Below are positions 1-64,000 of a stretch of 64,000 nt of DNA, in pieces. The notes beneath the pieces were generated by a model. That model saw nothing but the letters and a program-made list of their open reading frames with translations. It made no database searches and was not told the DNA's origin. The first letter of the stretch is position 1. Every line of letters starts with the position of its first letter. Made by a program: the position numbers and the translations under genes. The stretch is from assembly GCA_023248215.1 (NCBI GenBank), contig JAHFEW010000010.1, positions 1 through 64,000 on the forward strand, given 5' to 3'. Source of the DNA: Nitrospira sp. GTDB lineage: Bacteria; Nitrospirota; Nitrospiria; Nitrospirales; Nitrospiraceae.

Positions 1-175
1 CTTGCGTGTTGCTTCACCCATAGGGTGAGTCCCTCCGTGATAAGCAATGCCCCCCTCACCCGCAGCCAGTGAGGGTATCGCGTAGCAGCACCACGTTTCT
101 ACAGCCGTTTATAGGTTGAACCCTCCTCCATGCTCGACCCATGTGAGAAGGTGAAAGGAAAACAACTATCGATGA
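1..175. other. Non-coding stretch downstream of mnmA
   Basis: No convincing gene is visible. Two small hairpins occur: CACCC/GGGTG near 16-28, and a 7-bp stem (CCCTCAC at 53-59 with GTGAGGG at 69-75). Neither is followed by a T-run in either direction, so a terminator role for the minus-strand mnmA transcript is only a possibility. Confidence 0.3.
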
Positions 176-1258
176 CTAGGAACCTTGGATGATGCCGCCA
201 CCGAGCACTCGGTCGTCATCATAGAACACGGCTGACTGGCCGGGGCTGAGCGCCCGTTGCGGCTGGTGGAATCGGACGTGGACTGTTCCGTTGTCCGAGG
301 GCACGAGGGTGGCGGTCGAAGGAGGCGTGGCATAACGAACCTTCACCTTAGCCTCGATCGCTTGCTGACTGATCACGTGGTCAAGGAGACTGAGATCGGC
401 TACGTGGCAGTCTCTCTGCACAAGCTGATCTTCCGTACATAACACAACCTGGCTCGACTCCGGCACGACTTTCTGGACATAAAGCCTTTGCCCCACGGCA
501 ATGCCCAATCCACGGCGCTGGCCCGGCGTGTAGAAGGCAATCCCTTCATGCTGTCCAAGGACCTCGCCACCCACCCCCACGAATGAGCCGGGCTGCTTGA
601 CCGCCGGCCTCTCCTGCTCGATGAAGGTGCGATAGTCGCCGTGACTCACAAAACAAATCTCTTGGCTTTCCTTGAGTTCCTCCACCGGCAACCCAAGCGA
701 TTCGGCCTCCTGCCATACCTCGCGCTTCTGCATGTGTCCGACCGGAAACATCAGACGCGGCAACCAGGCAGCATTGAGTCGATACAGAAAATAACTTTGA
801 TCCTTGCGCTGGTCCAACGCCCGGTGCAGCGACCACCGTCCTTCCGCCTGCTGAACGCGCGCATAGTGCCCGGTGGCCACATAGTCCATACCTCGCTCCA
901 GCGCCAAGGCGTAGAGGGATCGCAGCTTCACGCGCTCATTGCAACGCACGCAGGGATTGGGGGTGGTGCCGGATGCATACCCGGCCACGAAATCATCGAT
1001 CACGCCTTGCTGAAAAGCCTCGCGGCGGTCAACGACTTCGTAGGGAATATTCAGGCGCTGGGCGACGAACTTAGCGATGCCAATCTTGCAACAACCACGC
1101 TCTTCCCAGCGCTTGGAAGCGGCCACTTGATCATCCTCATGCTCCCACACCTGGAGGGTGACGCCATGTACATCGTATCCTTGTCGTACCAGGAGAGAAG
1201 CTGCGACGGAACTGTCCACTCCGCCGCTCATGCCAAGCAGCACTGTCTGACGTGTCAT
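176..1258 (-). CDS. mnmA: tRNA-specific 2-thiouridylase MnmA
   Basis: MnmA catalyses 2-thiolation of the wobble uridine (U34) of tRNA-Lys, -Glu and -Gln in the cytoplasm, using ATP and a sulfur relay. The N-terminal PP-loop GMSGGVDSS is at about residues 9-17. The first catalytic cysteine sits in NPCVRCN and the second in the later ICFVSHGDYR segment; a C-terminal beta-barrel region follows. The length, 360 aa, is normal for the family. I start at the ATG that begins MTRQTVLLGMSGG. An in-frame extension of 11 residues upstream looks non-native. It lies 33 bases after the bactofilin gene on the same strand, so it may be read as the distal gene of the parAB-bactofilin transcript. Confidence 0.95.
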   Translation of the reverse strand: MTRQTVLLGMSGGVDSSVAASLLVRQGYDVHGVTLQVWEHEDDQVAASKRWEERGCCKIGIAKFVAQRLNIPYEVVDRREAFQQGVIDDFVAGYASGTTPNPCVRCNERVKLRSLYALALERGMDYVATGHYARVQQAEGRWSLHRALDQRKDQSYFLYRLNAAWLPRLMFPVGHMQKREVWQEAESLGLPVEELKESQEICFVSHGDYRTFIEQERPAVKQPGSFVGVGGEVLGQHEGIAFYTPGQRRGLGIAVGQRLYVQKVVPESSQVVLCTEDQLVQRDCHVADLSLLDHVISQQAIEAKVKVRYATPPSTATLVPSDNGTVHVRFHQPQRALSPGQSAVFYDDDRVLGGGIIQGS

Positions 1259-1291
1259 AGGTGGTACCGAGGGAAAGATTGCACCGAGCAA

Positions 1292-1747
1292 TTACGGTTC
1301 TTGAGTTTTGATTTTGCCGCGATGGGCAACGAGGTCATGCACGCCGGGATCCTGCGGTGAGGCGGATTCAGACACCTCATCCTCCACCCACTTCTCCGCC
1401 CCCATGTTGCTCATGCCGTGAAAATGAGCGCCCTCCTCAATCATAATCACCGGGCTTTGTATGTCGCCGATAAGAATGCCGGGCTTTTGGAGCTCAACTT
1501 TCTGGAGTGCGGTCACCGACCCCTTCACCCGCCCGCTGATGGCAACGGAACCGGCGGCGATCACGCCTTTGATGATGGCACTTTCCCCGATGATGACTGC
1601 CCCACCCGTATGCACTTCCCCCTCGACGCGACCATCGATACGGACGGTGCCATCAAACGTGACGATCCCCTTAAAGCTCGTCCCCTTTCCAAGAAAGGTA
1701 AATTTGTCATCTTCCGCGACGGGCTGTTTTTTCGTCTCACCCCACAT
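1292..1747 (-). CDS. Bactofilin family cytoskeletal protein (first copy)
   Basis: Bactofilins polymerise without nucleotide into filaments that scaffold cell-shape, stalk or chromosome-segregation proteins. The 151-aa product has the family layout: a short disordered N-terminus, then a right-handed beta-helix made of short hydrophobic/glycine repeats (FKGIVTFDGTVRIDGRVEGE, then repeated GxVxxxxI units), then a charged tail. I chose the ATG at MWGETKKQP because AGGAGG lies just upstream and the preceding 36 codons do not look like bactofilin. It follows a second bactofilin and parAB on the same strand, a setting that recalls the ParABS-associated bactofilins of Myxococcus (inference). Confidence 0.9.
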   Translation of the reverse strand: MWGETKKQPVAEDDKFTFLGKGTSFKGIVTFDGTVRIDGRVEGEVHTGGAVIIGESAIIKGVIAAGSVAISGRVKGSVTALQKVELQKPGILIGDIQSPVIMIEEGAHFHGMSNMGAEKWVEDEVSESASPQDPGVHDLVAHRGKIKTQEP

Positions 1748-1876
1748 CGGCGTCCTCCTTCGCACATCCAACGACTGTGACCGGCCGGGGTATGGCCTGC
1801 GTGAAACCTCACCGTGCCTGACTCCTGCATACAAGGCAAGCAGGACTCTGTCCACCGAATTCGCCCTTCAGGTCGT

Positions 1877-2359
1877 CTATCCGCTCACCAACTTGACGCC
1901 CTGCCCCCGCGTGGCCCCCTGCCCCTGCGGCTCGCGCGTCGCCGACTGACTCATTTCCAGCGTTCCGTTAAACACGACGCCTTCTTCCATGGAGATCAGC
2001 GGTGCCTTCACGCCGGCATTCACCACAGCGGGCGCGCGCAATTTCACTTTCTCGCGGGCACTGATGTCGCCGGTTATTTTTCCTTTGCACACGACGGTGC
2101 CGGCTGTGATCTTCGCGTTCAAGACCGCATCCTCACCGACCAACAACACACCTTCCGTATGGATTTCACCATCCAGATTGCCATCGATTCGCACGGTGCC
2201 GTTATAGGAAATGACGCCCTTAAAACTGACGCCCTTCCCGACAAAGGCATTGATCTCTTCGTTCCCTTCACGCGGTGCTGCGGCTTCCAGATTATCCATA
2301 TCAGTTCCCTCGCTTTGTCCTGCCGGACGTTTCCCTTCCTGCTTATCCTTAATCCACAT
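1877..2359 (-). CDS. Bactofilin family cytoskeletal protein (second copy)
   Basis: This second bactofilin has 160 aa. It starts at an ATG 8 bases after GGGAGG; an in-frame GTG one codon upstream is less well spaced. A roughly 40-residue polar N-terminus precedes the beta-helix (AFVGKGVSFKGVISYNGTVR onwards). It is clearly paralogous to its downstream neighbour: both have F-x-G-K-G-x-S-F-K-G, a T-V-R-I-D-G motif and a MxEEGxxFxG motif at the end of the helix. It lies 154 bases after parB and 130 bases before the other bactofilin gene, consistent with a single transcript. The two may co-assemble, but nothing in the sequence proves this. Confidence 0.9.
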   Translation of the reverse strand: MWIKDKQEGKRPAGQSEGTDMDNLEAAAPREGNEEINAFVGKGVSFKGVISYNGTVRIDGNLDGEIHTEGVLLVGEDAVLNAKITAGTVVCKGKITGDISAREKVKLRAPAVVNAGVKAPLISMEEGVVFNGTLEMSQSATREPQGQGATRGQGVKLVSG

Positions 2360-2513
2360 CACTCATACCTCCCACGGGGTTACACCATCACACTTGATCG
2401 CACCGGGAGGCTCTCAATCACCTACCGGATACTTTTCAATCCAAGCCGACAAAACTCGTCGGCATTCTACTCCAGCTGGGAGCAGAAAATCTTCCCTCAA
2501 AACGCACCCTCAG

Positions 2514-3362
2514 CTAGTTGAGTAATCGCTCAACCACACCGTCCAATTCTTCCGGTGAAAAATAGTGGATGACGATCTTTCCGCCACGGCGCCGCTTCTG
2601 AACATCCACCCTGGTTCCCAGACGCTTCTGCAATCGCTCCTCAAGGTCCGATCGTAAGGGGACCCGGATGGGCCGCTTCCCCGGCTTCCGCGCCTCGGCA
2701 TGCGCCTGGACTAGCCGCTCAGCCTCACGAACGGAGAGCTGGTCTCTAACAATCTGTTGGGCCAAGTTCAACTGGGCTGCCGGTGTCATAAGTCCAAGAA
2801 TGACCTTGGCATGCCCCGTTGAAAGCTGATCCGACTCAATCATCTGTTGCACTTCATGGGGCAGCGACATCAATCTCAGCAGGTTCGCAACAGATGACCG
2901 ATCGCGGGCCACTTTCTGAGCAATTGCATCCTGCGTGAGCCCGAATTCATTCAACATGCGCTGGTAAGCCCGCGCGGTCTCCATCGGATTGAGATCGTCC
3001 CGCTGAAGGTTTTCCACCAGAGCCAGCACCATCGATTCTTGATCGGACACATTTCGAACAAGTGCAGCAATCTTCTGCATTCCTGCCAACTTAGCAGCTC
3101 TCAAGCGCCGCTCTCCGGCAATCAATTCAAAGATACCGTCGCCTTTCCTCCGAACCAGAATGGGTTGGAGCAGGCCATTTTGCTTCAGCGAAGCAGTCAA
3201 TTCAGCCAATTCAACCTCAGAAAATTGCTGCCGTGGCTGAAACCGGTTGGGGACAATCGACTCAAGCCGCAATTCCTGCACATCGCCGCGCTCCGGTTCC
3301 GCCGTGGTTCTGCCGGTCGGCAACAATGCGTCGAGGCCTCTACCGAGGGCTTTTTTCTCCAT
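2514..3362 (-). CDS. parB: Chromosome-partitioning protein ParB
   Basis: ParB is a CTP-dependent clamp that loads at parS sites and spreads along the origin region for segregation with ParA. The 282-aa protein begins MEKKALGRGLDALLPTG, a typical N-terminal ParA-interacting segment. It then shows the GERRLRAAKLAG CTP-binding motif near residue 90, a helix-turn-helix that reads parS (LTQDAIAQKVARDRSSVAN) near residues 143-161, and a C-terminal dimerisation region. The start at MEKKALG overlaps the end of parA by 23 bases, so the pair is probably translationally coupled. Its likely binding sites are the two palindromes at 4159-4174 and 4829-4844. Confidence 0.96.
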   Translation of the reverse strand: MEKKALGRGLDALLPTGRTTAEPERGDVQELRLESIVPNRFQPRQQFSEVELAELTASLKQNGLLQPILVRRKGDGIFELIAGERRLRAAKLAGMQKIAALVRNVSDQESMVLALVENLQRDDLNPMETARAYQRMLNEFGLTQDAIAQKVARDRSSVANLLRLMSLPHEVQQMIESDQLSTGHAKVILGLMTPAAQLNLAQQIVRDQLSVREAERLVQAHAEARKPGKRPIRVPLRSDLEERLQKRLGTRVDVQKRRRGGKIVIHYFSPEELDGVVERLLN

Positions 3363-4116
3363 GGACCACAAACTCCTTGGCTAGTGAAAGATAGGCTTGG
3401 GCTCCGGCTGACGCCATGTTGTATAACAATGCTGGACGGCCATAACTCGGCGCTTCGGCCAGGGTCACGTTGCGCGGAATCATCGTTTGATACACGCTTT
3501 CCTTGAAATGCCCTCGAATCTGCTCGACAACCTGACGCGCCAGTGAATTGCGGGCATCGTACATCGTGAGCACAATCCCCTCGATTTCCAAGCCTGGATT
3601 GAGAGATTGTCTTAGCCGTTGAATGCTCTCCATGAGTCTTCCGAGCCCTTCCATCGCATAATATTCACACTGCACGGGGATTAGGATCGAGTGCGCGGCT
3701 ACCATCGCATTGATCGTCAGAAGTCCAAGGGCGGGGGGGCAATCCAGCAAAATCGTGTCATATCGGTCAATGACTTCGGCCAACGCCTCCTTGAGACGCT
3801 GCTCCCTGGCTTCCATGTTGACTAACTCCACCTCGGCCCCGGCAAGATGCGAGTTGGAAGGCACCAATGAAAGGCCGTTGACCCCGGTCTGCATCGTAAC
3901 AGATCCGATACTCTCCCTACTAATCAAGGCATTATAGACCGTCTTGCCCAGTGACATTGGATCCACTCCCAGGCCACTTGTCGCGTTGCCCTGGGGGTCG
4001 ATATCCACCAAGAGGACCGATTCCCCCTCTATTGCCAACGCCGCGGCAAGATTCACCGAGGTGGTGGTTTTTCCCACTCCACCTTTTTGATTTGCGACAG
4101 CGATGATTCGAGCCAT
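3340..4116 (-). CDS. parA: Chromosome-partitioning ATPase ParA
   Basis: ParA is a deviant Walker-A ATPase that binds DNA non-specifically when bound to ATP and drives movement of ParB-parS complexes. At 258 aa it is a typical chromosomal (Soj-like) form without an N-terminal HTH. The deviant Walker A motif KGGVGKTT is at about residues 10-17, Walker A' LLVDIDPQGN near 40, and Walker B ILLDCPPALG near 122. It follows rsmG on the same strand with a parS-like palindrome in the 63-base gap, and it overlaps parB. Confidence 0.97.
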   Translation of the reverse strand: MARIIAVANQKGGVGKTTTSVNLAAALAIEGESVLLVDIDPQGNATSGLGVDPMSLGKTVYNALISRESIGSVTMQTGVNGLSLVPSNSHLAGAEVELVNMEAREQRLKEALAEVIDRYDTILLDCPPALGLLTINAMVAAHSILIPVQCEYYAMEGLGRLMESIQRLRQSLNPGLEIEGIVLTMYDARNSLARQVVEQIRGHFKESVYQTMIPRNVTLAEAPSYGRPALLYNMASAGAQAYLSLAKEFVVHGEKSPR

Positions 4117-4158
4117 TCAGTTCCCCAATCCCCTATGACGAAGATATAGCCCTGTTAC

Positions 4159-4174
4159 TGTTCCACGTGGAACA
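4159..4174. promoter_or_regulatory. parS site 1
   Basis: This is a perfect 16-bp palindrome, TGTTCCACGTGGAACA, extended by one more matching base on each side. It differs from the widely conserved parS core (TGTTTCACGTGAAACA) by one symmetric T-to-C / A-to-G pair, so palindromicity is kept. It lies between the rsmG stop and the parA start, where ParB binding could also affect parAB expression (inference). Confidence 0.9.
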
Positions 4175-4179
4175 GTGGT

Positions 4180-4845
4180 TCACCCTATTAGCTTGGAAAA
4201 TACAGACAGTGTTCGGTGGCCATAACCAAATGGTAGCTCATACTCGACTTCTCTGATCAAAGCAAGGCTATCGAGCTTGAAATCGCGCTCGACTTTTGTG
4301 GCCCGGTACAGAACAACCTTCCCCCCATCCTTGAGCAAACTTCCAAGCACAAGCCCAAGGTTATCGACCTTGAATGCCCTGACCACGATGCAATCGTACA
4401 GCCTCTGAATACTTCTGCGATTGACATAGTCCTCTAATTTGATTGTCGCGATCGTCGTCTGCTGAAGACCGAGCGAGCCAATCATATATCGCAAAAACGA
4501 TCCTTTTTTTTCGCTTGGCTCAAGCAATTCAACGGACAGATCAGGCCGCACAAGCTTAATGGGGAGGGCGGGAAACCCCGCACCAGCACCGACATCCAAT
4601 AAATATTTTTCTTTTGTCATTTCAATAACTTTTAACCCAGCCAAGGAGTCGACAAAATGCTTCACCACAATTTCTCGATCATCCTGGATGGCCGTGAGAT
4701 TGATCGCTTTATTCCATTTTTTCAGCTCGCGTAGATAATCCCTAAACCGGGGGATGGCAGAATCAGGGATGGAAATGGAAAGCTCTGCTGCAGATTTCCT
4801 GAGAAGCTCTTCTACCTGAACTGGATCGTGTTCCACGTGGAACAA
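4180..4845 (-). CDS. rsmG: 16S rRNA (guanine-527-N7)-methyltransferase RsmG
   Basis: RsmG (GidB) methylates N7 of G527 in 16S rRNA using S-adenosylmethionine. The 221-aa product has the SAM-binding motif LLDVGAGAGFPALPIK near residues 76-91, preceded by the family's WNKAINLT motif. The best start is a TTG. Codons 2-6 (FHVEH) are encoded by the parS palindrome at 4829-4844, so the parS site doubles as the beginning of the coding sequence. It sits in the usual mnmG-rsmG-parA-parB order. Confidence 0.93.
   Translation of the reverse strand: MFHVEHDPVQVEELLRKSAAELSISIPDSAIPRFRDYLRELKKWNKAINLTAIQDDREIVVKHFVDSLAGLKVIEMTKEKYLLDVGAGAGFPALPIKLVRPDLSVELLEPSEKKGSFLRYMIGSLGLQQTTIATIKLEDYVNRRSIQRLYDCIVVRAFKVDNLGLVLGSLLKDGGKVVLYRATKVERDFKLDSLALIREVEYELPFGYGHRTLSVFSKLIG
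4829..4844. promoter_or_regulatory. parS site 2, within the rsmG start
   Basis: This is the same 16-mer as site 1 (TGTTCCACGTGGAACA), 670 bases away. It overlaps the first codons of rsmG, so ParB spreading from here could in principle hinder rsmG initiation (inference). Two identical parS-like palindromes beside parAB are strong evidence for an origin-proximal ParABS locus. Confidence 0.9.
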
Positions 4846-4927
4846 TTACGCGAAACAGCCTAAAGGGTCAAGTCGGTTCGCCGGATAAGAGAGAAGGACA
4901 ACATCAAATAGCCCCTGGCCGACCTTA

Positions 4928-6805
4928 CTAGCGATAAGCGGGCTGGCTTCGATACCTCTCGATTGCCACAAGCAGAAGCGAAACGGCAGCTGGTGTCACC
5001 CCAGAAATACGCGAAGCCTGCCCTACAGAAGCCGGCTTCACTCGTTTGAGCTTCTCCCTTACCTCACTGGAAAAACCAGAGATACCATCATAATCAAACA
5101 GATCCGGGATGGACCGATGCTCCAATTTCTCCAAACGCTGAATCTGTTGAAGCTGTCGCTTAATATATCCTTCATACTTCACCTCGAGCTGAATTGCTTC
5201 CGCGATATCTGGATCATCGATATCAGACCCCCCGAATACCGAGATGATCTTTTCGTAGGTGAGATCCTGACGCCTGAGAATTTCAGCAAGCGACTGCGTT
5301 GGAGCAACCGCCCCTATTTCCCACTCCTCTATGAGGCGCTTTACATCAGGTGTCAGCCTTGGTCTTGTGTCCTTGAGTCGCTGAACCTCGTGGTCGATGG
5401 CAACACGTTTCGCCTCGAGCTTGCCATGTATCTCATCGGACACCAGCCCGATCCGATGCCCGATATCCATCAGTCGAAGGTCTGCATTGTCGTGACGGAG
5501 CAGCAGACGATACTCCGCACGCGACGTGAACATGCGATAGGGTTCCCTGGCATCCTTGGTGATCAAATCGTCAATTAACACGCCAATATAAGCTTGCGAG
5601 CGATCAAGCACGAGCGGCTGATCGCCTCGCAGCTTCAACGCTGCATTTATGCCAGCCATGATGCCTTGGGCGCCGGCCTCTTCATACCCGGAAGTCCCAT
5701 TGATCTGGCCAGCGTGGTAGAGCCCCTGGACCAATTTTGTTTCTAGAGTATTGTGCAACTGGCAAGGAGGGAAAAAATCATATTCAACCGCATACCCCGG
5801 TTTCAAAATTGTGGCCTGTTCAAGTCCTGGAATCGTCTTCAGAATGGCGGCCTGCACATCGACCGGCAAACTGGTTGAAATTCCATTCGGGTAAAATTCA
5901 TTCGTGTCTAACCCTTCAGGCTCGATAAAAATCTGGTGACGATCTTTGTCGGCAAACCTGACCACTTTGTCTTCTATCGACGGGCAATAGCGAGGGCCAA
6001 CGGAATCGATAATTCCACTGAACAATGGAGATCTATCTATATTTTTAGCAATAATATCATGCGTTTGCGCATTCGTATAGGTTAAATGGCAAGGCACCTG
6101 CGGCAACGGAATGCGTTGGGTTCGGTAGGAAAACGGAGGCGGTGGGTCATCACCAGGTTGCGGAATCATGACGGAAAAATCGATCGAATCTCGATCGAGC
6201 CTGGGTGGCGTCCCAGTCTTGAGCCGCCCAACCTCAAAACCAAAATCACGCATGCAATCCGACAGATGTTCCGCAGAGGCTTCTCCTGCGCGTCCGGCCG
6301 GAAAATGGTTGAGACCGATATGAATCAGCCCCTTCAGAAATGTTCCCGAGGTAAGAATGACAGCCTTCGCCTGGATGTGTCGCCCTCCATCAGTCACGAC
6401 GCCGGTCACGGCTCCGGCCTGGGTCAGAATACGGTCGACGGTGCCACACATGATTTCTAGCGCGGGCTGTACACGAAGGGTCCGCTGCATGACTTCACGA
6501 TAGATTTTCTTGTCGCACTGCGCGCGTAAGGCGCGAACCGCCGGCCCCTTGCTGGTATTGATCATGCGAAATTGAATCCCCGCCTGGTCCGTATTCCGCC
6601 CCATTTCCCCCCCCAAGGCATCGATCTCTTTCACCAAGTGACCCTTCGCGATGCCGCCGATAGCGGGATTGCAAGACATCTGGGCAATGCGATCCGGGTC
6701 CATGGTGAGCAGCAGGGTGCGCGCCCCCATGCGAGCCGCAGCCAGAGCCGCCTCACACCCCGCATGTCCGCCTCCGACAACTATCACGTCACATTGTTCG
6801 CTCAC
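4928..6805 (-). CDS. mnmG: tRNA uridine-5-carboxymethylaminomethyl enzyme MnmG
   Basis: MnmG (GidA) works with MnmE to install the cmnm5 group on wobble uridines of tRNA, using FAD, NADH and methylene-tetrahydrofolate. The 625-aa length fits the family. The N-terminal Rossmann motif is [18 protein letters not shown], and the GidA signatures [12 protein letters not shown] and [12 protein letters not shown] are visible. I start at GTG ([13 protein letters not shown]), 13 bases after the mnmE stop, with AAAGGA upstream. In-frame codons further upstream lie inside mnmE and do not resemble MnmG. Confidence 0.96.
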
Positions 6806-6818
6806 TGCCAGAATCCTT

Positions 6819-8249
6819 TCATTTCCCAATGCAAAACTCAGCGAAGATCCGCTCCAGAATTTCATCGGTCGTGATGGCACCCGTGATTTCCCCCAAGGCA
6901 TCCGCAGCAATGCGAAGATCCATGGCAACCAACTCTCCCGCGCGCCCGGCCTCGACCGAGTGCCTGGCCTGCTCGACACCCTGCAAGGCACGTTCAAGCG
7001 CTGCCGCATGGCGGAGATTCGTCACCAGGACACCTTCCTGAGACTCCAACCTGCTCGGCGTCAAACGGCTGCGAATCGCGTCTCGCAAGTGATCCAGCCC
7101 GATCTGCATTTTCGCTGAAATGTCGAGGACGCCCGCATTGACCGGGCAGACGGCCTCAATCTCTTCTTTTGTCAGCCTCCGTGGCAAATCACATTTGTTG
7201 ATGACTAACAACGCTATCGACGCCTCTTGACGAGCCAGCAAGACCCGATCGCTCTCCGACAATGGCTGCGACCCGTCCAACAGAATGAGTGCGAGATCCG
7301 CCTCCTCCCACGCCAGCTGGCTGCGACGAATCCCCTCAGCTTCGACCTCGTCGTCTGTTGCACGAATGCCGGCCGTATCGAACAATCGCACGGGAATTCC
7401 CTCAATGCTGACGACTTCTTCCAGCATGTCGCGCGTCGTCCCAGGGACCGGCGTGACAATGGCACGGTCACTTCGCAGCAAGGCGTTCATCAGGCTGGAC
7501 TTGCCGACATTCGGACGGCCAAGAATCGCCACAGCGGCCCCTTCTCTCCAAATGCGGCCCTCCTGGCCTGACTGGACCATTCGCCGCAGTCTGATCGCGG
7601 TCTCATCAAGCACCCGCATGAGTTCATCCTGCCGCACAAACTCGATGTCTTCTTCCGCAAAATCGAGCGCGGCCTCGATATGCGCCAGAGCCACGACCAA
7701 TGCCGTGCGCGTCCCCTCCACTTCGTGAGACAGCTCACCCCGTCGCTGCGATTGGGCAATCCTTAGGCTGCGTGCGGTCTTCGCACGGATGGTATCGAGC
7801 ACCGCCTCGGCTTGCGCGAGATCCAATCGGCCGTTGAGAAACGCTCGTTTGGTGAATTCGCCCGGCTCAGCCAGCCTGGCTCCTGCAGACATCAATGCCC
7901 GGCATAGCTGATCGAGTATCACCGGACCGCCGTGGCACTGCACCTCGACGACATCCTCCCCCGTGAAAGAATGCGGCCTTCTCATCACGACCACGAGCGC
8001 CTCATCGATGAATGAATGTGTACGCGACTCAGACTCAAGCGGGCCGTGGGGAGCCATACTCTGTGAGCAGACATCCGCCAGTGCCATCGTATGGGTTCGA
8101 AGATCCTGAAGAGATTTGCCTGATCGGAGACGAGCGACGTGGGAGGCGAAGTCGAGGGCACGGAGCCCGCTGATGCGAACCACTCCGATCCCCCCCTCGC
8201 CGGGAGGAGTTGCAATGGCACAGATCGTATCGTCCAGCGCGCCATGCAT
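6819..8249 (-). CDS. mnmE: tRNA modification GTPase MnmE
   Basis: MnmE (TrmE) is the GTPase partner of MnmG. It has an N-terminal tetrahydrofolate-binding domain starting [19 protein letters not shown], a helical domain, and an inserted G domain. The G1 motif is GRPNVGKSS, followed by DTAG (G3) and NKCD (G4), and the protein ends with the family's C-terminal CIGK, whose cysteine is catalytically important. I start at [13 protein letters not shown], giving 476 aa; the longer in-frame reading overlaps yidC and lacks similarity to MnmE. It ends 13 bases before mnmG. Confidence 0.96.
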
Positions 8250-8265
8250 GACGCACCCAGTGGTG

Positions 8266-10014
8266 TTACTCGGCAGGACTGCTTCGCCGCTTGCCGTTAC
8301 TCTTCTGCTCTTTCGGTTCGTCGATGACCGTGGCATCACCTTGCGCCGCAGCAACTTGCCACTTCTTCGCAAAGAGACGCTCGGTCACCACCTGCTGCGT
8401 GATCGTGAGCACGTTGTTGGTCAACCAATAGAGTACCAATCCAGCGGGAAAGTTCACGAACAGGAAGGTCATGAACACAGGCAGGAACAACATGATCTTC
8501 GCCTGTGTCGGGTCCATGGTCGTCGGCGTAATCTTCTGCTGAATGACCATCGTGGCGCCCATAATGATCGGGAGCACGTAATAGGGGTCTTGCACGGACA
8601 GGTCCTTGATCCAAAGCATGAACGGCGCTTGCCGGAGATCGATCGTCATATACAGAATGTTGAACAGCGCGACAAAGACCGGCATCTGAAGCACCATCGG
8701 CAGACAACCACCGACCGGATTCACCTTATGGTCCTTGTACAGCTTGATCAGTTCCTTGTTCAGTCGCTCACGGTCATCCTTGAGCTTCGTCTGCAAAGCC
8801 AAGACCTTCGGCTGGATGACCTGCATCTGCTTCATGGATTTGTAGCTTTTATACTGGAGGGGGACGAACATCAACTTGATCGACATGGTCAAGAGAATGA
8901 TCGTAATCCCATAGTTGTGCGTAAACTCATAGAGAAAGCGCAGGACATAGAAGATCGGTTTGGCGACAGCCTTCACCAAACTCCAACTCCCGAACACGAA
9001 CCAACCGAAGTCGATCGTATCTTCCAAACCCACATTCAATAATTTGAGCGTGTCGTATTCCTTGGGCCCGGCATAGAGCTGCATCGCCATGGTCGACCCA
9101 TTCGTCGGTGTCGCGAAGCGGACGCCGGCCGATACCAACTTGTCCCCCTCCTTCTTGGCCAGGGCGGCGGAGGCCTTCTGCGGCATCAGAACGCTTAGAA
9201 AATATTTATCCTGGATAGCCGACCACTTCACATCGCCCTTGCGCTCTGCCTCGCCCTCAGGCGTTTCCTTCAGGACCTTCTCATCGACCAGCGAGGCTGA
9301 TCCCATGAGTCCGATGAACCCTTCGCCCCATTCCACAATGCCAAAATTGGTGCCGAGAGTGACATCAACCGGCGCAGTCAACCCTTGAGTCCGAATGGCA
9401 ATATCCACCACGTAACTCCCGTGGTGAAATGTGAATTCCTTTTCAACGTCAACATTCTTCTGGACATCATGGTAACGGAAAGTGACATGACCGACAGGGT
9501 GTGCGTTATCGAGATGTGACACGTCCTGGGTGACATGGTAGAGGGCGGTTCCAAGATCATTGGTAATCGCCTGATCGTTGGTAGTTAGACTGAGGGGGCC
9601 TTTGAACCTCCCTCCATTGTAGACCAGCTGCACGGGCTGTGCGCCCTGCTCGCCGGCGGTGGTGTATCGCTTCAGCTCCCAAGATTTGAGCACCGCGCCG
9701 CGATTGCTGAACTTGGCACGAAACAGCTCCGTGTCGATCTCGACCGCCTGCTCCTCACTAGCTGTTCCGTCCTCGCCCTGAGCGGATACGGCCGAAGCAG
9801 GTGATCCAAGGGAGGAGACCCTGGCAGCACTTACAGACTTCGTGGAAACTCCCTCGGGCCCCGCAGCCTTGCCGACGGGGGCAGCGCGGTCGGCAATGGA
9901 GACCTCTTGCGTTGGCTCTGGGGGCGGCACCAACCCCATGCCCTTGAGCAGAAAGTCGTAGCCGATAATCACGGCCAGGGACACGATAAGGAAGACGATG
10001 ACGCGTTTTTCCAT
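8266..10014 (-). CDS. yidC: Membrane protein insertase YidC
   Basis: YidC inserts and folds inner-membrane proteins, alone or with SecYEG. The 582-aa form has the Gram-negative arrangement. It has an N-terminal membrane anchor (MEKRVIVFLIVSLAVIIGYD), a large periplasmic beta-rich domain (about residues 60-330), and then the conserved C-terminal region of five membrane segments, including the NPVGGCLPMVLQMPVFVALF stretch. The tail is basic (KSNGKRRSS), which favours ribosome interaction. The start is the ATG at MEKRVIV; 21 upstream in-frame codons are not convincing. It sits between yidD and mnmE in the rpmH operon. Confidence 0.96.
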   Translation of the reverse strand: MEKRVIVFLIVSLAVIIGYDFLLKGMGLVPPPEPTQEVSIADRAAPVGKAAGPEGVSTKSVSAARVSSLGSPASAVSAQGEDGTASEEQAVEIDTELFRAKFSNRGAVLKSWELKRYTTAGEQGAQPVQLVYNGGRFKGPLSLTTNDQAITNDLGTALYHVTQDVSHLDNAHPVGHVTFRYHDVQKNVDVEKEFTFHHGSYVVDIAIRTQGLTAPVDVTLGTNFGIVEWGEGFIGLMGSASLVDEKVLKETPEGEAERKGDVKWSAIQDKYFLSVLMPQKASAALAKKEGDKLVSAGVRFATPTNGSTMAMQLYAGPKEYDTLKLLNVGLEDTIDFGWFVFGSWSLVKAVAKPIFYVLRFLYEFTHNYGITIILLTMSIKLMFVPLQYKSYKSMKQMQVIQPKVLALQTKLKDDRERLNKELIKLYKDHKVNPVGGCLPMVLQMPVFVALFNILYMTIDLRQAPFMLWIKDLSVQDPYYVLPIIMGATMVIQQKITPTTMDPTQAKIMLFLPVFMTFLFVNFPAGLVLYWLTNNVLTITQQVVTERLFAKKWQVAAAQGDATVIDEPKEQKSNGKRRSSPAE

Positions 10015-10060
10015 GAAGTTTACGTGCTGGATAGAAGCTGAAGAGTTGTTGCCACGCCTG

Positions 10061-10324
10061 TTACCGTACTGGGTCAAACCCGCCGGGGTGGAAGGGATGA
10101 CATTTCAGCAGGCGCCGCCCCGCCATCATCAGGCCCCTGACCACACCGTGCCGCTCAATGGCGTCTTGTGCATACACGGAACATGTGGGATGAAATCGGC
10201 ATGCAGGCCCGAGCAACGGCGACAAGCAGGCTCGATAGACCATCAACAGAACGAGACACAGCCGCCTCACGGCGCGGGTTCCCCAAAACGGGCCAACCGC
10301 TGTCTTTGTAATGTGCTTCGCCAT
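10061..10324 (-). CDS. yidD: Membrane protein insertion efficiency factor YidD
   Basis: This small protein is thought to assist YidC-dependent insertion. The core [19 protein letters not shown] and the [12 protein letters not shown] ending are diagnostic of the family (YidD/UPF0161). With the ATG at [10 protein letters not shown] it has 87 aa; a start 36 bases upstream is also possible. The gene overlaps the 3' end of rnpA by 58 bases in another frame, an arrangement common for rnpA-yidD, and precedes yidC by 46 bases. Confidence 0.92.
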
Positions 10325-10638
10325 ATGTTCTGCAACTCCGCAAAAGGCAGAGTCAGACATTCTCGTTTCGGAAATACAAGAAACGCGTACCCTGGGACCA
10401 ATGCCGGGCGGACTGAACGCCCCAATTCCCGAAATAGGCGCTTAGCCCGATTCCGACGAACCGCTGTGCCAAACCGTCGCCCGATCACAATCCCCAACAT
10501 CGCATCCGTGGACATGTCTGGACAAACCTGGAGATTGAACAATCCTGTTGAAACACGCCGCCCCGTCTTCTTGATGTGTTGGATATCTCGGCTACGCTTC
10601 AAGAAGAACGGCACACGTCCTCCTTGCCCTTGCGCCAT
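10267..10638 (-). CDS. rnpA: Ribonuclease P protein component RnpA
   Basis: RnpA is the protein subunit of RNase P, which trims the 5' leader of tRNA precursors together with the catalytic RNA. The RNR signature region [19 protein letters not shown] lies at about residues 51-69 of a 123-aa protein. I use the ATG (MAQGQGG) rather than the TTG two codons upstream. It lies about 205 bases after rpmH, a longer gap than usual, and overlaps yidD at its end. I see no other gene in that gap. Confidence 0.93.
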
Positions 10639-10843
10639 GAACAACCCGCCTGCCTGTCACCAGGGCTCGACCACGCCCAGAAAACCGGTGGCCCCTCGCT
10701 TTATGCCCCTGATTAGGCCCCTCTAGGCCTTGTCGCACTATATCGTCCGCTACAGTCAGGACAAAATGACGGTACCCACCCCGGGCCACCATCCACGACC
10801 TGGATGTTTGCCTACATGCAGATTGCGTAGCGGCAGGGAAGAA

Positions 10844-10981
10844 TTAGACGGTGAGACGAGCGCGGCCCTTGGCCCTGCGACGAGCGATAACTTTTCGCCC
10901 ATTCTTGGTGCTCATGCGCTTCCGAAATCCATGTTCTCGCTTGCGCTTGAGATTCGAGGGCTGCTTAAAAGTGAACGACAT
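10844..10981 (-). CDS. rpmH: 50S ribosomal protein L34
   Basis: This 45-aa gene was found by reading the minus strand directly. The product begins [20 protein letters not shown] and continues with [20 protein letters not shown], the typical L34 pattern of basic residues, ending RARLTV. The start has AAGGAG 8 bases upstream and the stop is TAA. A consensus promoter lies about 45 bases upstream at 11026-11054. It is the first gene of the rpmH-rnpA-yidD-yidC-mnmE-mnmG-rsmG-parAB series. Confidence 0.97.
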
Positions 10982-11025
10982 TGCGCACTCCTTCTCGAGA
11001 GATCAATTTTCAATGAAGAGGCCGC

Positions 11026-11054
11026 ATTATAGGGGCGGGAAGAGAGGGTGTCAA
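11026..11054 (-). promoter_or_regulatory. Consensus sigma-70 promoter of the rpmH operon
   Basis: On the minus strand the -35 box is TTGACA (11054-11049) and the -10 box is TATAAT (11031-11026), separated by exactly 17 bases. Both hexamers match consensus perfectly. Transcription should begin near 11019, some 38 bases before the rpmH start codon. Confidence 0.9.
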
Positions 11055-11480
11055 TCAACCTGCGTCTCCGACTCAGCTGAACAAATACCCGCATCCGGAA
11101 CTTCAGCCACGCAAAGGATCCACCGTTGGTCTATGGGTCCAATATGCTGCAGATAGAGATACTTGAGGCACTCTTGCCCGCTCGTGACAAACATGCCACA
11201 GGGGGACACCACGCATGCCACTCGCCACTTCGATCCAAGCGATTGTTCTCAAAAGACAATTTTCGTGCAACAGACAAGTCGCACGGCTGGCACCTACATT
11301 GCGTTAGTAATAAATGGATACTTGGACCAAGATCCTGCTCCATGCGAAATCTCAACCGACATGAAGACAGGATTGGAACTCGACCCCCTGTGATGAGCGC
11401 AGCATTTCATCACCAAGCCGGTGGTTACAAAAGACGAGAAGAACTCGCTGAAATGCCGCCCTGCAAGATAGAATGAGACC
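11055..11480. other. Intergenic region upstream of rpmH
   Basis: This stretch of about 425 bases separates divergent rpmH and the lipoprotein gene at 11481. I see no protein-coding signal, no clustered DnaA boxes (TTATNCACA or its complement) and no obvious AT-rich unwinding element. It is therefore not a recognisable origin, even though rpmH often borders dnaA and oriC. Confidence 0.4.
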
Positions 11481-12632
11481 ATGACGAGACGCCTCGACCA
11501 AATGTGCCGCATTCTCACGAGTCTAGCCCTCGTCGGATTTTTGTCGACGAGCGTGGGTGGATGCGTCGAAACGGTTCCCGACGAGTTGGTAGAAGCCATC
11601 GAAAGCATCGACCGTGATTTGGTGACGCTACGAGCCTCGGATATTACTCCCGAGGCTTACTCGAAATTCAACCGTCAATGGATCGCATTGAGGGCCCGCG
11701 TCCAATCCGAGGAAAATATCGTTCGCTGGCCATGGGAAGAAAATGAGCTGGAGACCCACCTGGAGAACCTTCAAGTCGAAGGGATGCAGCTCGTTGCCGA
11801 CGTCAACACGCGCCTCCAGGCGCAACGCACCTCAGCCGAGACGAAGCTGGCCAAGGTCGAGCAGCGGTTGCGCCTGCTGAACACCCGCGTGGGGGATATC
11901 GGGAGCCGCGTGGTGCTCGGCGAACATCCCGTCGAAACGGAACTGCTCGTGAAACAAGCCCGCCTGTTTCTGGAGCAGGGACAGTTTGAGCAGGCACTCC
12001 AGGCTTCAGACCGTGCCGGGAAAATCCTGCTCACACAAACCGCGTTGCTCACCAATGAATTGGGCCGCTATGCCGATGATGACCTCATTGCGGCTTGGAG
12101 AGAGTCTGCCCAACGAACCATCGAATGGTCCCGAACCCACCGGGCACAGGCGATCGTGATCAGCAAGGCCGACCGAGTCCTGTCACTCTACAAGAATGGT
12201 CGAAAAGTTCTGACCTATCCGATCCGCCTGGGCTCAAGAGGAATTCGAGCAAAGCAGCACTATGGAGATGGCGCCACCCCCGAAGGCGAATATCGCATTC
12301 ATCGCAAGCGCGGATCGGGACAAACTCCTTACTTCCGCGCCCTTATTCTCGATTATCCCAATGCCGACGACCGTCGACGCTTCGAAGAAGCGCAAAGGGC
12401 GGGGTTGATTCCAAGAAGTCAACCCATGCCGGGTCTCATCCAGCTCCATGGCATCGCACAGGGCATTACGGATCAACCATTCGGTAGCATCCTCCTGGAC
12501 AACCCCCAGATTGCCAAGCTGTTTGATCAGGTGGCAGTGGGAACGCCGGTCACGATCGTCGGCGCGTTGGAATCGCACAACTCCGTCTCTCTGGTATTGG
12601 CCGATTTAGGCGATCAGGAAGAGGAAACCTGA
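11481..12632 (+). CDS. Lipoprotein with L,D-transpeptidase-like (YkuD/YafK) domain lacking the catalytic Cys
   Basis: The 383-aa protein has a lipoprotein-type signal ending in VGGC (about residue 28). A helical, coiled-coil-like middle (about 40-200) follows, then a C-terminal domain resembling YkuD/ErfK L,D-transpeptidases (about 220-370). The latter shows IVISKADRVLSLYKNGRKV, GDGATPEGEYRIHRK, the active-site-region LHG (His near 323) and a terminal VAVGTPVTIVG. The usual SxGCI(R/A)L motif reads PFGSILLDN, so the nucleophilic Cys is Ser near residue 336. It may be a non-catalytic peptidoglycan-binding relative or use Ser. It stands alone, divergent from rpmH. Confidence 0.8.
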   Translation: MTRRLDQMCRILTSLALVGFLSTSVGGCVETVPDELVEAIESIDRDLVTLRASDITPEAYSKFNRQWIALRARVQSEENIVRWPWEENELETHLENLQVEGMQLVADVNTRLQAQRTSAETKLAKVEQRLRLLNTRVGDIGSRVVLGEHPVETELLVKQARLFLEQGQFEQALQASDRAGKILLTQTALLTNELGRYADDDLIAAWRESAQRTIEWSRTHRAQAIVISKADRVLSLYKNGRKVLTYPIRLGSRGIRAKQHYGDGATPEGEYRIHRKRGSGQTPYFRALILDYPNADDRRRFEEAQRAGLIPRSQPMPGLIQLHGIAQGITDQPFGSILLDNPQIAKLFDQVAVGTPVTIVGALESHNSVSLVLADLGDQEEET

Positions 12633-12817
12633 GAGCACCGGCGCTGCCTGCCACCCTGCAGCCCTCCTGCCCCTCCGACCGATAGAGACCATTCTTCATC
12701 TACCACCGACACGGCGTTCAGACATCCACCTGTTTGCCTTTTTGAATTCGCGAACCTAAGATACGAACCGGACAAGGTGCATCGATTCGTTCCGCCACCA
12801 TTGGAAGAGAGCGTGCT

Positions 12818-14521
12818 ATGCCAATCCGTCCCAACGCATCTCAAATTCTGGACAACGACAGCATCCGCCGGACGCTCGACGACCTGGCAAATAGCCATGC
12901 CATCGAACGTATGTGGACAAGGGACCATACCCTTTGGAAGCCTGATCCGACGGAGATCGAAAACCGGCTGGGTTGGCTGACGGTTCTCGACCATATGCAA
13001 GACGGGCTGGCCGACTTACGCACCTTTGCGCAGGCCTCCCGCGAGGCCTCCACGACTGACGTCGTCCTCCTGGGAATGGGGGGAAGCAGCCTGGGACCTG
13101 AAGTCCTTCGCTGCACCTTTGGCTCGTCGAAGGGCTCTCCTCGGCTCTGGGTGTTGGATTCAACTGTGCCTGGCTGGGTGCGCCATGTCACCAATTCAAT
13201 TCAACCCGCACGGACACTGTTCCTCGTCGCGAGCAAATCCGGCGGAACCATCGAAGTCATGTCACTTTTCGCCCACTTTTGGGACTTGATCCACCGCACC
13301 AAGGGAAATCGAGGCGGCGCTCAGTTTGTGGCCATCACTGACCCAGGGACAGGACTCGAACAACTCGCGCGCGAGCGCGGGTTTTGGCGCACATTCATCA
13401 ATCCTCCGGACATCGGTGGACGGTACTCCGTCCTGTCATATTTTGGCTTCGTTCCCGCCGCCTTGTTGGGACTGGATGTGGGCAAACTCCTCGCGAGAGC
13501 CCTCGCCATGCGGGAAGCCTGCCGAAAGCCATCGCCGGTAAAACGAAATCCCGGGGCTGCACTCGGAGCCATGATGGGAACCATGGCCCGAACCGGACGT
13601 GACAAGGTCACCCTCATCACATCGCCGGCACTCAATTCATTCGGACTCTGGGTGGAGCAACTGCTCGCCGAAAGCACCGGCAAGGAAGGGACCGGCCTCG
13701 TCCCCGTGGCTGGTGAGCCTCTCGCCGCCCCAAAAGCCTACGGAACGGATCGAGTCTTCGTGTATCTTCGACTGAAAGGCGATCGCAATACCTCGCTGGA
13801 TCGATCCGCAACGGCCCTGCAACGTGCCGGGCATCCCGTTCTTCGCTTGGACTTGGCAGATCGCTACGATCTAGGAGGCGAGTTCTTCCGTTGGGAGTTC
13901 GCGACCGCCATTGCGGGACACACTCTCGGCATCCATCCCTTCGATCAGCCCAACGTGCAGGAGAGCAAAGACAATACCGGTCGGGTCCTGAAAGAAGTGG
14001 AAACACAGGGCAACCTGCCTTCCCTACCGGCGGTATCGCCCAAGCAGGCCCTGGCCCAATTGCTCGAACAGGCGGCGCCGAATCGCTACCTGTCTATTCT
14101 GGCGTACACCACTCCGTCACCTCAAATGGAAGCCGCCCTGCGGGCCCTTCGAAAGGCTGTCATGCTGCGACATCACCTGGCCACCACGGCAGGATATGGT
14201 CCCCGCTACCTACATTCAACCGGGCAGCTACATAAGGGAGGCCCAAACAGTGGTCTCTTCCTCGAATTGGTCGATACGATGAAGCCTGATGTGCCGGTCC
14301 CCGGAAAATTCTATACGTTCGGCACGCTGGCCCAGGCACAAGCCATCGGCGACCTTCAATCTCTGCACATGCACCAACGCCCGGCCTCACACATCGCGCT
14401 GGGACGAAACCCCGTGGGTACGATTCGCAGCCTCGTCGCTCTGCTCACACCAACCAAGACCGGCAGCAGCAAGCCGGTCGCGAAGAAACGGGCTGCGCTC
14501 AAACATCGCGCCCACCGGTGA
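12818..14521 (+). CDS. pgi: Glucose-6-phosphate isomerase
   Basis: The enzyme interconverts glucose-6-phosphate and fructose-6-phosphate in the cytoplasm. The 567-aa product has two SIS-type sugar-isomerase halves: VVLLGMGGSSLGPEVL near residue 83 and LVASKSGGTIEVMSLF near 134 (phosphate-binding SKSGGT). It also has the FDQPNVQESK motif near 380. It resembles the isomerase half of transaldolase/glucose-6-phosphate isomerase fusions but has no transaldolase domain. The start ATG follows GGAAGAGAG. The next gene, pgl, begins 1 base after its stop, so these genes form an operon. Confidence 0.92.
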   Translation: MPIRPNASQILDNDSIRRTLDDLANSHAIERMWTRDHTLWKPDPTEIENRLGWLTVLDHMQDGLADLRTFAQASREASTTDVVLLGMGGSSLGPEVLRCTFGSSKGSPRLWVLDSTVPGWVRHVTNSIQPARTLFLVASKSGGTIEVMSLFAHFWDLIHRTKGNRGGAQFVAITDPGTGLEQLARERGFWRTFINPPDIGGRYSVLSYFGFVPAALLGLDVGKLLARALAMREACRKPSPVKRNPGAALGAMMGTMARTGRDKVTLITSPALNSFGLWVEQLLAESTGKEGTGLVPVAGEPLAAPKAYGTDRVFVYLRLKGDRNTSLDRSATALQRAGHPVLRLDLADRYDLGGEFFRWEFATAIAGHTLGIHPFDQPNVQESKDNTGRVLKEVETQGNLPSLPAVSPKQALAQLLEQAAPNRYLSILAYTTPSPQMEAALRALRKAVMLRHHLATTAGYGPRYLHSTGQLHKGGPNSGLFLELVDTMKPDVPVPGKFYTFGTLAQAQAIGDLQSLHMHQRPASHIALGRNPVGTIRSLVALLTPTKTGSSKPVAKKRAALKHRAHR

Positions 14522-14522
14522 C

Positions 14523-15296
14523 ATGTCACGCGCCCCGGAACTCCACATTTTTTCAGACCCTCAGGAGCTTGCCGTGAAAGCGGCGGACTTCTTTCTGCGA
14601 GCCGGCGAACAAGCGATTGCAGAACGCGATCGTTTTTTCGTGGCCTTATCGGGAGGCTCAACCCCGAGCGCCCTCTATTCGATCCTGGCGAGCCCGGAAT
14701 ATGCGCGACGGTTAGACTGGAGCAAGGTGCACTTCCTGTTCGGCGATGAGCGGGGCGTACCGCCCTCGCATCCTGACAGCAATTTCGCCATGGCGAACAG
14801 GGTGCTGTTCACTCCGTTACGCATCCCATCGACGCAGATCCATCGGATGCGAGGTGAATACCAGCCTGAAATTGCAGCTGCACAGTATGAGGACACCCTC
14901 CGTCGCCTCACCGCCACCGCACCCGGGCAATGGCCGCGGTTGGACCTCGTCCTGCTTGGAATGGGCGACGATGGCCACACCGCGTCGCTGTTCCCTGGCA
15001 CGGCTTCGTTGGATGAACGCACACGTTGGGTGGTACCGAGCCTCGCCCCGCAAGGAACGCAGTCACGTCTGACCCTCACCCTAGGTGTGATCAATCACGC
15101 GAGTGTGATACTGTTCCTCGTCACCGGTCTGAACAAAGCTCCCGTCATACGAAGCGTGATTGAGCGGCAGCCAACGGATCCCGTACTCTATCCCGCTGGG
15201 TTGGTCCAGCCGGAGAGGGGACGGTTGCTGTGGTACCTAGACCGAGCCGCCGCATCCGAGTTGTCTGTATCGGTGCAAGATCTGTCATCGCGATGA
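14523..15296 (+). CDS. pgl: 6-phosphogluconolactonase
   Basis: This enzyme hydrolyses 6-phosphogluconolactone in the oxidative pentose phosphate pathway. The 257-aa protein has the NagB/DevB-type fold markers: FVALSGGSTPSALYSIL near residue 40, VHFLFGDERGVPPSHPDSN near 70, and LVLLGMGDDGHTASLFPG near 142. The ATG is 1 base after the pgi stop; a long in-frame upstream extension lies within pgi and is not credible. Glucose-6-phosphate dehydrogenase is not in this window. Confidence 0.93.
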   Translation: MSRAPELHIFSDPQELAVKAADFFLRAGEQAIAERDRFFVALSGGSTPSALYSILASPEYARRLDWSKVHFLFGDERGVPPSHPDSNFAMANRVLFTPLRIPSTQIHRMRGEYQPEIAAAQYEDTLRRLTATAPGQWPRLDLVLLGMGDDGHTASLFPGTASLDERTRWVVPSLAPQGTQSRLTLTLGVINHASVILFLVTGLNKAPVIRSVIERQPTDPVLYPAGLVQPERGRLLWYLDRAAASELSVSVQDLSSR

Positions 15297-15303
15297 GGAC
15301 TCC

Positions 15304-16395
15304 ATGATTCTGGCAGGCGATATCGGAGGAACGAAAACCAATCTGGCGCTCTATGATTGGACGACCGACCGGACCGAACCGGTGCATGCCGACAGTTTTC
15401 ACAGCGCGGACTATAAAGCCCTCGAAGAAATTGTGGAAGAATTCCTCAGCACTCTGCCACCCAAGACCTCCCCCGAGGGCGAACTGATCGATGAGGTCGG
15501 CGACGAGGATGAGAGTGAAGCTGAGGTGACGGAAAAACCGGAGCTGCCTCCCGAGCCCATCACATTGACGGCGGCCTGCTTCGGCGTGGCCGGACCAGTC
15601 ATCGATAACCGCTGCCGCACGACCAATCTTCCCTGGGTCATCGACGGAAGTGCTCTCGCCCAGCGGTTCGAAATTCCCCACGTGCGGCTCCTCAACGATC
15701 TCGAAGCCACCGCCCATGGCCTCCTCCTCTTGCGTCCCGATGAAGTGGTCGTGCTGAACGCCGGCACTCCGCCCAAGAAGAAACAGGCCTTGGCCCTGAT
15801 CGCGGCGGGAACCGGACTCGGCGAATGCATTCTCTGCTGGGACGGAACCCGCTATCGCCCCATGCCATCAGAAGGCGGACATACAGACTTTGCGCCGAAC
15901 AGTGACAGCGAGATCGAACTGCTTCGCCATCTGCGCGGCAGCTATCTCCATGTCAGCTACGAACGCATCGTCTCTGGCCCCGGCCTGCATGCCGTGTACG
16001 AATATCTGCGTGACACCAAGAAAAATGAACCGACGTGGCTGGCGGAGAAAATCAAGGCGGGTGATCCGGCCGCTGAAATTGCCCAGGCCGGGCTCAGTGG
16101 GCAAACTGAGATCGCCAAACAGGCCCTGGATTTGTTCGCATCGATTTACGGCGCCGAGGCCGGCAACCTGGCGCTCAAGGCGCTGACGCTGGACGGCGTC
16201 TACGTGGCCGGAGGCATTGCGCCCAAACTTCTCAAAAAACTGCAGGACGGCTCCTTTATGCGTGGCTTCACGAACAAGGGCCGGTACAAACGACTGATGA
16301 GCCAGATTCCCGTGAAGGTGGTGACCAACGACAAAACCGCCCTGCTCGGTGCGGCATCGGTGGCCGCGCAACTCGCATCATCTATTCCGTCATGA
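15304..16395 (+). CDS. glk: Glucokinase (ROK/Glk type)
   Basis: Glucokinase phosphorylates glucose with ATP. The phosphate-binding motif LAGDIGGTKTNLALYD is at residues 3-18, the ACFGVAGPV segment near residue 95, and the glucose-binding E-G-G-H motif (PSEGGHTDFAP) near 190. At 363 aa it is longer than E. coli Glk (about 320). The excess is an acidic insertion near residues 60-85 rich in Glu/Asp and Pro. Seven bases separate it from pgl and it overlaps rpiA by 4 bases (ATGA), so it is part of the same operon. Confidence 0.9.
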   Translation: MILAGDIGGTKTNLALYDWTTDRTEPVHADSFHSADYKALEEIVEEFLSTLPPKTSPEGELIDEVGDEDESEAEVTEKPELPPEPITLTAACFGVAGPVIDNRCRTTNLPWVIDGSALAQRFEIPHVRLLNDLEATAHGLLLLRPDEVVVLNAGTPPKKKQALALIAAGTGLGECILCWDGTRYRPMPSEGGHTDFAPNSDSEIELLRHLRGSYLHVSYERIVSGPGLHAVYEYLRDTKKNEPTWLAEKIKAGDPAAEIAQAGLSGQTEIAKQALDLFASIYGAEAGNLALKALTLDGVYVAGGIAPKLLKKLQDGSFMRGFTNKGRYKRLMSQIPVKVVTNDKTALLGAASVAAQLASSIPS

Positions 16396-17093
16396 CACCA
16401 TCATCCGATCTCGATTCCCAGAAGCGGCAGGCTGCGCTGAAAGCAACTGAATATGTCCACGATGGCATGGTCGTCGGGCTTGGCACCGGCACGACCGCGA
16501 AACATTTGATTCTCGCACTTGGTGAGCGCGTTCGCGCAGGGCTGAAGATCCGTGCCGTGCCGACGTCACACGACACCGCCGATCTTGCGAGGCGCTCCGG
16601 CATTCCCCTCATAGAATCCGACAATGCATGGATGATTGATGTGGCCATCGATGGAGCCGACCAGGTGGATCCCCACTTCAACCTGGTGAAAGGCGGCGGA
16701 GGCGCCCTGCTCAAGGAAAAAATTGTCGCAGCGGCAGCCAAACGATTCGTTGTGATGGTCGATCACACCAAGCTCGTCCCGACGCTGGGAGGCAGTTTCC
16801 CCTTGCCGATTGAAGTCGTCCCCTTCGGATGGGGCAGCACCGCCCTTCACATTGAACGCGTGTCAGGGGGGAGCGCGGTCCTGCGTGAGCGGAACGGCCA
16901 AGCCTTTCAGACCGAGGCCGGTCATGTGATTGTCGACCTGCATCTGCCGAAGATCGACGACCCGGCCAGACTTGAAATAGAGCTCAATCAAATTCCCGGC
17001 ATTGTGGAAACCGGCTTGTTTATCGGGCGGACCAGCATCTTGATCGTCGGCCATGCACAGGGGGTCGACGTCACACCCGCCGCGGAGACATGA
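16392..17093 (+). CDS. rpiA: Ribose-5-phosphate isomerase A
   Basis: RpiA interconverts ribose-5-phosphate and ribulose-5-phosphate. The 233-aa product shows GLGTGTTAKHLILALGE near residue 29, the catalytic DGADQVDPHFNLVKGGGGAL near 82-101, and KLVPTLGGSFPLPIEVVPF near 121. Its start overlaps the glk stop by 4 bases. With pgi, pgl and glk upstream it makes a compact hexose/pentose phosphate operon. Confidence 0.95.
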   Translation: MTPSSDLDSQKRQAALKATEYVHDGMVVGLGTGTTAKHLILALGERVRAGLKIRAVPTSHDTADLARRSGIPLIESDNAWMIDVAIDGADQVDPHFNLVKGGGGALLKEKIVAAAAKRFVVMVDHTKLVPTLGGSFPLPIEVVPFGWGSTALHIERVSGGSAVLRERNGQAFQTEAGHVIVDLHLPKIDDPARLEIELNQIPGIVETGLFIGRTSILIVGHAQGVDVTPAAET

Positions 17094-17275
17094 GTGGCGA
17101 GCGCGCCGACCCTCCACTGTCGCGCCGGCAGACGGCCCTTCTTGTCACCGGCTTCATCACCAAAGCTGCGGTGTGGCTCAGTGCATGGAGCATCACGGAA
17201 TCGGCCTTCTTCGCATCTGCAGCATGGAGTCGCGCAACACTGATCGCTAACCCTACACGACCTATAAAGAGCATC

Positions 17276-19867
17276 ATGTCATTAACAACGACGCCTCACG
17301 ATCCATATCGACTCCCCCGCCATGTTATTCCCACCCACTACGACCTACGCATTGAGCCGGATCTCTCTTCCCATTCGTTCACAGGTCACGAGGTCGTGAC
17401 GCTGACGGTGGTCGAACCCACCGCCGACATCGTGCTGAATGCCACGGAGCTAGAGATCTCGTCTGCCATATTATCCGGTGAAGGGGGGTCGCCACGCACC
17501 GGGACTGTGCAAATGGACGAAGAACTTCAACGATGCCGTATCAGCTTTCCGACGGCGGTCTTGCCTGGTGAATGGAAGCTGGCCCTGGCGTTTCGCGGTA
17601 CGTTGAACGACAAGCTGCGCGGCTTCTATCGCAGCAGCTACAAGGATGAGCAGGGCATTGCACACAATCTGGCGGCAACACAGTTTGAAGCCACAGACGC
17701 GCGGCGGGCTTTCCCCTGCTGGGACGAGCCGCAGTTCAAAGCAGTCTTCGCCGTCACCCTCGCGATCGATCCTACCTTGACGGCCATCTCGAATACCCGG
17801 ATCGTGGACGATCGTCACGAAGGCAGCAAGCGGGTCCTCCGGTTCGCGGAGTCCATGAATATGTCCACCTATCTGGTGGCCTTCATCGTCGGGCGCCTTG
17901 AATCGACGGCGCCGATCATGGCAGGGCACACACCGGTGCGCCTCTGGTCGGTCCCCGGCAAGCAACATCTCGCGGCATTCGGTCATGACATCGCCGTGTA
18001 CTCCCTGAACTTCCTTGCCGACTATTACGGCATCCCCTATCCCGGCGACAAACTGGATCTGATCGCCATTCCCGATTTCGCTTCTGGAGCGATGGAAAAC
18101 CTCGGAGCGATTACTTTTCGTGAAACCGCCTTGCTCCTCGATCAACGAACCGCGACCCACGAGGAACAGGGACGCATCGCAGACGTGGTGGCCCATGAGA
18201 ATGCCCACATGTGGTTCGGCGACCTCGTGACGATGGCCTGGTGGAACGGGCTCTGGCTGAACGAAGCCTTCGCTACGTTTATGGAAATGCTGGTCGTCGA
18301 TGCCTGGAAACCGGAGTGGGAACGCTGGACCGCCTTTGGAGTGTCTCGCGCTGCCGCCTTGTCGGTGGATGGGCTCATCAGCACAAGGCCGATTGAATTC
18401 CCCGTGCGCGCGCCCAAGGAAGCCGAAGCGATGTTCGACGTGCTGACCTACGAGAAAGGCGCATCCGTCTTGCGCATGCTGGAACAGCATATCGGCCCGA
18501 CGGTCTTCCGAGACGGCGTCCGCCATTATCTGACCACCCATGCCTACGGTAACGCGGAAACGACAGATCTGTGGGTCTCCCTGGGTCATGCGTCGAAGCA
18601 GAATGTCCCGGCACTCATGGACGAATGGATCTTCTCGCCGGGATACCCCTTAGTCACACTGCAGGCCGATTCTCCCTCCACGCTGAAGCTGACCCAGCAT
18701 CGCTTCACCTACGCGGAGGGCTCGCCGACAACGTCGACCGGGGCAGGCTCGCAGCCATGGCACATTCCGATTCAATTGCGTATCACCACAGCTCAGGGCG
18801 CCGAAACTCGCCGGGTGCTGCTGAGTGACCGAGAGAACCGCATTCCCCTGCCGAAGGATTGGACATCCGTGCTGGCGAATGAAGGCGGGCACGGGTTCTA
18901 CCGCGTTCGGTATACGGCAGATTTACTCACCAGGCTACAACAAACCGGCCTGCGGAGCCTGGCCCCAGTCGAGCGATTCAATCTGCTCAACGACACGTGG
19001 GCTTCCACCATCGCCGGCATGGTGCCGCCCACTGACTACTTAGCCTTGACCGAACACTTCCGAGGCGAAAAAGATCCCCATGTTTGGGCGGTACTCCTTG
19101 GATCGTTTTCCACGATGAATCACCTACTCACAGAACAGGACCGCCCGCTGCTGGCTGCCTTCGTACGCGATCGCGTTGCGCCGGCATTCCGGGACCTCGG
19201 CTGGAACCCGCGCGCCGATGAGCGCGATCTCGTGAAAGAATTGCGCGGCGACGTCATTCGAGCTTTGGGGACCTTGGGGCGTGATCAGGAAATCCAATCC
19301 CAGGCCTCAGAAGCCTATACCGCCTTGCAGCAGCAGACCCGGCAGATCGACCCCAACGTGATTCCGGCACTTGTCTCCATCCTCGCGTTCACGGGCGATC
19401 AGACTCGCTACGAAGAATTTCTCAATCGCTTCCGCAAGGCGGCGACTCCGCAAGAAGAACGACGCTATCTTTTCTCCCTCGCAGCCTTTCGGGCACCCGA
19501 ACTCCTAGAGCGAACCTTAGCCAAGACCCTGACTGACGAGATCCGCACCCAGGACGCCCCCTTTCTCGTCAGCGCCCTGCTGCACAATGTCTATATCCGC
19601 GAAAAAGCCTGGGAATTTGTGAAGACCAATTGGGAGCACATGGACCGGCTGTTTCCCAAGAGCGGCCTGCGGCGCATGTGCGGTGGAATCGTTGGTCTTT
19701 CGACTCCTGAGCTGGAGCGGGACGTGAGGACCTTCTTCACATCTCGCAAAATCGATCTCGGCGGAAAGACCCTGGAGCAGTATCTGGAGCAGTTGCATAT
19801 CGCAGTCCTGTTTCGCGAGCGCGACCGCGGCGCGATTCGAGACGTGCTGGCCCGCGTGGCCACCTGA
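17276..19867 (+). CDS. M1 family zinc aminopeptidase (aminopeptidase N/puromycin-sensitive type)
   Basis: The protein removes N-terminal amino acids from peptides. Family M1 signatures are clear: the exopeptidase motif GAMENLG near residue 271, and the zinc-binding HENAH followed by WFGDLVTMAWWNGLWLNEAF near 307-333, which supplies the third zinc ligand Glu. A long ERAP1-like C-terminal domain follows. The 863-aa reading begins MSLTTTPHDPYRLPRHVIP, where similarity to the family starts. An in-frame ATG at 17090 overlaps rpiA by 4 bases and would add 62 residues with a weak hydrophobic segment, so the start is uncertain. No signal peptide is evident from the chosen start. Confidence 0.9.
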   Translation: MSLTTTPHDPYRLPRHVIPTHYDLRIEPDLSSHSFTGHEVVTLTVVEPTADIVLNATELEISSAILSGEGGSPRTGTVQMDEELQRCRISFPTAVLPGEWKLALAFRGTLNDKLRGFYRSSYKDEQGIAHNLAATQFEATDARRAFPCWDEPQFKAVFAVTLAIDPTLTAISNTRIVDDRHEGSKRVLRFAESMNMSTYLVAFIVGRLESTAPIMAGHTPVRLWSVPGKQHLAAFGHDIAVYSLNFLADYYGIPYPGDKLDLIAIPDFASGAMENLGAITFRETALLLDQRTATHEEQGRIADVVAHENAHMWFGDLVTMAWWNGLWLNEAFATFMEMLVVDAWKPEWERWTAFGVSRAAALSVDGLISTRPIEFPVRAPKEAEAMFDVLTYEKGASVLRMLEQHIGPTVFRDGVRHYLTTHAYGNAETTDLWVSLGHASKQNVPALMDEWIFSPGYPLVTLQADSPSTLKLTQHRFTYAEGSPTTSTGAGSQPWHIPIQLRITTAQGAETRRVLLSDRENRIPLPKDWTSVLANEGGHGFYRVRYTADLLTRLQQTGLRSLAPVERFNLLNDTWASTIAGMVPPTDYLALTEHFRGEKDPHVWAVLLGSFSTMNHLLTEQDRPLLAAFVRDRVAPAFRDLGWNPRADERDLVKELRGDVIRALGTLGRDQEIQSQASEAYTALQQQTRQIDPNVIPALVSILAFTGDQTRYEEFLNRFRKAATPQEERRYLFSLAAFRAPELLERTLAKTLTDEIRTQDAPFLVSALLHNVYIREKAWEFVKTNWEHMDRLFPKSGLRRMCGGIVGLSTPELERDVRTFFTSRKIDLGGKTLEQYLEQLHIAVLFRERDRGAIRDVLARVAT

Positions 19868-19872
19868 CTGAG

Positions 19873-19898
19873 GGCCGGGGTCCTCTATGCCGGCCTTT
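19873..19898 (+). terminator. Possible terminator after the aminopeptidase gene
   Basis: A 6-bp GC-only stem (GGCCGG at 19873-19878 with CCGGCC at 19890-19895) is followed by only three T residues. It lies just after the aminopeptidase stop and ahead of a convergent gene. The short T-run makes it a weak candidate. Confidence 0.35.
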
Positions 19899-20084
19899 CC
19901 AACATCTCCTTTTGGAAGAGGTCGATTCACAAGCGCAGCCCGCCAGGATGCTTGTCGAACCGGTGAATCTACGACCCGCTCTGCATGGGTTCCACCCCAA
20001 TCGCATGCTCGCTTTTCCGCAGAACTTGGTTCCGCTGCTAGTCCTGTGGGCCCGGCACAGCAGCTCGAAGGAATCGTGCAGACG

Positions 20085-22757
20085 TTATTCGTGCCGAAGG
20101 ACGGTCAACGGAGGCTGGCCGAGAATGCGGTAGGTGCTGAGGAATCCCACCAGGAGGGTCAACAGGACCGTGCATACTAATCCGAGGGCCAGCAACGAAG
20201 GCTCCAGCGACCAAGGCAGCTCTAGGATAAACTGCAGAATCGCCCAGGAGAAGGCACTGGCCAAAACGATGCCGATAGCTCCGGCCACGCAGCCCAGCAA
20301 GGCATATTCGGCTGCAAACGACCGGGCGATCAGCGCGCGGGTCGCACCCAGCGCCTTGAGAATCACAGCCTCGTACAGCCGGCGATAGCGTGTCGCTGCG
20401 AGGGCAGCCGCCATGACCAGCGCTCCGGCTAACAGGCAAAATAAGGCTACCGCACGAATGGCCAGCGACAGACGATCGAGAACCCGCGCAAAGCTACTTA
20501 ATACCTCGCCGATGTTGATGGCGGTCACGTTGGGGAATGCGGCAACCACGGCCGACTGAAGCGCCACCTCGTCCCGGGGAGAGACACGGACGGTCGCCAC
20601 ATAGGTCACCGGAGCGCCCTCCAGGGAGCCCGGGGAAAGGATCATGTAGAAATTGGTCGAGAAATTCCCCCACTCGACTTTTCTGATGCTGCTCACCTCA
20701 GCCTGAATGAGCGCTCCCTGGATATTGAGTTCCACAATTGTCCCGAGATCAATGCCCAGGCCTTTTGCGGCCTCCTCCTCGACGGACACCTGTGGTCGCG
20801 GAAACACTTGCCCCGGTTTCCACCAGGCCCCTTTCACAATCACATTATCCTTGGGAAGCTGATCGAGAAAGGTCAGGACATATTCACGGCTCACATACCA
20901 GTTCTTCCGTTTCTCTTCTCGTGTTTGATTGAGCTGATCTTCCTGCTCGGTCTCACGCTCGACCTTCACCGCCTGGCCATCGATCGCGTGTAATCGAGAT
21001 CGAACAAGAGGGGTCAGTTGTGTCGCCAGGTCGCCGGTGCGCTGGTGAACTAGCGCTAAAAATCCTTGCGCTTGATCAGGCTGAATATCGATAAAAAAGA
21101 AGGTGGGTGAATCGGTCGGCCGGTTTTCACTCACTTGGCGCACCAGCGCCTGCTCCAGCAGACCGATCGCGAGAATCACCATGACCCCAACACCGATCGA
21201 GACCATCACTCCAAGGGTCTGGCCCCCCGGGCGTTGAATATTCCCGAGTGCCTGGCGCAGAGAGAGGGCACGCGGCTGAGGCAGGGAGCGCAGGACGAAG
21301 AGAAGCGCCTTCGCCGCAAGGACCAACGCAACAACGGCAACCAGTAATCCGCCTATGAAGAGGCTGCCGATGGTCAGAGAACCAGCCTGCCAAATGGAGA
21401 GCCCTGCAAGTCCACACCCAATGGTTGCCGCCGTCGCACCACGAACCGGGTCCGTCGTGATCGGGCGAATCACGGATTGCCACAGCGAGGCATCGCCGTG
21501 CCGAGCAGACCGATTTCCCCCTTCAATCTCGCGCCTGAAGATGGCCGCCGGCTTGATCTCCCGAATTGTCAGCAACGGCCAAAGGCTGAATAGAAGGGTG
21601 GTCAGTACACCCAGGCCCAAGCCCTTCGCAAGTGGCGCCAGCGCTGCCGGCGAGAGCACAGAAGAAAATTCAACCTGCTGCAGGAGATCCGTAGCCAGAA
21701 GTTTTGGGACCGCCTGCGGCAATAGTTCTTGCAACCCAATGCCAATGCCGATTCCCAGTCCACTGCCCAAGACTCCCAACCCGACAGCCTGTCCCAAATA
21801 CGATTGAATGATCGTCCTCGTCTCCGCTCCCAATGTTTTCAGAATGGCAATCGACTGGAGCTTCTCCCGGATGAACGCCTGAATCGACAGGGCCACCCCA
21901 ATGCCTCCGACAAACAGCGCCGTCAACCCGACGAGGCCCAAGTACCGGGCGAGTTGATCGAGAAACTGCTTGAGCTGCGGCTGAGCGTCTCGGTAGGAAG
22001 ACACACGTGCGGACTCTCCGGCAAGACGCCCTCGAAGTTCATAGAGGAGCGGAGACAGGGCCACGGAACTCGGAAGCTTCAAGAGATGCCGTTCGCGCAG
22101 GCGGCTTCCTGGTTTTACGAGATGGGCGGCCGAGAGTCCTTCTTGGGAAATCAGCACCCGGGGTCCCAAGCTGAACATGTTAGCCATTCGGTCCGGTTCC
22201 GTGTGAATGACTCCCGTGATCCGGAATGACGTCTGCCCGATTGTAATCGCATCGCCCATGACCAACCCGAGTCGGATCAACAGAGCCTCCTGAACCACGG
22301 CTCCACGGCAAGGCTCTCCACAACTGTTTCCGGTAGGGTGCAGCAGCTCCATCAGAGGCCGATCAGGCTCGATCCTCACGATTCCATACAGAGGATACTG
22401 CGACTCGACCGCTTTCAGCTCGACAAGCTGTGTCACCTCTGCCGCGCCTTGGGCTCGGTCAACTCGCGCCACCATCGCAACCAATTCACTCACCCGCGTT
22501 GCAACCACCCCTCGCTCAGCGAGGCTCTGCAGCACGTTGAGACCCTGCGTCTCCATAGGCCGGGAGAGACGGATTTCCAGGTCTCCCCCAAGCAACCCTC
22601 GCGCCTCTTTCAAAACCGCCCGCTCGACGTTGGCAGAAAAGAGGGAGACCCCGACGACCGCCCCGACACCGAGCGCGATACAGGCAAGAAAATAGAGGAA
22701 GTGACGCCAGGCGGCCCATAATTCCCGCCAGACCATGGTGATCCAGAAGGGAATCAT
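20085..22757 (-). CDS. ABC transporter permease, FtsX/YbbP type
   Basis: This 890-aa membrane protein fits the large YbbP-like permease family of the MacB/FtsX/LolCE superfamily. It has an N-terminal membrane segment after WRELWAAWRHFLYFLACIAL and an extracytoplasmic MacB-PCD-like domain. A first FtsX domain lies at about 255-400, with further membrane helices at 440-540, a second periplasmic domain at about 560-730, and a C-terminal FtsX domain at about 755-880. The start overlaps the ATP-binding subunit gene by 4 bases. In E. coli the homologous ybbA-ybbP pair is divergent from tesA, and the same layout occurs here. The substrate is not known from sequence. Confidence 0.88.
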   Translation of the reverse strand: MIPFWITMVWRELWAAWRHFLYFLACIALGVGAVVGVSLFSANVERAVLKEARGLLGGDLEIRLSRPMETQGLNVLQSLAERGVVATRVSELVAMVARVDRAQGAAEVTQLVELKAVESQYPLYGIVRIEPDRPLMELLHPTGNSCGEPCRGAVVQEALLIRLGLVMGDAITIGQTSFRITGVIHTEPDRMANMFSLGPRVLISQEGLSAAHLVKPGSRLRERHLLKLPSSVALSPLLYELRGRLAGESARVSSYRDAQPQLKQFLDQLARYLGLVGLTALFVGGIGVALSIQAFIREKLQSIAILKTLGAETRTIIQSYLGQAVGLGVLGSGLGIGIGIGLQELLPQAVPKLLATDLLQQVEFSSVLSPAALAPLAKGLGLGVLTTLLFSLWPLLTIREIKPAAIFRREIEGGNRSARHGDASLWQSVIRPITTDPVRGATAATIGCGLAGLSIWQAGSLTIGSLFIGGLLVAVVALVLAAKALLFVLRSLPQPRALSLRQALGNIQRPGGQTLGVMVSIGVGVMVILAIGLLEQALVRQVSENRPTDSPTFFFIDIQPDQAQGFLALVHQRTGDLATQLTPLVRSRLHAIDGQAVKVERETEQEDQLNQTREEKRKNWYVSREYVLTFLDQLPKDNVIVKGAWWKPGQVFPRPQVSVEEEAAKGLGIDLGTIVELNIQGALIQAEVSSIRKVEWGNFSTNFYMILSPGSLEGAPVTYVATVRVSPRDEVALQSAVVAAFPNVTAINIGEVLSSFARVLDRLSLAIRAVALFCLLAGALVMAAALAATRYRRLYEAVILKALGATRALIARSFAAEYALLGCVAGAIGIVLASAFSWAILQFILELPWSLEPSLLALGLVCTVLLTLLVGFLSTYRILGQPPLTVLRHE

Positions 22758-23458
22758 GGCTGGTGGTATGACACCCGGTGTTGAAGGTGGGCAAGCTGGT
22801 CGGACTCGACCCGGCCGTCGCGGAGTGTGATCACGCGTTCCATGGAAGCGGCCAGGTTGTGATCGTGCGTGACCAACACCAGGGTCGTCCCCACGTCTCG
22901 ATGCAGCGCCATGATCAGCTCAATGACTTGCTGTCCCGTCGTCGAGTCCAAATTACCCGTCGGCTCATCGGCCAAGAGAATCGGCGGGCGACAAGCGAAG
23001 GCGCGGGCGACGGCCACCCGCTGTTGCTCCCCTCCAGAAAGTTGGACCGGATAGTGTGAGACCCGATGACCGAGCCCCACGGCATGTAGCAGTTCGGTTG
23101 CCCGTTGCCAGGCGTGAGAGTCCCCTGCAAGCTCGAGCGGAACTGACACATTCTCCAAGGCGGTCAATGTGGGAATGAGGTGAAATGACTGAAAAATATA
23201 TCCGACATTGGCCAGGCGCAGTCGCGCCATCGCCTGCTCCCGCAACCCTGTAATCTCGACGCCGTTGAGCCAAATGGTTCCGGAGGTGGGGCGATCGAGT
23301 CCCGCGATCAGTCCGAGCAGCGTCGATTTTCCGCTCCCGGAAGGTCCCACAATCGCGACCATTTGCTTTTCCGGAATGTCCAGCGTGACGTCATGAAGAA
23401 TCATGACCGTCTGGCCAGCGGCTTCCAGTTGCATCGTGACATGTTGAACGGCAATCAT
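22754..23458 (-). CDS. ABC transporter ATP-binding protein, LolD/YbbA type
   Basis: The 234-aa ATPase carries all ABC motifs: Walker A VGPSGSGKSTLLGLIAG near 38-54, the Q-loop in GYIFQSFHLIP, signature LSGGEQQRVAVARAF near 144, Walker B ILLADEPTGNLDS near 164, and the switch His in VTHDHNLA. The class matches LolD/MacB/FtsE-like mechanotransmission systems, which move lipids or lipoproteins or signal across the envelope rather than import solutes. It is the first gene of the pair and overlaps the permease gene by 4 bases. Confidence 0.92.
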   Translation of the reverse strand: MIAVQHVTMQLEAAGQTVMILHDVTLDIPEKQMVAIVGPSGSGKSTLLGLIAGLDRPTSGTIWLNGVEITGLREQAMARLRLANVGYIFQSFHLIPTLTALENVSVPLELAGDSHAWQRATELLHAVGLGHRVSHYPVQLSGGEQQRVAVARAFACRPPILLADEPTGNLDSTTGQQVIELIMALHRDVGTTLVLVTHDHNLAASMERVITLRDGRVESDQLAHLQHRVSYHQP

Positions 23459-23482
23459 TTCGAGACGGATCCGATGATGGCG

Positions 23483-23510
23483 CTGACGCGATCAGTTTTC
23501 ATATTATACT
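23483..23510 (+). promoter_or_regulatory. Putative promoter of the TesA-like gene
   Basis: A -35-like CTGACG (23483-23488) and -10 TATACT (23505-23510) are separated by 16 bases. The predicted transcript start near 23517 favours translation from the ATG at 23571 over the GTG at 23511. Confidence 0.5.
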
Positions 23511-23570
23511 GTGCAGATGATGACCTGCTCGGAGCTTTTCCATCTCGCTGCCCGTCGAAGGAAATTCAGC

Positions 23571-24335
23571 ATGACTGCGCTCGTGCTGATCGGGCTACTC
23601 GGTTGCGATCAATCGACACCGTCTACTTCCAGCTCTGCGACCCACAGTCTTTCCACACTTGAACGCTCGTCTGAACAAGGCCCCCTCCATGAATCACCCA
23701 CCACCACGCCCCTTCCCTCACAGGATGATCGGCCTCGAATTGTCGCCTTAGGCGATAGCCTGACCGCCGGCCTCGGAGTCTCACCTGAACAATCCTACCC
23801 CGCTCAACTCCAGAAGCAACTCGATGCGTTAGGGTATCACTACCAGGTGGTCAATGCCGGGGTGAGCGGGGACACTACGGCAGGGGGAGTCCGCCGCGTC
23901 AGCTGGGTACTCGCTGGCAAACCTCGCGTGGTGATCCTTGAGTTAGGTGGGAATGATGGATTGCGCGGCTTGAGCCTTCCAGAAACACGTTCCCACCTTG
24001 ATGCGATCATCAGACGGTTCAAGGAAGCACACGTGCCAGTGCTCTTAGTCGGGATGAAGCTCCCGCCAAACTATGGCGAGGAATATACGGCCCACTTCGA
24101 AGCGATGTATCGGGAACTGGCCGCGACCCATGCGCTTCCACTTATTCCGTTTCTTCTTGAAGGAGTAGCAGGAGATAAGGCGCTCAACCAATCCGATGGC
24201 ATTCATCCGACAGGGGAAGGGTATCGCATTGTGGTTGACAACGTGCTCGAGAGGCTACTTCCCCTTCTTAATGAAAAGAAATTCAGCTCTTCAGAAACGA
24301 AGAAGAAGGCGCGAAACATCACACCTGCCCCCTAA
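23571..24335 (+). CDS. TesA-like SGNH-family esterase/lysophospholipase lipoprotein
   Basis: SGNH hydrolases of the TesA group cleave thioesters and lysophospholipids in the periplasm. The catalytic blocks are present: block I GDSLTAGLG with Ser, block II Gly in VSGDTTAGG, block III GGND, and block V DGIHP with Asp and His. The chosen ATG has AAGGAAA upstream and gives a short signal with lipobox LLGC at about residues 9-12. The enzyme is therefore probably membrane-anchored, unlike soluble periplasmic E. coli TesA. A Ser/Thr/Pro-rich linker of about 45 residues follows. It is divergent from the YbbA/YbbP-type genes, the classic tesA neighbourhood. Confidence 0.88.
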   Translation: MTALVLIGLLGCDQSTPSTSSSATHSLSTLERSSEQGPLHESPTTTPLPSQDDRPRIVALGDSLTAGLGVSPEQSYPAQLQKQLDALGYHYQVVNAGVSGDTTAGGVRRVSWVLAGKPRVVILELGGNDGLRGLSLPETRSHLDAIIRRFKEAHVPVLLVGMKLPPNYGEEYTAHFEAMYRELAATHALPLIPFLLEGVAGDKALNQSDGIHPTGEGYRIVVDNVLERLLPLLNEKKFSSSETKKKARNITPAP

Positions 24336-24377
24336 GGGCAAAGTTACACTTCACGCCACGAGTTCGGAATGGCTTGA

Positions 24378-24554
24378 TTAACTCTTCTTGAAGAAGGTGT
24401 CGTAGACCCCAAACGCCAGGACAACAGCGATCAAGGTATAATACAGGCCCGTGATCCCGCTATAATCCGGCGGACCTTCACTCACATTGGCAAATGCAGT
24501 GGTCGTCTGAAATGCAGCAAGCCCACTCACGAGTCCTGCGATCAACTTGTTCAT
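24378..24554 (-). CDS. Small membrane protein, unknown function
   Basis: The 58-aa product starts at MNKLIAGLVSG behind a GGGGAGA ribosome-binding site. It has an N-terminal hydrophobic segment that could be a signal peptide (cleavage after AFA), a short polar middle (NVSEGPPDYSG), a second hydrophobic segment (LYYTLIAVVLAFGVYDTFF) and a lysine end. A seven-residue in-frame extension is possible. It is convergent with the TesA-like gene. I recognise no family. Confidence 0.6.
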   Translation of the reverse strand: MNKLIAGLVSGLAAFQTTTAFANVSEGPPDYSGITGLYYTLIAVVLAFGVYDTFFKKS

Positions 24555-24699
24555 GATTTCTCCCCCCGTATTCAAGGAATCTCAAAAAGAGGGTCGCATT
24601 GTACTGAAGGAACGATGGGTGACGCAAGGGGGCTCATCAGGAAGGGGCCTGAGAGATCGGGGGGTTGGATTGGCGGCGGGTTCTCGCCGTCGTAGCCCT

Positions 24700-25569
24700 T
24701 CAGGCCTTGCCCAGGGACTTCAACATTGAAGCCACCTCCCGACAAGTATCGGCTAAGCCCTCCAATCGGCGTCCCTTTTCGGTCAAAATACTTGCGATCG
24801 CTTTCACCTCAACGTCGAACTGCTCAACCTGGCGAGAAAGATCGGTAGTCTTGTTTGCCGCCGCCTTATGATGATCAACTTCCCGCTGGAGATCTTTGCA
24901 AATCATCTGTAGAGATTTCGATTCTTTCACCGACGAGTCGAGGTCTTGGGTCAAACGGGCCAGCATCGCATCTCGATTTCGAATGTCTATATCAAGTCCG
25001 ACCTGCGCCACCTCGCTCTCCCGCCTCCGTTCATCCATCTGCCGAATCACTTGGGTCCATGTAGACACCACGCCTGCCCCCATGGTGGGTTGGTCTGGAA
25101 CGGGATGGTCGGTCTGAATCGCGTGAACCACTCGCTGCATCCACTCCGTAAACTGCGTCAGCTCGCTCAACTTCACATCACCGGAAGGAACTACGGCGGC
25201 GGGCATCGGTTTTTCTGCTTCGAGGCGGGGAGCAGCAACTTTCGCCTTGGGGACGATTCGCGGCTTTGACCAACGCTGATACTCGAGAAGCGCGGCCACG
25301 CCATGCCGGCAGATCGGTTGTTCGGATAACGTACAGGAACACTTGGCCTCTAGATAACCCTGGCTAAGCCGTATAGTTTGTTCATACAACCCCGAGTTGC
25401 CCATGACCGACGCGGTCAACTCCGTATCCGACGCATCCATCATCTGTACACGGCGTTCCGCCTGATACTGCTTCCCGAGTTGAAAGGCGTTAGGCTCCAC
25501 AACCGAGCTTATCATCGCCGCCTCCAACAAACTGAGGCGATCGGCCGAACACGCGATTCTCCCCTTCAT
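24700..25569 (-). CDS. SWIM zinc-finger and coiled-coil protein
   Basis: The 289-aa product starts at MKGRIACSADRL. A SWIM-type zinc finger (CSCTLSEQPICRHG, pattern CxCx8CxH) lies at about residues 76-89. Similar SWIM proteins have a repeat-like expression-site element before the finger (SGLYEQTIRLSQGYLEAKC). A Pro/Ala linker and a long predicted coiled coil (about 180-280) follow. SWIM domains bind DNA or proteins, and this one lacks the SNF2 helicase often fused to them. It has no operon partner. The role is unknown; a DNA-binding scaffold is one possibility. Confidence 0.7.
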   Translation of the reverse strand: MKGRIACSADRLSLLEAAMISSVVEPNAFQLGKQYQAERRVQMMDASDTELTASVMGNSGLYEQTIRLSQGYLEAKCSCTLSEQPICRHGVAALLEYQRWSKPRIVPKAKVAAPRLEAEKPMPAAVVPSGDVKLSELTQFTEWMQRVVHAIQTDHPVPDQPTMGAGVVSTWTQVIRQMDERRRESEVAQVGLDIDIRNRDAMLARLTQDLDSSVKESKSLQMICKDLQREVDHHKAAANKTTDLSRQVEQFDVEVKAIASILTEKGRRLEGLADTCREVASMLKSLGKA

Positions 25570-25783
25570 AGTGCCACCTGTGGAATGATGAGTACTGCTA
25601 AGTCGTTGCTGCAATCTGACTAGTGATCGCCTTAGTGCTATGGAATCACCACCCCTGACGTCCACTTGTCCAACGAGGCTGAGTGTATGCCCGCCTCCCC
25701 AAGACATCTATCCCGCAGGCGAGGGGATTCTGATGGCGTGCATCAGGATTTCAATGATCTTCCATGCCAGCTGTCGAGTACCC

Positions 25784-26767
25784 TTATCGGCACCGTCGAG
25801 GGGGGCCTTGAGAGCCCTGAGGTGTTAACCATACATAGTCGGCAATTCCTTCTTTCATGGCTTGCCATAGCTCCGCGGCTCGTCCCGCCTCGAACGTGGC
25901 CATGTAGACCGTCACCTGTTTAAGCCCCTCCGGAACCCGCCGAGCAACACGATTCGGCACCGGCAATCGATATTGCACATGGCCGCCCCCCGTATAGCTG
26001 AGCACAGGTCCTTGCGCAGGACCCGCTTCAGTGCGTATCCGCTTAAGCGCGGCAACCAGCGTCTTTGCCATCCCCTCATCCCTCACCATGGACGCGTCGT
26101 ACATCGTCTGATAGTCCTCAGGAGACCCGCCTCCATGGCAATCCTGGAGTTGAGACAAGATCCGCGATCGATAAGCGGGGTCACCGACGATCGTCTCACC
26201 CTCCATGCCCCACTGTCGCCACTCGGTCTGCTCCTTGGCTTGAACAAGCCCCTGCTTGACAACCTGCCGAATCAATGTTTTGGGTGGATTCATCGCCAGC
26301 AGCGGAAGATGGTGGTCTTTGGCAAACTGCACCAACGGTTCGTAATCTTCGAAGGCTCCGCCCCAATTTTGTTTCCACAACGCCCGTTCAAGAAACTCCG
26401 AGCGAACACTCTCCTTCGAAGCAAGGTAGTGATCCAGGGCTGGCTGACCATCCCATCCGAACATTTCCATCGCGAGCACTGGTCGGCGCCCCTGACCCAT
26501 AAGCGACCGAAGCACCGTCAACGCTGCGTCAATATGGAAACGATTATGATGTTCCTCTCCCAGATAAATCGTATCGTACGTGGCCAGCCCCTCCAGCCAC
26601 CTGTTCATCGGGACGGACAAACCGGTCCTGGCGTCAAGCACCTGCCCCGCCGCCCATCCGTCCCACTCTTGATGCGTGACAACCGATGAGTGGTCTTTGC
26701 CCTGACAGCCGAACATGACAAGCGCCAGACCGATGGTGAAGAGCAATCGGATCGCAATGCCCCGAAC
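25784..26767 (-). CDS. ChaN-family (DUF399) lipoprotein
   Basis: ChaN-like proteins are outer-membrane lipoproteins linked to heme or iron handling. The 327-aa product starts MVRGIAIRLLF and has a lipobox (VMFGC) at about residue 21. It then shows the family pattern: IYLGEEHHNRFHI, RRPVLAMEMFGWDGQPALD, a WGGAFEDYEPLVQFAKDHHL segment, and GPVLSYTGGGHVQY near the end with the conserved GGGH. An in-frame ATG 33 bases upstream is an alternative start. It is divergent from the methyltransferase-like gene. Confidence 0.85.
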   Translation of the reverse strand, partial: VRGIAIRLLFTIGLALVMFGCQGKDHSSVVTHQEWDGWAAGQVLDARTGLSVPMNRWLEGLATYDTIYLGEEHHNRFHIDAALTVLRSLMGQGRRPVLAMEMFGWDGQPALDHYLASKESVRSEFLERALWKQNWGGAFEDYEPLVQFAKDHHLPLLAMNPPKTLIRQVVKQGLVQAKEQTEWRQWGMEGETIVGDPAYRSRILSQLQDCHGGGSPEDYQTMYDASMVRDEGMAKTLVAALKRIRTEAGPAQGPVLSYTGGGHVQYRLPVPNRVARRVPEGLKQVTVYMATFEAGRAAELWQAMKEGIADYVWLTPQGSQGPPRRCR

Positions 26768-26940
26768 CATTTCGCAATAATGAGTGCTAGGACTACGCAT
26801 ATCGTCTACCTAACATACGCATGATGTGGCCGCAAGACGGCACGCTTGACTCCTTCCCGGCAGGCCCGATACTCTGCCCTCACGCATTGAAACCGTTTCT
26901 CTTCAGGTCACGCCGGAACCTCTGCACACCGAATCACTTC

Positions 26941-28269
26941 ATGAATGTTGATCCCGACATCCTGGCCACTTTTCGGAAACAGGTCACATCCACACGGTCC
27001 CTGGACGCCACCTCCTGGGACGCCTCCCGTCACCTCGTCAACCCAACACAATGGCCGACGACCCTCAAGGCGTTGAGCGAGGCCGTTGAGACATCTGCCT
27101 TCCCGGACGAGATCAAGCGCAGCCTCGTCGCCACCCTGTCCCAGGAACAAGCACCCTCAGGCCGTCCCTCATCCAGCGACGCGCTTAAGCATCTGACAGG
27201 ACTCCCGCCCACGAAAGCCCTGCGCGCCCTCTGCGTCCTCTTTGGCCTCCGATCGACACAACCGGCGAAGTGGCCGCTCCCAACGCTCACGGCGGACTCA
27301 GTCGACACGTTCATTCGGCAGCACTCCAATCCCTTTGACCTTTTAACAGAACACACCCCAGCTTCCATCTTGGACCTGGGAGCAGGCGATCTGTCATTCG
27401 CCGAAGAACTCGTCACGCTCTACGAGTCCCGACTGGCAGCGCAAGGCAGTCCGCTCATTCTCCACTGTCTCGACCGGCTGGATCCGGGCTCTCAACTCGG
27501 CGGACCGCTGCATCCCCACCCGCTCCGCCTGAGCAGCCTGAGGTCCAGACCCGGTCTGCGATTTCGCTTCTACGGCGACCAGGACATGTTCGCACTCGAG
27601 CCACTGGAAAAAGACCAACGTCTCGCCACGCGATACCTCATCGTCACCTGCTGGGCCCCTGCCACACCGACCTTTGCCTATGAACCCGCCCGCCTCTCTG
27701 CGGCCGTGCTCGCCGAAGAGCTGCGGCGCACCAAAGGAGACTCCCGACAGGTCACGCATGGGAAAGAGCCCGCGCTCGAAGTACTGCATGCCGGCCGGAG
27801 CCTCCTCTTTCCGTCGTGGAAATTCGATATCCGCGGCCCCCTTGCCTTGTTGGAATTGATGGCCCGACGCGGAGCCCTGTGCGTATTGGGAGCAGTCGAT
27901 TCCCAAGTGTTTTGGGAAATCCTGTCGCAGTTGATCGAAGATCCGCGTGTGAGGCCTCCGAATCTGGTCTTGTCAGAGCAGAATATTCCAACGGTGTTTG
28001 GGGAAACATTTGACCGACTGTCGGCCCTTCCACTTGGTGGATCGTGCACCTTGTCGGACCTCACACCGTTACGCCAGAACTTTCCCTCAATACTTCCTGC
28101 ACCCTCCGGTCATACAGCCGGCTATCGCTTCAGACATGTCACGATTCGACGTGGCGCTCACTTTGAAGGCCTCCCGGCGAGCAGTACCGCCAGACGATTT
28201 CGGGAGATGACGGAAGAAACTCCACCCTGGTTTCTCACGCTCGTACCGGAACAGGTTCCGACCGCGTGA
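26941..28269 (+). CDS. Methyltransferase-like protein, unknown function
   Basis: The likely start is MNVDPDILATF (442 aa); an upstream in-frame ATG at 26821 gives a less convincing 40-residue extension. A motif like SAM-binding motif I, SILDLGAGDLSFAEEL, is near residue 140. A Rossmann-like strand LILHCLDRLDPGS and a SWKFDIRGPLALLELMARRG segment follow. The rest is not recognisable to me. It could be a class I SAM-dependent methyltransferase or a degenerate relative. It is divergent from the ChaN-like gene and 94 bases or more before the MoxR operon. Confidence 0.6.
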   Translation: MNVDPDILATFRKQVTSTRSLDATSWDASRHLVNPTQWPTTLKALSEAVETSAFPDEIKRSLVATLSQEQAPSGRPSSSDALKHLTGLPPTKALRALCVLFGLRSTQPAKWPLPTLTADSVDTFIRQHSNPFDLLTEHTPASILDLGAGDLSFAEELVTLYESRLAAQGSPLILHCLDRLDPGSQLGGPLHPHPLRLSSLRSRPGLRFRFYGDQDMFALEPLEKDQRLATRYLIVTCWAPATPTFAYEPARLSAAVLAEELRRTKGDSRQVTHGKEPALEVLHAGRSLLFPSWKFDIRGPLALLELMARRGALCVLGAVDSQVFWEILSQLIEDPRVRPPNLVLSEQNIPTVFGETFDRLSALPLGGSCTLSDLTPLRQNFPSILPAPSGHTAGYRFRHVTIRRGAHFEGLPASSTARRFREMTEETPPWFLTLVPEQVPTA

Positions 28270-28425
28270 CGCGCCGGCGCGACTGACTAGACGCCGCGAC
28301 ACGAGATGCGTTCGCCAGTGATCCGCTTGAAATCCCGTATAAATTGACGGTCCCCAGACCCTTTGTTAGACTTCGGACATCACACGCCATGTGCCGAACG
28401 TGACCCTCTTCGAAAACATCCCATC

Positions 28426-29367
28426 GTGAATTCTTCTCAATCTATCAAATCGTTACAAGATAATATCGCGCAGGTCATCAAGGGAAAGGCGCGGGTCATC
28501 GAAATGGCCGTCGTCTGCCTGCTGGCGCGTGGACACCTCCTGATTGAAGACGTACCCGGCGTCGGCAAAACCACGCTTGCCCACAGCCTCGCGCGCTCCC
28601 TGGATTGCTCCTTCAAGCGCATCCAGTTCACCAGCGACTTGCTACCCTCCGATATTGTCGGCATCTCCGTCTTCAATCGCCAAAAACAGGCCTTTGAGTT
28701 CATGCCGGGCCCGCTCTTTGCCAACATCGTCCTGGCCGATGAGATCAACCGCACGACGCCAAAGACTCAAAGCAGCCTGCTGGAAGCTATGAGCGAGGCA
28801 CAAATCTCCGTGGACAACCACACCCATCCCTTACGCCAACCGTTCATGGTCATTGCCACGCAAAATCCCGCGGAATATCACGGCACGTTTCCGCTTCCAG
28901 AATCCCAGCTGGACCGATTCCTCATGCGACTCCGCATCGGCTATCCGACGCCCGATGAAGAAAAGAAGGTGTTGGATCGACCACCATCGCTTCACCCGGC
29001 AGACGAGATTCAACCGGTTCTCAACGCACAACACATTGTGGATCTCCAAGCCCAGGCTGAAAAGGTCCAAATGGAAGACAGCCTTATGGATTACCTCCTC
29101 GCGATCGTGCTTGCCACCCGGCACAACAATCTGCTGTCACTCGGCGTCAGTACGCGAGGAGCGCTCGCGCTGTGCAAGGCGGCGAAGGCGCTGGCCCTCG
29201 TGCGTGATCGAACCTATTGCCTTCCCGAGGACATCAAGGAACTCGCTCCAACCATCCTCTCGCACCGCGTCATGCTCAATCGGTCCCAGGGGGTGCGCAC
29301 GAAGAGTTTCGAGCACACGGAGCGAGTCATTCAAGACATTCTCGACAGCGTCCCAGTCCCCGTGTGA
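28426..29367 (+). CDS. MoxR-family AAA+ ATPase
   Basis: MoxR ATPases are chaperone-like and often work with von Willebrand or DUF58 proteins. Walker A is DVPGVGKTT (about residue 40), Walker B is IVLADEINRTTPKTQ (about 104), sensor 1 is ATQNPAEYHGTFPLPE (about 144), and a C-terminal helical lid follows. I use the GTG at 28426 (VNSSQSIKSLQ; 313 aa), where homology begins. An in-frame start at 28363 would add 21 residues. It leads a MoxR-DUF58-TgpA set. Confidence 0.92.
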   Translation: MNSSQSIKSLQDNIAQVIKGKARVIEMAVVCLLARGHLLIEDVPGVGKTTLAHSLARSLDCSFKRIQFTSDLLPSDIVGISVFNRQKQAFEFMPGPLFANIVLADEINRTTPKTQSSLLEAMSEAQISVDNHTHPLRQPFMVIATQNPAEYHGTFPLPESQLDRFLMRLRIGYPTPDEEKKVLDRPPSLHPADEIQPVLNAQHIVDLQAQAEKVQMEDSLMDYLLAIVLATRHNNLLSLGVSTRGALALCKAAKALALVRDRTYCLPEDIKELAPTILSHRVMLNRSQGVRTKSFEHTERVIQDILDSVPVPV

Positions 29368-29414
29368 CGGCTCCAACGGTGCCGGGAAGATGTACCCACG
29401 TATAGGGTGGTGGA

Positions 29415-30587
29415 ATGGCACTCGGTGACCCTCCATCCCTCAGCATGTTGCCCAACACCCTCCAGACATGTGTCCGGTGGCTCTCTCGAAACCGCGCCAT
29501 TCGACTGACGACGGAAGGGACCCGCTTTCTGTTGCTGACCCTGGCCGTCGGGATTGCCGCGGTCAACACCGGCAACAACCTGTTCTATCTCCTGCTGGCC
29601 ATGATGCTGAGCCTGATCGTCTTGTCCGGGTTGCTGTCGGAACAATGTGTGCGCCGGCTGGAATTTCATCGCCACCTCCCAGAGTATCTCTTTGCAAATG
29701 AACCAGCGACCGTGACCCTCTGGATAGCCAATCGCAAGTCGCGCGTCCCGAGTGTGTCCCTGCACCTGTTCGACGTCGTGGCTGGGCAGGATCTTGATCG
29801 CGGGATTCACCTCTCGCACCTCGCACCCCAGTCGTCGATGTTGATCTCCTATCCGCTGCTCGTGCGGAGGCGTGGACAGTATCGATTCGACGGAGTCCGT
29901 GTCATCACACCGTTCCCCTTTGGGCTGTTTCATAAGAAAGCGTTCTATCCCTTCGAGGCCAGCATCATCGTCTGCCCGGAAATCATCCCCCTGCCGGAGC
30001 TGCGGCTCCACGAGATGAACGCCATCGGACAGAACCAAGCACTGGCTCGGCGCGGGCCAGGGAACTCGCTCTACAATCTACGAGAGTTTCGACCTGGTGA
30101 CGATTCACGCGCCATTCACTGGATGACGACGGCCCGCACCTCGAAGTTAATGCTCAAAGAAACTGAAGCGGAAGACCAGCGATGGGTCACACTTGCCGTA
30201 TCGACGGTTGCACCAGTGGAAGAAGATGGTGCCTTCGAACGGGCCCTCTCCATTGCCGCCTCACTGCTCGATCTGTTGCTGAAAGACGGGTACCAAGTCC
30301 GCCTGCTACTCGGGGACCAGCAGGGAATCCTGGCCAGTGGGCCAGAACAGTTCCTTCACCTGCTTCACCCCTTGGCGCTCTGCGAACGACGCCCCGTGAC
30401 GGCGGCCGCTTCCATTCGACAGGCTATGGCACAGGCGCTGGCGGAGTCGAATGGGGGGTTGACCCTCTTGCTCTCACCCTGGACAGATCCCGCCCAACGC
30501 GAGGAGTTTCCAGCAGTTGATCACGTCATTTCTCCTCAGTCTTACGGAGACCTCTTCGATGCGGTTGGATCAAGCATTCCGGCTTAG
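29415..30587 (+). CDS. DUF58 domain membrane protein
   Basis: The 390-aa product has two N-terminal membrane helices (FLLLTLAVGIAAVNTGNNLF and YLLLAMMLSLIVLSGLL). A beta-rich region follows, then the DUF58 signature REFRPGDDSRAIHWMTTART near residues 221-240, in a vWA-like fold. Such proteins almost always follow a MoxR ATPase and precede a transglutaminase-type TgpA, as they do here. The complex is thought to act on envelope substrates, but the target is unknown. It overlaps the next gene by 29 bases. Confidence 0.9.
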   Translation: MALGDPPSLSMLPNTLQTCVRWLSRNRAIRLTTEGTRFLLLTLAVGIAAVNTGNNLFYLLLAMMLSLIVLSGLLSEQCVRRLEFHRHLPEYLFANEPATVTLWIANRKSRVPSVSLHLFDVVAGQDLDRGIHLSHLAPQSSMLISYPLLVRRRGQYRFDGVRVITPFPFGLFHKKAFYPFEASIIVCPEIIPLPELRLHEMNAIGQNQALARRGPGNSLYNLREFRPGDDSRAIHWMTTARTSKLMLKETEAEDQRWVTLAVSTVAPVEEDGAFERALSIAASLLDLLLKDGYQVRLLLGDQQGILASGPEQFLHLLHPLALCERRPVTAAASIRQAMAQALAESNGGLTLLLSPWTDPAQREEFPAVDHVISPQSYGDLFDAVGSSIPA

Positions 30588-32769
30588 CTCAATCCTGCTG
30601 GCCGCCACCAGCTTCGCGAGTCTCGCGCTCGCGATCGTGTTGCCCCAATGGCTTCTCACCCTGGCAGGTGTTGCATTTGCCATGGCACTCCTGCGCACGA
30701 ATCACGCGTCCTTGATCTCCGGCCTCTTGCTCCATCTACGCTTCTCCGCACTCACGTGGAATGTATTTCTCCTGCTCGCGTTCGTCGGCTTCTGGATCGA
30801 CCTCCTGCTCGTGTCGCAAGAACTCCTGCCAGCCGGGATTCACTTTTTAGTCATGCTCTTGGTGAATAAACTGTCGAACCTCGATCAACGACGAGACTTC
30901 CTACATCTTTATGCGATTAGTCTGATCGCGCTCTTGGCCTCTGCCGCACTCACCACGCAGGTCTGGTACGCGCCCTTCTTTCTCGTCTACCTCGTGGCCG
31001 GAGTCTGGACCCTGCTCCTCTATCACCTCGTGAAAGAGCGGGACGAGTACCCAGGCGACCAACCGACCGGCATTGACGAAGCGCCGTCTCCCTCGTCGCT
31101 GGCTCACATTACTTCCCGCTTTTTCTGGACGACCAACGCCATGGCAGCCGGCGCATTCGGCCTCACAGTACTGTTCTTTTTCTCCATTCCACGAATCGGG
31201 GTGGGCTTCTTCCAGAACAACCATAGAGAAAGTCTGCGCACCACGGGCTTTACCGAGCAGGTCGATCTGGGAGCCATCGGTCCGGTAAAGCAAGACCCCA
31301 GCATCGTGATGCGGGTGGAGTTGCCAGACGCCGTCGGCGACGAATCCAGGCGAGAGCCCCTCTATCTCCGCGGAGTCGCCTACAACCAATACAACGGAAA
31401 ATCCTGGAGCAATAGCCTGTCACACCGTCGCATGCTCACGGAACTCCCTCAGGGAACGTTTACGCTCCGAACGCCCGGCATCAAACCATCTGCGGCCCCG
31501 GCCCGTGGTCTTCGGCAGGAGATTCTTCTTGAGCCGCTCGATACGGCGGTGCTGTTCGGTGCCCCGCTCCCAGTCTCGGTCAAGGGCAATTTCCTCTCGG
31601 TGCAATCCGATCTCATGGGCTCCCTACACCTCCCGTTTCCCTCCCATACCCGCATCCAATATACGGCCTACTCTCTCCCGGTCACCGTGATATCGACAGA
31701 GGCCAGAGCCACCGCGTTTCTGTATCCTGAGTTTGTCGTCCAACAGTATCTCCAGGTTCCTGCCGTCGACGCACGCGTCATCGATCTGGCGCGCCGAGTG
31801 ACCCAACCGGCCACCAGCGTCTCGGAAACCGTACGACTGATCCACACGCACTTACTGACCAACTATCGCTACAACTTGGATGTGCCCTCACTACAGTCTG
31901 CTCATCCCTTGGAAGACTTTCTTCTGACTCGAAAAACAGGGTACTGCGAACACTATGCCACCGCGATGGTGATGCTCCTTCGCACGGTTGGGATTCCCGC
32001 GCGGTTGGTGACGGGATTTCTGGCAACCGAATGGAATGAATTCGGACATTATTATACGGTTCGTCAACGAGACGCCCATGCCTGGGTGGAGGTCTATTTC
32101 CCACAATCGGGCTGGATCACGATGGATCCCACCCCTCCCGCCCCCGATGCGACCATGCCAACCTGGTGGCAATCCGCCAGCAGCGTGATGGATTCGCTCC
32201 GACTCAAATGGGATCGCCTCTTCGTCCACTACAGCGCGAGCGACCAATTTGCCGTCGTGCAGGGCATTCGGGAAAGCGGAGAGGTAGTGCGTGCGAAAAT
32301 GTCTGAGTCCCTGACCGCCATGCTGGGGCAGGGTTCCACCATGCTCGGCCGATTCATGAAGGCACTCACGCCGGCCGGCATTCCGCAGACGGCTATCTTC
32401 CTCATAATGGCAATCGGCGCGAGCTATGTGGTGATGCTAATGCTGCGCCAGCTCGGGAATGGAGCAGCCCGGCAGGATCTCTATTCGGCCAATCAACGCG
32501 TCGTCATCATCCTGTACAGCACCATGGTCGACTGCTTTGCGCAGCACGGCATTGTGAAGCCTGCAAGCGCCACGCCGCTGGAATTTCTTCGCCATGTTCG
32601 CGAGCAATGGTCCGAGGCCTGGCCCTCTGCCGACGCCCTGACTCATCTCTACACTCGAGTCCGATTTGGCCATGCCCCATTGACCGCAGAGGAACTCTCT
32701 GCCGCAGAAAGCCTGCTACACAGGCTCCGCACGCTTGGACGATCAGCCCCTCCCTCGCAAAAACGGTAG
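30559..32769 (+). CDS. TgpA-type transmembrane transglutaminase-like protein
   Basis: The 736-aa protein starts MRLDQAFRLSS. It has about six N-terminal membrane helices (to about residue 220), an extracytoplasmic transglutaminase-like domain, one more C-terminal helix (AIFLIMAIGASYVVMLML) and a cytoplasmic DUF4129-like tail. The catalytic triad is visible: Cys in KTGYCEHYATAMVMLLR, His in RDAHAWVEVYF, Asp in WITMDPTPPAP. Homologues are predicted cysteine proteases or transglutaminases of the envelope. It overlaps the DUF58 gene and ends the operon. Confidence 0.9.
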   Translation: MRLDQAFRLSSILLAATSFASLALAIVLPQWLLTLAGVAFAMALLRTNHASLISGLLLHLRFSALTWNVFLLLAFVGFWIDLLLVSQELLPAGIHFLVMLLVNKLSNLDQRRDFLHLYAISLIALLASAALTTQVWYAPFFLVYLVAGVWTLLLYHLVKERDEYPGDQPTGIDEAPSPSSLAHITSRFFWTTNAMAAGAFGLTVLFFFSIPRIGVGFFQNNHRESLRTTGFTEQVDLGAIGPVKQDPSIVMRVELPDAVGDESRREPLYLRGVAYNQYNGKSWSNSLSHRRMLTELPQGTFTLRTPGIKPSAAPARGLRQEILLEPLDTAVLFGAPLPVSVKGNFLSVQSDLMGSLHLPFPSHTRIQYTAYSLPVTVISTEARATAFLYPEFVVQQYLQVPAVDARVIDLARRVTQPATSVSETVRLIHTHLLTNYRYNLDVPSLQSAHPLEDFLLTRKTGYCEHYATAMVMLLRTVGIPARLVTGFLATEWNEFGHYYTVRQRDAHAWVEVYFPQSGWITMDPTPPAPDATMPTWWQSASSVMDSLRLKWDRLFVHYSASDQFAVVQGIRESGEVVRAKMSESLTAMLGQGSTMLGRFMKALTPAGIPQTAIFLIMAIGASYVVMLMLRQLGNGAARQDLYSANQRVVIILYSTMVDCFAQHGIVKPASATPLEFLRHVREQWSEAWPSADALTHLYTRVRFGHAPLTAEELSAAESLLHRLRTLGRSAPPSQKR

Positions 32770-33045
32770 CAAACGCCGAAACTGCCCAGCGTCTCCATGG
32801 TACATTCAAATACCTGCAGGCAGCTCTTTTGAACCGACAAGGATCGGAGGACGCCGTCACCTGCATCAGGTCGTGGGAGCTGGGTGCTCGGGGACGCGGG
32901 AAAGCATTGATCCTCTCGCTTATGCATCCTGCATCCAGACACGAAGTCCGTCGGAGAAAATGGATGCGGTGTTGAAACGATCTTTTTGAGGAGCCCGGAA
33001 CATGTTACAAGGGCACTGCATCAACGGAGGTATGGCTGGCGCAGG

Positions 33046-34398
33046 ATGCGAAGTTTTTGGCAGGATGGACTCCTCAGCATGCCTGTTCTTTTCGCGCCAG
33101 TCGCGACAGTGGCTCAGTCCCTCTCCGTCCCTAGTTCCCCATCGCCGAGCCCTTCACCGAATGTACTGAATCGGCTCCTGCCACTGGACGTTGCGTACCA
33201 TACGCCCTTCCTTCTCACCCCGGGACGTCTCGCCCCCAACACGGGTCTTTTCGAGGTAAGCGTGAGGACTCAAGGACCGTTGCTGGGGACACACCTTGCC
33301 GGCCACGGTGCACTGTCCTATGTGGGACCAGACGAGGGTCACGTTGATCAGACCCGGGATAGCCGCCATCAGGCAGTGCGGCTTGGCCTTCGCGGAGTCG
33401 AAGGTCCGCTGCAGTATGGAGTCGGCTACCGTGCGGCGGGGGCAGCCGCCGCACAAGACCCCGCTCAAACGACGCATTCCATCTGGATGAACTGGGCGAC
33501 CAACCAGGCCATCCTGAGCGCAGCCATAGAGGAGCGGACCAGCAATATCGACCGCAACCCTAGCCGGCCCATCGCAACGCAGCTTCAGAAGCGTCTTGGC
33601 ATCGATCTCCATGCCGCCAATCGACCCGTCGTGCGGCTCTCTTACCTACAACAGCAAACGGTGGAGCGGCTGCTGACCAGCGTGGGTGGTGCCGGCCTGT
33701 CGCAAGATTTCGATACCGTGGAGGGCGGAATCGAGTATCGGCTCTGGGGGCTCGCGCTTCAGGCGAATTCGCAGTACACGACTGCTCACCTGCCAGAGTC
33801 GCCCCAGGCACTACATCAGCAGCACCGCCTGGCAGGCCGTCTCTCGCCGCTGAGCGGGCTCACCTTTGAGTCGGGGTTGAGCGTGACCGCGGATCAAGAC
33901 CGACTCACCCATCAATGGCGGGACACCTCGGCGGCGCAGGTTGCGCCTCGCATACCAGTTGGGGGAACATTCCAGCCTGCAAGTCCAAACCATCTACAGT
34001 CGAACTCAAACGCCGTTCGGGTTCGATCAGAACGCGCTCAGCGCGACCACGCGGTGGGACTGGCAGACCTAACGGCTTGGACTAGCGGACACGGCCCTAT
34101 CGATTCAAACCAGTTACCGCAGTCAAACGAACACGTCCCAGGTCAGCCATGCGGTAGACGATTTTGCTGCGACGACCCAGTTGAATGTTGCCGGCTCATC
34201 ATGGGGCGACGCTTTGTTGAGCCCGACGTGGTTGAGAGCGCCACGCTGATAGCGGGTGAGCTGGATGGATCCCCTAACCTAGGCCCGTACGGCAGGAGGG
34301 TCATCTGCCAGACAGCTGGACAAGCTGTCTGTGACAATGCCCTGGCCCCACAAACCGTCATGATCTGTACGTGGCCAGAGAAGCGACGCCACGGTTGA
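33046..34398 (+). pseudogene. Frame-disrupted outer-membrane beta-barrel-like gene
   Basis: The first 290 or so codons encode an exported protein (start MRSFWQDGLLSMPV, signal-like segment ending near VAQS) with alternating polar/aromatic strands typical of a porin-like barrel. After about 33930 the open frame becomes rich in unlikely sequence. The +1 frame carries the barrel pattern instead: RRLRLAYQLGEHSSLQVQTI, then ALSATTRWDWQT and a TAA stop at 34070-34072, then further barrel-like ALSIQTSYRSQTNTSQVS to about 34240. A third frame resumes near 34350 (DLYVAREATPRLK). This indicates at least one frameshift plus a nonsense codon. No named family is recognised. Confidence 0.65.
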
Positions 34399-34409
34399 AA
34401 GGAGATCGC

Positions 34410-35345
34410 GTGTTTCTTGTGTCGAAAACGGTGGTTGCCTTGCTCCTTATTGTGATCCTTGCCAATACCCAGGCATTTGGTGAAGCCCCCGCCCCTTCTG
34501 TCCATTGGGGCAGCCTCGCGTTCCCAGATCAGTATTCAACATTCACCACGGGGCTGACGCTCGATCGATTTACGCCGACGGATGGAGCGGGCGCAAAGTA
34601 TGATTCCACAATCTCTCAGACATTGGGGCTCAATCTCATCACACTCAGTTGGACGCAACATTGGGGCGACCAATGGTCTGGATGGAGCACGAATCTCACG
34701 GCAGGCATCAGTCCCACGAGCAACGAACCCAGTGAATTCTTCCAGAATAAAGTCGTGCATCAACTTCGCCACCTCCCGCCTGTGCCGACATTCCAGTCGC
34801 GGCGAGACACAGATGTCATGATCGACGGATCCGTGACGAAGTGGCTTCCCCTGTTTCAGCCCAAGGCCGTATTTTTCGGCGGCGGGTTCTCAGTCGGCAC
34901 ACTCTATCAAGAGGTGTTTCTTAGGACCGGTATCCGTCGCCTTCAGGTGACACCCGATTTGTATCGTGGGGACTGGGGAGCCGTGAGTGTGCGGACATCG
35001 ATCCTGGGACGGGTGAGTCTCCAGGAAGATGGGGCCGTGCTGCATGCCACAAAGCAGACTTCACGAATTGTTCAACCTGCGCTTGCCATTGGACAATATG
35101 CCCAAAACCACAAAGGCGAAACAGTCCCTACATGGGAAGTAGAGGTGGCCCTCACCTGGGATTCAGGAATATTTGTCAATGGAGTCGGACAAAGCCGAAA
35201 ACAATTCTTTTGGTCGGCTGCTCTCACCGGGGGACCTGTGCGGTTGGAGACTTGGAATGATAGTCTCGGGAACATTAGCAGGAGCGACTTTGGCCCGACC
35301 TATGGCGTCAGTCTTACCGTTGATCTGTTTCGCCTATTCAATTAG
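34410..35345 (+). CDS. Exported, outer-membrane beta-barrel-like protein
   Basis: The 311-aa product starts at a GTG six bases after AAAGGAG, which decides the start over an in-frame ATG at 34371. A signal peptide (VSKTVVALLLIVILANTQAFG) is followed by amphipathic beta-strands with aromatic residues (for example NLITLSWTQHWGDQWSGW), and the protein ends in a hydrophobic strand VSLTVDLFRLFN. The C-terminal pattern suits an outer-membrane barrel assembled by BAM. I do not recognise a family. It follows the decayed barrel gene closely and may once have been co-transcribed with it. Confidence 0.7.
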   Translation: MFLVSKTVVALLLIVILANTQAFGEAPAPSVHWGSLAFPDQYSTFTTGLTLDRFTPTDGAGAKYDSTISQTLGLNLITLSWTQHWGDQWSGWSTNLTAGISPTSNEPSEFFQNKVVHQLRHLPPVPTFQSRRDTDVMIDGSVTKWLPLFQPKAVFFGGGFSVGTLYQEVFLRTGIRRLQVTPDLYRGDWGAVSVRTSILGRVSLQEDGAVLHATKQTSRIVQPALAIGQYAQNHKGETVPTWEVEVALTWDSGIFVNGVGQSRKQFFWSAALTGGPVRLETWNDSLGNISRSDFGPTYGVSLTVDLFRLFN

Positions 35346-35585
35346 GCACAGGTGAGATTGGCAGGAACGACGCAGTGGCGGTCGGACCATTCGATTCCCT
35401 TCACCACGCTCAACGCTGACTAGCCGGAAGTTTTTCTACCATCTACCATGTAACGATCGAGCTCGCGAGTTGGGTCGTGGAGCCGGCAGCATGTCTCCGA
35501 CATGGCTGCGCGAACAGCTCGCGTTGTCGTCACTGATCCGTCATTCCGTCATGGTCAGAGCTTCCTGAAGCGGGTCGAACACCTG
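35346..35585. other. Intergenic spacer before the IS21 remnant
   Basis: About 240 bases with no supported gene. It separates the intact barrel-like gene from insertion-sequence debris. Confidence 0.4.
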
Positions 35586-36410
35586 TGTTCAGCGACAATT
35601 AGAACTGCGGGGTGCCGCGCTTCCTAACCGCCGGTCCTGTACCCTCTCCGCTCTACCAAGGGAGGGCGAATGGTCACGGACCGGCAAGTGAGGAGACTGA
35701 TGATGGAACTCGGCACAGGCACACCACTCACAACAGCAGCCATGCGGTTAGGGATGAGTGAGAACACGGCCCGGCGGTATCGGATGGGTGCGCTCCCCAG
35801 TCAGCGCACGGGGCCCCGGCAGTATCGGACGCGCCCCGATCCCTTTGCCGCCATCTGGCCGGAGATTGAGGCGCTGTTGGTCGAGGCCCCCAGCCTCGAG
35901 GCGACGACGATCTTCGAGACCCTGCGGGGGCGGCCGAGGTGCCCTTGGCCGACGGCCAACTCCGCACCTTGCAGCGCCGGATCCGGCGCTGGCGAGCCAC
36001 CCACGGGCCCGAGCGGGAGGTGATGTTTCCGCAGCGCCATCGTCCGGGCGAGTACGCCCAGAGCGATTTCACCGCCATGGGCTCGCTGGGCATTACACTC
36101 AACGGGCAGCCGTTCGATCACCTCTTCTATCACTTCGTCCTCCCATACTCGAACTGGGAGACCGGCGCGATCTGTGTGTCAGAGAGCTTCGAGGCGCTGA
36201 TCGCGGGGTTTCAGACGGCGGTGTGGGAACTGGGGCGGGTCCCGGCCCTCCACCGGACGGACAATTTGTCGGCGGCCACCCATGACCTGCGCGAGGGCGG
36301 CCGGACCTTCAACGAGCGGTATCGGCAGGTGCTGGACCATTATGGGGTGCGGCCAGACGCGAACACGCCGGGCCGCGGCCATGAGAATGGCGATGTCGAA
36401 CAAGCCCACG
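35586..36410 (+). mobile_element. Truncated IS21-family element
   Basis: An IS21-type left end (TGTTCAGCGACAATTAGAAC) starts at about 35586 and precedes an istA-like gene by 84 bases. The element stops abruptly near 36410, where IS3-family sequence of opposite orientation begins. The right end and the istB helper gene are missing, so the element cannot move by itself. Confidence 0.75.
35670..36410 (+). pseudogene. IS21-family transposase IstA, frameshifted and 3'-truncated
   Basis: The first frame (start GTG/MVTDRQVRRLMMELG) has the N-terminal helix-turn-helix (AAMRLGMSENTARRYR) and RTRPDPFAAIWPEIEALL. Near 35935-35945 the reading frame must shift to continue with LADGQLRTLQRRIRRWRATH. The catalytic core then follows with the first Asp of the DDE triad in QSDFTAMG, HLFYHFVLPYSNWETG and HRTDNLSAA (second Asp). 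The sequence ends after HENGDVEQAH at the IS3 junction. The C-terminal third is lost. Confidence 0.85.
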
Positions 36411-36943
36411 TGATCGAGCATGGTCCCGGCCCTTCGCCAAGGACACGATCGAGGGCGTAACTCACCGTCCCCCCCGACATCCGAAATCCGGCCTCCAATA
36501 ACGGACTGTGGCGACTCCAGTGATCAACGACCGTCAAGACTCGAAACGGCCGCCCATCCGCGAGCGTATCATGCACAAAATCCATGCTCCAGCGCTCGGT
36601 CGGGCCAGTGGGAATCGGAGCCGGGCCACGATGCAACGCGATATGTTTCCGGTGCCGCACTCGCATGCGCAGTTGCAAGCCATCGAGCCTGTACAGTCGT
36701 CGGACGCGTTTCCGATTACCAGCCAGCCTTCCCGACGCAGCAACACCCAGAGCCGTACATACCCAAACCGAGGCCGGGCATGGGCCAGATCGCGAATGCG
36801 CATCCGCAAGGCGGATTGGTCCTTTGCCTGGCTTCGTTGATACCAGGAGCCTCGACCAAACTGCGCCAAACGACAGGCTCGCATGCAACTGACCTGGAAG
36901 GTGTCCTGAAACCAGCCAGCCAGTTCTCGACTGCGTGCGGGCC
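36411..36943 (-). pseudogene. IS3-family orfB transposase, frameshifted and 3'-truncated
   Basis: The 5' part reads CRLAQFGRGSWYQRSQAKDQ and RIRDLAHARPRFGYVRLWVL, the usual HTH_21-type start of IS3 OrfB. A one-base loss near 36714-36722 moves the frame to NRKRVRRLYRLDGLQLRMR. The integrase core follows with the first catalytic Asp in ERWSMDFVHDTLADG. It breaks off after VSYALDRVLGEGPGPCSIT at the junction, so the last two residues of the DDE triad are absent. Confidence 0.85.
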
Positions 36944-37210
36944 TTAGACTTTTTTTCGCAGGGCCTCCGACAGCCTGTGCTTGTCGAGCGAGAGATCGGC
37001 GACCAGCCGTTTCAATCGACTGTTTTCTTCTTCCAGCTGGCGGAGTCGCCGCAGTTCGCTCCCGCCCAGATGCGCCTACTTCGTTTTCCAGGCGTAGAAC
37101 GTGGCTTCGGCCACCCCGAACTGCCGACAGCGGTCACCGCCCGGCGTGCCGGCTTCCGCTTGGCGGAGGGCGTAGATGACCTGCTCCTCGGAGAATTTCG
37201 ACCGCTTCAT
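36944..37210 (-). pseudogene. IS3-family orfA with in-frame stop
   Basis: The product begins MKRSKFSEEQVIYALRQAEA, a transposase helix-turn-helix protein. An in-frame TAG at 37076-37078 interrupts it after FYAWKTK. The same frame then continues with AHLGGSELRRLRQLEEENSR and a leucine-zipper-like tail ending LRKKV and TAA. The TAG stands where the family usually has Tyr (WKKKY), so a single substitution probably caused it. Confidence 0.85.
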
Positions 37211-37260
37211 GGGGCCGCTCCTTTCGTCCGCGACCGCCGAAGCCGTTAGCGCACTCCAGT

Positions 37261-37539
37261 TTTGAAGTGCCGTCATTTTCCGAGAAGACGTCAATCTTGT
37301 CCGGGCTGTCTGTGGAGAGCCCCCGGCTGTGAAGCCGGGCTCAACTGCGCCGCGGGCGAAATATTTCGTAATCACAACACGAACAAAGAACTGAGAAAGA
37401 ACTGAGATGGGGGCAGGATGAGTCTCAGGTGGCCTGATCGCTCTCCAAAAGCGTGGGGACCTGGTTGGAGACAGGTCACGAGCAACAGGCTCATATGTCA
37501 GGAAGTGCACCTGTCGCTCAGCCGTTGCCAAGCCTCTAC
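37261..37539. other. Spacer between IS3 remnant and small membrane gene
   Basis: About 280 bases with no supported gene or repeat; the IS3 terminal repeat may lie within it. Confidence 0.3.
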
Positions 37540-37743
37540 CTAGTTCGGACAAGGGCACTGAATGCCATTCAGCCAGTAGAAGAACCATATGCTCATTGCG
37601 ATGGTCACGTAGAAGACAATCTTTCCTAATTTAGTTTCCCACTCCGGAATCTCACGGCCGTTTGAACCAAAATCCGGTTCAGATTCACCGTATGACTGGC
37701 TATTCCAGGAGTGAGATTGGTCGAGCTTTCGCGTAGGCTCCAT
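37540..37743 (-). CDS. Possible small membrane protein, unknown
   Basis: This 67-aa open frame has a strong GGGAGGGGG ribosome-binding site 4-5 bases before its ATG. It has a polar N-terminus (about 40 residues) and one membrane helix near the end (IVFYVTIAMSIWFFYWLNGI), followed by QCPCPN. It has no recognised family and sits between IS remnants, so it may be accessory or spurious. The good ribosome-binding site is the main support. Confidence 0.45.
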   Translation of the reverse strand: MEPTRKLDQSHSWNSQSYGESEPDFGSNGREIPEWETKLGKIVFYVTIAMSIWFFYWLNGIQCPCPN

Positions 37744-38053
37744 GGCTCCCCCTCCCTGTGATGCTGGAGAACGACAGCCTTGACTGTCCCGAATCTGAGG
37801 ACGTACCTGCTGAGCCTGAACCTATCCTGAATGAGTACCAGGAGATTGCTGGGTTAGACGGTGGGGCCCGAGAAGCGGGTTGGGGGGAGTAGGACATCGT
37901 TCCTCGCTCCAACTCTTTTCCTCTACAGAGATAGGCTAGGCCCCCGGGGAAACCCTAATCAAGGCCTCTAGGGAACCTCTGCATAATTCTTTTCTCGGCA
38001 GTCTCCCTCTAGGATGAGAATGCCACCAAATCCACCACACGGAAACCACACCC
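37744..38053. other. Gene-poor spacer upstream of the IS5 remnant
   Basis: About 310 bases. A short acidic open frame (37761 to about 37892) lacks a ribosome-binding site, and I do not call it. Nothing else is recognisable. Confidence 0.35.
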
Positions 38054-38560
38054 ATGAAGCAGATGACCGTTGCGACGGCCACCGGAGTTGAGTCTTCTGT
38101 AAGATGACCCGCCGCGAGGTGTTTCTCGCCGAGATGACACGGGTGGTGCCCTGGGCCCCCCTCTGTGCCGTCATCGCCCTGGTGTATCCTGCTTTGAAGA
38201 CGGCGGGCGTCACCCGGTGGGGCTGGAACGGATGCTGTGGATCGATTTCCTGCAACAGCGGTTCCATCTCTCTGATCCGGCCGTGGAGGAGGCGCTGTAC
38301 GACTCGCTCGTCATGCGCACCTTTGTCGGTATTGATCTAGGATGGAACCAGTCCCAGATGAGACCAGGGTCTGTCGGTTTCGGCACGCGTCGGAAACCCA
38401 TCGTCTCGGCCCGACAGGTTTCGAGACTGCAACGCCCATTTGCAGGCTCGTGGCTACCGGGTCGCGACCGAAACCATTGTGGATGCCACCATCATCAGGG
38501 CCCCGAGTTCGACGAAACATGCGACCTAGACGCGGGATCTTTCCAGTCGCCGGTGTAGAC
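38054..38560 (+). mobile_element. Decayed IS5-family transposase remnant
   Basis: Pieces of an IS5-type transposase appear in successive frames: MKQMTVATATGVES (38054), then MTRREVFLAEMTRVVPWAPL (38104), then GLERMLWIDFLQQRFHLSDP with AVEEALYDSLVMRTFVGIDL (from about 38217). DETRVCRFRHASETHRLGPT is followed by NAHLQARGYRVATETIVDAT up to APSSTKHAT. At least four frameshifts and the loss of the C-terminal half, including the last catalytic residues, show long inactivity. Confidence 0.8.
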
Positions 38561-38681
38561 ACCGTGTAGACGTGGGGGGAAGGATTTTGTTGAGACCTAT
38601 GAACCACTACCACCTGCATCGACTGAATGTGCGATCCTTCCTGTGCTGCCTACACCCCGCCCTCGCTCAGAATAGTTGATA

Positions 38682-38905
38682 TTATTGCCTAGCCGCTGCT
38701 TTGAGCTTATTGAGAAACTCCTGATTGCTGAGGAAGTCTGCTTCTATTGCAGTCAAAGCAGATGCCCGAAAGTCTTGATTCGTAGCGACTTCAGCAGGGA
38801 TATTGCCGATATTTTTATCGCTTCATCTAGCGTTGATTTCTTCCCGTCAGAAAGCTCCTTCGTTGTATCCGTCTTATACTTGCCACGATGTCCATCCTTG
38901 TGCTG
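38682..38905 (-). pseudogene. Possible remnant of an unknown gene
   Basis: Read on the minus strand, a coding-like run KYKTDTTKELSDGKKSTLDE continues, after a one-base loss in an A-run near 38796, into NIPAEVATNQDFRASALTAI and ends LNKLKAAARQ and TAA. The lysine/alanine-rich, helical composition looks protein-like, but there is no start codon and no recognised family. It overlaps the start of the thermonuclease gene on the other strand, so one of the two readings may be fortuitous at the overlap. Confidence 0.3.
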
Positions 38906-39393
38906 TCAGTCCTCTCTCGTCTCTTCCTCACTGGTGAGGCCCTGGCAGGGGAATTTAGAGGCCAGATCGTGGGCGTGATCGAGGCGGACTCCATCCGGTT
39001 CCTGCATGACGGGAAAGCCGAGCAGGGTCCACTCAATGGAATTGATTGTCCGGAAAAGAACCAGCCCTACGGGACAGGGGCCAAACAGTCCTCATCAGCG
39101 CAGGCCTTCAGGAAACGCGTCCTCGTGCAGGTAGTAGGGCGCGATCGCTACGGTCGGCCACTAGCTCAGGTGACGCTGCCGGATGGCCGGAGCCTGAATC
39201 AAGAACTGCTCAAGGCTGGGCTGGCGTGGTGGTTCCGACGGTACTCGAAGAATTCGCAGTTGGGGGATTTAGAAAGTGAAGCCCGGCTGCGAAGCGGGGA
39301 CTCTGGTCTGATCCCAATCCGGTGCCGCCGTGGGAGTGGAGAAGACCAACAAGCGGAATCCCCCACAGGCCCACTGAGCAGATTTTCGAATGA
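38888..39393 (+). pseudogene. Thermonuclease-like (SNase) gene with 3' frameshift
   Basis: The product has a signal-like N-terminus (MSILVLSVLSRLFLTGEALA) and the Staphylococcal-nuclease fold: VGVIEADSIRFLHDG, LNGIDCPEKNQPYG, VVGRDRYGRPLAQV, LNQELLKAGLAWWFRRYS. After LGDLESEAR (near 39287) one base appears to be missing. The shifted frame gives AAKRGLWSDPNPVPPWEWRR, the conserved family ending, and stops at 39391-39393. Without the shift the frame runs on into the downstream repeat. In FRGQIVGVIEADSIRF the usual GD(T/S) Asp pattern is slightly altered. It is either a recent pseudogene or a sequencing error. Confidence 0.75.
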
Positions 39394-39433
39394 AGGTCTC
39401 GCTCGCGTCTGTTCCCAAACGTTGGATCAAGGC

Positions 39434-39641
39434 CTAGCAGGATGCGGAAAAAGTCCGCCAGCGGCGTTCTCGCATCGCTCAGACGCTCAACGTACGGCAG
39501 AGAGTACGATTCGCCTCTTCGCTCGCTGCGGCCTTGCTGGACGGCCTTTTTGCGCATCCTGCGGGCTATTCTGACACCGACACGCACGTGAGCTGATCGC
39601 GGCGTATTACGCAACAATCGAGTTTTTCCGCAGCCTGCTAG
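39434..39641. repeat. 208-bp palindromic interspersed repeat, copy 1
   Basis: The left end CTAGCAGGATGCGGAAAAAG is matched in inverted orientation by the right end (reverse complement CTAGCAGGCTGCGGAAAAAC). A third arm lies inside at about 39537-39562 (reverse complement starts GCAGGATGCGCAAAAAGG). The middle shares GCTCAACGTACG, GTACGATTCG and CTCTTCGCT blocks with the copy at 55328-55601. It carries no gene and begins 40 bases after the thermonuclease stop. Structurally it resembles a MITE or a large hairpin-type intergenic repeat. Confidence 0.85.
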
Positions 39642-40066
39642 AAGAAGTACGGATTCCGAAACCTTCGCTGAACTCAATGACCACCTCTCTTCACTTTGCT
39701 CGCTGAACTCCAATCCGATGGTCCACTCCCAAACCTTTCGCCCCGCAAGTTTCCAAAAGGCACCCCAAACCGTCCTACCAGAGATGCCGCATCTCCTAGA
39801 CGGCGTGGTTTAGGTTTCAGGGAACGATCAGTCACACTACACTCAGCTCCTTTATCCCGACCAAGTCTGAAGCGAGATCGGCTGCGACATAAGCGTGTGC
39901 ATACACAGAATTTGAGGAAGTCGATTCTTCTCCCATCTGACACTGACACGTGGACGCCTTCCGGCATCTGCCCACACTTTGGCCAGTGGACATGCCTTAG
40001 ACCGCCGATAAACCGCCTATGGGAAGGGAGAAGGGAAGAGACGTTATACGTAACTGATTGAAAAAT
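39642..40066. other. Non-coding stretch before tRNA-Gly
   Basis: About 425 bases with no supported gene. Open frames here that run through the tRNA give well-known artefactual translations and are not genes. Confidence 0.4.
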
Positions 40067-40141
40067 TGGAGCGGGAAACGGGATTTGAACCCGCGACCCT
40101 CGCCTTGGCAAGGCGATGCTCTACCACTGAGCTATTCCCGC
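40067..40141 (-). tRNA. tRNA-Gly (anticodon GCC)
   Basis: On the minus strand the 75-nt gene starts GCGGGAATAGCTCAGTGG and ends with TTCCCGC, T and an encoded CCA. The acceptor stem is GCGGGAA/TTCCCGC. The D-arm contains AGCTCAGTGGTAGAGC, the anticodon arm is TCGCCTTGCCAAGGCGA with anticodon GCC, and the T-arm is CGGGTTCAAATCCCG. All stems pair well. A promoter is visible just upstream. Confidence 0.97.
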
Positions 40142-40169
40142 TTCCGCCAGACCAGATAGGAGAAGCGGG

Positions 40170-40199
40170 ATTCTACCGGCCATGCGTAAAGACTGTCAA
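40170..40199 (-). promoter_or_regulatory. Promoter of tRNA-Gly
   Basis: On the minus strand, TTGACA (40199-40194) and TAGAAT (40175-40170) are separated by 18 bases, placing the transcript start about 20 bases before the mature tRNA 5' end. Confidence 0.75.
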
Positions 40200-40465
40200 G
40201 CTAGCCGTTGCAATTGTCGACGGACCATCCACGCATAAGCACCGCGCAACCGGCACATCCATCTGCCATCGAGAGCTAGCGCCAATATGGACAACACTGG
40301 ATTCTGCCAATCCAGAGGGAGCGCATTGCCCCTTCTTCTACCAAAGACTCAGCCTTTCGACCCAGATCGACCTGCTGCTTCTGTCCACTTGACGGACCCG
40401 AGGGGCTTGAGTAGAGTGATTCCAATGTCGTTCTATTCCCTTCTCATCAACGAGGTAGCCTCAGC
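40200..40465. other. Intergenic region between tRNA-Gly and hypothetical gene
   Basis: About 265 bases separating divergent units; no gene recognised. Confidence 0.35.
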
Positions 40466-40795
40466 GTGACCTCCCGTCCGCAGCAGTCGATCCCTTTTGC
40501 GGCACAAGCGATTCCCTTCGACGAGTATCTCGCATCAGGCAAGATTCCGGAAGGCCTTCTCACTAGCGAGTATGTGGGGCAACAGTTTGTCGAGCGGCTG
40601 GTGCATTATGTGCTGAGTGTTCCGACCGGCAGTTACACAATGGCGCAGCTCAGTCGGCTCCTCGAACAGTTAGATCCACGCGCCCAAGTGTTTTTTTTCA
40701 AACGCCTCAAGGAGAATAGTCCCGATAGCCTGAAAGATTTTGCTCCCCTCTACTACGGGTTCATGAACGAGTTCCATTCTCTCCTATTCACGTAA
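40466..40795 (+). CDS. Hypothetical protein, 109 aa
   Basis: The frame starts at GTG with GAGGT 12 bases upstream. The product (VTSRPQQSIPFAAQAIPFDE onward) is soluble, with no signal or membrane helix, and contains mostly helical segments (FVERLVHYVLSVPTG, YTMAQLSRLLEQLDPRAQVF). I know no family for it. Codon pattern and compactness look genuine. Confidence 0.6.
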   Translation: MTSRPQQSIPFAAQAIPFDEYLASGKIPEGLLTSEYVGQQFVERLVHYVLSVPTGSYTMAQLSRLLEQLDPRAQVFFFKRLKENSPDSLKDFAPLYYGFMNEFHSLLFT

Positions 40796-40819
40796 GTCAG
40801 CGTCCAACAAAAAAATACC

Positions 40820-40847
40820 TTGTCGCCTCCCCAATCTCAGGTATAAT
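40820..40847 (+). promoter_or_regulatory. Promoter upstream of 40880 gene
   Basis: TTGTCG (40820-40825) and consensus TATAAT (40842-40847) with a 16-base spacer; the transcript would start about 25 bases before the ATG at 40880. Confidence 0.6.
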
Positions 40848-40879
40848 CACCAGAACCTATTCATGAGCCAAGGAGAACT

Positions 40880-41248
40880 ATGAATCCCACGTTACAACGC
40901 GCCGTTACGAGTTTCTATAACCTGGTGTACGAAGCCCAAACGTTCGCGACGACCATGTCTCGGATCGATACTGCCGAGCAGGAACACTATGCCGGCCGCA
41001 TCGAGGGTTTAAACTGGGTGTTGGACCGCTGCCAGGAACTCGAAGACATGGATACCAACATCACTCCGACGACACTGCAACGTGTGCTGACGGAAGTGAA
41101 ATCTGACTTGGACCACGAGCTCTCCGTGCAGCGTCGTGAAAAAGGCCGACGAGCCGACGGACGCGAGGAAGCCTTGACCTTCGTGGCGGATTATCTGTCC
41201 AGTTTGATCACGGCAACCGAGATCGAATCTGCCAAGACCTCCGTTTGA
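40880..41248 (+). CDS. Hypothetical helical protein, 122 aa
   Basis: The ATG follows AAGGAGAA at ideal distance, with a promoter 33 bases upstream. The product is charged, soluble and almost entirely helical (QRAVTSFYNLVYEAQTFATT; LNWVLDRCQELEDMDTNITP; LTEVKSDLDHELSVQRREKG). It has no recognised domain. Translation and transcription signals make it a confident gene of unknown role. Confidence 0.7.
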   Translation: MNPTLQRAVTSFYNLVYEAQTFATTMSRIDTAEQEHYAGRIEGLNWVLDRCQELEDMDTNITPTTLQRVLTEVKSDLDHELSVQRREKGRRADGREEALTFVADYLSSLITATEIESAKTSV

Positions 41249-41305
41249 CCGCCTGTCGTTTGTCTCCAGGCTCATCCTTTGTCATGGCCTCCTCCGAGGG
41301 CGACT

Positions 41306-41545
41306 ATGGCCCGTGAGTGGATCATCTTCGCCATCTGTCTCGGCTTGGGGGGCCATATTGCGCTTGCCGTGGTCTTGCACGCACCTGACTTGTGGCCATG
41401 GAGTAAAGCCTGGCTATACGGGTTGCTCTCCGGCCTCGCGCTCTATGTCGTGGTTCAGGTTATCCGTTCAGTCTGGTGGATTTGTCGTGGCAAAAGCAGT
41501 GATGAGTGTGGACCTCATGGAGACCAGAGGATCGGTCATTCCTAA
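41306..41545 (+). CDS. Small two-helix membrane protein, unknown
   Basis: Starting at MAREWIIFAICLG (79 aa), the product has two hydrophobic segments (WIIFAICLGLGGHIALAVVL and AWLYGLLSGLALYVVVQVIR) and a polar, Cys/His-containing tail. A nine-residue upstream extension is possible. It lies between two soluble hypothetical genes with short gaps and may be co-transcribed with them. Confidence 0.55.
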   Translation: MAREWIIFAICLGLGGHIALAVVLHAPDLWPWSKAWLYGLLSGLALYVVVQVIRSVWWICRGKSSDECGPHGDQRIGHS

Positions 41546-41607
41546 ATGCTCGGAAAACTGTCTTCAGGCGTTGCGCCGCACACTTTTCCCTCAGTAAAAT
41601 AGCCGCC

Positions 41608-41895
41608 ATGCAGCGACCTCCGAACAGACCGTCACCGCCCAACTGGCCCCCGCGCGCCATACGACCACGATCGACGCCTTCACCTGAGGGACAGCACTCA
41701 ACGGACCAATACGATTCGTTTAACGCCTCCTTACTCTACTGCGGGAATTGCCGCCAAGCCACCCCAACCCGTCAACGACTCCTGCTCGTTCTGCCCACCG
41801 GCAATCTCTACGAGTACCTCTGCGCTCAGTGCGGATCCTCTACCGGCTCAAAGACTGAAAAGGCCTCGGCAGAGGGTGGACTGCTCACACCCTGA
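41608..41895 (+). CDS. Small zinc-ribbon protein
   Basis: The 95-aa product starts MQRPPNRPSPPNWPP. A disordered Pro/Arg-rich N-terminus is followed by a single zinc ribbon: CGNC near residue 46 and CAQC near 75, about 26 residues apart, with LLLVLPTGNLYEYL between them. It may bind nucleic acid or protein. Two in-frame upstream codon runs exist but lie in poor context. Confidence 0.6.
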   Translation: MQRPPNRPSPPNWPPRAIRPRSTPSPEGQHSTDQYDSFNASLLYCGNCRQATPTRQRLLLVLPTGNLYEYLCAQCGSSTGSKTEKASAEGGLLTP

Positions 41896-42061
41896 CGCCT
41901 GTCAGAGCAGGTCCAACGCAGCGCCTTCACCCACGGCTTGCGCCTTCCGCCGTCACGCTTACAATGGGGCCATACGTTGGACATCCACGACGCTGATAGA
42001 GGGGACACAACGCCGGCCGGCGGGTATGATGTGCTGAAGAAAAAATTGCGAGGGGCAGCGA

Positions 42062-42346
42062 CTAGGCAACCTGTTCGAGGGGGATACCTTCGTCGATCAG
42101 CATGACGGGAATGTCTTCGCGTACGGGATAGAGAATCTGGTTGTCCGATCGGATCAACCCCCCGTCGAGTTTTTCCGTGACGGGCTTCTGCGCCTTGTTT
42201 TTCAGCGACCCACGTTCGATCGCGCCGTTCACTTTTTGAATCAGCAGATCGTCGGCAAGAACCACGCCTTGTTTCGTTTCCGGACAACAGAGAATGGCCA
42301 ATAGATCCTTGTCGAGGTTGACTTTTTTTCGCACGTCGTTGGTCAC
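42062..42346 (-). CDS. Trm112-like protein
   Basis: Trm112-family proteins are small zinc-binding activators of methyltransferases; bacterial members (UPF0434) are of unknown role. The 94-aa product starts at GTG (VTNDVRKKVNLDKDLLAILC) and has LLAILCCPETKQGV, an internal DGGLIRSDNQILYPVREDIP and VMLIDEGIPL, which fit the fold. The second pair of zinc ligands typical of Trm112 is not evident. A 40-codon upstream extension is hydrophobic and overlaps the divergent gene's control region, so I exclude it. Confidence 0.75.
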   Translation of the reverse strand: MTNDVRKKVNLDKDLLAILCCPETKQGVVLADDLLIQKVNGAIERGSLKNKAQKPVTEKLDGGLIRSDNQILYPVREDIPVMLIDEGIPLEQVA

Positions 42347-42503
42347 AATGTCTCTCGCAATCTCACCCGAAGCGGGTGACTGAAATGTTAGAGGAAAGAT
42401 AGTCCAAATGAAGCGACAGATCAAGAAGATACCAAATCTCGTTTCGTATCTGGTATCGTAGTTCACCTCTTTGACATTCGACCACCGGAACCCGGGACTC
42501 GGC

Positions 42504-43130
42504 GTGACTTCTTCTCATCGGCTCGGACGCATCTTCCTCACGGGACTCATCGTTCTCCTTCCGGCATGGACGACCTTTCTCATCCTGGCGGCCATGTTTG
42601 AGACGTTGGATTCGTTCTTGCTCGATCTCATCGGTCGGCAGATGCAACCGTACGCCCCCGGCTTGGGAATCCTCCTTCTCACCGGCATGGTACTCACGGT
42701 CGGCGCCATCGCAACCCACGTCATCGGACAACGACTCGTACGTTGGACCGAGGCGACTCTCGAACGGATTCCCTTGATCCGCAGCATCTACCTGACCCTG
42801 AAAAGCATGACCGACCTGCTGAACTACAAAGCACGCTTCGGACAAAGCACCGTGGTCGCCTTTCCTTTCCCGCGTGATGGACTCTGGGCCCTAGGCCTCG
42901 TTATGGGCGCTCCGCCACAGGCGCTTCAGATCGCACCGATGGCCGAGCTGGTCATGGTGTTCGTCCCCACGGCAATCCACCCCTTTACCGGATACTTGGC
43001 CATGATCCCAAAGACTCAGTTGCACCCGCTGAACCTTCTGCCGGAAGAGGCCTTGAAGTTGGAATTCTCCGCCGGGTTGTACCGTCCCTTGCCAGGCTGG
43101 CTCACGTCACCGACCGGGAATCCGTCATGA
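42504..43130 (+). CDS. DUF502 family membrane protein
   Basis: The 208-aa product (start GTG, VTSSHRLGRIFLTG) has two membrane helices (FLTGLIVLLPAWTTFLILAA and GLGILLLTGMVLTVGAIATH). The DUF502 pattern follows: ERIPLIRSIYLTLKSMTDLL and VVAFPFPRDGLWALGLVMG, then VFVPTAIHPFTGYLAMIPK. The family is widespread, and its function is uncertain. It overlaps the GNAT gene by 4 bases, so the two are coupled. Confidence 0.85.
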   Translation: MTSSHRLGRIFLTGLIVLLPAWTTFLILAAMFETLDSFLLDLIGRQMQPYAPGLGILLLTGMVLTVGAIATHVIGQRLVRWTEATLERIPLIRSIYLTLKSMTDLLNYKARFGQSTVVAFPFPRDGLWALGLVMGAPPQALQIAPMAELVMVFVPTAIHPFTGYLAMIPKTQLHPLNLLPEEALKLEFSAGLYRPLPGWLTSPTGNPS

Positions 43131-43645
43131 CGCTGGCCGATCACCTGATCGTGCGTCCGGCAACTCTTGAGGACCTAGAGACCCTGACAGCATTCAGCGC
43201 CGCCATGGCGTTGGAGACGGAACAGCGAACCTTGGACCGGACACGGCTACGCATGGGAACCCAAGCCGTCATCGATCAGCCTGAGCGAGGCCAGTATTTC
43301 GTCGCGGACTTGCGGCAGGAGACTCAAGCCGATACAGTGACCGTGGGACAACTGCTCATCACGTACGAATGGAGTGACTGGCGGAATGCCCAGTTTTGGT
43401 GGATCCAAAGCGTATACGTTCACCCGGCATGGCGACGAAAGGGCGTCTACCGGCGCATGCATCGCACCATCATCGACCTGGCACATTCGCGAGCCGACGT
43501 GTGCGGTGTCCGGCTTTATGTCGAGGCAAGCAATCGCGTCGCCAAACATGTCTATGATCGGGTCGGGCTTTCTCCATCAACCTACGAGATGTATGAATCC
43601 GATTTTGTCCTACCCAACACCCACGTCACCGACAGCAATGCCTAG
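43127..43645 (+). CDS. GNAT family N-acetyltransferase
   Basis: The 172-aa protein has the GNAT core: IVRPATLEDLETLTAFSAAM at the start, the strand WWIQSVYVHPAW, and the acetyl-CoA-binding motif A RRKGVYRRMHRTII near residue 104 (R-x-x-G-x pattern). ASNRVAKHVYDRVGL matches motif B. The substrate cannot be deduced. It starts within the DUF502 stop (ATGA overlap). Confidence 0.88.
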   Translation: MTLADHLIVRPATLEDLETLTAFSAAMALETEQRTLDRTRLRMGTQAVIDQPERGQYFVADLRQETQADTVTVGQLLITYEWSDWRNAQFWWIQSVYVHPAWRRKGVYRRMHRTIIDLAHSRADVCGVRLYVEASNRVAKHVYDRVGLSPSTYEMYESDFVLPNTHVTDSNA

Positions 43646-43684
43646 CCGATCCCATCCACATGTGTCTCAGGAGGAGGGTTCCGC

Positions 43685-44065
43685 ATGCGAATAGCCGGCG
43701 TACTTCTCGCCGTCATGATACTGACGCTGAACGCCTGCGCGTTTAGCCGAGGAACACTTGGCGACGAGCTCAAGACAGAGACCATCAATTCGATCAAAAA
43801 AGGGATCACGACGAGAGCGGATGTCATAGCGCAGCTAGGCGCACCGGACCGGATCCTTCAACTAAATGGACGCGACCTGTTTCAGTACTACCGTTACGAT
43901 GCCAAGGTCGGAAGTTTGCTCTTGATCCTGGTGAACTTTTCCCGCGTCTCCGTCAAGAGCGACGACCTGTTCGTGTTGATCAATCGAGAAGGAACGGTGG
44001 AGGAAGTGATTGCCTCAAAACGAACAGAAGGGATGGAGTTCCGTTTTTGGCCCTGGGGGGATTGA
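43685..44065 (+). CDS. BamE/SmpA-like lipoprotein
   Basis: The 126-aa product has a lipoprotein signal (MRIAGVLLAVMILTLNAC) with Cys18 at the lipobox. A SmpA/OmlA-like domain follows: SIKKGITTRADVIAQLGAPD, then LFQYYRYDAKVG. That layout (a helix with G-x-T-x-x-x-V-x-x-x-L-G-x-P) is shared with BamE, the outer-membrane assembly lipoprotein, although many relatives act elsewhere. Four bases separate it from a second gene of the same type. Confidence 0.75.
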   Translation: MRIAGVLLAVMILTLNACAFSRGTLGDELKTETINSIKKGITTRADVIAQLGAPDRILQLNGRDLFQYYRYDAKVGSLLLILVNFSRVSVKSDDLFVLINREGTVEEVIASKRTEGMEFRFWPWGD

Positions 44066-44069
44066 GACC

Positions 44070-44492
44070 ATGACCCCCTGGAACCTCCTGCGCGCGCTGC
44101 TTCTCACGACCGTGGCCAGCGCAACCCTGGCAGGCTGCAATGTCGCACGCCTCACCATCAACACGCCTCTCACGCCGCAACATGTCGCCTTCATCACTGA
44201 AGGCCGCACAACATTGGCGGATGTCGTCAATGTGCTGGGAGCCCCAGACTCCATGGCCGAGGCCGAATCGGGAACCACCGTGATCTATCGGTTTCTCAAC
44301 GCGAAATATTCCCGGGTCAACTTCGGATGGCTTGCCAAACCCTGGTCTCCAGTGGATCCCGACCTGATCATGTCACGGTCGGGCTTCGGTGCGGACGCCT
44401 TCGAACTGATTTGCGATTCCGACTGGGTGATCATCCACCAGGCCTTTGTCCGTCACGGGCCAGAACCACTTTTCACCCCCTATCCGTTCTGA
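44070..44492 (+). CDS. BamE/SmpA-like lipoprotein, second copy
   Basis: The 140-aa product starts MTPWNLLRALLLTTVASATLAGC, a clear lipoprotein signal. The domain has ITEGRTTLADVVNVLGAPDS, matching the GxTxxxVxxxLGxP helix of its upstream neighbour, and then diverges (FLNAKYSRVNFGWLAKPWSP). It is probably an old tandem duplicate in one operon. A frame extension upstream runs into the previous gene and is excluded. Confidence 0.72.
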   Translation: MTPWNLLRALLLTTVASATLAGCNVARLTINTPLTPQHVAFITEGRTTLADVVNVLGAPDSMAEAESGTTVIYRFLNAKYSRVNFGWLAKPWSPVDPDLIMSRSGFGADAFELICDSDWVIIHQAFVRHGPEPLFTPYPF

Positions 44493-44522
44493 CCGTCCTC
44501 TGCAGCCATCCGGACACGAGAA

Positions 44523-44551
44523 TTGCCGCCCGCAGAGCATCTCGTTATAAT
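44523..44551 (+). promoter_or_regulatory. Promoter of LOG/beta-CASP pair
   Basis: TTGCCG (44523-44528), a 17-base spacer and consensus TATAAT (44546-44551). The expected start of transcription is near 44558, at or just before the ATG at 44559, which implies a leaderless or near-leaderless mRNA. Confidence 0.65.
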
Positions 44552-44558
44552 GCCGGCC

Positions 44559-45416
44559 ATGGGTGCAGGTTCATCCGACGATTCCCCGGGCCGTCAGAAC
44601 GCCGTCACGTCCGCCTCCTATATCCCGGCCGATCGCGACATCGACTTTCTCCAACGCGACGAGCTCCGCCCCATGCGCTTGGGGCTGGAGCTGCTCAAGC
44701 CGGAACTGATTCAGGCAGAGCAGGGCATCCGTTCGACCATTGTCGTCTTCGGCAGCGCAAGACTCCTCGAACCCTCGCTCGCCCGCCAGGCCCTGGAGCA
44801 GGCCACGGCGGAATTGCAAGCCTGCCCACAAGATCGAACGCTGCAACAGCACGTTGCCGTTGCGGAACGTCGGCTGGCCCTTGCACACTACTATGACATC
44901 GCCCGAGAGTTCGGCCATCTCGTCTCCGCCACCTGTCAACTCGACGGACAGTGCGACTACGTCATCGTCACCGGCGGGGGACCCGGCATCATGGAGGCAG
45001 CCAACCGTGGAGCGGCGGACGCGAGCGCGAAATCCATGGGGCTTAACATCACACTCCCTCACGAACAACACCCCAATCCCTACATCACCCCGGATCTCTG
45101 TTTCCAATTTCGTTATTTCGCCCTACGCAAGATGCATTTCCTCCTCCGCGCCAGAGCCTTGGTCGTGTTCCCCGGTGGGTTCGGCACGCTCGACGAACTG
45201 TTCGAGACACTGACCCTTCTCCAAACGGGCAAAACCCGCAACATCACGATCGTCCTCGTGGGCCAAGCATTTTGGGAACGTCTCATCAACTGGCCGCTGC
45301 TGATCGAAGAAGGTCTGATCGGAGCCGACGACCTCTCGCTCTTTCACTTTGCCGAAACAGCCCAGCAAGCTTGGGACCTCATCATCCGGAACCATGGAGG
45401 ACCCTCGCCCCAGTGA
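44559..45416 (+). CDS. LOG family protein (TIGR00730-like)
   Basis: LOG-family proteins are Rossmann-fold nucleotide-binding enzymes; some are cytokinin-riboside-monophosphate phosphoribohydrolases, others act on AMP-like nucleotides. The diagnostic motifs are GGGPGIMEAANRGA (about residues 136-149) and PGGFGTLDELFETLT (about 204-218). At 285 aa it is longer than minimal LOGs because of an N-terminal extension of about 50 residues and an insertion near 75-110. It overlaps the next gene by 4 bases (GTGA). Confidence 0.88.
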   Translation: MGAGSSDDSPGRQNAVTSASYIPADRDIDFLQRDELRPMRLGLELLKPELIQAEQGIRSTIVVFGSARLLEPSLARQALEQATAELQACPQDRTLQQHVAVAERRLALAHYYDIAREFGHLVSATCQLDGQCDYVIVTGGGPGIMEAANRGAADASAKSMGLNITLPHEQHPNPYITPDLCFQFRYFALRKMHFLLRARALVVFPGGFGTLDELFETLTLLQTGKTRNITIVLVGQAFWERLINWPLLIEEGLIGADDLSLFHFAETAQQAWDLIIRNHGGPSPQ

Positions 45417-46810
45417 ACCTCTCATTTCACGGAGCAGCACGATCCGTTACGGGAAGTCGCCACCTCTTGGAAATGCCCGGCCACCGAATCCTAATGGACT
45501 GCGGACTCTTCCAGGGACAGCGGCAAGAAGCGGATCGACAGAACCGATTTTTAGGATTCGATCCACGCTCCATCCAGGCCGTACTGCTCTCACATGCCCA
45601 TATCGATCACTCGGGAGCCCTTCCTGTCCTGGCCAAACACCAGTTTCGAGGGAACGTGCACATGACTCGCGCGACCGTCGATCTCGCTGCCGTGATGCTG
45701 GAAGACTCGGCCCGCCTTCAAGAAAGCGATTGCGCGTATCTGAACCAAAAAGAAAACCGTCGCGGCAAGGGTTGCCTACAGCCGTTCTATGATGCCCGCG
45801 ACGCCCGCGCCATCCGCCGCCGGTTCGCTGGCGCACGCTACGGCGATACCATCAAGGTCGCCCCGCGCGTGACCGCCTCGTTCCACGACGTCGGCCACAT
45901 TTTGGGGTCCGCCGCAATTCGGCTTAAATACACCGCGCGCGGCAACAGCACGACCATCCTCTTTTCAGGCGACCTCGGACGTTCCCAGATGCCGATCCTC
46001 CGCGATCCCACCCCGCCGCCGAGTTGCGATGTCCTGATCATCGAATCGACCTACGGCGATCGCCTCCACGAAGAAGCCGGCGAGGCACTCACACAGAAAG
46101 CCCAACAACTGGTCGCACATGCCAAGGCGCACAACAGCAAGATCATCGTGCCCGCCTTTGCGCTCGGACGGACGCAAGACCTGGTCATGCGAATCAAACG
46201 ATTGGTGGCCGCGGGACGGATCGATCCACTTCCAATTTATATCGACTCCCCCCTGGCATCGAAGGTCACGGACGTGTTCAGGAAGCACCCTGAGTGTTAC
46301 GACGAGGAGACGTTCCGCACCTTCACCTCGGAAGGAGATCCGTTCGCCGCCCGCTATATTCGTTATGTATCATCGGTGGAGGAAAGCAAGCGATTGAACA
46401 GCCTGAAAGGCCCTTGCGTGATCATCGCGTCCTCGGGCATGTGCGAGGGAGGCCGCGTCGTGCACCATCTCAAACATGCCATCCAAGACGAAGCGAACAT
46501 CATCGCGATTGTGGGGTTCCAGGCCGAACATACCCTGGGCCGTCGTCTCGTCGAAGGATGGGATGTCGTCCCGATTTATGGAATTCCGACTCCATGTCGC
46601 GCCCAGGTCGTCGTCTTTAACGGGCTGTCGGCCCATGCAGACCGGAACGATCTGCTCGCCTACGTAAGGGCCATTTCTCCAGCGCCCCACAAAGTGTTTG
46701 TGGTTCATGGAGAGGAAAAACAAGCGCTGTCGCTGGGCGCAGCCATCCAGGGTGAGCACCCCCGAATGACGGTGGTGGTCCCAACCAAAAACACAACCTA
46801 TGAGATCTAA
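45413..46810 (+). CDS. Beta-CASP metallo-beta-lactamase-fold RNase-like protein
   Basis: Beta-CASP proteins such as archaeal CPSF relatives and bacterial YSH1-like enzymes cut RNA using two zinc ions. The 465-aa product starts at GTG (VNLSFHGAARSVTGSRHLLE). It has motif II HAHIDHSGALPVL near 61, HDVGHILGSAAI near 160, FSGDLGRSQMPIL near 185, and beta-CASP motifs A-C: the ESTYGDR segment, SSGMCEGGRVVHHL near 344 and SAHADRNDLLAYV near 409. The GTG overlaps the LOG stop, so translation is probably coupled. Confidence 0.88.
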   Translation: MNLSFHGAARSVTGSRHLLEMPGHRILMDCGLFQGQRQEADRQNRFLGFDPRSIQAVLLSHAHIDHSGALPVLAKHQFRGNVHMTRATVDLAAVMLEDSARLQESDCAYLNQKENRRGKGCLQPFYDARDARAIRRRFAGARYGDTIKVAPRVTASFHDVGHILGSAAIRLKYTARGNSTTILFSGDLGRSQMPILRDPTPPPSCDVLIIESTYGDRLHEEAGEALTQKAQQLVAHAKAHNSKIIVPAFALGRTQDLVMRIKRLVAAGRIDPLPIYIDSPLASKVTDVFRKHPECYDEETFRTFTSEGDPFAARYIRYVSSVEESKRLNSLKGPCVIIASSGMCEGGRVVHHLKHAIQDEANIIAIVGFQAEHTLGRRLVEGWDVVPIYGIPTPCRAQVVVFNGLSAHADRNDLLAYVRAISPAPHKVFVVHGEEKQALSLGAAIQGEHPRMTVVVPTKNTTYEI

Positions 46811-46861
46811 GGCAGCCAACCGGTTGTGCCCACTCATGAGCGGAGGGATGTTGTGTCAGGG

Positions 46862-48124
46862 ATGAAACAATCGAAAACCGGTTTCTACGCGGCCACGGCC
46901 TGCGCCGTAACCCTTCTGACTGCCCTCGCTTCCCCTGTCTGGAGCCTGGATGCTTCGACCGACTCAGACCAGATCAGGGTACGGGCGCGTGCCCTCGGAT
47001 TGAAACTCGGACAACTGCAGCCGGGGCCTCTGAACGCCATCACCGATGTGCCAGGCGTGAAGGTCGGACAGCTGACGTTGTCGCGAGGAGACGGCCCTCT
47101 GAAGCCGGGACAGGGACCGGTCAGAACCGGCGTGACGGTCATCGTGCCTCGAGACGATGTGTGGCGCAAGAAAGTCCCGGCGGGAGCGTTCGTCTTGAAC
47201 GGCACCGGTGAAATGACCGGCTTGGCCTGGGTGGCGGAATCAGGCTTTCTCGAATATCCCATCGCATTGACCAACACACTCAACGTGCCTCGTGTGGCCA
47301 ACGGAGTCATCAGCTGGATGCTCCGGCAATATCCTGGTATCGGCATCACCGATGATACCCTGACCCCTGTCGTTGCGGAATGCGATGACGGCCTCCTGAA
47401 CGACATCCAGGGGCGCCATGTTTCGGAAGCCGATGTCATGCAGGCATTGGACGAAGCGTCGTCAGGCCCCGTCACGGAAGGCAGCGTCGGAGCCGGCACC
47501 GGCATGATTTCCTATGGGTTCAAGGGAGGCATCGGCACGGCCTCGCGACGGCTCCCCGACGTCAACGGAGGATTTACGGTCGGGGTGCTGGTCAACGCCA
47601 ACCACGGCCGTCGCGCCGAACTCACGATGGGCGGGGTGCCGGTCGGTCAACGCTATGACCCCGAACGGGCTCAGTCGAGCCTGTTGCCGAACCAGAGGCC
47701 GGAGAGCCTTCTCGTGTTGGGCGAAGGAACCGCCGGCAATGCCGAAGGGTCGATCATCGTCATCATTGCCACCGATGCCCCGCTGGACAGTCGGCAACTG
47801 ACCCGTCTAGGAAAGCGAGCCGCATTAGGGCTTGCCCGAACAGGCTCGACCGCTCGCCACGGGAGCGGAGACTTTATGCTGGCGTTCTCCACCGGTAACG
47901 TCATTCCTCATTACCCCGCCGAGCCCACCTTTTCACTCACCCAGCTGGCCGACACCCATCTCAACCCAGTGATCACCGCCACCGTGGAGGCCACGGAAGA
48001 AGCGATCCTCAATGCGCTCACCGGTGCCACCACCGTCGTCGGACGGGACGGGCATCGGGCCGACGCCATCTCAATCTCCCGCCTGCGAGCGCTCCTTTCC
48101 ACCGGCACCACGACAAGCCCCTAA
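46862..48124 (+). CDS. P1 family (DmpA-type) aminopeptidase, exported
   Basis: DmpA/BapA enzymes are Ntn-like serine aminopeptidases that self-cleave before the nucleophile. The 420-aa product starts MKQSKTGFYAATACAV, has a signal peptide to about residue 29, and then GPLNAITDVPGVKVGQLTLS. The cleavage/nucleophile segment EGSIIVIIATDAPL has Ser near residue 296. RTGVTVIVP and GISYGFKGGIGTASR-like glycine-rich loops (observed ISYGFKGGIGTASR) fit the fold. It lies alone, 51 bases after the beta-CASP gene. Confidence 0.88.
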   Translation: MKQSKTGFYAATACAVTLLTALASPVWSLDASTDSDQIRVRARALGLKLGQLQPGPLNAITDVPGVKVGQLTLSRGDGPLKPGQGPVRTGVTVIVPRDDVWRKKVPAGAFVLNGTGEMTGLAWVAESGFLEYPIALTNTLNVPRVANGVISWMLRQYPGIGITDDTLTPVVAECDDGLLNDIQGRHVSEADVMQALDEASSGPVTEGSVGAGTGMISYGFKGGIGTASRRLPDVNGGFTVGVLVNANHGRRAELTMGGVPVGQRYDPERAQSSLLPNQRPESLLVLGEGTAGNAEGSIIVIIATDAPLDSRQLTRLGKRAALGLARTGSTARHGSGDFMLAFSTGNVIPHYPAEPTFSLTQLADTHLNPVITATVEATEEAILNALTGATTVVGRDGHRADAISISRLRALLSTGTTTSP

Positions 48125-48218
48125 CACAGCTCAGAGTCACCGGCGAATGCTCAGGCACCTTGCATTTAGAGGGCTCCACGGCTATTCTCCTGCTCATCAG
48201 TTTGGCTCAGGGAGGGCT

Positions 48219-48446
48219 ATGTCTGATTATCATATCGGGGGCGGCCTCGCGCTTCTGACAGCGCTCGACAAGACCGACAAATTTGCAGAATTCTTGAAGG
48301 CTCGGATGACTCGGGCATTAGAAACGCAGGACCCGAGCGAACTGCACTATTTGCTCGCCCAGCTCGACGATTATCACTCGTATATGTGGCGCTATTATAA
48401 GAAACTAGCCTTGGATCGACCTGAACGCATGAATCCGGGTGTCTAA
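48219..48446 (+). CDS. Small hypothetical protein, 75 aa
   Basis: The ATG follows GGGAGGGCT. The product (MSDYHIGGGLALLTALDKTD onward) is soluble and helical with a Tyr-rich patch (HSYMWRYYKKLALDRP). No domain is recognised. It sits between the DmpA-like and FIST genes, 47 bases before the latter. The ribosome-binding site supports it. Confidence 0.6.
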   Translation: MSDYHIGGGLALLTALDKTDKFAEFLKARMTRALETQDPSELHYLLAQLDDYHSYMWRYYKKLALDRPERMNPGV

Positions 48447-48492
48447 CCGGCCCCGGCAGATCCCGATCTGATCCTATTCGAAGATACAGCCC

Positions 48493-49695
48493 GTGATTGT
48501 CACTCCTCCATCGACACTCCGCTTTGCCTCCGCCCTCACCCGACAGGGTGAAGCCCAGGCCGCCGCCGAGGAATTGGTGCGGGCCATCCGCGACCAGTTG
48601 GGATCCTCTCGAATCGACGTGGCATTTCTGTTTATCTCAGCCCAGCATGCAGATCAGGCCGAGGCTCTCTCGCACGCGCTTCGCACCGCGCTGGATCCAG
48701 AAACATTCGTTGGCTGCACAGGTGAAGGAATCATTGCCACGGGGCGCGAAGTCGAAACGGGGCCGGCGGCCACACTCTGGGCGGCCCACTTGCCTGGAGT
48801 CGCCATGCAACCATTGCGACTCTCATTTTCAAGCGTTCACGACCAGTTTTCATTGCACGGGTGGCCGGAGTCTGACTTTCCCGGTGAGGGGGCACCGGTC
48901 ATGCTGCTCTTTGCGGATCCCTTTTCCACCCCCATGCAAGAAGTGCTGACCGTCATCGAGGAGCGCTACCCGGACGCTCGAGCTCTCGGTGGGCTCGCGG
49001 GAGGTGGGCAGGACATCGGTGAGAATCGACTGTTCCTCGATGATCAGATTTATACCGACGGCCTAGTCGGCGTAGCCCTGGGTGGGAATATCTCGGTTCG
49101 CACGGTCATCTCGCAAGGCTGCCGCCCCATCGGCGATCGATTCATCGTGACCAAGGCGGAGCACAACGTCATTCAGGAACTCGGCGGAGTTCCTGCCTTG
49201 CATTGTTTGCAGACGGTTTTCGGACAACTGAGCACGGATGAACGTGCTCAGGCACAACGGGCGCTCCATATCGGCATTGCCATGGATGAACAGCGCGCGC
49301 AATTCACCCGTGGGGATTTTCTCATCCGCAATCTGATCGGAGCAGACCAACAGACCGGTGCCATCGTCATTGGAGACGTCGTCCAGGAAGGACAAACCGT
49401 TCAATTCCAAGTTCGCGATGCGCAGTCCGCAGACCAAGATCTCCACGCCTTGCTCGCATCGCCCCGGCTCACCGAATCATCAACACCGCTGGGAGCACTG
49501 CTGTTCAGTTGTTGCGGACGCGGGAAAGGTCTGTTCGGCTCCCCGAACCATGATGCATCCGTCCTGCAAGAGCAGCTGGGAGACATTCCTGTCGCAGGGT
49601 TTTTTGCTCAAGGCGAAGTGGGCCCGGTCGGAGGACGCAATTTCCTTCACGGCTATACGGCCAGCATTGCGATTTTTTCAGAACCAGACCGATGA
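48493..49695 (+). CDS. FIST domain sensory protein
   Basis: FIST (F-box and intracellular signal transduction) domains are predicted to bind small ligands, perhaps amino acids. The 400-aa product carries both halves: FIST_N (about residues 25-230, with FVGCTGEGIIATGREVE and ARALGGLAGGGQDIG) and FIST_C (about 235-385, with LFSCCGRGKGLFG and IPVAGFFAQGEVGPVGGRNF). There is no attached kinase or cyclase domain. Translation starts at GTG. It follows the 75-aa gene. Confidence 0.88.
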   Translation: MIVTPPSTLRFASALTRQGEAQAAAEELVRAIRDQLGSSRIDVAFLFISAQHADQAEALSHALRTALDPETFVGCTGEGIIATGREVETGPAATLWAAHLPGVAMQPLRLSFSSVHDQFSLHGWPESDFPGEGAPVMLLFADPFSTPMQEVLTVIEERYPDARALGGLAGGGQDIGENRLFLDDQIYTDGLVGVALGGNISVRTVISQGCRPIGDRFIVTKAEHNVIQELGGVPALHCLQTVFGQLSTDERAQAQRALHIGIAMDEQRAQFTRGDFLIRNLIGADQQTGAIVIGDVVQEGQTVQFQVRDAQSADQDLHALLASPRLTESSTPLGALLFSCCGRGKGLFGSPNHDASVLQEQLGDIPVAGFFAQGEVGPVGGRNFLHGYTASIAIFSEPDR

Positions 49696-49779
49696 CACGC
49701 GCTCGGCCTAGGCCGCTGTGGCCCACATCGGCTGAGATGACTCGCTGCCCCTGACTCGATGTTGTACAAGGAATTACTC

Positions 49780-50223
49780 ATGAATACTCGCTTCTGGCTT
49801 GTGACTTGCGGTATCGTAGGCCTCTTATTGATGAGCATAGGGAGGCCAACCATGGCGCAGAGTGAACAAACGGGCTCGAATCCTGAAGTCACTACCGAGT
49901 CCGGCTTGAAGTACGTAGACCTCGTGGTGGGAACCGGCCGCGAAGCAGCGGCGGGAAACCTCGCCACTGTCCACTATACCGGCTGGCTGACGAATGGGAC
50001 CAAGTTCGACAGTTCAGTGGACCGCCGCGATCCATTCTCCTTTCCGATCGGTTCAGGCAAGGTCATTCGGGGATGGGATGAAGGGGTGGCTGGGATGAAG
50101 GTCGGCGGCAAACGAAAATTGACTATTCCCCCGCAATTGGGCTACGGCTCCCGTGGAGCCGGCGGCGTGATTCCTCCCAATGCGACGCTCGTATTTGACG
50201 TGGAATTGTTGGAAGTCCGATAA
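49780..50223 (+). CDS. FKBP-type peptidyl-prolyl isomerase, exported
   Basis: The 147-aa protein starts MNTRFWLVTCGIVGLLLMSI with a signal peptide ending near MAQS, followed by one FKBP domain. Family residues are present: VHYTGWLTNGTKFDSSVDR, FPIGSGKVIRGWDEGVAGMK, KLTIPPQLGYGSRGAGGVIP and the final LVFDVELLEV. It probably acts as a periplasmic prolyl isomerase/chaperone. An alternative start seven codons upstream is possible. Confidence 0.93.
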   Translation: MNTRFWLVTCGIVGLLLMSIGRPTMAQSEQTGSNPEVTTESGLKYVDLVVGTGREAAAGNLATVHYTGWLTNGTKFDSSVDRRDPFSFPIGSGKVIRGWDEGVAGMKVGGKRKLTIPPQLGYGSRGAGGVIPPNATLVFDVELLEVR

Positions 50224-50282
50224 GACGAGCTGAACGCGCGCTAATCTACCCTCACCCTCAGAATGGACTTCGCACACATCCG

Positions 50283-51392
50283 ATGCAACATACCCCTCTG
50301 ATTGACGCGCATCGCAAGGCACAGGGCAAGCTCGTGGACTTTGCCGGCTGGGAAATGCCCATCCAATATTCCGGCGTCGTCGACGAGTACCAGACGGTTC
50401 GCCACCATGCCGGGCTGTTCGATGTCAGTCACATGGGCCGCATCAGCGTGACCGGACCCGGAGCGCTGGCGTTCTTACAGCGCCTCACCACGAACGATGT
50501 CTCCAAACTGTCTGTTCGCCAGTCACAGTACTCCATGATCTGCACCCCTCAAGGCGGCATCAAGGACGACATTTTCATCTACCACGTGAAACCGTATGAA
50601 TTTCTCGTCTGTGTCAACGCGTCTAACAGAGAAAAGATCGTCGCATGGCTGCATGAGAAAGTCGCGCAGGCCCAGGGCTGTAAGGTCCAGGACCATTCAT
50701 CCACACTGGCGCAGATCGCGATCCAGGGTCCGGCCTCACGTGACATTCTGACGGCAGCCAGCCTCCCAGAACTGGCGACACTGAAGATTCGTCAATGCCT
50801 GGACGCCACCCTGTGCGGTCGATCGGTCCTAGTTACGCGAACCGGCTACACCGGTGAATTGGGCTATGAATTGTACCTCCCCGCAGAAGGAGCGCCTGCA
50901 GTCTGGGATCGACTCCTCGAAGCGGGGCGCCCGCGAGGGATCAAACCAGCGGGGTTAGGAGCGCGTGATTTGTTGCGTCTCGAAATGGCCTATCTGCTGT
51001 ACGGTAACGACATGAACGAGGAGACGACCCCCATCGAAGCCGGTGCGGAATGGGTAGTGAAATTCGATAAGGGAGAGTTCATCGGTCGAGCTGAGCTGCT
51101 CGCCCAGCAATCACGCGGAGCGACCCGACGGCTCGTCGCATTTGAGCTCGTCGAAAAGGCGGTGCCTCGACATGGGTTCAAGATTCTGAGCCAGGCGGCG
51201 CCTCATGCCGAGATCGGCGAAGTCACCAGTGGGAATTTGTCCCCCTTACTGCAAAAAGGTATCGGCATGGGTTACGTCCCGCCCGCAGCAGCCCAGCCCG
51301 GCTCGCCCATTCTGATCGACATTCGCGGCAAGGCTTGTCCCGCCATCGTGGTGAAACCACCCTTTTACAAAAAGACCCCTGGCGCCTCATAA
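50283..51392 (+). CDS. gcvT: Glycine cleavage system T protein (aminomethyltransferase)
   Basis: GcvT transfers the methylene group from aminomethyl-lipoyl GcvH to tetrahydrofolate, releasing ammonia. The 369-aa protein has the GcvT start (TPLIDAHRKAQGKLVDFAGW), FDVSHMGRISVTG with the catalytic-region Asp, RTGYTGELGYELYLPAE near residue 190, and a C-terminal GEVTSGNLSPLL. It lies 3 bases before a NUDIX gene. gcvP is 5 kb away on the opposite strand and gcvH is not in the window. Confidence 0.95.
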   Translation: MQHTPLIDAHRKAQGKLVDFAGWEMPIQYSGVVDEYQTVRHHAGLFDVSHMGRISVTGPGALAFLQRLTTNDVSKLSVRQSQYSMICTPQGGIKDDIFIYHVKPYEFLVCVNASNREKIVAWLHEKVAQAQGCKVQDHSSTLAQIAIQGPASRDILTAASLPELATLKIRQCLDATLCGRSVLVTRTGYTGELGYELYLPAEGAPAVWDRLLEAGRPRGIKPAGLGARDLLRLEMAYLLYGNDMNEETTPIEAGAEWVVKFDKGEFIGRAELLAQQSRGATRRLVAFELVEKAVPRHGFKILSQAAPHAEIGEVTSGNLSPLLQKGIGMGYVPPAAAQPGSPILIDIRGKACPAIVVKPPFYKKTPGAS

Positions 51393-51395
51393 CCC

Positions 51396-51914
51396 ATGGT
51401 CAAACCGATCTACAAAGGCACGGTGGTCACGCTCAACGTCGATACCGTGCGCCTTCCGAACGGCCACACGATTGATCTGGAAGTCATCCGCCATCCCGGC
51501 GCCTCCGCCGTAGTTCCATTAAAGGAAGACGGGACGGTCGTACTGATTCGTCAGTTCCGGCATGCGGCGAGCGGATTTATCTACGAAATCCCGGCTGGGA
51601 AACTGCATCCGCAAGAAGACCCGCTGGATTGCGCGGCGCGTGAACTTGAAGAGGAGATCGGCTACAAAGCCGGGCGCTTCGAGTTACTCTCCAGCATCTT
51701 TACGGCACCGGGCTTTACCGATGAAGTCATCCACATCTATCTCGCGACCAGCCTGACGATCGGCACCCAGAACCTGGATCAGGATGAAGTGCTGGAAGTG
51801 GTAGAAATGCCTTTGCGCGATGCGATCTCAAAGATTCAGGACGGAACCATCCGAGACGGGAAAACAATTGTGGGGTTGCAGGCGGTCTATATTCGGCAGG
51901 AACAAAAGAAGTGA
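51396..51914 (+). CDS. NUDIX hydrolase (ADP-ribose pyrophosphatase-like)
   Basis: The 172-aa protein contains a NUDIX box GKLHPQEDPLDCAARELEEEIG (pattern GX5EX7REUXEEXGU, with the first acidic residue shifted) at about residues 68-89. It also has an N-terminal IDLEVIRHPGASAVVPL strand pair typical of ADP-ribose pyrophosphatases, and FTAPGFTDEVIHIYLA. It probably hydrolyses ADP-ribose or another NDP-sugar. The gene starts 3 bases after the gcvT stop, so the two are co-transcribed. Confidence 0.9.
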   Translation: MVKPIYKGTVVTLNVDTVRLPNGHTIDLEVIRHPGASAVVPLKEDGTVVLIRQFRHAASGFIYEIPAGKLHPQEDPLDCAARELEEEIGYKAGRFELLSSIFTAPGFTDEVIHIYLATSLTIGTQNLDQDEVLEVVEMPLRDAISKIQDGTIRDGKTIVGLQAVYIRQEQKK

Positions 51915-51922
51915 GCGACTCA

Positions 51923-51955
51923 AGAGGCCTCCCGCCACGAGGATGGGAGACCTCT
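51923..51955. terminator. Hairpin between convergent genes
   Basis: An 11-bp stem with one mismatch (AGAGGCCTCCC at 51923-51933 with GGGAGACCTCT at 51945-51955) and an 11-base loop lies between the convergent NUDIX and Lys-rich genes. It lacks a strong T-run on either side, but its position suits a bidirectional terminator. Confidence 0.55.
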
Positions 51956-51990
51956 CAAGCCAGCTAGCCTCGCCAAGAGACTTCCAATAA

Positions 51991-52215
51991 TTACTTGCCG
52001 CCCTTTTTCTCGTCCTTCTTCTTCTCTTCGCCGTACACCATCTGGGTGAGCTTGCCACCCTTCTTCTCGTCCTTCTTCTTCTCTTCACCGAAGAGGGTCT
52101 GAGAGAAATGTCCGCCCTTCTTCTCGTCCTTCTTCTTCTCTTCACCGGCGAAAGAAGGAGCACTGAACGCCACCAACAATGCGGCCGCCATCACCGTCAA
52201 CATCATCTTCTTCAT
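51991..52215 (-). CDS. Exported Lys/Glu-rich tandem-repeat protein
   Basis: The 74-aa product has a clean signal peptide (MKKMMLTVMAAALLVAFSAP, cut near SFA). It then has three copies of GEEKKKDEKKGG spaced 19 residues apart, with linkers HFSQTLF and KLTQMVY. The ATG has a strong AGGAGGTGAG site nine bases upstream. The mature peptide is about 51 residues, intensely charged and probably disordered. It may bind metals, nucleic acid or acidic polymers, but nothing proves this. The period at DNA level is 57 bases. Confidence 0.75.
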   Translation of the reverse strand: MKKMMLTVMAAALLVAFSAPSFAGEEKKKDEKKGGHFSQTLFGEEKKKDEKKGGKLTQMVYGEEKKKDEKKGGK

Positions 52216-52487
52216 TCTGACTCACCTCCTGTTATGTTGAGATTGCCGAGCACCGACGGCCCTGCATATAGCAAAGTCCTTGCCGGGGGCAGATATCGAC
52301 CTAACCCATTGTTTTTTCGAAACTCGAACTGTGACCTCTTCGTAAACCCCATACATCATCCAACACTACCCTGTGGCAGAATAGCGCGCCATTTACTAAA
52401 CCGCCTCATTACCCAGTTAAAATCGAGCCCTAATACCCCTCATACTATGGTCAGTCATGATGATACCCGCCCATACAAGGGAGCACG
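52216..52487. other. Divergent intergenic region
   Basis: About 270 bases between the Lys-rich gene and the divergent glycosylase gene. It is more AT-rich than its surroundings. No further gene is seen. Confidence 0.35.
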
Positions 52488-53024
52488 ATGACAACGCGAT
52501 CTTCGCTTCCTGATTACCTCATACCGAAACTGGACATCTTGTTTGTCGGCATCAATCCAGGGCTGCGCTCGGCCGCGCTGGGCCATCATTATGCCGGGCC
52601 ATCGAATCGTTTTTGGAAGCTGCTGTATGAGGCGAACCTGGTGCCTGAACGACTCAGCTATCGAGACGATGTTCGACTGCCGGAATGGGGGTTGGGACTC
52701 ACCAATCTGGTCCCTCGAGCCACCGCGGGCATGGATAGCCTGACACCAGACGATTACGCGGCTGGCCGTCTGGCCCTGATGCGCAAGGTTCGCCGGTACC
52801 GCCCGCGCATAATCGCTTTGCTTGGAATCACGCTCTATCCCATCCTGTTCCCTCTCGAACCGAAGCAGGCAGGCCGTAGACCGGGCCTGCAACCCGTCAC
52901 ACTGCACGAATCCACCATCGTGCTCCTCCCCAACCCCAGTGGACGCAATGCGTCCTATTCTTATCAGGCCATGCTGAGCGCCTTTCGCACACTGACTCCT
53001 TGGCTGAAGACGGTACCAAGATAA
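52488..53024 (+). CDS. mug: G/U mismatch-specific uracil-DNA glycosylase (Mug/TDG-like)
   Basis: The enzyme removes uracil (or thymine derivatives) from G:U mismatches in base-excision repair. The 178-aa protein has motif 1 LFVGINPGLRSAALGHHYAG near residue 17 (Asn of GINPG is the catalytic-site residue), NRFWKLLYEANLVP, and the second motif LLPNPSGRNASYSY near 145. The start follows GGGAGCACG. It stands alone. Confidence 0.9.
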   Translation: MTTRSSLPDYLIPKLDILFVGINPGLRSAALGHHYAGPSNRFWKLLYEANLVPERLSYRDDVRLPEWGLGLTNLVPRATAGMDSLTPDDYAAGRLALMRKVRRYRPRIIALLGITLYPILFPLEPKQAGRRPGLQPVTLHESTIVLLPNPSGRNASYSYQAMLSAFRTLTPWLKTVPR

Positions 53025-53119
53025 ATCGGCCGCGACATTTTCTGCGCTGTTCTGTCATCTCGATAAGCAGCTGCGGATTGAAGGAAAACAGAGTATCCTG
53101 TCGGTGATTGGATTCCGGC

Positions 53120-53150
53120 GAGTGGTGAGAGAATTGAACTCTCGAACTGA
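53120..53150 (-). other. tRNA-like T-arm fragment
   Basis: On the minus strand GAGAG-TTCAATT-CTCTC forms a perfect 5-bp stem with a 7-base loop obeying the tRNA T-loop rule TTCRANY (53127-53143), followed by an acceptor-like 3' segment. No anticodon arm or matching 5' acceptor strand could be assembled upstream, so it looks like a tRNA remnant, not a functional tRNA. Confidence 0.35.
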
Positions 53151-53424
53151 CTCCGGACATTTGGACGGGCTATCGGCCAAGGGAGCCTTCCTCGTTCGTT
53201 TACCGGTGTTGGTGGAAGGTGCCACAGCGAAGGGGAAATGCTCATTCGACGGCTGGCGCCATCTCAGTCACAGTGCGTGATCTACTAACTAACTTTGCCG
53301 CGCACCGTTCATTCCCGAAGTGCGACAGGTCCTCTCTCACCTACGAGTCACAAGCAGCCAAAGGAAACGAAACGCGCAGGCTTCACCGCCACTCCCGAGA
53401 TCAGCACCCTTCTGTTCCCCGGTC
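53151..53424. other. Non-coding stretch between tRNA-like fragment and rbsK
   Basis: About 270 bases downstream of the minus-strand ribokinase gene; no gene or clear terminator seen. Confidence 0.3.
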
Positions 53425-54342
53425 TCACGCCGAAGGCACCCTTCTGATCCCGAGGCGCCGTAACGAGTCGATCTCGCGCTTGAACGGCATCGACTCTTGG
53501 GCCCCACGTGTGGTCGTCGCCAATGCACCGGCTGCATTGGCGACCTCGATCGCAGTCTCGATCGGCGCCCCCTCCGCCATGGCCCAGGCCAGCGCTCCGT
53601 TAAATGCATCCCCGGCGCCCGTAGAATCGATCGTGTCGACGAGAAACGCAGGAACATGAGTCACACCTTTGCCGCGAGACATCAATGCTCCCTCCGCCCC
53701 ACAAGTCACCACAACAGCGCCCGCTCCACGGGTCGTCAGCAGATGAGCCGCTTCCGCCATATCCGCCGAACCGGTCAGCGTCTGCGCTTCGCTTTCATTG
53801 GGTGTCAGAATATCCACCAACCGCAAGAGGTCCGATGGTAACGGACAAGCTGGAGCCGGGTTGAGAATCGTGATGAGACCAAGCCGCTTGGCGAACGTCA
53901 AGGCCTCCCGAACGGTCTCCAACGGAATTTCCATTTGGAGCAAGAGCACTCGCGCACCAGTCATCAGCGTAGCGTTCTGCCGTATATCATCAGCAGTGAA
54001 ACGCCCATTACTGCCCGACACCACAACGATCTGGTTGTCGCCTGCTCGATCGATCAGAATCATCGCGACTCCGGTGGGAGCCTGATCATCGCGGAGAACG
54101 GCGTGACGGGACAATCCTTGCGCAGCTAAATGCCGTTCCATCAGAATCCCATTGGCATCCATGCCGACCTTGCTGAGAAAGACGACCTGCGCTCCGGCAC
54201 GGGCTGCCGCCACGGCCTGATTTGCCCCCTTGCCGCCGAACGATTGCGCGAAATGATGTCCGAGCACGGTTTCGCCGCGGTCCGGGAGGCGATCGACCGT
54301 CGCTGTGAAATCGATGTTGCTGGAGCCGACGACTATGACCAT
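53425..54342 (-). CDS. rbsK: Ribokinase (PfkB family)
   Basis: Ribokinase phosphorylates ribose to ribose-5-phosphate. The 305-aa product has PfkB signature 1 (FGGKGANQAVAAARAGAQVV near residue 35) and signature 2 with the catalytic Asp (DSTGAGDAFNGALAWAMAEG near 237). SSNIDFTATVDRLPDRGETV is typical of RbsK substrate binding. Its start overlaps the nucleoside hydrolase stop by 10 bases; the pair would convert a nucleoside to base plus ribose-5-phosphate. Confidence 0.93.
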   Translation of the reverse strand: MVIVVGSSNIDFTATVDRLPDRGETVLGHHFAQSFGGKGANQAVAAARAGAQVVFLSKVGMDANGILMERHLAAQGLSRHAVLRDDQAPTGVAMILIDRAGDNQIVVVSGSNGRFTADDIRQNATLMTGARVLLLQMEIPLETVREALTFAKRLGLITILNPAPACPLPSDLLRLVDILTPNESEAQTLTGSADMAEAAHLLTTRGAGAVVVTCGAEGALMSRGKGVTHVPAFLVDTIDSTGAGDAFNGALAWAMAEGAPIETAIEVANAAGALATTTRGAQESMPFKREIDSLRRLGIRRVPSA

Positions 54343-55325
54343 GGACAGAGTCGGGTTCGGAGCAAATTCAACGCACGGTCCACGTCCACGTCAATGGCCA
54401 CGCGCATGTTCGGAGTCGCTTTCTGCTCCGGCTTGCGTATGCGCCGGTCGGCGATGGTGATCCCACGAGACACCTGTCCCGCCATTTCGACCGACACGTG
54501 GAATGGCTCCATCGTCATCAAGGACGGATCGATAGCCGCCAGAACAGCTAATGGATCGTGAAAATAAAAGAGTCCATGGCCCTCAAGGTCTTCGGCAAAA
54601 TCGAAGGCCTTGTCGGTCAGATCAGCCACAATGCGACCGAGCGGGTCGCGCGACTCGGCTACCCATGTCGCCAAGATGCTTCGTGGTATTCCGACCCGGG
54701 TCGTCACATCAAGCGGGACGAGGGTCAATGGAAGCGACGCCTGAAACACTCGATGGGCGGCATGAGGATCTACGTAGATATTAAACTCGGCCGCCGGCGC
54801 AATATTGCCTGGAACGCCGATCGCGCCCCCCATCACAATCACCGAGTGAAACTTCTGGACCGTCAAGGGATTCACCTTCAACCCCAATGCCAAATTCGTC
54901 AGTGGGCCAAGCGTAATCAACGTGACTTCATCAGGGTACCGGCGCACACAGTCATTCCACACCTCCTGTGCCGTGGACAGCACCGACGGCAAGCGCGCCG
55001 GAGGATAACGCGGAGTCCCCGCCGCAGTCAGAACACGGTCCAATTCGCCAAGCCCATCGCTTCCATGGACTTGGAGCGCCGTCACAAGATCTTCCTCCAG
55101 CGGCCTCGCCGCTCCCTGCCCTACTAACAGCCCAGGCGGCGTCGGTCTCAGGCCGAGGATCCGGAACAGATTCTTCGTAGCCTGACCGACCGGCACATTG
55201 CCGCACACGGTGGTCAATCCGACCACTTCCAACTCCGGCGACGCCAAGGCCAGCAGGATCGCAAGGGCGTCATCGGCCCCAGGGTCGGTATCGATAATGA
55301 CTTTGATCCGAGATCTTCTCAGCAT
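54333..55325 (-). CDS. Inosine/uridine-preferring nucleoside hydrolase
   Basis: The enzyme hydrolyses ribonucleosides to base and ribose. The 330-aa product starts MLRRSRIKVIIDTDPGADDA and shows the calcium-binding DTDPGADDALAILLAL cluster, GPLTNLALGLKVNP near 125, AEFNIYVDPHAAHRVFQA near 165, and the active-site HDPLAVLAAIDPSL near 265. The start codon lies 2 bases from a palindromic repeat. A longer in-frame start would read through that repeat and is unlikely. A clear ribosome-binding site is absent. Confidence 0.92.
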   Translation of the reverse strand: MLRRSRIKVIIDTDPGADDALAILLALASPELEVVGLTTVCGNVPVGQATKNLFRILGLRPTPPGLLVGQGAARPLEEDLVTALQVHGSDGLGELDRVLTAAGTPRYPPARLPSVLSTAQEVWNDCVRRYPDEVTLITLGPLTNLALGLKVNPLTVQKFHSVIVMGGAIGVPGNIAPAAEFNIYVDPHAAHRVFQASLPLTLVPLDVTTRVGIPRSILATWVAESRDPLGRIVADLTDKAFDFAEDLEGHGLFYFHDPLAVLAAIDPSLMTMEPFHVSVEMAGQVSRGITIADRRIRKPEQKATPNMRVAIDVDVDRALNLLRTRLCPWS

Positions 55326-55327
55326 GC

Positions 55328-55601
55328 CTAGCAGGATGTTGAAAAAGTCCGCCAGCTTTGTTCTCGCAAGACACTGCCGCCTCACTATCTCGGCGGCGTT
55401 CACAAACGTGACGCGCTTTATTCAGCGGGTCGTGAACCTCAGAGGCTCAACGTACGAGAGGAGTACGATTCGTCTCTTCGCTTGCTGCGGCCTCGCAGGA
55501 TGGCCTTTTTGACCATCCTGCGGGCGCTCTGTCTGTCGTCATTGACTCACACATCTCTCTCTTTTCAGGGGTATCGAAATGGGTTTTCAACGGCCTGCTA
55601 G
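55328..55601. repeat. 274-bp palindromic interspersed repeat, copy 2
   Basis: The left end CTAGCAGGATGTTGAAAAAG has an inverted partner at the right end (reverse complement CTAGCAGGCCGTTGAAAACC). An inner arm at 55495-55521 forms its own perfect 9-bp hairpin (GCAGGATGG/CCATCCTGC). The core is shared with copy 1 at 39434-39641, but this copy has about 66 extra bases on the left, themselves with GTTCAC/GTGAAC inverted repeats. It lies in the leader of the nucleoside hydrolase gene. Confidence 0.85.
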
Positions 55602-55833
55602 AGAGGGATTGACCGGGGATTCATACCGATACCCTGTGCATAACGAAACCCAGTGCCAGGGTTGCGCATCATGAGGCCTGACGCATCACAGTCGCATCCG
55701 GCTCAGAGGTCGCACGAGGGACCACACCAATGTTCCTAAACACGGTGGCCATGAACCGTGGTCGCTAATCCTGCTGTGGCCGACCGCAACCAGGCACCGG
55801 CCACCACAACCGCCGATACCGAACGAGTCGCCT
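55602..55833. other. Intergenic spacer with two small hairpins
   Basis: No gene seen. Hairpins CACGGT/ACCGTG (55741-55760) and GTGGCCG/CGGCCAC (55776-55804) lie downstream of the minus-strand gene at 55834 and could assist termination, but they lack T-runs. Confidence 0.35.
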
Positions 55834-56493
55834 TCACAGGCCGATCTCGTGCCCTGGAATCGGATCGGCAAAGCGGGTGGATTGCCTGAGTCGTTCCAAC
55901 ACCGCCTCGAAGCTCGTTGCTTCTTCTGGAGGCCCCATGACAAAATAAATTACGCAGACGTTCCCAGGTCCAAGGGCCGCAAGCGCACGACCGATCATCT
56001 CTTCTCCTTGATAGGACCGGGCAATCGACGTCTCGGTTTCAACTTCAGTGCTGGCAGGGACAAACGACAAGCCATGGAGCAGCGACAGGGGCTGACTCAA
56101 GTGATCGCGGACCGTCTCGCGAGTCACATCGGCAAGTGGAAAAATCATCCCCAGCCCCTTTCCCACCTCGGCCATCAGGAATGGCATCTCTGAATCTTCT
56201 GGACGACTGCTCTGCCATCGGTCTGGAACGACGAATGACCAGTCGGTCCCTGGAATTCTCAGCCTGGTGCCGGCGCGATAGGTCACGCCTGAGTCGACGT
56301 CGAACGGGCGGTCCCCCTGCCGAATGTCGGCAGCAGCGACCGGTTCCGCGCCGGCCCAGACGGTCGTGGAGCGCATAGAGGTGAGCAGCACACAGACCAC
56401 AGCTACCGGAAGGACGACGCACGCCGAGGGCAGACGAAAAGCGGCGGTCTCGACGAAAGCACCGCCGCGTACGAGCACATTAGGGGGCAGCAT
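55834..56493 (-). CDS. Exported protein of unknown function downstream of gcvP
   Basis: The 219-aa product (start [20 protein letters not shown]) overlaps the gcvP stop by 14 bases, suggesting coupling. A hydrophobic segment ([16 protein letters not shown]) acts as signal or anchor. The rest is a compact mixed alpha/beta domain with a repeated [12 protein letters not shown]-like strand, and it ends with a helical [13 protein letters not shown] tail. It resembles no named family I recognise. A 16-residue longer N-terminus is possible. Confidence 0.65.
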
Positions 56494-59365
56494 CCATCGG
56501 GGGACAGGTGCAAAAGAGGTTGCGGTCGCCATAGGCTTCATCGATACGACCCACGCTCGGCCAAAATTTATTGTCTCGCACCCACGGAGCGGGAAAGGCG
56601 GCCTGCTCGCGCGAGTAGGGCTTGGCCCACTCGGACGCGGTGACTGCCAGCGCCGTATGAGGGGCGTTCTTCAGCATATTGCCCACGCGCGGCTGCCGTC
56701 CTTCCGCAATGTCCTGAATCTCTGCCCGGATCGCAATCAAGGCCTCGCACAATCGGTCCAACTCCGCCTTCACTTCACTCTCTGTCGGCTCGATCATCAA
56801 GGTGCCTGCTACGGGAAAGGAGACGGTAGGCGCATGGAATCCATAGTCCATAAGACGCTTGGCCACATCCATCGCCTCCACACCGCTGCTCTCTTTGAGC
56901 GGGCGCAGGTCCAGGATGAACTCGTGTGCGACGAACCCGCGCTTGCCGCTGTACAACACCGGGTAATATTTCTCCAGTCGTTTGGCCATATAGTTGGCGT
57001 TCAGAATCGCCACTTGGGTGGCCTTGGTCAAGCCCTCGCGTCCCATCAGCGCGATATAGACCCACGAAATCGTCAGGATGCTGGGACTGCCGTAGGGAGC
57101 GGCTGAGACCGGTCCGATCGACTGCGGTCCGCCGAGTTGCGTAATCGGGTGTCCCGGCATGAACGGCGCCAGATGACGCGCGACACCGATCGGTCCCATC
57201 CCAGGCCCGCCCCCACCGTGAGGAATGCAGAAGGTCTTATGGAGATTCAGGTGGCAGACGTCGGCCCCCAGATCGGCCGGCCGGCAGAGACCGACTTGGG
57301 CATTCATGTTGGCGCCGTCCATGTAAACTTGGCCGCCATGCGTGTGCACAATCTGGCACATCCGGCGAATGCCTTCTTCAAAGACTCCATGTGTCGAAGG
57401 GTAGGTGATCATCATGGCGGCCAGGCGGTTGCGGTGTTGGGTGGCCTTTGCCTCAAGATCCGCCAGGTCCACGTTGCCGCGCTGATCGCATGCCACGGGA
57501 ACCACCGTCATCCCGCACATCGATGCGCTCGCCGGGTTCGTCCCGTGGGCCGACACCGGAATCAGACAGACATCGCGTTGCGTCTCCCCCCGATGGCGGT
57601 GATAGGCCCGGATCACCATGAGACCGGTATACTCGCCCTGCGATCCGGCATTGGGTTGCAGCGAGACGGCGGCAAACCCGGTCATGTCTGCCAGCCAGGA
57701 CTCCAGCTGGTGGAATAGAGCCTGATAGCCCTGCGTCTGCGCAGCAGGGGCGAAGGGGTGGAGTCTCCCAAACTCCGGCCAGGTCACCGGCAGCATCTCG
57801 GCCGTAGCATTCAACTTCATGGTGCAGGAGCCTAGCGGAATCATGGAATGCACGAGCGACAGGTCGCGTGACTGAAGACGGTGGATGTAGCGCAACATTT
57901 CGTGTTCCGCATGGTACCGATGAAACACAGGATGGGTGAGATACGGGCTTGTGCGCGCGAGTGCCGCAGGATAGCGCCCATCGACCAATTGGACGAGAGC
58001 CTGAAGTTCTTCGGCGGAAATGTGATGTCCCACAAAAAGGGCCAGCACCTGCTGTACTTCGTCCAAGCTGCTCCACTCATCCAGCGACAATCCCAGACTA
58101 TGATCGTCATATCGTCGGAGATTGATCTTCTGCTGCCGGGCCCGGTTCAGAATCGTATCCGCTTGTGCCTGCGAGAGCGGTACCCGCAGCGTATCGAAGA
58201 CCGGCTCCAGACCGACCTCACAGCCATGCCGGCGAAGCCCCTCGGCCAGCACCATGGTGAGGCCATGAATTCGTTCCGCGATCCGCCGCAACCCCTGAGG
58301 CCCGTGATAGACAGCGTACATCCCTGCCATCACCGCAAGCAGCACTTGCGCCGTGCAAATATTGCTCGTGGCTTTCTCGCGCCGGATATGTTGTTCCCTG
58401 GTCTGTAGCGCAAGCCGATAGGCCAGACGGCCTGTGACATCTTTCGACACGCCGATGATCCGCCCCGGCATCTGCCGACGAAACTCTTCTTTGGTGGCAA
58501 GAAAGGCGGCATGCGGGCCACCAAACCCCAGCGGAACACCGAACCGCTGACTCGACCCGACCGCCACATCAGCACCGAATTCTCCCGGAGGACGCAGCAA
58601 CGTCAACGCCAGTAAATCGGTCGCCACCACCACATAGGCCCCGGCGGCATGCGCCCGCGTGACGAACTCGCTATAATCGCCGACATACCCGTCCGTTGTC
58701 GGATATTGGAGCAACGTCCCGAAGAACTCACCCTGGGAGAGATCCAGCGACTTGATTGCGCCGATGTACAAGACGATGCCCAGCGGTTCCGCACGGGTCT
58801 GTATCACGGCAATCGTTTGCGGATGACAATTCTCGGAGACGAAAAATTTCTTGCGCTGAAGCCCCGCCGCTCTGGACATGGCCGCACACATCGTCATCGC
58901 CTCAGCCGCAGCGGTGGCCTCGTCAAGAAGCGACGCATTGGCGAGCGGCAGCCCCGTCAGATCGGCAACCATGGTCTGAAAATTGACCAACGCTTCAAGG
59001 CGGCCTTGGGCGATCTCGGCCTGATAGGGGGTGTATTGGGTATACCACCCGGGATTTTCCAGAATATTGCGCTGGATCACCAACGGGGTGATGCAATCGT
59101 AGTAGCCCATCCCGATGAGGGACCGCCAGACGTGATTCTGTTCCGCCAGGCCGCGCAGTTCGGCCAACACATCCTGTTCGCCACGGGGGGCCGGCACCGT
59201 CAGGGATGCCTGCAAACGGATGTCGGACGGGACGGTCGCCTCAACGAGCGCCTCCAACGACGGGAGGCTCAGCGCAGCCAGCATTTCCTGGATGTCGGGC
59301 TCCGTCGGACCGATATGGCGGGGTACAAACGTATCGTTCGGCTCAAGAAAATTAGACTGTGGCAT
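56480..59365 (-). CDS. gcvP: Glycine dehydrogenase (decarboxylating), P protein
   Basis: GcvP is the PLP-dependent decarboxylase of the glycine cleavage system. It can also run in reverse toward glycine synthesis from one-carbon units and CO2. The 961-aa single-chain form has the start [20 protein letters not shown]. Its C-terminal half carries the PLP lysine in [20 protein letters not shown] (about residue 710) and [18 protein letters not shown]. gcvT is about 5 kb away on the other strand. An unknown exported protein follows with overlap. Confidence 0.96.
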
Positions 59366-59570
59366 GGAAGTGAAATCCTGCTAAAAGTTGGCGCACTCGT
59401 TCATTCGAAGCGGCGTGCGGTAACGTATCATGCAGGCCCGAGTTTTCCAAGCGTCCGACTGGAATCCCTCTCCCTTGTTTTCAGGAATTTCGTACGGTAA
59501 TAGTGACGCTGGATACTTTTCACAGATCGGCGATCGCACCACTCCACGGTTGACACGACAGCCTTCACGT

Positions 59571-61226
59571 ATGATCACGCATGACATCTTGATCGTCGGA
59601 GCGGGACTCGCCGGCATGCGGGCGGCCATTGCCGTCCCGCCTGACGTCGATGTGGCCCTCCTCTCAAAAGTTCACCCCGTTCGCAGTCATTCCGTGGCCG
59701 CCCAGGGAGGCATTAACGCGGCCATCGGCGAGCAGGACTCATGGGAAGCCCATGCCTACGACACGACAAAAGGAGGTCTCTACCTGGGCGATCAGGATGC
59801 CATCGAAGCCATGTGCCGGGAAGCCCCCCAGGACATTTTAGAACTTGAGCGCATGGGCGTCATCTTCAGCCGCACCCCGGAAGGGCGAATCGCGCAGCGG
59901 CCGTTCGGAGGCGCCGGGTTTCCGAGAACCTGTTACGCCGCAGACCGTACGGGACACGCGCTGTTGCATGCCATGTACGAGCAGTTGTTAAAGCGACGGT
60001 GCCGGGTCTATGAAGAATGGTACGTCACGGCATTGCTGGTCGAAGCGGGACGTTGTTGCGGAGTAGTTGCCTGGGATTTGGTCCACGGAGGATTGCAGGC
60101 CCTGCGTGCGAAGGCCGTGATTCTCGCCACCGGCGGAAGCGGCCGCGTCTTCTCCACCAGCACCAATGCCGTCATCAATACCGGCGACGGCATGGCGTTG
60201 GCCTATCATGCAGGACTCCCGCTGGAAGACATGGAGTTCGTACAGTTTCACCCGACCACGTTGAAAGACACCGGCATCTTGATCACGGAAGGTGCCAGAG
60301 GAGAGGGCGCGTATCTGCTGAACACGCTCGGAGAGCGGTTCATGAAACGCTATGCGCCGGAGCAAATGGAGCTAGCGACTCGCTCCACGGTGTCCCTGGC
60401 CATGGGCCAAGAAATTCAAGAAGGACGGGGCGTCGACGGCTGTGTCTTGCTGGATCTTCGGCACCTCGGTCGAGCCCGCATTCTCGAGCGGCTTCCGCAG
60501 ATTCGAGAGTTGGCGCTGGAATTCGCGGGACTCGATCCGATTGAAACGCCCATTCCCATACGACCCGGCGCCCATTACCAGATGGGCGGCGTCAAAGCCA
60601 ACGCATGGGGCGAAACCGACCTGCCGGGACTGTTCGCCGCAGGCGAATGCGCCTGCGTGAGTGTGCATGGAGCCAACCGTTTGGGAGGCAATTCACTCCT
60701 CGAAACCATCGTCTTCGGACGCCGGGCCGGCGCGAGAGCCGCCGAATCTATTCGTCACTGTGACCTACAGCCCATTCCCGAGACGATTCTGCGTAACGAG
60801 CAACATCGGCTGAGGACCCTCCTGGCCAGTCCGGGTCCGGAACGAGCTTGGCAGATACGGGACGATCTCGGCAAAGCGATGAGCCTCCATCTGGGTATCT
60901 TCCGCACGCAGCAGTCCATGCGCGAGGCCTTGACCACCCTGCAAGCCCTGAAGATCCGGGCACGACGGATGTGCGTCCAGGACAAGGGACAGATCTTCAA
61001 TACCGACCTGATTCAGGCCCTTGAAGTACAATGCTTGCTGGAGATCGCGCATACCATCGTCGTGAGCGCGCTCGGCCGGGAAGAAAGCCGCGGGGCCCAC
61101 TATCGAGCTGACTTTCCCACCCGAAACGATGGGTTCTGGCTCCGTCACACGTTAAGCCACCGTCGCCCGGACGGTCCTCTGCTGACTTATGTTCCCGTCA
61201 CTATTACCCGGTTTCCCCCCACATAA
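59571..61226 (+). CDS. sdhA: Succinate dehydrogenase/fumarate reductase flavoprotein subunit
   Basis: The subunit interconverts succinate and fumarate using covalent FAD. The 551-aa product starts MITHDILIVGAGLAGMRAAI (FAD-binding). It has SHSVAAQGGINAAIG, with the FAD-linking His in HSVAAQGG, and the active-site HPTTLKDTGILITEGARGEG and SVHGANRLGGNSLLETIVFG. The motifs favour SdhA/FrdA over L-aspartate oxidase. No iron-sulfur or anchor subunit gene is adjacent, so the partners must lie elsewhere. In autotrophs with a reductive TCA cycle it could act as fumarate reductase (inference). Confidence 0.88.
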   Translation: MITHDILIVGAGLAGMRAAIAVPPDVDVALLSKVHPVRSHSVAAQGGINAAIGEQDSWEAHAYDTTKGGLYLGDQDAIEAMCREAPQDILELERMGVIFSRTPEGRIAQRPFGGAGFPRTCYAADRTGHALLHAMYEQLLKRRCRVYEEWYVTALLVEAGRCCGVVAWDLVHGGLQALRAKAVILATGGSGRVFSTSTNAVINTGDGMALAYHAGLPLEDMEFVQFHPTTLKDTGILITEGARGEGAYLLNTLGERFMKRYAPEQMELATRSTVSLAMGQEIQEGRGVDGCVLLDLRHLGRARILERLPQIRELALEFAGLDPIETPIPIRPGAHYQMGGVKANAWGETDLPGLFAAGECACVSVHGANRLGGNSLLETIVFGRRAGARAAESIRHCDLQPIPETILRNEQHRLRTLLASPGPERAWQIRDDLGKAMSLHLGIFRTQQSMREALTTLQALKIRARRMCVQDKGQIFNTDLIQALEVQCLLEIAHTIVVSALGREESRGAHYRADFPTRNDGFWLRHTLSHRRPDGPLLTYVPVTITRFPPT

Positions 61227-61405
61227 CGTCTCGCTTCCCAGGTTACGGGAAACGGCGCTTGTTGAACTCCATTCGGCAAAGGCCAGGCAGGCCCATCCAG
61301 CCGGTTGCGCTCCTACCGTTTTGCGCTATCCTTTTCAATGATCACCGATAGGCGCCACTCACGGAACCGTCCAACGCACGCCCGGGCGAAGGGTCTTCAG
61401 TCACC

Positions 61406-62719
61406 ATGGGAACCGTTCACCCAGGCACGGCAGTACCTGCGTCATCTATCACTGCGCCGCCGGATTCCGCACAGACCGTCACCTGTCCCTTTTGCAAGGT
61501 GGTCACCTCCTGCGCGCTCGTCTCCGACGACCCCCTGCATCAAATTTCTTGTCCCTCCTGCGCCGAAAACCTGATCGTTCTCAACCCCGAGGCTCGACCG
61601 GCCGATGAAGGTGTTGTCGCGAGGCACTCGGATGGCACCCTTGGCCCAACCGATATGTCGCGCCGGGTCACAGGGATCGCCGTGGCCGTCCTCGCCTGCC
61701 TGCTAAACTACGCACTGCTGTCGGGAATGGCGTACTGGATGTTCACACAAATCAAAGCGACCCACGATCCTTACAATATCGATGAATTGATGCTGTCCCC
61801 ACTCATCCTCAAATCGAACGGCTGGACTCCGCTCCACCTAGCAGCAGCACGAGGCGATCTGGCCGCCGCCACGTTGCTGCTCGGAGAAACGGACAGTATC
61901 GATCGGCGCAACGGCAGGGGGCGAACTGCCTTGTATGAAGCATCGAAGCGAGGCCAGACCCGGGTCGTGGCCTTGCTGCTGCAACATGGAGCCAATCCAA
62001 ACGCCAAAACAAAACAAGGATACACCCCGCTCTTGGCCGCCTCGGAGCAAGGACATGCCGACACGATTACCGTGCTGCTGTCCAATAGGGCCGATCTCAG
62101 AGCAACCTGCACCTGCGGCGATTCGGCGCTGCACCGTGCCGTCCGGCAAGGACACCTGGCCGCCGCCCAGACCCTGCTGGAGCACGGTATCCCCGTGAAC
62201 CAGAAAACCCATGGACAGACTGCCCTGGAAATTGCACAGCTGGACGAGGACGATGACCTCATCCAACTGCTTCGTGCGCACGGAGGAAGGGAATTTTCGC
62301 AGGCCAAGGCGCACCGTGATCAGGGGATGGCATTCCAAAAATTGGGGCAGATCGACAAGGCGCTGTTTGCCTATGCCGAAGCGCTCAACCTGGATCCAGA
62401 TGATCCCGAAGCCTATTACGAGCGCGGCACCGCTCTCATCCAAAAGGAAGCCCTCGACGAAGCCCTCATCGCCTTCCGTGCCGCGATTGAACTCGATCCT
62501 ACATTCCTTGATGCGTACGGCGCGGCAACCCAAGTCCACGCGCAGCGTCATCAGTGGGATCAGGCCCTGGCCCTGTGGGATCGATTTCTAGCGCAACAGC
62601 CACAAAACGGCCGCGCCCATTTCGAACGGTCGGTCGTCAGGCGGGCCAAGGGAGACACCAAGGGCTTCCTGCATGATCTCCAGCAAGCCTGCACATTCGG
62701 ACATCAACCGGCCTGCTGA
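61406..62719 (+). CDS. Zinc ribbon-transmembrane-ankyrin-TPR protein
   Basis: The 437-aa product combines an N-terminal zinc ribbon (CPFC near residue 27, CPSC near 51), one membrane helix (RVTGIAVAVLACLLNYALLS near 90), about five ankyrin repeats (about 130-295; NGWTPLHLAAARGDLAAATL, QGYTPLLAASEQGHADTITV) and three or four TPRs (about 300-430; AYYERGTALIQKEALDEALI). The arrangement suggests a membrane-bound interaction platform. It lies 3 bases before a DUF898 gene that also starts with a zinc ribbon. Confidence 0.75.
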   Translation: MGTVHPGTAVPASSITAPPDSAQTVTCPFCKVVTSCALVSDDPLHQISCPSCAENLIVLNPEARPADEGVVARHSDGTLGPTDMSRRVTGIAVAVLACLLNYALLSGMAYWMFTQIKATHDPYNIDELMLSPLILKSNGWTPLHLAAARGDLAAATLLLGETDSIDRRNGRGRTALYEASKRGQTRVVALLLQHGANPNAKTKQGYTPLLAASEQGHADTITVLLSNRADLRATCTCGDSALHRAVRQGHLAAAQTLLEHGIPVNQKTHGQTALEIAQLDEDDDLIQLLRAHGGREFSQAKAHRDQGMAFQKLGQIDKALFAYAEALNLDPDDPEAYYERGTALIQKEALDEALIAFRAAIELDPTFLDAYGAATQVHAQRHQWDQALALWDRFLAQQPQNGRAHFERSVVRRAKGDTKGFLHDLQQACTFGHQPAC

Positions 62720-62722
62720 ATC

Positions 62723-63997
62723 ATGACCACGACAGGAACTCCTGCCGATACGAACGACCGCGACTCAAAAGTGGATTGCCACCGCTGCCGGAGCCGCTAC
62801 CGAGTGCGCCACTCAAACCGCCTCACGCACTCGGCTCGCAGCACCTGTCCGGCTTGTGGCGCACGATTCGCAGTCGTGATACCTACACCCACCCCCTCGG
62901 AGAAGGACCTCCTCGTCGAGGCCAAACCTTTTTCTCCCGCCCACCCCCCATCCATTTCAACCGGCGCCACCGCCGGCACCCCCCCAACGAAACACTGCTC
63001 CTTTCACGGGACCGGTGGCACCCTCCTGGGCATGCAGATCGTGAACCTTTGCCTCAGCATCGCGACGCTCGGCGCCTACCATTTTTGGGGCAAGGCGAAG
63101 ATCCGCCGTTATCTGTTCAGTCAAACCGCGTTCGCCGCCGACCGTTTCGCCTACCACGGTACCGGCAAGGAGCTCTACCAAGGATTCCTAAAGGCCATGC
63201 TGGTCTTCGGCATCCCGTATTTTTCGCTGGGAGCCGCCCATACGTTTCTGGCACTCCCAAAGTGGATCGACCTGCTGTTGCAGACAATGGCCGGTCTGGT
63301 GCTGTTCCTCTATGTCCCGATCGCCATCGTGAACGCGCGACGCTATCGCTGCACGCGTACTTCCTGGCGAGGCATCCATTTCTCGTTTCGAGGACGGACG
63401 AAGGATTTCCTGAAACTCTACTTCCGAGGCTGGTTCTTCACGGTCCTGACCCTGGGCACCTACTACCCCTATTTCCAGACTCAGCGGCAGGCGTTTCTCA
63501 ACTCGCACACCTACTTTGGAAACCAGCGCTTCCAATTCACGGGCCACGGCTCCGGTCTGATGGTTCCATTTGCTGTCACCCTCTTCATGACCTACGCGGT
63601 GCTGATGCTGTGCGGCCTCACCATAGCTTTTCAATTGGCCAATGCCGGCCTGACCCTGCTCTTGATTCCCTTCGTCCTCGGACCGGTGTGGATCTGGCTG
63701 CTCGGACAGAAGCAGAAGTATTTTTGGGATCACACCATGTTCGGCGCGGCGCGCTTCTCATCCGGCATCACCTGGCAGAAGCTGTTCACGCTGTATCTCT
63801 GTAACCTCGCCCTGTTGCTCGTCACCCTGGGATTCGCCTGGCCATGGGTGACGGTTCGAAATGCCCGTTTTTTCACCAGCACCCTGTCATTGCTGGGCAC
63901 GACGAATCTCGATCGGGTCCTGCAAGAAACCACCGATTCATCGGTCACCGGCGAAGGCCTGTCGAACCTGCTCGACACCGGCTTCGATATGGACTAG
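62723..63997 (+). CDS. DUF898 (YjgN-like) membrane protein with N-terminal zinc ribbon
   Basis: The 424-aa product begins with a cytoplasmic zinc ribbon (CHRC near residue 14, CPAC near 42, MJ0042-like) and a Pro-rich linker. The DUF898 region follows: FHGTGGTLLGMQIVNLCLSI, TLGAYHFWGKAKIRRYLFSQ, and further helix pairs with the repeated FHGTG / F-x-G-x-G and YxYWxxx patterns. About seven hydrophobic segments are visible. The family is poorly known. It is probably co-transcribed with the ankyrin/TPR gene; together they may form a membrane complex (inference). Confidence 0.8.
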   Translation: MTTTGTPADTNDRDSKVDCHRCRSRYRVRHSNRLTHSARSTCPACGARFAVVIPTPTPSEKDLLVEAKPFSPAHPPSISTGATAGTPPTKHCSFHGTGGTLLGMQIVNLCLSIATLGAYHFWGKAKIRRYLFSQTAFAADRFAYHGTGKELYQGFLKAMLVFGIPYFSLGAAHTFLALPKWIDLLLQTMAGLVLFLYVPIAIVNARRYRCTRTSWRGIHFSFRGRTKDFLKLYFRGWFFTVLTLGTYYPYFQTQRQAFLNSHTYFGNQRFQFTGHGSGLMVPFAVTLFMTYAVLMLCGLTIAFQLANAGLTLLLIPFVLGPVWIWLLGQKQKYFWDHTMFGAARFSSGITWQKLFTLYLCNLALLLVTLGFAWPWVTVRNARFFTSTLSLLGTTNLDRVLQETTDSSVTGEGLSNLLDTGFDMD

Positions 63998-64000
63998 TCC

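Follow-up and report, generated by a model that had tools for sequence, protein, structure and literature searches.

In the window, by which we mean the whole 64,000-nucleotide stretch of Nitrospira DNA analysed, an open reading frame with an ATG start at 11481–12632 encodes a 383-residue YkuD/YafK-like lipoprotein, hereafter B, whose nucleophile Cys is replaced by Ser; B and its features below are all on the plus strand. The signal peptide and lipobox (11481–11564) read SVGGC28, with the Cys28 codon at 11562–11564. This Cys is invariant across 56 aligned proteins, and by its lipobox B is a bacterial lipoprotein, with lipidation predicted. A helical domain, modelled as helices by AlphaFold, follows at residues 29–221 (11565–12143), and then a YkuD fold domain at residues 222–361 (12144–12563), which was delimited by Pfam profile, AlphaFold model and fold comparison. 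The PF03734 (YkuD) profile matches residues 223–359 with 55.6 bits (cut-off 23.4), which places B in the family, and the nearest solved structure by sequence is 8IKR, the E. coli DpaA (also YafK or LdtF) protein. The initial annotation had described a YafK-like domain, a lipobox and a long helical N-terminal region, all of which hold.

Read directly, the active-site motif is IQLHG-IAQGITDQPFG-S-ILLDN. It includes His323 (12447–12449) of the YkuD active-site His-Gly segment, with H323-G324 invariant in 148 of 148 aligned rows, and, at the nucleophile position, Ser336 (12486–12488), whose AGC codon had been correctly noted at the outset. The catalytic Cys of YkuD-type Cys enzymes is thus absent, and the only Cys residues of the protein are C9 and the lipobox C28, none of them near the site. 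The SxGC pattern from which the substitution had originally been recognised did locate the nucleophile slot, but most Cys members here read T-L-G-C rather than S-H-G-C. Lys258 (12252–12254), likewise invariant in 148/148 rows, aligns with the mDAP-binding Lys83 of E. coli DpaA. The AlphaFold model is less sure at the active-site regions, with mean pLDDT values of 56 for residues 251–260 and 75 for residues 321–340.

Downstream of B, the ORF list leaves a gap at 12633–12817 before the phosphoglucose isomerase ORF (12818–14521). Two further genes, C and D, occupy the equivalent spot in species with Cys, N. moscoviensis for example. The genome from which the window derives is 4.69 Mb in 199 contigs, and its nearest named relatives are N. 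defluvii-type Nitrospira, with protein identities of 94–83% (L106–L122, among the best 80 of 244 relatives).

Cys loss across homologues

A homologue of B is present in 94 of 148 related genomes; the best 80 of 244 confirmed relatives were added to these, and a broken fragment (L101) and a different YkuD protein (L104) were not counted. Of the 29 genomes of the window's genus, 28 carry the gene as an open frame and one, G010 (88 percent complete, 1030 contigs), gives no match; the 28 loci comprise 27 with Ser and one with Gly (G025, whose protein is open and full-length). The substitution, which the initial annotation had proposed to trace through close homologues and had allowed might be an isolated mutation among Cys-bearing relatives, is therefore clade-wide, though among more distant relatives Cys is the rule, with few exceptions. 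Ser also occurs in the sister genus genome G042 and, nested in a Cys group among the best 80 of 244 relatives, at L150; G048 has Gly. Within the family and its sister family f3, all other homologues that could be read have Cys. An isolated sequencing or assembly error was rejected, as Ser is found genus-wide in many assemblies, including single-contig genomes. A replacement Cys elsewhere in the active site, also raised beforehand, was rejected too, since the Cys residues of the 30 distinct non-Cys members lie only at aligned positions 9, 13, 14 and 28, all in the signal peptide or lipobox.

All 28 Ser rows use AGC or AGT as the nucleophile codon and the 118 Cys rows use TGC or TGT, so that a single base separates the two forms. 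A tree of 148 proteins was built without the nucleophile column, near-identical rows and three broken or cut rows (L089, L101 and L175; L089, from genome G078, is broken before the nucleophile site and unreadable there). It requires four state changes, which we interpret as three losses from Cys, the Gly of G048 and the Ser of L150 being two independent ones, and one change from Ser to Gly; the Ser clade has SH-aLRT support of 100. Separately, five near-complete genomes of genus g10 (G063, G067, G076, G080 and G082, 94–99 percent complete) have no B match at all, and B therefore seems to have been lost there.

The four-gene set and its breakdown

In N. moscoviensis the homologue of B is the second gene of a row A-B-C-D (L130:7323-10423) that lies between ribonuclease P protein/YidC genes (the ribonuclease P identity coming from a Pfam check in the window) and the phosphoglucose isomerase gene. 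The same row is common to most Cys loci of the family, and this context changes the story beyond what the single gene would tell. A, a helical lipoprotein, has a tail rich in Lys and Arg: among 87 distinct typical proteins, 67 end in Lys, 13 in Arg and seven in other residues, with a median of five Lys in the last 12 positions. A strict C-terminal Lys like that of Braun lipoprotein was accordingly discarded, 20 of the 87 ending otherwise. The helical part of B is itself distantly similar to A in hhalign (E 6.4e-8, probability 94.7), a likeness to be taken with caution because both are helical. C is a classical L,D-transpeptidase with a T-H-G-C motif and a YkuD match of 72.5 bits; in NCBIfam it scores best, though under the cut-offs, with LdtE and two models of E. 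coli-type L,D-transpeptidases, and it also matches 4lzh. D (L130:9776-10420) has no Pfam or NCBIfam match and shows a weak likeness to C over 43 aligned columns (probability 84.7). It may be a long-standing degenerate YkuD protein, but on so short and weak a likeness we did not adopt it as a second dead member of the fold. C and D occur in an identical set of 48 family genomes.

At the locus of the Ser genus B stands alone. Searches of all 29 genomes of that genus at E ≤ 0.001 found neither A nor C nor D, which rejects relocation of the partner genes. G042 retains A and G048 a diverged A, both without C and D. These two A proteins, beside Ser- or Gly-B, have one and zero Lys respectively in their last 12 residues, and the A beside the Cys-B of G045, which has no C, has four. 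The Lys tail of A behaves similarly to the Cys of B on partner loss, although three of the 87 typical A proteins also have just one Lys.

All 47 family genomes with both B and C have Cys, and 30 of the 31 with an open B and no C lack it, the exception being G045; this count excludes G078, whose B is broken, and G086, which has a partial C but nothing matching B. Intact C is absent in every Cys-losing lineage, as judged for L150 at the locus only. On the tree, a sign test of C loss against Cys loss gave p 0.25–1, three independent losses being too few for the association to become significant. The set tested excluded four rows with short flanks, and in it L068 was scored as lacking C owing to an early-starting open frame, although it does have C, so that the 15 Cys rows without C are really 14.

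Several loci show the set in pieces. At L123 and L125 only about the last third of A is left and C is missing, with Cys-B intact; at L141 C is broken beside an intact Cys-B; L150, in the same tree cluster as these three, combines Ser-B with a truncated A and a broken C; and at L089 B itself is broken. These five look like living intermediates of operon decay, some with remnants of D. Because such intermediates have broken or missing A, C or D beside a Cys-B, the partner genes seem to have been lost first and the Cys later. A different arrangement is seen in sister family f3, where ten loci (L082, L084, L087, L090, L092, L093, L096, L098, L099 and L100) hold second B copies with an A-like neighbour, no adjacent C and Cys kept; since several f3 genomes also carry an A-B-C copy, the module seems to have been duplicated.

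Selection, pocket residues and known YkuD systems

B is under strong purifying selection in the Ser clade, with dN/dS values of 0.058 for the mature protein, 0.051 for the YkuD domain, 0.042 for the catalytic loops and 0.075 for the helical domain (Nei-Gojobori, pairs kept at 0.05 < dS < 1.5, which drops deep pairs and leaves, over the full protein, 178 of the 378 pairs of the Ser clade). For two Cys clades, chosen by hand from the tree, the overall values were 0.074 and 0.107, and those for the catalytic loops 0.032 and 0.041. The loop values are thus slightly higher, not lower, in the Ser clade. The four rows of the decaying cluster (L123, L125, L141 and L150) gave 0.23.

Lys258, Asp263, His323 and Gly335 are unchanging across the 148 rows. 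Sixteen other sites are conserved within each of the two sets, Ser and Cys, but for different residues (at thresholds of 90 percent for the Ser clade and 85 percent for the Cys set of 94 family rows, sister family excluded), 14 of them in the YkuD domain, one in the helical domain and one in the tail. At position 261, which the alignment pairs with DpaA Gln86, 90 of 118 Cys rows carry Gln but all 28 Ser-clade rows, the window protein included, carry Tyr; at position 284, paired with DpaA Tyr109, most Cys rows have Phe, and Tyr is found in 26 of the 28 Ser-clade rows. The catalytic-loop residues E321, T333 and L334 are also changed in the Ser clade. By these alignments, Tyr261 may alter or abolish stem binding, and the pattern as a whole points to a pocket that has been rebuilt rather than abandoned.

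As described in the DpaA report (PMC10653827), Lys83 of E. coli DpaA, the protein of 8IKR, is modelled as binding mDAP through its D-centre carboxylate, and the K83A mutant has no activity. Lys258 of B corresponds to it in the phmmer alignment; chain positions of 8IKR were converted to DpaA numbers by our own reckoning, which fits Lys83, Gln86, Arg108 and Tyr109 together. B differs from DpaA in lacking the Cys and in its extra helical lipoprotein domain of ~190 residues, and it lies outside the curated DpaA equivalog: its match to NF040599 is partial, with 26.6 bits of a 365-bit cut-off, and a Cys-B is similarly far below it at 28.2 bits. 8IKR was not among the best 50 matches of each fold comparison, which is no evidence against likeness. 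Among L,D-carboxypeptidases, fold matches were found to Bd1075 (Z 14.9), Csd6 (12.5) and Pgp2 (12.4), which the same report gives as Cys enzymes trimming stems (PMC10653827); the helical part of B falls outside the matched regions. B shares the YkuD fold with the classical L,D-transpeptidases too (B. subtilis YkuD, Z 15.7; LdtMt1/2; E. coli LdtA-C), but lacks their Cys and S-H-G-C, and it is gene C of the Cys species that is of the classical type.

An intact SHGC motif does occur in another YkuD protein of the window's genome (L001:1123-2037, G000:C131; 73.7 bits). Counting PF03734 alone, which is one family among L,D-transpeptidases, B is the only match at E ≤ 0.001 in 15 of the 28 genus genomes, G023 among them; the other 13 have one or two more, the window's own genome having one.

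In E. coli, LdtA-C attach Braun lipoprotein (Lpp) to peptidoglycan and DpaA detaches it, according to the same source (PMC10653827). For this reason A, B and C of the Cys Nitrospira resemble a substrate, a detaching enzyme and an attaching enzyme, respectively. A, as known here from gene order and tail, is nonetheless a different and longer helical lipoprotein than Lpp, with its Lys/Arg-rich tail, and the window's lineage differs from the Lpp system in having no match to A, C or D.

A Cys-less lipoprotein that has probably outlived its partners

The reading we prefer, with middling confidence, is that B in the window would be the catalytically dead descendant of a DpaA/YafK-like amidase that has outlived its substrate cycle and is kept as a non-catalytic, probably peptidoglycan-binding lipoprotein. 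The ancestral locus would have been A-B-C-D, persisting in N. moscoviensis and most sampled Nitrospiraceae genera, with the Lys-tailed A as a candidate Braun-lipoprotein analogue, C as a transpeptidase of the type that links lipoproteins to peptidoglycan, and B as a DpaA-like enzyme that would detach lipoproteins or trim stems; from its similarity to DpaA, the ancestral Cys-B is predicted to have cleaved mDAP-Lys bonds. Once C was lost, together with A or with the Lys tail of A, such lipoprotein-peptidoglycan bonds would no longer have been made, so that B would have had no bond to cleave and nothing would have held its Cys in place. Decay of the entire locus would have followed in some lineages, and in that of N. 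defluvii B would have been kept under strong purifying selection, its pocket rebuilt, because a lipid anchor joined to a stem-peptide-binding pocket most likely gives a non-covalent contact between the outer membrane and peptidoglycan. Against this scheme, Cys is kept in G045, whose genome gives no match to C, and in the ten second B copies of f3 with no adjacent C. Of the peptidoglycan-binding pseudo-enzyme suggested in the initial annotation, the second half is supported, since Ser is near-fixed, Gly stands in two genomes, C is gone and selection is purifying; peptidoglycan binding, for its part, is suggested by the conserved binding residues.

It is possible, though we think it rather unlikely, that B serves instead as a non-catalytic scaffold or regulator that binds another protein, with the helical domain perhaps its main functional part. 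The rebuilt pocket with its 16 conserved-but-different sites, the loss of partner A, and the strong constraint on a helical domain distantly related to A are all as expected of such a role, but a pure scaffold need not retain Lys258, Asp263, His323 and Gly335, which are invariant in 28 of 28 Ser-clade rows. Less likely again is the other option first raised, an enzyme in which Ser336 is a working nucleophile and the domain now acts as a serine hydrolase, such as a slow amidase or a protein that reacts with beta-lactams. The retention of Ser in 27 of 28 genus loci, the conserved His323 and Gly335 and the strength of selection would suit it, and a Legionella YafK protein shows serine-dependent beta-lactam turnover; in that report, however, the serine concerned is another residue (Ser132) and the Cys is still there (PMC13400389). 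The idea is further weakened by Gly at the site in the full-length protein of G025 and in G048, and by the changes at E321, T333 and L334 of the catalytic loops. Cys-to-Ser L,D-transpeptidases have, moreover, been made as mutants for structures (the C442S and C354S entries), and such mutants are not known to be active. That the gene is merely decaying after loss of its operon partners is very improbable in the window's genus, where it is open in 28 of 29 genomes at a dN/dS of 0.058, even if decay does seem under way in another lineage, as suggested by the Ser of L150, the broken B of G078, the five g10 genomes without a match and the dN/dS of 0.23 in the decaying cluster.

A literature search of titles and abstract openings, in which few subscription papers were covered, found no pseudo-enzyme of the YkuD/YafK fold and no description of the window protein or of the A-B-C-D set. 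If our preferred reading of B as a dead, retained lipoprotein is true, it would be a natural, clade-wide pseudoenzyme of this fold, with living intermediates that suggest an order of events in which partners break, then the nucleophile, and one lineage then keeps the dead protein. More tentatively, and by analogy with Lpp, the Nitrospiraceae set may amount to a whole lipoprotein attach/detach cycle, for which the N. defluvii lineage might have swapped in a lipid-anchored, non-catalytic peptidoglycan-binding tether. Nitrospira would then possess a possible Lpp-like attachment system, with predictions for N. moscoviensis, which has Cys and all of A-D, that differ from those for N. defluvii, which has Ser and only B.
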